DNA of 33,493 nt from Burkholderiales bacterium (GTDB lineage: Bacteria; Pseudomonadota; Gammaproteobacteria; Burkholderiales; Casimicrobiaceae). Positions 1-33,493 of this stretch are shown here, in pieces. Below the pieces are notes generated by a model, which ran no database searches, had not been told where the DNA came from, and saw only the letters and a program-made list of their open reading frames with translations. The DNA is taken from NCBI GenBank assembly GCA_025935675.1, contig JAICUU010000012.1, positions 1-33,493 of the forward strand, in the 5' to 3' direction. The position numbers were made by a program, and so were the translations under genes. Every line of letters begins with the position of its first letter. The first letter of the stretch is position 1.

Positions 1-1
1 C

Positions 2-1948
2 GGCGCGTTCCGCTACCCGGGCACCGTCGAGTACGTGGGCGCGCTCGACACGAAGACGGGCAAGGTCCGCCATCTCGCCGACATCAAGAACGCGATGCTC
101 TATCGCGTCGCGTCGTTCGCCTACGACCCCGCGAGCGGCACGGCGTTCTACACCAACGACAACCTCGCGCTGCGCGACCTGATGGCGGTGGACGTCAGGA
201 CCGGCGAGGAGCGGATGCTGCTCGAGGACGCGCGCATCGGCGACCTCGCGTTCAACCCGGTGGACCGCTCGCTCTACGGTGTGCGCAACGCCGCCGGCAT
301 CGCGTCGATCGTGCGCATCCCCTTTCCGTACGACGACTGGCAGGTCGTGCACACCTTCCCGTACGAGTCGGTGCCGTACGACCTCGACATCTCGCCGGAC
401 GGCAAGCTCCTGTCGGCGTCGATGAGCGACGAGACCGCGAACCAGTACGTGCGCGTCTGGCAAATCGACAAGCTCGCCGCCGATGAGCCGTCGGTGGTCT
501 CGGAGTTCAAGTTCGGGCAGTCGATCCCGGAGAGCTTCGTGTTTTCGCCCGACGGCCGCTACCTGTACGGCAGCAGCTACTACACCGGCGTGTCGAACGT
601 CTTCCGGTTCGAGGTCGCCACCGGCAAGACCGACGCCGTGTCGAATGCCGACATCGGCTTCTTCCGGCCAATCCCGCTCGCCGACGGCCGCCTCGTCGTG
701 CTCGCGTATACCGGCGACGGCTTCGTGCCGGCCACGATCGAGCCGAAGCCGATCGACGACGCCAGCGCGATCACGTTCCTCGGCGCTGAGGTCGCCGAAA
801 GGCATCCGATCGTGAAGTCGTGGCAGGTGCCGCCGGCGAGCGGAGTCGACTACGCGGCGCTCGTCAAGGACCAGCCGAAGGGCCCGTACCTGCCGATGCA
901 CCAGCTCGCCGTGGCCAACGCGTTTCCGGTGCTGCAGGGCTACAAGGATTCGGTCGGCCTCGGCTACCACATCAACATCACCGACCCGATTCCCCTCGCC
1001 AACATCGGCATCACCGTCGCTTACACGCCGGACCGCGACCTCGGCGGCAACGAGCGCGCGCATGTCGAGGTCACCGGCGACTATCTCGGCTGGCGCGGCA
1101 GCATCGCCTGGAACAAGTCCGACTTCTACGACCTCTTCGGCCCGACCAAGGAGAGCCGCAAGGGCCTCGCCATCAAGGGCGGCTACGACGATCTCCTGAT
1201 CTACGACGAGCCGCGCAAGATGACGTTGAAGTACGACGTCGCGTACTACGACAAGATCGACACGCTGCCGAACGCGCAGAACATCGACAGCGGCTTCACG
1301 CGCCTCACGACGGCCGAGATCGGGCTCTACTACACCGACGTCCGCCATTCGCTCGGCGCGGTCGACGACGAGAAGGGCATCGACTGGTCGGGCATCGTCA
1401 AGGCGAGCCATGTCCAAACGGCCACGCCGGTGCAGGCGCGCGGCACGCTCGACTTCGGCTTCCCGCTGCCGCTGCCGCACTCGTCGCTGTGGCTGCGCAG
1501 CGCCGCCGGCGTGTCGAGCGGCGACCGCGACAATCCCGTGGCGAACTTCTACTTCGGCGGCTTCGGCAACAACTACGTCGACCACGGCTCGGAAAAGCGC
1601 TACCGCGACTACGAGTCGATGCCCGGCTTCGGCATCGACCAGCTCTCCGGGCAGAGTTACGTGCGCGAGATGGTCGAGTGGAACGCGACGCCGGTCATCT
1701 TCGAGTCGATCGGCACGCCGGGCTTCTACGTGACGTCGCTGCGGCCCGCGGTGTTCGCGGCGGGGCTATGGACCGATCCCGGCAACACGACGCTGCGCAA
1801 GACATACGGGAGCGTCGGCGGCCAGCTCGACCTCAAGTTCCACGTGCTGCACTGGTACGACATGACGCTGTCGATCGGCTACGCGGCGGGATTCACGAAC
1901 ACGCGGCGCACCGGCGACGAGTTCATGATCTCGCTCAAGATCCTGTAG
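2..1948 (+). CDS. Beta-propeller (TolB/WD40-like) protein with C-terminal outer-membrane barrel-like region; 5' end outside window
   Basis: Frame is open from base 2 through the first listed start at 35 to the stop at 1948. Repeated propeller-like motifs (DLAFNPVDRSLYGV, DLDISPDGKLLSAS, FVFSPDGRYLYGSSYYTG). C-terminal half is rich in alternating aromatic/Gly strands (YFGGFGNNYVDHG, LHWYDMTLSIGYAAGFTN) and ends ...GDEFMISLKIL. Confidence 0.75.
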   Translation, partial: GAFRYPGTVEYVGALDTKTGKVRHLADIKNAMLYRVASFAYDPASGTAFYTNDNLALRDLMAVDVRTGEERMLLEDARIGDLAFNPVDRSLYGVRNAAGIASIVRIPFPYDDWQVVHTFPYESVPYDLDISPDGKLLSASMSDETANQYVRVWQIDKLAADEPSVVSEFKFGQSIPESFVFSPDGRYLYGSSYYTGVSNVFRFEVATGKTDAVSNADIGFFRPIPLADGRLVVLAYTGDGFVPATIEPKPIDDASAITFLGAEVAERHPIVKSWQVPPASGVDYAALVKDQPKGPYLPMHQLAVANAFPVLQGYKDSVGLGYHINITDPIPLANIGITVAYTPDRDLGGNERAHVEVTGDYLGWRGSIAWNKSDFYDLFGPTKESRKGLAIKGGYDDLLIYDEPRKMTLKYDVAYYDKIDTLPNAQNIDSGFTRLTTAEIGLYYTDVRHSLGAVDDEKGIDWSGIVKASHVQTATPVQARGTLDFGFPLPLPHSSLWLRSAAGVSSGDRDNPVANFYFGGFGNNYVDHGSEKRYRDYESMPGFGIDQLSGQSYVREMVEWNATPVIFESIGTPGFYVTSLRPAVFAAGLWTDPGNTTLRKTYGSVGGQLDLKFHVLHWYDMTLSIGYAAGFTNTRRTGDEFMISLKIL

Positions 1949-1958
1949 CGGTGCATCG

Positions 1959-3020
1959 ATGGCGTTCGGCATCCTGCTGCACGCCGTGATCGGGCTGCTG
2001 CCGGTCGGGGGCCTGCTCACCGCGCTGGTCGTGCTCGACGGCTACAAGCTCGTGACGATGCGCGTGCTGCTGCTCGTCGCGGGGGCGGGCGTCGCGGTCG
2101 CCGTCGTCGCGTATTTCGTCAATGGCGCGCTGCTTACGGCCACCGGACTCGAGTTCACCGCGTATTCGCGGTACGTCGGGCCGCTCGTCGAGGAGGCGGG
2201 CAAGGCGCTCATCGTCGTCGCGCTCTTGCGGATGCACCGGATCGGCTTCCTCGTCGATGGCGCAATCCTGGGCTTCGCGGTCGGCACCGGCTTCGCGATC
2301 GTCGAGAACGTCTGGTACCAGGTGCTGGTCCCCGATGCGGGCATCGCCACGTGGATCGTGCGCGGCTTCGGCACGGCGCTGATGCACGGCGGCACGACGG
2401 CGATCTTCGCGATGATGGCGGTGACGATGCTGGAGCGCGCGCCCGAGGCGAAGCTCGCCGGGCTCGTGCCGGGCTTCGCGGTCGCCGTGCTGTTGCACGC
2501 GGGCTTCAACCATTTGCTCGGCTGGCCGCGCCTGTCGACGCTTGTCGTGCTGGGCGTGCTGCCGCCGCTCATCTGGCTCGTCTTCCAGCGCAGCGACCGC
2601 GCGGTGGCCGACTGGCTCGGGCACGGCTTCGATGCCGACGCCGGGCTCATCGAGTCGATCGGCTCGGGCCGTTTCCCGGACTCGCATGCCGGGCGCTACC
2701 TCGCCGCGCTGCGCGAGCGCTTCCAGGGCGAGGTGGTCGCCGACCTCCTGTGTTACCTCCGCGTGCATACCGAGCTCGCGCTGCGCGCCAAGGGCATCCT
2801 GATGATGCGCGAGAATGGCTTCGAGGTTGCGGTCGACAGCGACATGAAGGCGCAGTTCGCGGAGCTCGACTACCTCGCGAAGAGCATCGGCCGCACCGGC
2901 CTCCTCGCGCTGCACCCGCTGATTGCCCGCGACCATCGCGCGATGTGGCAGCTCAATCGGTTGGCGGGCGAAACGGCCGCCGCGCCGGCATCCGCTGCCG
3001 TGCCTCCGCGCGCGCCGTAG
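1959..3020 (+). CDS. PrsW-family intramembrane metalloprotease
   Basis: Multi-TM protein with LVEEAGKALIVV and GFAVGTGFAIVENVWY, plus GTALMHGGTTAIFA and LLHAGFNHLLG, the expected PrsW/CPBP-like Glu-Glu / Glu-Asn / His motif set. Soluble C-terminal extension. Confidence 0.8.
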   Translation: MAFGILLHAVIGLLPVGGLLTALVVLDGYKLVTMRVLLLVAGAGVAVAVVAYFVNGALLTATGLEFTAYSRYVGPLVEEAGKALIVVALLRMHRIGFLVDGAILGFAVGTGFAIVENVWYQVLVPDAGIATWIVRGFGTALMHGGTTAIFAMMAVTMLERAPEAKLAGLVPGFAVAVLLHAGFNHLLGWPRLSTLVVLGVLPPLIWLVFQRSDRAVADWLGHGFDADAGLIESIGSGRFPDSHAGRYLAALRERFQGEVVADLLCYLRVHTELALRAKGILMMRENGFEVAVDSDMKAQFAELDYLAKSIGRTGLLALHPLIARDHRAMWQLNRLAGETAAAPASAAVPPRAP

Positions 3021-3127
3021 CGTCGCTGTCGGTCCGCTTTACATTTCCCCGCCGAGCGCGACCTCCGCCGACGCGGCACGCCGTAATCACGTTGAACATT
3101 CAAGGTGTTGTCGCGGCGTCAACGGGG

Positions 3128-3143
3128 TGGTGCGATTTTTGCG
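3128..3143 (+). promoter_or_regulatory. Candidate sigma54 (-24/-12) promoter of PEP-CTERM gene 1
   Basis: TGGTGCG-ATTT-TTGCG: GG (3129-3130)-N10-GC (3141-3142), matching TGGYRYR-N4-TTGCW except the last base; about 110 nt upstream of the ATG. Confidence 0.6.
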
Positions 3144-3251
3144 CACTACAGCGTTCGACCGGATTGGCAAGCCCGGGCATGGCCTCGAGCCCAGCCCCGA
3201 CAACGAGAGCTTGCGAGTCCCGCGGTCGGGCCCGAAGCGAGGAATCCAGAG

Positions 3252-3866
3252 ATGAACACGGCGGCATACCGCAACCTTCTCGGCGCGGCGATCGCTGCCG
3301 CCGGTTTCACGCTGGCGGGCGCGAGCCACGGCGCGATCTTCAACTCGCACTTCGACCCGAATTCGTTCTCGGGCGACGGCACGTTCCGGATCGACGACGC
3401 ATGCCTCGCGGCGGACGGCTTCTATCTCGGCTCCGAATGCAACGCGACGTTGCTGACGGCGACCGCCGATATCGTCAGCGACGGCAGCGCGGGCACCGCG
3501 CACGTCGACTTCGGGCCGGTCCTGCCGTCGACGGCGGTGCTGGAGATCGAGATCTCGGGCGGCACGCTGGTCGGTGTCGACACGGACTGGATCGGCTGGG
3601 CCTTCGCCGACAGTTGCACGGGCGACCTGTGCGGAACGATTCCCTGGTGGATCCGCTGGGTGAACCCGGATTCCGATCCCGTCGAGCTCGCCACCGGCAC
3701 CTGCGACGGCGTGGAATCCTGCAGTCGCAATACAGGCGATCCGTTCGCCATTGCCGACACGGTGACGTTCACGCGCGTGCCCGAACCCGGCACGCTGGCG
3801 CTCGTCGCCGGCGGATTGTTCCTCGCGTGGAGGATGCGCCGCCGCGGCGCTGCGCCGCGCGGCTGA
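3252..3866 (+). CDS. PEP-CTERM sorting domain-containing protein (paralog 1)
   Basis: N-terminal signal peptide (LLGAAIAAAGFTLAGASHGAIFNSHFDP). C-terminal VPEPGTLALVAGGLFLAWRMRRRG, the PEP-CTERM motif followed by TM and basic tail. Confidence 0.88.
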   Translation: MNTAAYRNLLGAAIAAAGFTLAGASHGAIFNSHFDPNSFSGDGTFRIDDACLAADGFYLGSECNATLLTATADIVSDGSAGTAHVDFGPVLPSTAVLEIEISGGTLVGVDTDWIGWAFADSCTGDLCGTIPWWIRWVNPDSDPVELATGTCDGVESCSRNTGDPFAIADTVTFTRVPEPGTLALVAGGLFLAWRMRRRGAAPRG

Positions 3867-3882
3867 CGCTTACGCATCCCGG

Positions 3883-3908
3883 CGGCGCGCGGCGATCGTC
3901 GCGCGCCG
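3883..3908 (+). repeat. Intergenic hairpin between PEP-CTERM genes
   Basis: CGGCGCGCG-(8 nt)-CGCGCGCCG, perfect 9-bp arms just after the stop codon of paralog 1; no T-tract. Confidence 0.45.
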
Positions 3909-4026
3909 TGCCGACCGCGCTCGCGCTGTCGGCTATCTTTACATGTGGGGGTCGCCGCGCCGGTCGGTCATCTGCGGACGACCGACGCGCCTTTGCATTC
4001 AACGGCTTGGCACGTGCGTCAACTTA

Positions 4027-4042
4027 TGGCTCGCTTCTTGCG
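4027..4042 (+). promoter_or_regulatory. Candidate sigma54 (-24/-12) promoter of PEP-CTERM gene 2
   Basis: TGGCTCG-CTTC-TTGCG: GG (4028-4029)-N10-GC (4040-4041), close to TGGCACG-N4-TTGCW; about 100 nt upstream of the ATG, same layout as gene 1. Confidence 0.65.
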
Positions 4043-4142
4043 GACACATCCGCCAGCCGGATCGGTGCCATCGATCCGGTCGCCAGCCCGCCCGAACAGA
4101 GGCGCTCATTGGGCTGCCGTCGCGTCCGACCGGGGAAACGTC

Positions 4143-4814
4143 ATGAATCTCGCCAACCTGCGCAAGCACTCGCGGGCCGTCGCCGCCGTGCTCGCCCTCG
4201 CGTGTGCCGGCCTTTGCCACGGCGCGCTGTTCAATTCGCACTTCGATCCGCTCGGACCGATCACGTTCGACGGCGATGGCCAGTTCCAGCTCGACGATGC
4301 CTGCCTGGCCGCGAATGGCGGCTTCGGCATCTACAGCGGAACTGCGTGCCACGTCTCGCTGTTGTCCGCGATCGTCAACATCAGCGACGGCAGCGACTCC
4401 GGCGTGCTCGACTTCGCCGCCTTGCTGCCGTCGACGGCCATCTTCGATATCCAGATCTCGGGCGGAACGCTGATCGGCGTCAACACCGACTGGATCGGCT
4501 GGACGACGCCGGGCGGCTGCTCCGGCACCCTGTGCGATACCCAGTGGTGGATTCGCTGGACGAATCCGCTGCCGAGCCTCCTGAACGATCCGGTCCAGAT
4601 CGCAACCTGCGCGCAGACGACGGACGTGCCGGAAGTGAAGTCGCTGCGGAATTTTGCCAAGTCGGGATCGGGCGACGAGTGCACGCTCGACCCGGGCACG
4701 GCCGTGACCGCATTCGACGTGACGTTCACGCGTGTCCCCGAGCCGGGCACGCTGTTGCTGGTTGCGGGCGGCCTGCTCGCCGGGTGGCAGGTGCGGCGGC
4801 GCCGGCGTACATAG
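4143..4814 (+). CDS. PEP-CTERM sorting domain-containing protein (paralog 2)
   Basis: Signal peptide then CHGALFNSHFDPLG. Collinear similarity with paralog 1 (DDACLAA, LPSTA, ISGGTL.GV.TDWIGW, WWIRW.NP). C-terminal VPEPGTLLLVAGGLLAGWQVRRRRRT. Confidence 0.88.
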   Translation: MNLANLRKHSRAVAAVLALACAGLCHGALFNSHFDPLGPITFDGDGQFQLDDACLAANGGFGIYSGTACHVSLLSAIVNISDGSDSGVLDFAALLPSTAIFDIQISGGTLIGVNTDWIGWTTPGGCSGTLCDTQWWIRWTNPLPSLLNDPVQIATCAQTTDVPEVKSLRNFAKSGSGDECTLDPGTAVTAFDVTFTRVPEPGTLLLVAGGLLAGWQVRRRRRT

Positions 4815-4939
4815 CGCGCCGCACGATTCTGGAGAGGGCGTCGACGTCCGGTCCACGACACCGGCCGCGGCGGCAACTGCGAGGTTGGGCGGGGGGAGTT
4901 CGCTGACGACTGGCGGTGCGCCCGGAAACGGGCGTGCCG

Positions 4940-7723
4940 TCAGGCAGCGACCGGCGCTTCGACGGCGTCGAGCGCCTTGCGGATAGCCACCTCGATCTCC
5001 CAGTCACGGCCCGCCGACCATCCCGCCTCGAACGCGAGGTCGCCGAGCGCAGCGCGCGCGGCGGCGAGATCGTCGCGCCACGTCGCTTCCACCCGTGCCG
5101 GCCGCGCCAGCGACAGCCGCTCGCGGTGCGCGCTCGCCGCGCCGTGGAGCCGGCTCGCGTCCTCGGCGTTGCCGCAGGCCTGCGCGAGGCGTGCATGGTC
5201 CTCGATGCAACCGAGGAGCTCCTCGCGCATCTCGATTGCATCGAACGCGCGCAGCGCCGCCGACAGTTTCTCGCGCGCGGTATCGAGATCGGCCGCAGCC
5301 AGTGCGACCTTGCCGAGCCACCACAGCGACACCGCCTCGCCGCGCTTGTCGCCGGCCACCCGGCAGATGTCGAGCGAGCGGCCGTTGCGGGTGCGCGCCC
5401 CGTCGAGATCGCCGCCATAGAACGCGACCTCGCCCAGCATCCGCTCGCATTCCGCCTCGATCTCGCGATGCTTGACGGCACGCGCGATCGCGACGCTCTG
5501 CTCGAAGAAGCCGCGCGCCTCGTCGTCATGGCCCGCGAACGCGGCGATCTGGCCGAGGTGCAATAGGCCGATCGCCTCGCCGACGCGCTCGCCGATCGAG
5601 CGGAAGATCTCGAGCGCGGCCGATTCGCTCTCGCGCGCGCCATCGGCGTCGCCGAGGCGCAGCTTCACCAGCGACAGCGTCGACAGCGTCGCGGCAATGT
5701 CGACCGGCTTGTCGATCGTGCGGCGCACCTCGAGGCATGTCTCGAGCGTGGTCGCGGCCGCGGCGTAGTCGCTGTGACTCACCGCCAGCGCGGCACCGAC
5801 GTAGAGCGCGTGCGCGAGCGCGACGTTGGAAGCCTGCACCTCCGGACGATCGAGCGCGGCAGCAACGAGGCTCGCACCCTCGGTGACATAGCCGCGCAGT
5901 ATCCAGAAGTTCATCAGCGCGACCGCGTACTTGACGGCGATCACCGGGTCGACGCCGCCTGCGAGCGCCAGCGCGATCGCCGCGCGCAGGTTGTCGAGCT
6001 CGGTCTCGAGCCGATCGATCCACGCCGCCTGCTCGGGACCCTGCAGGCCATGGTTGCCGGCCTTGGCCATCGTCAGGAAGTGATCGCAATGGCGTGCCGC
6101 GATCATCGGCAGGTCGCCGCGCGCGGTGAGCTTTTCGCGCGCGAACTCGCGGATCGTCTCGAGCGTGCGATAGCGCGTCGCGTCCTCGTGCGCCTCCGCC
6201 ATGACGAGCGACTTGTCGGCGAGCGACGTGAGGAGGTCCAGCACGTCCTCGGGCATGAGCGGGTCGGCGCCGCAGACGTTCTCGCAGCCGTCGACGTCGA
6301 AGCCGCCGGCGAACACGCCGAGGCGGTCGAGCAACAGCTGCTCGTCGGGTGTGAGGAGATCGTAGGACCATCCGACCAGCGCGCGTAGCGTCTGCTGTCG
6401 CTCCATCAGCAGGCGCCCGCCGCCGGTCAGGAGCTTGAAGCGGTCACGCAGGCGGGCATTGATCTCGCTCACCGACAGCGCGCGCACCCGCGCCGCGGCG
6501 AGCTCGAGCGCCAGCGGGATGCCCTCGAGGCGCACGCAGAGCTCGGCGACCGCGGGCGCGTCGCGGTCGTTCAGCGCGAAGCCGGGCTTGTGCAGGCGCG
6601 CCCGCTCGACGAAGAGCTGCACCGAGTCCGATCGCGCGAGCGCGTCGACGCCGGCGGACTTGTCCGGCACCGGCAGAGGCAGCACCGCATACGTCTGCTC
6701 GCCGGCGATCCGCAGCGCCTCGCGACTCGTGGCGATCACGTGCACGTTCGGCGCCGACTGCAAAAGCGCCTTGGCGAGCTCCGCGCAGGCGTGCACGAGG
6801 TGCTCGCAATTGTCGAGGATCAGCAGCACCTTGCGCGACTTGAGGTGCGCGCACAGCGTGCGCGTCAGCGCGCGGCCGGGCTCCTCCTGCACACCGAGCT
6901 CCTGCGCGACGGCGCTGGGCACGAGCGCCTCGTCGCGGATCGGCGCCAGGTCGATGAACCACACGCCATCGGGGAAATCGTCGAGCGAATCGGCCGCAAC
7001 CTGCAGTGAAAGTCGCGTCTTGCCCAGGCCGCCCATGCCGAGCAGCGTCAGCAGCCGCGTCGTTTTCAGCAGCTTGCCGACTTCGGCAAGCTCGCGTTCG
7101 CGGCCGAGGAACGACGTGAGCTGTTGCGGCAGGTTGTTCGGCGTCGATTCGAGCGAGCGCAGCGGCGGGAACGCCGCGCGCAGCTTCGGATGCAGGACCT
7201 GGAAGATCGACTCGGGTGTCGCGAGGTCCTTGAGGCGCACGCGGCCGAGCTCGCGCAGCGACGTGTCCGCAGGCAGCGTGGCATCCACCAGCATGTCGGC
7301 CATCGCCTGCGAAAGCAGCACCTGGCCGCCGTGCGCCGCGCCCATGATGCGCGCGGTGCGGTTGACCGGCGGACCGAAGTAGTCGTTGTCGCGGTGCTCG
7401 ATCATGCCGACGTGCAGGCCGCTGCGCACGTTGAGGCGGATGCCGTCGGTCGACTGCGGATCGGCGAGTGCGTCCTGGAGCGCGAGCGTCGCCGCCAGCG
7501 CGTCGACCGGCTCGTCGAACACGGCGAAGAGGCCGTCGCCGAACATCTTGACGATCGTGCCGCCGTGGCGCTCGATCGCGATGCGCGCCAGCGTGTCGTG
7601 CGCCTTCAGCGCGCGCGACATCCGCTCGGGCTGGTCCTCCCAGAGCTTCGTGCTGCCTTCGATGTCCGTGAACAGGACCGCCGCGGACCGGGATGCTTCC
7701 TGCACGTCGTACGCGCCTCGCAC
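4940..7723 (-). CDS. Class III adenylate/guanylate cyclase domain fused to NB-ARC-like ATPase and TPR-rich region (signalling/regulatory protein)
   Basis: AAVLFTDIEGSTKLWED, GGTIVKMFGDGLFAVF, YFGPPVNRTARI (cyclase metal/substrate motifs); LLGMGGLGKTRLSLQVA (Walker A), VLLILDNCEHL (Walker B-like); C-terminal TPR-like helices. Listed ORF starts at 7804, but the domain begins just after a GTG at 7723. Confidence 0.85.
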   Translation of the reverse strand: MRGAYDVQEASRSAAVLFTDIEGSTKLWEDQPERMSRALKAHDTLARIAIERHGGTIVKMFGDGLFAVFDEPVDALAATLALQDALADPQSTDGIRLNVRSGLHVGMIEHRDNDYFGPPVNRTARIMGAAHGGQVLLSQAMADMLVDATLPADTSLRELGRVRLKDLATPESIFQVLHPKLRAAFPPLRSLESTPNNLPQQLTSFLGRERELAEVGKLLKTTRLLTLLGMGGLGKTRLSLQVAADSLDDFPDGVWFIDLAPIRDEALVPSAVAQELGVQEEPGRALTRTLCAHLKSRKVLLILDNCEHLVHACAELAKALLQSAPNVHVIATSREALRIAGEQTYAVLPLPVPDKSAGVDALARSDSVQLFVERARLHKPGFALNDRDAPAVAELCVRLEGIPLALELAAARVRALSVSEINARLRDRFKLLTGGGRLLMERQQTLRALVGWSYDLLTPDEQLLLDRLGVFAGGFDVDGCENVCGADPLMPEDVLDLLTSLADKSLVMAEAHEDATRYRTLETIREFAREKLTARGDLPMIAARHCDHFLTMAKAGNHGLQGPEQAAWIDRLETELDNLRAAIALALAGGVDPVIAVKYAVALMNFWILRGYVTEGASLVAAALDRPEVQASNVALAHALYVGAALAVSHSDYAAAATTLETCLEVRRTIDKPVDIAATLSTLSLVKLRLGDADGARESESAALEIFRSIGERVGEAIGLLHLGQIAAFAGHDDEARGFFEQSVAIARAVKHREIEAECERMLGEVAFYGGDLDGARTRNGRSLDICRVAGDKRGEAVSLWWLGKVALAAADLDTAREKLSAALRAFDAIEMREELLGCIEDHARLAQACGNAEDASRLHGAASAHRERLSLARPARVEATWRDDLAAARAALGDLAFEAGWSAGRDWEIEVAIRKALDAVEAPVAA

Positions 7724-7882
7724 CGATCGGTAGGCCCGAAGTCTAAGGACTGGCGCGGCGCAACGCCAGCGGCACCTTCCGCAGGCTTGACGCCGAAAAT
7801 TCACGCCACCGTCGCCGCACGGCGACGCGCCCGACCGTCATCATCCGGCAACATCCGCGCGGCATCGTTCACGGGCGCCCGA

Positions 7883-7904
7883 GCGTTGAACTCGCGCTCA
7901 ACGC
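7883..7904. repeat. Inverted repeat in divergent intergenic region
   Basis: GCGTTGA-ACTCGCGC-TCAACGC, perfect 7-bp arms, between the minus-strand cyclase gene and the plus-strand small ORF. Confidence 0.4.
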
Positions 7905-7990
7905 GCGTTGTCAATCTCGCGATCGCGTACCGGCGGTGGAGAGACGACGGACGACGTTGCGCGGCGCATCGCAAACTTCACGGAGGTGAC

Positions 7991-8221
7991 ATGCCGCTGT
8001 ACAAGGAATACGGTGTTCTTGCGAGCGGTCTTTCGCTCGCCGAGCGTGGGCGCCCCGGCGCATACGTTCCGTTCGCGTCGGTGTTCACGTGGAACGACGG
8101 ATGCTTCCGGCTCGCGCGGCAGTTCACGTGGGACGACCTCGAGCAGCCGAGCGCCGAAGCCGCCAAGGTCACCGCCGATGCGCTGGTGCGCCGCGCGATC
8201 GATTGCGGCGACGTCGTGTGA
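7991..8221 (+). CDS. Small hypothetical protein (76 aa)
   Basis: ATG preceded by a strong Shine-Dalgarno (GGAGGTGAC ATG); MPLYKEYGVLASGLSLAERGRPGAYVPFASVFTWNDGCF... Confidence 0.65.
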   Translation: MPLYKEYGVLASGLSLAERGRPGAYVPFASVFTWNDGCFRLARQFTWDDLEQPSAEAAKVTADALVRRAIDCGDVV

Positions 8222-8278
8222 CGCGCGCGCACGCGTCGCAGGCATCAAGTCGCCGAGGCTGGCGTGACGGCGTGCGCG

Positions 8279-8312
8279 AAAAAAGCAGGGCGGCCCGCGC
8301 GGGGCCGCCCTG
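8279..8312 (-). terminator. Intrinsic terminator of tRNA-Thr transcript
   Basis: Minus strand: CAGGGCGGCCC-CGCGC-GGGCCGCCCTG (11-bp perfect stem, 5-nt loop) followed by CTTTTTT. Confidence 0.88.
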
Positions 8313-8320
8313 TCGAGAGA

Positions 8321-8396
8321 TGGTGCCGGTAGAGGGAGTCGAACCCCCGACCTTCGCATTACGAATGCGCTGCTCTACCAGCTGAGCTACACCGGC
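8321..8396 (-). tRNA. tRNA-Thr (anticodon CGT), CCA encoded
   Basis: Minus strand GCCGGTGTAGCTCAGCTGGTAGAGCAGCGCATTCGTAATGCGAAGGTCGGGGGTTCGACTCCCTCTACCGGCACCA; cloverleaf folds, anticodon loop TTCGTAA. Confidence 0.95.
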
Positions 8397-8463
8397 GGAC
8401 TTGGCCGCGCGCGCTTCGCGCGGACCGTAACCATCGATTGTAGCCGATTCCGGGGGGCCGACC

Positions 8464-9138
8464 TCATCCGCGGATGGCGGCGCGGATCAGCTCCTCGGCG
8501 CCGTTCCAGATGATCTGCACGCCGATGCACAGCAGGATGAACGCGGACAGGCGCATCAACACGCTCGTGCCGGTGCGCCCGAGCCGCGCGAGCACGCGAT
8601 CGGCGTAGCGATAGGCGAGATAGACGGACACCGCCACGGCGAGGATGCCGACCGCGTGCGCGACCACGATGACGAGCAGCGGGCGGAGCTCGCGCGGCTG
8701 GTTGGCGCCGAGCGTGATCGCCACCGAGATCGCACCCGGCCCGACGGTCAGCGGCATCGTCAGCGGATAGAACGCGCGCTGCGCGAGGTCGTCGGCGGTG
8801 GCCGCGTGCGCGGCATCGCGGGCAGGCGATGCGCCAGGCTCGTCCTGGTTGAGGAGCGACCAGCCGATCGAGCAGACGACGAGCCCGCCGGCGATTCGCA
8901 CGACGCCGATCGAAAGCCCGAGGAAGTCGAGGACGTAGGCGCCGATCAGGATCGACGCGAGCAGCAGCAGGAAGCCGTACCAGGCGACGCGGCGCGCCAT
9001 CGCCGTGCGCTCGTCGCGATCGAGATCGGCGGTCTTGAGCAGGAACACCGGCGCGCAACCCAGCGGGTTGACGATCGGCAACAGGCTCGCGAGCGCGATC
9101 AGCGCGGCGTCGATGAACTGGCGGGCGTCGGCGATCAT
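8464..9138 (-). CDS. MarC family (UPF0056) integral membrane protein
   Basis: Multi-TM; ALASLLPIVNPLGCAPVFL near N-terminus and PLTMPLTVGPGAISVAITLGA, typical of MarC family. Confidence 0.85.
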   Translation of the reverse strand: MIADARQFIDAALIALASLLPIVNPLGCAPVFLLKTADLDRDERTAMARRVAWYGFLLLLASILIGAYVLDFLGLSIGVVRIAGGLVVCSIGWSLLNQDEPGASPARDAAHAATADDLAQRAFYPLTMPLTVGPGAISVAITLGANQPRELRPLLVIVVAHAVGILAVAVSVYLAYRYADRVLARLGRTGTSVLMRLSAFILLCIGVQIIWNGAEELIRAAIRG

Positions 9139-9269
9139 CGGTTCCGGAACGGAAAGCGCGCGGGAATCCGGCGCGGTGAGGGACGTACACTAGCACGCCG
9201 GATCGGCGCCGCCGCGACCGGATCGGCACGCGCACCGGGTGGCAACGTTCCGCCAGACCCGCCTCCTCG

Positions 9270-10034
9270 ATGACCGCGACGCCACGCCCGCTCTACGGAT
9301 TCCACGCCGTCACGGCGCGGCTGCGCGCGCATCCGCAATCGATCCGCGCGCTCCATGTGGCCGCCTCGCGCCGCGACGCGCGCATCGCGGAGCTCGTCGC
9401 GCGCGCACGCTCGGCCGGCATCGCCATCGCCACCGCCGACGAGGCGCGCCTCGCCGAGCTCGCCGGCACGGCGCGGCACCAGGGCGTCGTCGCGCTGGTC
9501 GATGGCGGCCTTCCCTACGTGACGCTCGACGACGTGCTGGAAGCGCCGGCGAGTGACTCGCCGCTCCTGCTGCTCGTCCTCGACCAGGTGACAGATCCTC
9601 ACAACCTCGGCGCCTGCCTGCGCTCGGCCGATGCGTTCGGCGTGCAGGCGGTGGTCGTGCCCAAGGACCGTGCGGTGGGCGTCAACGCTACGGTTGCCAA
9701 GGCAGCCTCGGGCGCCGCCGACACCGTGCCGGTCGTGGCGGTGACGAATCTTGCGCGGGCGCTGCGCGACCTCAAGGACCACGGCGTCTGGGTGATCGGC
9801 GCCGACGCCGGCGGCGAGTCGCTCTTCGACGCCGATCTCGCCGGTCCCATCGCCTGGGTGCTCGGCGCCGAAGGCGAAGGGCTGCGGCGGCTCACCCGTG
9901 AATCCTGCGACCGCATCGTCGGCATTCCGCTGGCGGGCAGCGTCGAAAGCCTCAACGTGTCGGTGGCGGCGGGCATCTGCCTCTATGCGACCGCGCAGGC
10001 GCGCGCGAGGGGCGGCCGGGCGGTCCCGCGCTGA
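9270..10034 (+). CDS. rlmB: 23S rRNA (guanosine-2'-O-)-methyltransferase RlmB (SpoU family)
   Basis: LYGFHAVTARLR..., VLDQVTDPHNLGACLRSADAFGVQAVVVPKD, VLGAEGEGLRRLTRESCDRIVGIPLAGSVESLNVSVAAGICLY (SPOUT motifs). Confidence 0.93.
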   Translation: MTATPRPLYGFHAVTARLRAHPQSIRALHVAASRRDARIAELVARARSAGIAIATADEARLAELAGTARHQGVVALVDGGLPYVTLDDVLEAPASDSPLLLLVLDQVTDPHNLGACLRSADAFGVQAVVVPKDRAVGVNATVAKAASGAADTVPVVAVTNLARALRDLKDHGVWVIGADAGGESLFDADLAGPIAWVLGAEGEGLRRLTRESCDRIVGIPLAGSVESLNVSVAAGICLYATAQARARGGRAVPR

Positions 10035-10109
10035 CGGCGCCCGCCCGCGGCTTGGGCTATCATCGCCGCCGTCGCGCCGGGCCACCGGCGCCCAACCGCC
10101 GAGGTCGCC

Positions 10110-11729
10110 ATGCGTATTACCAACGTCGTGTCGCGCACGTCGCTCGCGTGCGCCGTTGCGCTCGCGGCCTTCGCCGCGGCGCCAGCAGCGCTCGCCAAGG
10201 GCACGCTCGTCTATTGCTCGGAAGGCAGCCCCGAGGGCTTCCAGCCGCAGTTCTTCAGCACCGGCACGACGTTCGACGCGGTATCCGTGCCGATGTTCAA
10301 CCGCCTCGTGCAGTTCGACACCGGCACCACCGACGTCGTGCCGGCGCTCGCGACGTCGTGGACGGTATCGCCCGACAGCAAGGCCTACACGTTCAAGCTG
10401 CGCAAGGGCGTCAAGTTCCATTCGAACGCGCAGTTCAGGCCGACACGCGACATGAACGCCGACGACGTCGTGTTCTCGTGGAGCCGGATGGCGGACGACG
10501 CCAACCCGTTCCACCGGATGACCGCGGGCCAGACGTTCGCGTACTTCGACGACATGGGCATGAAGAACATCGTCGACAAGGTCGAGAAGGTCGACGACTA
10601 CACGGTGCGCTACACGCTGAAGCGCGCCGAGGCGCCGTTCCTCGCCGACATGGCGATGGACTTCGCGTCGATCCTGTCGAAGGAGTACTTCGACGCGATG
10701 CAGAAGAAGGGCACGCCCAACGCCGCCGACGTGTTCCCGATCGGCACCGGGCCGTTCGAGTTCGTCAGCTACCAGAAGGACGCCACGATCCGCTACAAGG
10801 CGTTCGACGCGTACTGGGGCGGCCGCCCGAAGATCGACAACCTGGTGTTCTCGATCACGCGCGACGCGACGACGCGCTACGCCAAGCTCAAGACCGGCGA
10901 ATGCCACGTGATGGCGTTCCCGAAGCCCGCCGACCTCGCCGAGATGCAGAAGGACCCGGCGATCGACGTGCTGCGCAAGGAAGGCCTCAACATCGGCTAC
11001 ATCGCGTTCAACGTCGAGAAGAAACCGTTCGACCAGAAGCTCGTGCGCCAGGCGCTCAACATGGCGGTCGACAAGGAGGCGATCCTCAAGGCGGTGTATC
11101 AGGGCCAGGGACAGGTCGCCAAGAACCCGATCCCGCCGATCCTGTGGAGCTACAACGACGCGATCAAGGACTACCCTTACGACCCGGCCAAGGCGAAGGC
11201 GATGCTCGCTCAGGCCGGCTATCCGAACGGCTTCGAGACGGAGCTCTGGTACCTGCCGGTGACGCGCCCGTACAACCCCGACGGCAAGCGGATGGCGGAG
11301 CTCGTGCAGGCGGATTGGGAGAAGATCGGCGTCAAGGCCAAGCTCATCACGTACGAATGGGCCGAATACCGCAAGCGCAGCAAGACCGGCGAGCAGAGCG
11401 CGATGATGTTCGGCTGGTCGGGCGACAACGGCGATCCCGACAACTTCTTCGTGCCGCTCTTGGGCTGCGAGGCGGTGAAGGGCGGCGGCAACGTCGCGCG
11501 CTGGTGCGACAAGCGCTTCGAGGACCTCGTCGTCAAGGCCGCGCAGACGCCCGACAAGGCGGCGCGCGCCAAGCTCTATGGCGAAGCGCAGGTCATCTTC
11601 AAGGAGGAGGCGCCGTGGATCACGATCGCGCACTCCGTGCGGTTCGACCCGATTCGCCGCGAGGTGAGGGGCTACAAGATGGACGCCACCGCGCACCACT
11701 ATTTCACCCACGTCGACATCGTCAAGTGA
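10110..11729 (+). CDS. Peptide ABC transporter substrate-binding protein (DppA-like, SBP family 5)
   Basis: Signal peptide; GTLVYCSEGSPEGFQPQFFSTGTTFDA, TFKLRKGVKFHS, NADDVVFSWSRM, VRQALNMAVDKEAI, typical of DppA-type SBPs. Confidence 0.92.
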   Translation: MRITNVVSRTSLACAVALAAFAAAPAALAKGTLVYCSEGSPEGFQPQFFSTGTTFDAVSVPMFNRLVQFDTGTTDVVPALATSWTVSPDSKAYTFKLRKGVKFHSNAQFRPTRDMNADDVVFSWSRMADDANPFHRMTAGQTFAYFDDMGMKNIVDKVEKVDDYTVRYTLKRAEAPFLADMAMDFASILSKEYFDAMQKKGTPNAADVFPIGTGPFEFVSYQKDATIRYKAFDAYWGGRPKIDNLVFSITRDATTRYAKLKTGECHVMAFPKPADLAEMQKDPAIDVLRKEGLNIGYIAFNVEKKPFDQKLVRQALNMAVDKEAILKAVYQGQGQVAKNPIPPILWSYNDAIKDYPYDPAKAKAMLAQAGYPNGFETELWYLPVTRPYNPDGKRMAELVQADWEKIGVKAKLITYEWAEYRKRSKTGEQSAMMFGWSGDNGDPDNFFVPLLGCEAVKGGGNVARWCDKRFEDLVVKAAQTPDKAARAKLYGEAQVIFKEEAPWITIAHSVRFDPIRREVRGYKMDATAHHYFTHVDIVK

Positions 11730-11734
11730 AGGTC

Positions 11735-11849
11735 CCCTCTCCCGCGCGCGGGAGAGGGCCGCGATTGAATGCCACTTCGCCCGCGCGCGGGAGAGGGTTG
11801 GAACCGAATGCTCCCTCTCCCGCGTGCGGGAGAGGGCCGGGTTGAGGGC
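11735..11849. repeat. Three tandem 39-bp units each carrying a 24-nt palindrome (REP-like)
   Basis: CCCTCTCCCGCGCGCGGGAGAGGG at 11735-11758 (perfect), ACTTCGCCCGCGCGCGGGAGAGGG at 11774-11797 (left arm diverged), CCCTCTCCCGCGTGCGGGAGAGGG at 11813-11836; starts exactly 39 bp apart. Confidence 0.9.
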
Positions 11850-11851
11850 CG

Positions 11852-12859
11852 ATGCTCCGCTTCGCGCTGCGCCGCCTCGCCCTCGTGGTGCCGACGTTCA
11901 TCGGCGTCACGCTGATCGCCTTCGCGCTGATCCATTTCATCCCGGGTGACCCGGTCGAGAACCTGTCCGGCGAGCGCGGGATGGACCCCGCGCGCCGTGC
12001 GCGGCTCCTTCACGAGTTCGGCCTCGACCGCCCGCTGCCGGTGCAATACGCCGACTACGTCGGCCACGTGCTGCGCGGCGACCTCGGCGCGTCGCTGACG
12101 ACCCACCAGCCGGTGCTCGACGAGTTTTTGGCACTGTTCCCGGCGACCCTCGAGCTCGCGTTCTTCGCGATGGTGTTCGCCGTCGTGCTGGGATTGCCGG
12201 CGGGCATGCTCGCGGCACAGAAGCGAAACACGCTCGCCGACTACGCGGTGATGGGCGCCTCGCTCGCCGGCTACTCGATGCCGATCTTCTGGTGGGCGCT
12301 GCTCCTGATCCTCACGTTCTCGGTGCAGCTCGGCTGGACGCCGGTGTCCGGGCGCATCGCCGTCGAGTACGACGTGCCGGTCGTCACCGGCTTCATGCTG
12401 GTCGACACGCTGCGCGCCGGCGACTTCGCGGCGTTCCGCTCCGCGGTCTCGCACCTCGTGCTGCCGGCGATCGTGCTCGGCACGATCCCGCTCGCCGTCA
12501 TCGCGCGGATGACGCGCTCGTCGATGCTCGAGGTGCTGCGCGAGGACTACATCCGCGCGGCGCGCGCCAAGGGCCTGTCGGTGATGGCGGTGACGATCGT
12601 CCACGCGCTGCGCAACGCGCTGATCCCGGTGATCACCGTGATCGGGCTGCAGGTCGGGCTGCTGCTGTCGGGCGCGATCCTCACCGAGACGATTTTCTCT
12701 TGGCCGGGCATCGGCAACTGGCTGATACACGGCGTGCAATCGCGCGACTACCCGGTAGTGCAGGGCGGCATCCTGCTCGTCGCCGCATTGGTGATCGGCG
12801 TCAACCTCGTCGTCGACCTCCTCTATGGCATCGTCAATCCGCGGATCCGCCATGGCTGA
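11852..12859 (+). CDS. Dipeptide/oligopeptide ABC transporter permease (DppB-like)
   Basis: MLRFALRRLALVVPTFIGVTLIAFALIHFIPGDPVE; EDYIRAARAKGLSVMAVTIVHALRNALIPVITVIGLQ (EAA motif). Confidence 0.93.
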   Translation: MLRFALRRLALVVPTFIGVTLIAFALIHFIPGDPVENLSGERGMDPARRARLLHEFGLDRPLPVQYADYVGHVLRGDLGASLTTHQPVLDEFLALFPATLELAFFAMVFAVVLGLPAGMLAAQKRNTLADYAVMGASLAGYSMPIFWWALLLILTFSVQLGWTPVSGRIAVEYDVPVVTGFMLVDTLRAGDFAAFRSAVSHLVLPAIVLGTIPLAVIARMTRSSMLEVLREDYIRAARAKGLSVMAVTIVHALRNALIPVITVIGLQVGLLLSGAILTETIFSWPGIGNWLIHGVQSRDYPVVQGGILLVAALVIGVNLVVDLLYGIVNPRIRHG

Positions 12860-13766
12860 CGCGACGGTCGCCAGCGACGGAACCGGCGCCGAGCCGCTCG
12901 ACGCGGTGCCGTCGCGCGCCCGCGCGTTCATCGCGAGCTACGCGCAGAACCGCGGCGCGGTCGCCGGCCTCGTGCTGGTCGTGCTGCTGATCCTGTGCGC
13001 GGCGTTCGCCGACGTGATCGCCCCGCACCCGCCTAACCTCCAATACCGCGACGTCACGCTCGCGCCGCCCGCATGGGCGGATGGCGGCTCGTGGCGCTTC
13101 CCGCTCGGCACCGACCCCGTCGGTCGCGACATGCTGTCGCGCTTGATCCACGGCACGCGGCTGTCGCTCGCGATCGGGCTCGTGTCGGTGGCGATCTCGC
13201 TCAGCCTCGGCGTGCTGCTCGGGCTCCTCGCCGGGTTCTTCCGCGGCCTTCTCGACACCGTGATCATGCGCGCGATGGACGTGATGCTCGCGCTGCCGAG
13301 CCTCCTGCTCGCGATCGCGGTGGTGGCGATCCTCGGGCCGGGCCTCGTCAACGCGATGTACGCGATCGCGATCGTGCTGCTGCCGCACTATGTGCGCCTG
13401 ACGCGCGCGGCGGTGATCGCCGAATCGGGCCGCGACTACGTGACCGCCTCGCGGATCGCCGGCGCCGGCAACGCGCGGCTCATGTTCGACACGATCCTGC
13501 CCAACTGCGCGGCGCCGCTGATCGTGCAGGCGACGCTCGGCTTTTCCAACGCGATCCTGGACGCCGCCGCGCTCGGCTTTCTCGGCCTCGGCGCGCAGCC
13601 GCCCACACCCGAATGGGGCTCGATGCTCGCGTCGGCGCTCGAGTTCATCCAGCGCGCGCCGTGGGTCGTCACCTATCCCGGCCTCGCGATCCTCGTGACG
13701 GTGCTCGCGTTCAACCTGATGGGCGACGGCCTGCGCGACGCGCTCGACCCGAAGCTGCGCCGCTGA
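12852..13766 (+). CDS. Dipeptide/oligopeptide ABC transporter permease (DppC-like)
   Basis: ATG at 12852 overlaps the end of the dppB-like gene; [52 protein letters not shown]. Confidence 0.92.
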
Positions 13767-13774
13767 AGGCGACC

Positions 13775-14779
13775 ATGGCACTGCTCGACATCGAGGGCTT
13801 GAGCGTCGCGTTCGGACGGCCCGACTCGCCGATCCGCGCGGTCGACGGCGTCGACCTCGCCATCGAGCCGGGCGAGACGGTCGGCCTCGTCGGCGAGTCC
13901 GGCTCGGGCAAGAGCGTGACCGCGCTCGCGGTGATGGGGCTCGTCGATCCGCCGGGACGCGTCGTCGCGCGGCGTATCGCGTTCGCGGGCCGCGACCTCG
14001 CGGCGCTGACGCCGGCCGCGCGACGGGCGATCGTCGGCAAGGACATCGCGATGATCTTCCAGGATCCGCTCGCGGCGCTCGATCCCTGCTACACGGTCGC
14101 GTTCCAGATCGGCGAGGCGCTGCGCCGCCATGGCACGCCGGACGAGCGGCGCAGCGCGCGTCGGCGGCGGGCGCGCGCGCTCGAGCTTTTGGCGCAGGTC
14201 GAGATTCCCGACGCGCGCGCGCGCCTCGACGCGTGGCCGCACCAGCTTTCGGGCGGCATGGCGCAGCGCGTGATGATCGCGATCGCCATCGCCTGCAAGC
14301 CGCGCCTTTTGATCGCCGACGAGCCCACCACCGCGCTCGACGTCACCGTGCAGGCGCAGGTGCTCGAGCTCCTCGCGCGGCTCACGCGCGAGCACGGCAT
14401 GGCGCTCCTCCTCATCTCGCACGACCTCGCCGTGGTCGCGCAAAGCGTATCGCGCGTCGCGGTGCTGTACGCCGGGCAGGTGATGGAGGAGGGGCGCGTG
14501 CCGGCGATCTTCGCGTCGCCGCGACATCCGTATACACGCGCGCTGATCGACGCGCTGCCCGAGCACAATGTCGGTCGCGCGCGGCTCGCGGCGCTGCCCG
14601 GGGTCGTGCCGAGCGCGTCCGCGCGTCCGCCGGGATGCCTGCTCGCGCCGCGCTGCCCGCGCGTTCGCGAGCGCTGCCGGATCGAGCTGCCGCGGCCGGC
14701 GCATGGCGAGGGGTCGGTGCTGCGCTGCTTCTATCCGCTGGTGCCGCGCGGCGCGGTCGCCGCGGACATGGGCACATGA
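13775..14779 (+). CDS. Dipeptide/oligopeptide ABC transporter ATP-binding protein (DppD-like)
   Basis: Walker A GESGSGKS, signature LSGGMAQR, Walker [14 protein letters not shown]-terminal Cys cluster [15 protein letters not shown]. Start ATG at 13775. Confidence 0.92.
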
Positions 14780-15732
14780 CGCTGCTCGTCGAAGCTCAGG
14801 ATCTCGCACGTCACTACACGGTGCGCCGCGGACTGTGGCGCAGCCCCGGCACCGTGCGCGCGCTCGACGGCGTGTCGCTTGCGATCGCCGGCGGCACGAC
14901 GCTCGCCGTCGTCGGCGAGTCGGGCTCGGGCAAGTCGACGCTCGCCCGCGCCGTGACGATGATCGAGGCGCCGACGGCCGGCACGCTGCGCATCGACGGC
15001 GTCGACGTCGGGCAAGCCGATCGCGCGGCGCTCGCGCGGCTCCGCACACGCGTGCAGATGGTGTTCCAGAACCCGTACGCGTCGCTCAATCCGCGCAAGA
15101 GCATCGCCGCGCTGCTCGGCGAGCCGCTCGCGATCCAGCGCGCGACGCTGTCGGCACGCGCGCGTCGCACGGCCGCGCGCGAGGCGCTGGCGCGCGTCGG
15201 CCTGGGTTCCGCGGCGCTCGACCGCTACCCGCACATGTTCTCGGGCGGCCAGCGCCAACGGATCGCGATCGCGCGTGCGCTGATGCTCGCGCCGGCGCTG
15301 GTCGTCGCCGACGAGCCGGTCGCGGCGCTCGACGTGTCGATCCAGGCGCAGGTGCTCAACTTGCTGATGGACCTGAAGGATTCGAGCGGCATCGCGTATC
15401 TTTTCATCACCCACAACCTCGAGGTGGTGCGCCACATCGCCGACGAGGTCGCCGTCATGTACTTCGGCCGGATCGTCGAGCGCGCCGCGAAGCGGACGCT
15501 GTTCGAGGCGCCTCGCCATCCGTACACGCAGGTGCTGCTGGCGGCGACGCCGACGCTCGCGCCGCGGCGCACGCCCACGCCGCCACGCGGCGAGCCGCCG
15601 TCGCCGCTCGCGCCGCCGGCCGGCTGCGCGTTCCATGGGCGCTGCCCGCTCGCGGTCGATCGCTGTCGCGTCGAGGTGCCGGCGTTGCGGCAGGTCGGGG
15701 AGACGTGGGTAGCTTGCCACCTGGCGGGGTAA
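14776..15732 (+). CDS. Dipeptide/oligopeptide ABC transporter ATP-binding protein (DppF-like)
   Basis: ATGA overlap with previous gene; [37 protein letters not shown]-terminal [15 protein letters not shown]. Confidence 0.92.
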
Positions 15733-15861
15733 TTTATGGATTCCAAAAGAAAACTCGCGTATACCTGACGCGGCACTGCCTTGGCGGGCCGTCCGCAGCC
15801 TATCCGGGAGAACCGGGAACGCGCGCCGTCAAGATGTCCTGCCAAGTATTCGCGCGTCTTG

Positions 15862-15887
15862 TTTTGGCTCCATTTTTTGGCTCCATT
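15862..15887 (+). repeat. Perfect 13-bp tandem duplication (TTTTGGCTCCATT x2) at the 5' end of a permease gene
   Basis: 15862-15874 and 15875-15887 identical and adjacent; 13 nt is not a multiple of 3. Confidence 0.95.
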
Positions 15888-16863
15888 CATCCTCCGTCGA
15901 ATCCTACAATCGCTCGCCGTGCTCATCGCGGTGGCGTTCATCGCCTTCGCACTGTTCAATTTCACCGGCGACCCGGTGGTGTTCATGGTGGGGCAGGACG
16001 CGACGCAGGCCGAGAAGGACCAGCTGCGCCACGATCTCGGCCTCGACCGTCCGTTCGTGGTGCAGTTCGCGCGATTCGTCGGGCGCGCGGTCCAGGGTGA
16101 CTTCGGGCGCTCGCTGCGCCAGGGCCGATCGGTCGCCGAGCTCCTGAAGGAGCGCCTGCCCGCCACCGTCGAGCTCGCCGTCGTCGCGGCGGTCCTGGCG
16201 CTCGTCGTCGGCATCCCGCTCGGCATCTACACGGCGCTTCATCGCGACAGCCCGCTCGCGCACGCGGTGATGGCGGCGTCGCTGGTTGGCGTCAGCCTGC
16301 CGACGTTCCTGATCGGCATCGTGCTGATCCTCGTGTTCGCGGTGCGTCTCAAATGGCTGCCGTCGTTCGGCCGCGGCGAGACCGTCGCCATTGGCTGGTG
16401 GACGACCGGGCTCCTCACCGCGAGCGGCCGCAAGGCGCTGATCCTGCCCGCGATCACGCTGTCGCTCTTCCAGATGACGCTGGTGATGCGCCTTGTGCGC
16501 GCCGAGATGATCGACGTGCTGAAGAGCGACTTCATCCGCTTCGCACGCGCGCGCGGCCTCACCGAGCGCGCGATCCACTTTCGCCACGCGCTGCGCAACA
16601 CGCTGGTGCCGGTCATCACGATCACCGGGCTGCAGCTCGGCGCGATCATCGCCTTCGCGATCATCACCGAGACGGTGTTCCAGTGGCCCGGCATGGGCCT
16701 TTTGTTCATCCAGGCGGTCAACTTCGCCGACGTGCCGGTGATGGCCGCCTATCTCTGCCTGATCGCGCTGGTGTTCGTCGCGATCAACCTCGTCGTCGAC
16801 CTTCTCTACTACGCGGTCGATCCGCGCCTGCGCGTCGATCGCACCGCAACCGCCTCGACATGA
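15877..16863 (+). CDS. Peptide ABC transporter permease (DppB/GsiC-like), second cluster; start codon uncertain
   Basis: APFILRRILQSLAVLIAVAFIAFALFNFTGDPVVFMVG...; SDFIRFARARGLTERAIHFRHALRNTLVPVITITGLQ (EAA motif). Best in-frame starts near the domain are TTG at 15877 or 15859; see the finding on the 13-bp duplication. Confidence 0.85.
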   Translation: MAPFILRRILQSLAVLIAVAFIAFALFNFTGDPVVFMVGQDATQAEKDQLRHDLGLDRPFVVQFARFVGRAVQGDFGRSLRQGRSVAELLKERLPATVELAVVAAVLALVVGIPLGIYTALHRDSPLAHAVMAASLVGVSLPTFLIGIVLILVFAVRLKWLPSFGRGETVAIGWWTTGLLTASGRKALILPAITLSLFQMTLVMRLVRAEMIDVLKSDFIRFARARGLTERAIHFRHALRNTLVPVITITGLQLGAIIAFAIITETVFQWPGMGLLFIQAVNFADVPVMAAYLCLIALVFVAINLVVDLLYYAVDPRLRVDRTATAST

Positions 16864-18065
16864 CCTCTCCGACATCGCCCGCCGACCACATCCGCCAATG
16901 GCAAGCGGAGCTCGCGAGCTTTCGCCGCGACCTCCACGCGCATCCCGAGCTCGGCTTCGAGGAGCACCGCACCGCCGGCGCCGTCGCCGGGGCGCTCGCG
17001 CGCCTTCGCATCGAGCACGCGACGGGGATCGGGCGCACCGGCATCGTCGCGTCGGTCGCCGGGGCGTCGACCGCGAGCGGGCGCGCGATCGGGCTGCGCG
17101 CCGACATGGACGCGCTGCCGATGCACGAGGAGAATGCCTTCGCGCATCGCTCGACGATCGACGGCAGGATGCACGGCTGTGGCCACGACGGGCACACGAC
17201 GATGCTTCTCGCCGCCGCGCGCTACCTCGCGGCGACGCGGCGCTTCGACGGCATCGCGTACCTCATCTTCCAGCCGGGCGAGGAGGGCTATGCCGGCGGC
17301 AAGGCGATGATCGACGACGGCCTCTTCGAGCGCTTCCCCGCCGACGCCGTCTACGCGCTGCACAACTGGCCGAGCCTGCCGGCCGGCACGATCGCGGTGC
17401 GACCGGGGCCGATGATGGCGGCCGCCGACCGCGTGGAGATCCACATCGGCGGCCGCGGCGGCCACGGCGCCCATCCCGACCTCGCGATCGACCCGGTGCT
17501 GGTCGCGGCGCATATCATCACCGCCGCGCAATCGATCGTGTCGCGCAACGTCGATCCGGTCGACACGGCGGTCGTCAGCCTGTGCTCGATGCAGGCGGGA
17601 AATCCCGGCGCGATGAGCGTGATCCCGCGCGAGGCGCACCTCGTCGGCACCGTGCGCACGTTCAACACGGCCACGCAGGACATGGTCGAGCGGCGGCTGA
17701 CGGAACTCGCGCACTCGATCGCCGCGGCGTTCGGCGCGACCGCGCGGGTCGCGTACCAGCGCATCTATCCGGCGACGATCAACACCGACGCCGAGGCGAT
17801 CTTCGCCGGCAACGTCGCCGCGTCCGTCGTCGGCGAGGCCAACGTCGTGCGCGACCTGCCGCCGTCGATGGGCTCGGAAGACTTCTCGTTCATGCTGCAG
17901 GAGCGTCCGGGCGCCTACGCGCGCCTTGGCCAGGGCGGCACCGGCGAGGGCCACGGCGCGTTCCTGCACGACACGCGCTACGACTTCAACGACGACGTGA
18001 TCCCGATTGGCGCCGCCTACCTCGCGTCGCTCGCCGAGCGCGCGATGCCGCTCGACCCGCGCTAG
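16860..18065 (+). CDS. M20 family metallopeptidase / amidohydrolase (hippurate hydrolase-like)
   Basis: FRRDLHAHPELGFEEHRTA, GLRADMDALPMHEEN, MHGCGHDGHTTMLL, IFQPGEEGYAGGKAMIDDGLF, SMGSEDFSFML. Confidence 0.93.
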   Translation: MTSPTSPADHIRQWQAELASFRRDLHAHPELGFEEHRTAGAVAGALARLRIEHATGIGRTGIVASVAGASTASGRAIGLRADMDALPMHEENAFAHRSTIDGRMHGCGHDGHTTMLLAAARYLAATRRFDGIAYLIFQPGEEGYAGGKAMIDDGLFERFPADAVYALHNWPSLPAGTIAVRPGPMMAAADRVEIHIGGRGGHGAHPDLAIDPVLVAAHIITAAQSIVSRNVDPVDTAVVSLCSMQAGNPGAMSVIPREAHLVGTVRTFNTATQDMVERRLTELAHSIAAAFGATARVAYQRIYPATINTDAEAIFAGNVAASVVGEANVVRDLPPSMGSEDFSFMLQERPGAYARLGQGGTGEGHGAFLHDTRYDFNDDVIPIGAAYLASLAERAMPLDPR

Positions 18066-18083
18066 GGCTGCAAGGAACGCACG

Positions 18084-19184
18084 CTGGATACCGCCGGCCA
18101 CTTTTCGCGAAGCTACGCCGAGGCGCGCGGCCGCTTCCTCGGCGCGGCCCGCGCGCGGCGCTGTCGCATGGCCGCGTACGTGCAACGCGCCGCGCGCGCA
18201 GGCGACGGCGACGAGCTCGCCACCGACGTCGCGTCTTTCGGCGACCGCGCTGCGCCCGGCGTGCTGGTCGTGTCCTGCGGCACGCATGGCGTCGAAGGCT
18301 ACGCGGGCTCGGGCGCGCTCGCCGCCTGGCTCGGTGACGACGCGCTGCCGCGCGCCCTCGACGGCGGCGCCGTGCGCGTGGTGCTGGTGCACGCGGTCAA
18401 CCCCTGGGGCTTCGCGCACGACGCGCGCACCGACCAGGACAACATCGACGTCAACCGCAACTTCCGCGATTTCACGGTGCCGCAGCCGCCCAACGACGGC
18501 TATCGCGCGCTGCACCCGCTGCTGGTGCCTTCGATGTGGCCGCCGCGGCTCGTCAATGAATTGCGCCTCGCGCTGCGCGTCGTGTTGCGCGGCCGCCGCG
18601 CGACGCAGGCGGCGATCGCGCGTGGACAGTCCGAGTTCGCCGACGGCCTCTTCTACGCCGGGCGCGCGCCGTCGTGGAGCCGCCGCACGCTCGAGGCCGT
18701 GTTCGCCGAGCACGTAGCGCCCTGCCGCGTCGCCGCCTGGATCGACCTGCACACCGGGCTCGGCCGGCGCGGCGTGGCGGAGCTCATCGCCAACACGCCC
18801 GATACGCCGGCAGCGCTGGCCGAGGCGCGCGCGTTCTTCGGCCACGACGTCACGTCGATGTACGGCGGGCACTCGGCGTCGACCGAGGTCGTCGGCGCCA
18901 ATTTCGCCGCGCTCCGCGGCGCCGGCGCCGAGGCGGCGACTGCCGTGACGGTCGAGCTCGGCACGCGCTCGCCGCTCGCGGTGCTCGCCGCGCTGCGCGG
19001 GCGGCAATGGCTCGCCAATCATCCCGATGCGCCGCGCGCGCGCGCCACGGCGATTTGCGAGGCGACGCGCCAGGCGTTCTACGTCGAGCACGACGACTGG
19101 AAGAACGCCGCCTGCCTGGCGATGCGCAAGGCCGCGACGCGCGCCCTCGACGCGATCGGGCATGCCGTGCAGGTGCGGCGGTGA
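18084..19184 (+). CDS. DUF2817 family protein (M14-like/zinc carboxypeptidase-like); probable CTG start
   Basis: In-frame LDTAGHFSRSYAEARGRFLGAA precedes the first ATG (18168); VVSCGTHGVEGYAGSGAL, NPWGFAHDARTDQDNIDVNRNF, AWIDLHTGLGRRGVAELI, TVELGT. AAGGA at 18072-18076 lies 7 nt before the CTG. Confidence 0.8.
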   Translation: MDTAGHFSRSYAEARGRFLGAARARRCRMAAYVQRAARAGDGDELATDVASFGDRAAPGVLVVSCGTHGVEGYAGSGALAAWLGDDALPRALDGGAVRVVLVHAVNPWGFAHDARTDQDNIDVNRNFRDFTVPQPPNDGYRALHPLLVPSMWPPRLVNELRLALRVVLRGRRATQAAIARGQSEFADGLFYAGRAPSWSRRTLEAVFAEHVAPCRVAAWIDLHTGLGRRGVAELIANTPDTPAALAEARAFFGHDVTSMYGGHSASTEVVGANFAALRGAGAEAATAVTVELGTRSPLAVLAALRGRQWLANHPDAPRARATAICEATRQAFYVEHDDWKNAACLAMRKAATRALDAIGHAVQVRR

Positions 19185-20128
19185 TGCGCGGCGGCGCGCT
19201 GGCGGGCTCGCCGTCGACGAACGCGCTGGTTGCGCTCTGGCGCAGCGAGGCGGTGCGCGCGCTGCGCCGCTCGAAGGTGGCGGCGGTCGCGGCGATCGTG
19301 CTCGTGCTCGCCGTGGGCGCCGCGGCGTTCGCGTCCTGGGTCGCGCCATACGATCCGTACGACCTGCGCAGCCTCGACCTCGCCAACGCGCTCGTGCCGC
19401 CGGCGTGGCTCGACGGCGGCCGCACGACGTACTGGCTCGGCACCGACGACCAGGGCCGCGACCTGTGGTCGGCGATCCTCTACGGCGCGCGGATCTCGCT
19501 CGCCGTCGGCATCGCCTCCGTCGCGCTCGCGGTCGCGATCGGCGTGGCGCTCGGCCTCGTCGCCGGCTACGCGGGCGGCCGCGTCGATGCGCTGATCATG
19601 CGCGTCGCCGACGTGCAGTTGTCGTTCCCCGCGATCCTGATCGCGCTCCTGATCGACGGCGTCGCGCGCGCCGCGCTGCCGCAGGCGGCGCAGTCGCACG
19701 CCGCGCTCGCCGTGCTGGTCGTGTCGATCGCGGCGGCCAACTGGGTGCAGTACGCCCGCAGCGTGCGCAGCAGCACGCTCGTCGAGAAGCGGCGGGAATA
19801 CGTGCAGGCGGCACGTGTTATCGGTATCAGGCCCATGACGATCATGCGGCGGCACCTGTTGCCGAACGTGCTGGGGCCGGTGGTCGTGCTGGCGACGATC
19901 AACGTCGCCACCGCGATCATCACCGAGGCCACGCTGTCGTTCCTGGGCGTCGGCGTGCCCGTCACGGAGCCGTCGCTCGGCTCGCTGATCCGCATCGGCA
20001 ACGACTTTTTGTTTTCCGGCGAATGGTGGATTACGATCTTTCCCGGGACGGCGCTGGTGGTCCTGGTCCTGGCGATCAACCTCGTCGGGGATGCGCTGCG
20101 CGACGCGCTCGACCCGCGTGCCCGCTGA
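19184..20128 (+). CDS. Peptide ABC transporter permease (DppC-like), second cluster
   Basis: ATG overlaps the preceding stop (TGATG); YWLGTDDQGRDLWSAILYGARISLAVG, REYVQAARVIGIRPMTIMRRHLLPNVLGP. Confidence 0.92.
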   Translation: MRGGALAGSPSTNALVALWRSEAVRALRRSKVAAVAAIVLVLAVGAAAFASWVAPYDPYDLRSLDLANALVPPAWLDGGRTTYWLGTDDQGRDLWSAILYGARISLAVGIASVALAVAIGVALGLVAGYAGGRVDALIMRVADVQLSFPAILIALLIDGVARAALPQAAQSHAALAVLVVSIAAANWVQYARSVRSSTLVEKRREYVQAARVIGIRPMTIMRRHLLPNVLGPVVVLATINVATAIITEATLSFLGVGVPVTEPSLGSLIRIGNDFLFSGEWWITIFPGTALVVLVLAINLVGDALRDALDPRAR

Positions 20129-20191
20129 CGGGGCGGGAGGCGGCGGGCGGCACGGCGCGCAGCGTCCGTTCACAACCAACCGAGGAACAAC

Positions 20192-20581
20192 ATGAGACTT
20201 GTGCGCGCAATGCTGGTGTTACCGGCGGTCGCGGCGACCGCGGCCTGCCAGACGTGGGGACCGACGTGGAGCGAGGTGAGCGGGGACCGCTACAACCGCG
20301 CCATCGCGCTGCGCCAGCCGGCGATCATCGAGAACATCGACGGCAAGAGCGCATACCCGACCCGGCCGATCAAGATCGACCCCGGCACGCACGTGATCGA
20401 GATCTCGGCGGTGGCGCCGCGCCCGCGTCCGGGCGGCTCGCCGTTGAAGACGATCACCGTCGACGTCAAGCCCTGCAAGCTCTACTACATCAATGCCCAG
20501 TACCAGAGCTCGGTCGATTACGACTACCAGCCGGTGATCGACTACGTCCAGGACGTCCCCGGCTGCAAGGCCGTCGGCTGA
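20192..20581 (+). CDS. Small putative lipoprotein of unknown function
   Basis: MRLVRAMLVLPAVAATAAC-QTWGPTWSEVSGDRYNRAI..., signal peptide with plausible lipobox; Shine-Dalgarno GAGGAA upstream; lies between permease and ATPase genes of the second cluster. Confidence 0.75.
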   Translation: MRLVRAMLVLPAVAATAACQTWGPTWSEVSGDRYNRAIALRQPAIIENIDGKSAYPTRPIKIDPGTHVIEISAVAPRPRPGGSPLKTITVDVKPCKLYYINAQYQSSVDYDYQPVIDYVQDVPGCKAVG

Positions 20582-20594
20582 GCCCGGCAGCGAC

Positions 20595-22723
<2,129 letters not shown>

Positions 22724-22776
22724 GAGGGGTATCCCGCTGCACCGTCCCGTGCGGCATCCGGCGGGTCGCGTTCCGC

Positions 22777-22782
22777 TATAAT
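22777..22782 (+). promoter_or_regulatory. Candidate -10 element upstream of smc
   Basis: Consensus TATAAT about 70 nt upstream of the smc GTG in a very GC-rich context; no convincing -35. Confidence 0.4.
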
Positions 22783-22850
22783 TTCGACCTTCACCCGGCG
22801 CCGGCGACCTTTCGGCGGCGCAGGCTTCCGCTCACTTTCGGTCGTCCCCC

Positions 22851-25800
22851 GTGCGCCTCACCCAGATCAAGCTCGCCGGCTTCAAGTCGTTCGTCGATCC
22901 CACGGCGATCGCGACGCCGGGACAGCTCGTCGGCATCGTCGGCCCCAATGGCTGCGGCAAGTCCAACGTCATCGACGCGGTGCGCTGGGTGCTCGGCGAA
23001 TCCAAGGCGTCGGCGCTGCGCGGCGAATCGATGCAGGACGTCATCTTCAACGGCGCCGGCGAGCGCAAGGCGGTGAGCCGCGCGTCGGTCGAGCTCATCT
23101 TCGACAACAGCGCCGGCCGCATCGGCGGCCAGTGGGGCCAGTTCGCCGAGATCTCGATCCGCCGCGTGCTGACGCGCGACGGCGACAGCGCCTACTACAT
23201 CAACAACATCCCGGTGCGGCGCCGCGACATCCACGACCTCTTCCTCGGCACCGGCCTCGGGCCGCGCGCCTACGCGATCATCGAGCAGGGGATGATCTCG
23301 CGCGTCATCGAGGCGAAGCCCGAGGAGCTCCGCGTGTTCCTCGAGGAGGCCGCGGGGGTGTCGAAGTACAAGGAGCGCCGCCGCGAGACCGAAGGGCGCA
23401 TCGCCGACACCAAGGAGAATCTCGCCCGCGTCGAGGACATTCGCCAGGAGCTCGGCAACCAGCTCGCGCGACTTGCCCAGCAGGCCAAGGTCGCCGGTGA
23501 GTACCGTGAGCACGAGGCGAAGCTCAAGCACACGCAGCACATGCTGTGGTTCCAGAAGCAGCAGGAGGCGATGCGCGCGCGCGAGCGCCATGCCGCCGAC
23601 GTCGCCACGCACGTCACCGCGCTCGAGGCGGTGCAGGCGCGGCTTCGCGAGGCGGAAGCCGCGGTCGAACGGCTGCGCCACGCGCACTACACTGCCAACG
23701 ACGCGCTGCACGAGCGCCAAGGCACGTTCTACGCGGCCAACGCCGAGGTCACGCGGCTCGAGCAGCAGCTCGGCTTCGCGCGTGACAGCGAGACGCGGAT
23801 CGCCGCGCAACTGACCGAGCTCGACGCGGAGATCGCGGCCCTCGGCGCGCAGCAGGGCGAGCTTTCCGCGGAGCGCGAGCGCCTCGCGCGCGAAGCCGAC
23901 GCGGCCGATGCCGCACATGCCGAAACGCTCGACGCGCAGCGCGCGGCGGAAGCGGCGCTGCCCGCGCTCGACGCCGCGCTCGCCGCGGCGCAGGCCGAGG
24001 TCGATGAAGCCGCGCGCGCGATCGCCGAAGGCGAGCGCGACATTCGCGTCGGCGAGACGCGCCGCGAGCACCATGTTCGCAACGCCGCGCAACTGTCCGA
24101 GCGCCATGCGCGCCTCGTCGCCGATGTCGCCGCGCTGGCGCCGGCGCCCGGCGATTCGGTGCGCGAGATCGAGGACCAGCTCGCCGCGGAGCGCGACGAG
24201 CTCGCGGGTCGCGAGGCGCGCGTCGCCGAGCTCGCCGCCGCGCTCGGCACGACGCAGGGCGCGCATCGCGAGGCGAGCGACGCGTGGCACGAGGCGAGCC
24301 GAGCGCTTGCCGACCTGGAAGCGCATCGCCAGGCGCTGGCTACGCTGCAGGCGAAGATCGGGCAGGGCGGCGACGTCGAGCGCTTCCGTGGCGAGAAGGG
24401 GCTTGCCGTCGCGCGCCAGCTCTGGCAGGCGATCGACGTCGATCCGATTTGGGAGAACGCCGTCGAGGCGGTGCTGCGCGAGCGCCTCGAGGGCCTCGAG
24501 GTCGACGACCTCGGCGACGTCGCGCGCTGGCTCGCCGATGCCGATGCGGCGACGCCGCGCCTCGCGCTGTTCACCCCGGGCGCGGGCGACGTGCCGGCGC
24601 ACGTGCCCGACGACGCGCTGTTCGCGCGCCTCGCGATCAAGGATTCGCGCGTGTCCCGCTTCGTCGCCGACGGTGTCGCGCATGTGCGCTGCCGCGCGAG
24701 CCTCGCCGAGGCGCTCGCGGCGCGCGATACGCTGGCAATCGGCGAGGCGTTCGCCACGCCGCAGGGACATCTTGTCTACGCCACGGGCATCGCGCTCTTC
24801 GCGCCCGACAGCGAGATCCACGGCGTCATCGCCCGCCAGCGCGAGATCGAGCGCCTCGACGCCGCGCTGCCCGCCGCGCAGTCGGCGGCCGGCACCGCGC
24901 GCGTGGCGCGCGACGCCGCCGAGCGCGCGCTCGATGCCGGCCAGCGCCAATACCACGACGAAGGCCTCGCCGCCGCGTCGCAGCAGCGGCGCGTGCACGA
25001 CCTCGACCTCGAGCTCGTCGAGCGCCGCAAGGAAGCCGAGGCGCGCGAGACGCGCGCCCGCGAGCTCGCGGCCGAGCGCGATGCGGCAGCCGCGGCGCTC
25101 GCCGCGGAGAACGCGTCGCGCGACGCCGTGCTCCGCGAGATCGCCGACTTGACGTCGCGCCAGCATGAGCACCACGCGCGACGCGACGAGCGCACGGCGC
25201 TGCGCGATGCGCGGCAGGCCGACGCCGCCGCCGGCCGCGGCCGCGCGCGAGACGCCGAGCGCGCCGTGCAGGAAGCGGATTTCGCGGCACGCAGCGCACG
25301 CGAGCGCATCGCCGAGGCCGCGCGCCGCGGCGAAGCCGTCGCGCAGCAGCTCGCGCGCCAGCGCGAGCTGCACGGCCGCCTCGCCGGGGAGCGCGCGTCG
25401 ATCGACTGGACGCCCGTCGAGGAGGCGCTGCAGCGCCAACTGGCCTCGCGTGGCGAGGCCGAAGCGGCCCTCGCGACGGCGCGCGACACGCTCGAATCGC
25501 AGGGCGCGATGCTGCGCGAGGCCGAAGAAAGCAAGATGGCCGCCGAGCACGACCTCGAGCCCGCGCGCGAGCGCATCCAGGAAATGCAGCTGAAGGAGCA
25601 GGCGGCGCTGCTCGCCGAGCAGCAGTTCACCGAGCAGCTCACAGAAGCGGGGGCCGACCTCGAGCCGCTGCCGGCGGCGCTCAAGGCCTGGGGCCGCAAC
25701 TCGCTGACCGCCGAGATCGCGCGGATCAACGCGGCGATCGCCGAGCTCGGGCCGGTCAACATGGCCGCGCTCGACGAGCTCGCGCAATCCGAGGAGCGCA

Positions 25801-26384
25801 AGGGCTATCTCGACCGCCAGTACGACGACCTGACCGAGGCGCTCGCCACGCTGCAGACGGCGATCCAGGAGATCGATCGCGAGTCGCGCGAGCTTTTGCA
25901 GCAGACGTTCGACGCGGTCAACGCGAACTTCGGGGTGCTGTTCCCGACGCTCTTCGGCGGCGGCGAGGCGAAGCTCGTGCTGACCGGCGAGGAGATGCTC
26001 GACTCGGGCGTGCAGATCTACGCGCACCCGCCCGGCAAGCGCAACGCGTCGATCCACCTCTTGTCCGGCGGCGAGAAGGCGCTCACCGCGATCGCGCTGG
26101 TGTTCGCGCTGTTCCGCCTCAACCCGGCGCCGTTCTGCCTGTTGGACGAGGTGGACGCGCCGCTTGACGACCCCAACACCGAGCGCTTCTGCCGGATGGT
26201 CGGCGAGATGTCGGACAGCACGCAGTTCGTGTTCATCTCGCACAACAAGATCACGATGGAGATGGCCACTCAGCTCGTTGGCATCACGATGGCCGAGGCG
26301 GGCGTATCGCGCGTCGTCGCGGTCGACATCGCCGAGGCGATCACGCTCGCCGCCACGGCGACCGCTGCCGCGAACGCCGCGTAA
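22851..26384 (+). CDS. smc: Chromosome segregation protein SMC
   Basis: MRLTQIKLAGFKSFVDPT...GIVGPNGCGKSNVIDAVRWVLGE; long coiled coil with hinge; C-terminal LLSGGEKALTAIALVFALFRLNPAPFCLLDEVDAPLDDPN. Confidence 0.96.
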   Translation: MRLTQIKLAGFKSFVDPTAIATPGQLVGIVGPNGCGKSNVIDAVRWVLGESKASALRGESMQDVIFNGAGERKAVSRASVELIFDNSAGRIGGQWGQFAEISIRRVLTRDGDSAYYINNIPVRRRDIHDLFLGTGLGPRAYAIIEQGMISRVIEAKPEELRVFLEEAAGVSKYKERRRETEGRIADTKENLARVEDIRQELGNQLARLAQQAKVAGEYREHEAKLKHTQHMLWFQKQQEAMRARERHAADVATHVTALEAVQARLREAEAAVERLRHAHYTANDALHERQGTFYAANAEVTRLEQQLGFARDSETRIAAQLTELDAEIAALGAQQGELSAERERLAREADAADAAHAETLDAQRAAEAALPALDAALAAAQAEVDEAARAIAEGERDIRVGETRREHHVRNAAQLSERHARLVADVAALAPAPGDSVREIEDQLAAERDELAGREARVAELAAALGTTQGAHREASDAWHEASRALADLEAHRQALATLQAKIGQGGDVERFRGEKGLAVARQLWQAIDVDPIWENAVEAVLRERLEGLEVDDLGDVARWLADADAATPRLALFTPGAGDVPAHVPDDALFARLAIKDSRVSRFVADGVAHVRCRASLAEALAARDTLAIGEAFATPQGHLVYATGIALFAPDSEIHGVIARQREIERLDAALPAAQSAAGTARVARDAAERALDAGQRQYHDEGLAAASQQRRVHDLDLELVERRKEAEARETRARELAAERDAAAAALAAENASRDAVLREIADLTSRQHEHHARRDERTALRDARQADAAAGRGRARDAERAVQEADFAARSARERIAEAARRGEAVAQQLARQRELHGRLAGERASIDWTPVEEALQRQLASRGEAEAALATARDTLESQGAMLREAEESKMAAEHDLEPARERIQEMQLKEQAALLAEQQFTEQLTEAGADLEPLPAALKAWGRNSLTAEIARINAAIAELGPVNMAALDELAQSEERKGYLDRQYDDLTEALATLQTAIQEIDRESRELLQQTFDAVNANFGVLFPTLFGGGEAKLVLTGEEMLDSGVQIYAHPPGKRNASIHLLSGGEKALTAIALVFALFRLNPAPFCLLDEVDAPLDDPNTERFCRMVGEMSDSTQFVFISHNKITMEMATQLVGITMAEAGVSRVVAVDIAEAITLAATATAAANAA

Positions 26385-26455
26385 CCGCCGTTTATCGAGA
26401 CTCGGCGTGCTATAGTCGGAACGATCGACACGCGCGCCATCTCGCCTCACGCGGC

Positions 26456-29811
<3,356 letters not shown>

Positions 29812-29852
29812 TGTCCACGCTGCTCGAATCCGCCCCGCGCCGTCCCCACGTT

Positions 29853-29895
29853 GTGTCGTGCCACGACACGATTTTCCTCGTCAATCCACGACACG
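29853..29895. promoter_or_regulatory. Three-copy CACGACAC element (inverted pair plus one direct copy) upstream of galU
   Basis: GTGTCGTG (29853-29860), CACGACAC (29862-29869), CCACGACACG again at 29886-29895. Confidence 0.45.
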
Positions 29896-29905
29896 GGCCG
29901 TCACG

Positions 29906-30781
29906 ATGAACCCAATCACCAAGGCCGTCTTCCCCGTCGCCGGGCTCGGCAGCCGCTTCCTGCCGGCGACCAAGGCGAGCCCCAAGGAAATGCTGCCAGT
30001 CGTCGACAAGCCGCTGATCCAGTACGCGGTCGAGGAGGCGGCGGCGGCGGGCATCACCGAGATGATCTTCATCACGGGCCGCAACAAGCGCGCGATCGAG
30101 GACCATTTCGACAAGGCCTACGAGCTCGAGACCGAGCTCGCGCTGCGCAACAAGAGTGCGCTGCTCGAGACCGTGCAATCGGCGGTGCCGGCCGGCATCA
30201 ACTGCATCTACATCCGCCAGACCGAGGCGCTCGGCCTCGGCCACGCGGTGCTGTGCGCGGCGCCGGTGATCGGCGACGAGCCGTTCGCGGTGCTGCTCGC
30301 CGACGACCTGATCGACGCGCCGGTGCCGGCGATGAAGCAGATGGTCGATGTCGCCACGCGCGAGAACGCGACGACGATCGGCGTCATGGAGGTGCCGGCG
30401 GCCGACACCGCGAGCTATGGCATCGTCGAGGCCGATCCCGACCCGGCCGATCCGCGCCTGTCGCGGATCACGCGCCTCGTCGAGAAGCCTGCGCCCGGCG
30501 CGACCACGTCGACGCGCGCGGTGATCGGCCGCTACGTGCTGTCGCCGCGCATTTTCCATCACCTGCGCACGATGCCGGCCGGCGCCGGCGGCGAGATCCA
30601 GCTCACCGACGGCCTCTCGCACCTCCTCGCCGAGGAGCGCGTGGTCGCCTACGCGTTCGACGGCCGCCGCTACGACTGCGGCAGCAAGCTCGGCTACCTC
30701 GAGGCCACCGTCGAGCTCGCCGAGAAGCATCCCGAGGTGGGCGCCGCCTTCCGGCACTTCCTCAAACGCCACTGCGGATGA
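29906..30781 (+). CDS. galU: UTP--glucose-1-phosphate uridylyltransferase GalU
   Basis: [57 protein letters not shown]. Confidence 0.94.
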
Positions 30782-31680
30782 CGCTCAACGAGCTGCGCTA
30801 CGTCGTCGCGGTCGCGCACGAGCGGAGCTTCGGGCGCGCGGCGGCGAAATGCTTCGTCAGCCAGCCGGCGCTGTCGGTGGCGGTGCAGAAGCTCGAGGAC
30901 GAGCTCGGCGCGCCCTTGTTCGAGCGCGGCAAGTCGGAGGTCGGCATCACGCCGGTGGGCGAGCGCGTTGTCGAGCAGGCGCAGCGGGTGCTGGAGGAGG
31001 TGGCGCGGCTGCGCGACATCGCGAAGGCGGCGCAGGATCCGCTCGCGGGCGTGTTGAAGCTCGGTGTGATTTACACGGTGGCGCCGTACCTCTTGCCCGA
31101 TCTCGTGCCGGCGCTGCGCAAGCGCGCGCCGGCGATGCCGCTCGAGATCGAGGAGAACATGACCGAGAACCTCGAGACCGCGCTCAAGGCCGGTCGCATC
31201 GACGTGGCGATCATCGCGCTGCCGTTCCGCTCGGCCGGGATCGTCACCGAGTTCTGCTACGAGGAGCCGTTCGAGGTCGTCGTGCCGCAGGACCATCCGT
31301 GGGCCGCCCGCAAGTCGGTCGGCGCGGACGAGCTCGCCGCCGAGCACACGATCCTGATGAACGTCGGTCACTGCTTCCGGGACCAGGTGCTGGGCTCCTG
31401 TCCCGAGCTCAACCAGGCCAGCGCGCAGGTCGCGCGCACCAACTCGCTCGAGACCGTGCGCAACATGGTGGCCTCGGGCCTCGGCATTTCCGTGCTGCCG
31501 CGCGATGCGCTGGTGCCCAAGTACCGCAACAAGCTGGTCGTCGCCGTGCCGTTCACTCGGCCGGTGCCGACGCGTCGCATCGCGCTGGCGTATCGCAAGT
31601 CGTATCCGCGGCCGGCTGCCATCGACGCCCTGCGCGCGGCCATCGCCGCATGTCGTGCGCCCGCGCCGGCCGCAGGATAA
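30778..31680 (+). CDS. oxyR: LysR-family hydrogen peroxide regulator OxyR-like
   Basis: [44 protein letters not shown] (LysR HTH); [12 protein letters not shown] retains the redox Cys-X8-Cys pair of OxyR. ATGA overlap with galU. Confidence 0.88.
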
Positions 31681-31712
31681 AAAAAAGGGATTGAGCTTGC
31701 GCGCAATCCCTT
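31679..31712 (-). terminator. Intrinsic terminator of tRNA-Val transcript
   Basis: Minus strand AAGGGATTG-(10 nt)-CAATCCCTT followed directly by TTTTTT; the T-run overlaps the oxyR stop codon. Confidence 0.85.
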
Positions 31713-31721
31713 GGTTCGATG

Positions 31722-31796
31722 TGGTGGGCGATACTGGGTTTGAACCAGTGACCCCTGCCGTGTGAAGGCAGTGCTCTACCGCTGAGCTAACCGCCC
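31722..31796 (-). tRNA. tRNA-Val (anticodon CAC), CCA encoded
   Basis: Minus strand GGGCGGTTAGCTCAGCGGTAGAGCACTGCCTTCACACGGCAGGGGTCACTGGTTCAAACCCAGTATCGCCCACCA; anticodon loop TTCACAC. Confidence 0.95.
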
Positions 31797-31819
31797 CGCG
31801 AACCCAGACAGGAGCCTCG

Positions 31820-31848
31820 ATTTAACCATACGGACGGGTGTCCGGCAA
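31820..31848 (-). promoter_or_regulatory. Candidate sigma70-type promoter for tRNA-Val
   Basis: Minus strand TTGCCG-N17-TTAAAT, about 23 nt upstream of the tRNA 5' end. Confidence 0.45.
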
Positions 31849-31881
31849 CGAGAATCCCGGCTGAAGAAGTGGTCCTGAGGG

Positions 31882-31921
31882 TGCACCAAAATAGAAAGCA
31901 ACATTGCACCATTACGGTGCA
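31882..31921 (+). promoter_or_regulatory. Candidate tandem NtrC-type binding sites
   Basis: TGCACCATTACGGTGCA (31905-31921) matches TGCACYANNNTGGTGCA at all but one conserved base; TGCACCAAAATAGAAAG (31882-31898) carries a perfect left half-site. Confidence 0.6.
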
Positions 31922-31975
31922 TCAACAGGAGAACGTGCCGGGATGGATTGCGCTAACCTGTTGATTTAGCATCCA

Positions 31976-33442
31976 TTGACGGCGAGTCCAATTTTTGTGT
32001 CTCCGCACATCCACCCCGCACCGGTAACGTCAATCCGCGCTTACGACGAGATGCGCGAGCCGAACGGCGAGGTGCGCCCGCATTACCGGCCGTTTGCCGA
32101 CTGGCTTGCGCGTACCCCGCCCGCTCGCGTCGTTCAGAAGAAGGACGAGGCCGAGCGCGCGTTCCATCGCGTCGGCATCACGTTCGCGGTGTACGGTGCA
32201 GACGAGGGCACCGAGCGCCTGATCCCGTTCGACATCGTGCCGCGGATCATCCCGCTGTCGGAATGGACGATGCTCGAGCGCGGGCTCAAGCAACGCGTCG
32301 CCGCGCTCAACGCCTTCCTCGCCGACATCTACGGGCCGGGACGCATCCTCGAGGCGGGCGTCGTGCCGCGCGATCGCGTGCTCGGCAACAGCCAGTACCG
32401 CGCCGAGATGGCCGGCACGACGGTCCGCAACGGCATCTACGCGCACGTTGCGGGCATCGACCTCGTGCGGGCCGACGACGGGCTTTGGTGCGTGCTCGAG
32501 GACAACCTGCGCGTGCCGTCGGGCGTGTCGTACATGCTCGAGAACCGCAAGATGATGATGCGGCTCTTCCCGGAGCTCTTCGCCACGCAGTCGATCCACC
32601 CGGTCCAGCATTACCCGGACATGCTGCTCGAGAACCTGCGCGCCGTCGCGCCGGCGGGCGAGGACGCGCCGACGGTCGCGGTGCTGACGCCGGGCCCTTA
32701 CAACTCGGCGTACTTCGAGCACAGCTTCCTCGCACAGCAGATGGGCGTCGAGCTCGTCGAGGGCCAGGACCTCTTCGTCCGCGACGACACCGTGTTCATG
32801 CGCACCACGCGCGGCCCGCAGCGCGTGCACGTGCTCTATCGCCGGGTCGACGACGACTTCATCGATCCGATGGCGTTCCGGCCCGATTCGCGGCTCGGCG
32901 TGCGCGGCCTCTTCGCCGCCTACCGCGCGGGACGGGTGACGCTCGCGAACGCGATCGGCACCGGCGTCGCCGACGACAAGTCGATCTACCCGTGGGTGCC
33001 CGACATGATCCGCTATTACCTTGGCGAGGACCCGATCCTCGCCAACGTGCCGACCTGGCGCCTCGCGGATGCCGCCGAGCGCGAGCACGTGCTCGCGCAC
33101 CTCCCAGAGCTCGTCGTCAAGGAGGTGCACGGCGCCGGCGGCTACGGCATGCTGATCGGCCCCATGTCGACCAGGGCCGAGCAGGAGGAGTTCCGCGCGC
33201 GCATCCTCGCCCGGCCCGACAACTACATCGCGCAGCCGACGCTCGCGCTGTCGACGTGCCCGACGCTCGTCGACGCGGGCATCGCCCCGCGGCACATCGA
33301 CCTTCGCCCTTACGTGCTGACCGGCAAGACGTCCGAGGTGGTGCCGGGCGGACTGACGCGCGTCGCGCTGCCCGAGGGCTCGCTGGTGGTCAACTCCTCG
33401 CAGGGCGGGGGCACGAAGGACACCTGGGTGGTGAGCGACTGA
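31976..33442 (+). CDS. Circularly permuted ATP-grasp protein (DUF404/DUF407); start TTG 31976 or GTG 31997
   Basis: YDEM...VRPHYRPFADWL, HRVGITFAVYG, ERLIPFDIVPRIIP, GIDLVRADDGLWCVLEDNLRVPSGVSYMLENR, LTPGPYNSAYFEH, VVKEVHGAGGYGMLIGP, LRPYVLTG. Confidence 0.9.
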   Translation: MTASPIFVSPHIHPAPVTSIRAYDEMREPNGEVRPHYRPFADWLARTPPARVVQKKDEAERAFHRVGITFAVYGADEGTERLIPFDIVPRIIPLSEWTMLERGLKQRVAALNAFLADIYGPGRILEAGVVPRDRVLGNSQYRAEMAGTTVRNGIYAHVAGIDLVRADDGLWCVLEDNLRVPSGVSYMLENRKMMMRLFPELFATQSIHPVQHYPDMLLENLRAVAPAGEDAPTVAVLTPGPYNSAYFEHSFLAQQMGVELVEGQDLFVRDDTVFMRTTRGPQRVHVLYRRVDDDFIDPMAFRPDSRLGVRGLFAAYRAGRVTLANAIGTGVADDKSIYPWVPDMIRYYLGEDPILANVPTWRLADAAEREHVLAHLPELVVKEVHGAGGYGMLIGPMSTRAEQEEFRARILARPDNYIAQPTLALSTCPTLVDAGIAPRHIDLRPYVLTGKTSEVVPGGLTRVALPEGSLVVNSSQGGGTKDTWVVSD

Positions 33443-33493
33443 TGCTCTCGCGCGCGGCAAGCGAGCTCTACTGGACGGCGCGCCACATCGAGC
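33442..33493 (+). CDS. Alpha-E domain (DUF403) protein, 5' fragment truncated by window end
   Basis: TGATG overlap with previous stop; MLSRAASELYWTARHIE... resembles the conserved start of alpha-E proteins, and the synteny with CP ATP-grasp is classic. Confidence 0.75.
   Translation, partial: MLSRAASELYWTARHIE

Follow-up and report, generated by a model that had tools for sequence, protein, structure and literature searches.

Two genes for PEP-CTERM proteins stand side by side in the stretch of DNA of 33,493 nucleotides that we analysed (hereafter the window; contig JAICUU010000012.1, Burkholderiales bacterium), and a preliminary description had noticed that both are preceded by a sigma54-type promoter element and by the same upstream words, one of which, CATTCAA, was given no role. 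What are these shared words for, and why do they keep their distances from the promoter? Quite probably, as far as can be read from their sequence, the two paralogues are each driven by a sigma54 promoter of three parts that works by looping, with sites for PrsR, IHF and RpoN.

The gene pair and its upstream regions

The PEP-CTERM domains form the C-terminal ends of both products (Table 1), above the curated cut-offs of the Pfam and TIGR profiles, and with 57% protein identity the two genes are paralogues. The PrsW-family gene stops 6 nt short of the first box, and the regulatory region thus begins immediately behind this gene. Aligned with each other, the two upstream regions are mostly diverged, but three constant islands emerge: motif 1, discussed below (17/21 identical, all but the N4), CATTCAA-N4-TTG (11/14, all 10 specified bases being kept) and the -24/-12 element (12/16). 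The remaining spacer has diverged, with 19/52 identical positions between motif 1 and the CATTCAA box and 4/17 in the other part, and the leader shows 50/116. As the genes are paralogous, these two promoters represent one origin with conserved islands and not two independent events. Orthologues of the pair were sought in 149 relatives and gave a single distant match (33%); for this reason the promoters of other PEP-CTERM genes were used for the comparison.

Table 1. Coordinates of the gene pair, of the neighbouring protease gene and of the sites, predicted or probable, that precede each gene
Feature	Position	Strand	Sequence	Remarks
PrsW-family intramembrane protease gene, directly 5' of the PEP-CTERM pair	1959..3020	+		Pfam PF13367, 71.4 bits
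Motif 1, gene 1, predicted PrsR site	3027..3043	+	TGTCGGTCCGCTTTACA, 17 nt	TGT-N8-TTTACA scan; matches motif 1 of Haft 2006
Probable IHF site, gene 1	3098..3110	+	ATTCAAGGTGTTG	8/9 to WATCARNNNNTTR; 5' end at -30 from TGG
Sigma54 -24/-12, gene 1	3128..3143	+	TGGTGCGATTTTTGCG	Spacer from TTTACA 84 nt
Gene 1, PEP-CTERM protein, 204 aa	3252..3866	+		PF07589 22.8 bits, TIGR02595 20.6 bits, both above cut-off
Motif 1, gene 2, predicted PrsR site	3927..3943	+	TGTCGGCTATCTTTACA, 17 nt	Same dyad scan and mismatch scan of the window
Probable IHF site, gene 2	3997..4009	+	ATTCAACGGCTTG	8/9 to WATCARNNNNTTR; 5' end at -30 from TGG
Sigma54 -24/-12, gene 2	4027..4042	+	TGGCTCGCTTCTTGCG	Spacer from TTTACA 83 nt
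Gene 2, PEP-CTERM protein, 223 aa, paralogue of gene 1	4143..4814	+		PF07589 25.2 bits, TIGR02595 24.0 bits

The activator box, the sigma54 promoter and their regulon

Upstream of both promoters the preliminary description had recognized CGCTGTCGG followed by CTTTACAT, the latter at 3037-3044 and 3937-3944, i.e. 92 and 91 nt ahead of the promoter GG. We find both words, at these distances; the gap between them, given as N4-6, is N4 in both genes. TGTCGG-N4-CTTTACAT occurs in the window at two places only, 3027-3044 and 3927-3944, for 0.02 expected even when two mismatches are allowed. To judge by its sequence, CGCTGTCGG-N4-CTTTACAT is motif 1 of Haft et al. 2006 (PMC1569441), who reported that 99 of 167 proteobacterial PEP-CTERM genes are preceded by a 17-nt motif ending in TTTACA and by a sigma54 motif, with a mean spacer of 62.8 nt (SD 10.6, range 32-92), and who named PrsK, PrsR and PrsT from their matching phylogenetic profile. 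The proposal that CTTTACAT is a candidate PrsR site thus holds as an activator-site reading, the predicted site being the 17-nt dyad TGTCGG-N4-CTTTACA rather than CTTTACAT alone; it is not new, since the assignment of an activator together with sigma54 is already found in Haft et al.

The exact GG-N10-GC elements were read from the sequence at 3128-3143 and 4027-4042, before ATGs at 3252 and 4143, in agreement with the preliminary description. By itself TGG-N8-TTGC means little in the GC-rich DNA of the window, where five were found for 2.0 expected and where 8 of 100 shuffles gave at least five. This absence of enrichment would suit a fortuitous origin of the -24/-12 elements, the genes using another promoter and the boxes being unrelated to them. 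Such a coincidence seems to us very improbable, because motif 1 co-occurs at the lattice spacings described below and, in this genome, only before PEP-CTERM genes, and because this layout recurs in pepA of Aquincola, where primer extension and an rpoN mutation served to map it (PMC9850573).

The box is strongly enriched before the PEP-CTERM genes of this genome. The dyad TGT-N8-TTTACA has four sites in the 3.68 Mb of the genome, all four before PEP-CTERM genes (on contigs C60 and C310, and the two of the window), and the reversed dyad pattern has none in the same 3.68 Mb. A combined pattern adds, on C166, a one-mismatch box with a correctly placed -24/-12 before a sub-threshold PEP-CTERM gene, and a weight matrix adds a PEP-CTERM gene on C307 with the one-mismatch box TGTCGGCGGAAATTACA, a spacer of 62 and a correctly placed -24/-12. 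Among the six PEP-CTERM genes above the Pfam cut-off, that of C169 is the only one devoid of a proper box: the search on this contig gave just TGTCGGCCCCTTTGACA, with no good -24/-12 at a lattice distance.

The machinery expected for such a regulon is present as well. On C197 prsK is complete (863.9 bits, over the curated cut-off), while prsR is split over two contig ends (C197:1-809 and C310:19673-20508), its halves scoring 470 and 458 bits, each under the whole-protein cut-off because the gene is cut by the contig end; the protein overlap of the halves is identical and GAFTGA is present. The DNA of this overlap is not identical throughout, the longest exact match being 119 nt, a sign of either strain variation or misassembly at one end. 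On C310 prsT comes next after prsR, beside sugar-nucleotide genes (PrsT 819.8 bits, over the cut-off). The genome also contains an exosortase A (XrtA) with a fused EpsI domain (346 bits), rpoN, and ihfA (144 bits, over the cut-off, the search covering IhfA). On these sequence grounds the window pair is a further case of the known PrsR/sigma54 PEP-CTERM box regulon, for which dependence on RpoN and PrsR is predicted; the layout put forward by the preliminary description, well borne out here by prsK, prsR, prsT, xrtA, rpoN and the enrichment, has already been published.

CATTCAA as a candidate IHF site

CATTCAA is found, as had been noticed, at 3097-3103 and 3996-4002, both 32 nt before the promoter GG. 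Read as ATTCAA-N4-TTG this box is most likely an IHF site. For random spacers composed like those of the window promoters, the P of an 8/9 match at an allowed place is about 0.0015 per gene, the two genes not being independent. Both window sites are 8/9 and not exact, lie in GC-rich surroundings and carry no A-tract. The reverse orientation of CATTCAA-N4-TTG was considered also and rejected as a poorer fit, with the ATW part missing.

We compared three sets of promoters picked by motif 1 and the -24/-12 alone, so without using the spacer: 80 from genome contigs, 28 with long spacers from relatives (the promoters of the window's own genome being left out) and 30 from the class. The exact IHF consensus is present in the spacer of 14/80, 10/28 and 6/30 of them, where dinucleotide shuffles give 0.87, 0.34 and 0.47; the pooled count is 30 of 138 spacers against 1.46 in shuffles, and flanks of equal length contain 4 and 1. 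Matches of at least 8/9 occur in 77 of the 138 spacers against 24 in shuffles. The 5' end of the exact consensus, counted on whichever strand carries it, lies at -10, -19 to -21 or -29 to -31 from TGG in 29/30 cases, in both orientations. This end of WATCAR is taken here to stand for the centre of the bend in the IHF complex. Among spacers of about 84 nt, the match lies at -29 to -31, in either orientation, and the window promoters are alike. In the class 61-65, an unweighted column profile drawn without the consensus shows A at -31/-30, T at -24, G/T at -23, A/T at -21 and A at -16/-15, the same positions as the consensus-based site.

A site of at least 8/9 is missing from about 44% of the promoters, and no IHF consensus was found in the spacer of the C166 promoter, so that IHF would not be universal. 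At this last locus (C166; L150 / L007), an exact IHF consensus, AATCAACAACTTA, stands just 5' of motif 1. Another exact consensus, AATCAACAGGTTA, occurs in the window itself at about 31954-31966 on the minus strand, in an intergenic position behind a tRNA-like sequence and before a gene starting at 31976. In the set of 80 (L025-L104), 42 box promoters have no PEP-CTERM end by a simple pattern within the available sequence; some may control other genes and some are chance, like the Bacteroidetes and Edaphobacter records.

Could the PrsR/sigma54 promoter work here without IHF, CATTCAA and the GCGTCAAC stretch being leftovers of the gene duplication behind both promoters? The paralogy of the genes (57%), the imperfect 8/9 window sites and the absence of a good IHF consensus from many related promoters are in line with this explanation. 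We nevertheless consider it rather unlikely: the 10 specified bases were kept while the other spacer diverged (19/52 and 4/17), and -30 in an 84-nt spacer is where two unrelated promoters, L167 and L169, carry the exact consensus in the same orientation as the window sites (at -31 in L181). In the window's own genome, moreover, other promoters have IHF matches at allowed places, exact at -30 on C310 and at -19 on C60, and 8/9 at -19 on C307. As for GCGTCAAC, it is indeed common to both genes, at 3120-3127 and 4019-4026, just before the -24 element; its distance to TGG differs by one base between gene 1 and gene 2, and as a further site it has no support outside this pair, which alone shares it.

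Alternatively CATTCAA might be the second site of another regulator, e.g. the half site of a second activator, and not an IHF site; the box has only seven bases in one word, and TTCAA may be common to other DNA-binding proteins. This seems improbable to us, because the positioned signal found across genomes agrees with WATCARNNNNTTR in either orientation, the 5' end being common to both, which is expected for a bend site and not for a directional contact, and because sigma54 promoters usually have IHF placed between enhancer and promoter (PMC7962754).

Helical spacing, proposed mechanism and known systems

Measured from TTTACA to TGG, the spacers of 260 promoters form groups at about 52, 63, 74, 84, 95 and 105 nt, with almost nothing between. 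At 10.5 nt the three sets give a Rayleigh R of 0.69, 0.57 and 0.74 (phases of 2, 11 and 360 degrees), and the 260 promoters pooled one of 0.70; the largest R that 300 uniform simulations reached over periods 7-13 was 0.20. These statistics ignore kinship, and Rayleigh p-values are not to be taken literally. In the first set the between-group values (57, 58, 68 and 68) all belong to loci for which no PEP-CTERM gene was found downstream, and the promoters followed by a PEP-CTERM gene fall without exception (38/38) in the lattice groups. This set holds close to one promoter per genome, drawn from alpha-, beta- and gammaproteobacteria and a few other groups, so that kinship by itself would hardly produce such a pattern. 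The distances from the box to the IHF site, 33, 43 and 54, obey the same lattice (R 0.87).

With good confidence, we propose that in the PrsR-type PEP-CTERM promoters across Proteobacteria the box, the IHF bend site and the sigma54 element share a single helical lattice that fixes their positions (52/63/74/84/95/105 nt from box to promoter; IHF 5' end at -10/-20/-30 in either orientation), and that these promoters evolve by gain or loss of whole turns. In the open-access literature we found no report of IHF together with PEP-CTERM or of the spacing lattice, and a helical lattice with a positioned bend appears unreported as a general rule.

In the mechanism that we envisage, phosphorylated PrsR, an NtrC-type activator with PrsK as partner, would bind the TGTCGG-N4-CTTTACA dyad, and IHF would bind ATTCAA-N4-TTG between the dyad and the promoter and bend the DNA. 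The bend would bring PrsR into contact with the closed complex of RpoN-RNA polymerase at TGG-N8-TTGC, which PrsR would then open by hydrolysing ATP. The three sites would need matching helix faces, and the spacing would hence shift in steps of a full helical turn; in the window it measures 84 and 83 nt, the candidate IHF site standing at -30. For the products of gene 1 and gene 2, sorting by exosortase A is predicted. In this scheme we infer the binding of PrsR and IHF, the looping, the start sites and the signal; what is newly explained is CATTCAA, as a probable IHF site.

Helical phasing of enhancer, bend and promoter is visible directly in the sequence of hundreds of natural promoters of one predicted activator, in several proteobacterial classes, and this collection offers a ready natural series for looping tests in sigma54 control. 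With this architecture PrsR targets could also be sought by a more precise pattern, and it predicts that floc formation and the surface proteins associated with exopolysaccharide respond to IHF, hence to growth phase.

How does this compare with known systems? The window pair shares with the regulon of Haft et al. 2006 the 17-nt motif 1, the sigma54 motif 2 and a spacer within 32-92 nt, although its spacers (84 and 83) are long, and the genome shares the single-gene PEP-CTERM units, the long upstream regions and PrsK/PrsR/PrsT. Whereas the spacer was described there by its mean of 62.8 and SD of 10.6, it is resolved here into whole helical turns, with a positioned IHF-like site inside. A tested case is pepA of Aquincola tertiaricarbonis RN12, whose start was mapped at a -24/-12 and whose dependence on RpoN1 was shown in 2023 (PMC9850573); like the window genes it is a PEP-CTERM gene with a -24/-12 and a predicted enhancer upstream, but it was tested experimentally and linked to floc formation, while the window pair is known from sequence alone. 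That paper does not mention IHF. In Geobacter, ihf mutants changed the expression of GSU1943, a PEP-motif exosortase substrate gene (table in PMC7962754).

Finally, in nif, Pu and orp an IHF site between the enhancer and the -24/-12 bends the DNA and joins activator and polymerase (PMC7962754, PMC3897727). The window promoters may resemble these IHF-assisted sigma54 promoters, their candidate IHF site (8/9) lying in the same interval, at the place where other promoters carry exact sites. They would differ by their activator, predicted to be PrsR, by a candidate IHF site unusually near the promoter, and by a fixed lattice that extends over many promoters.
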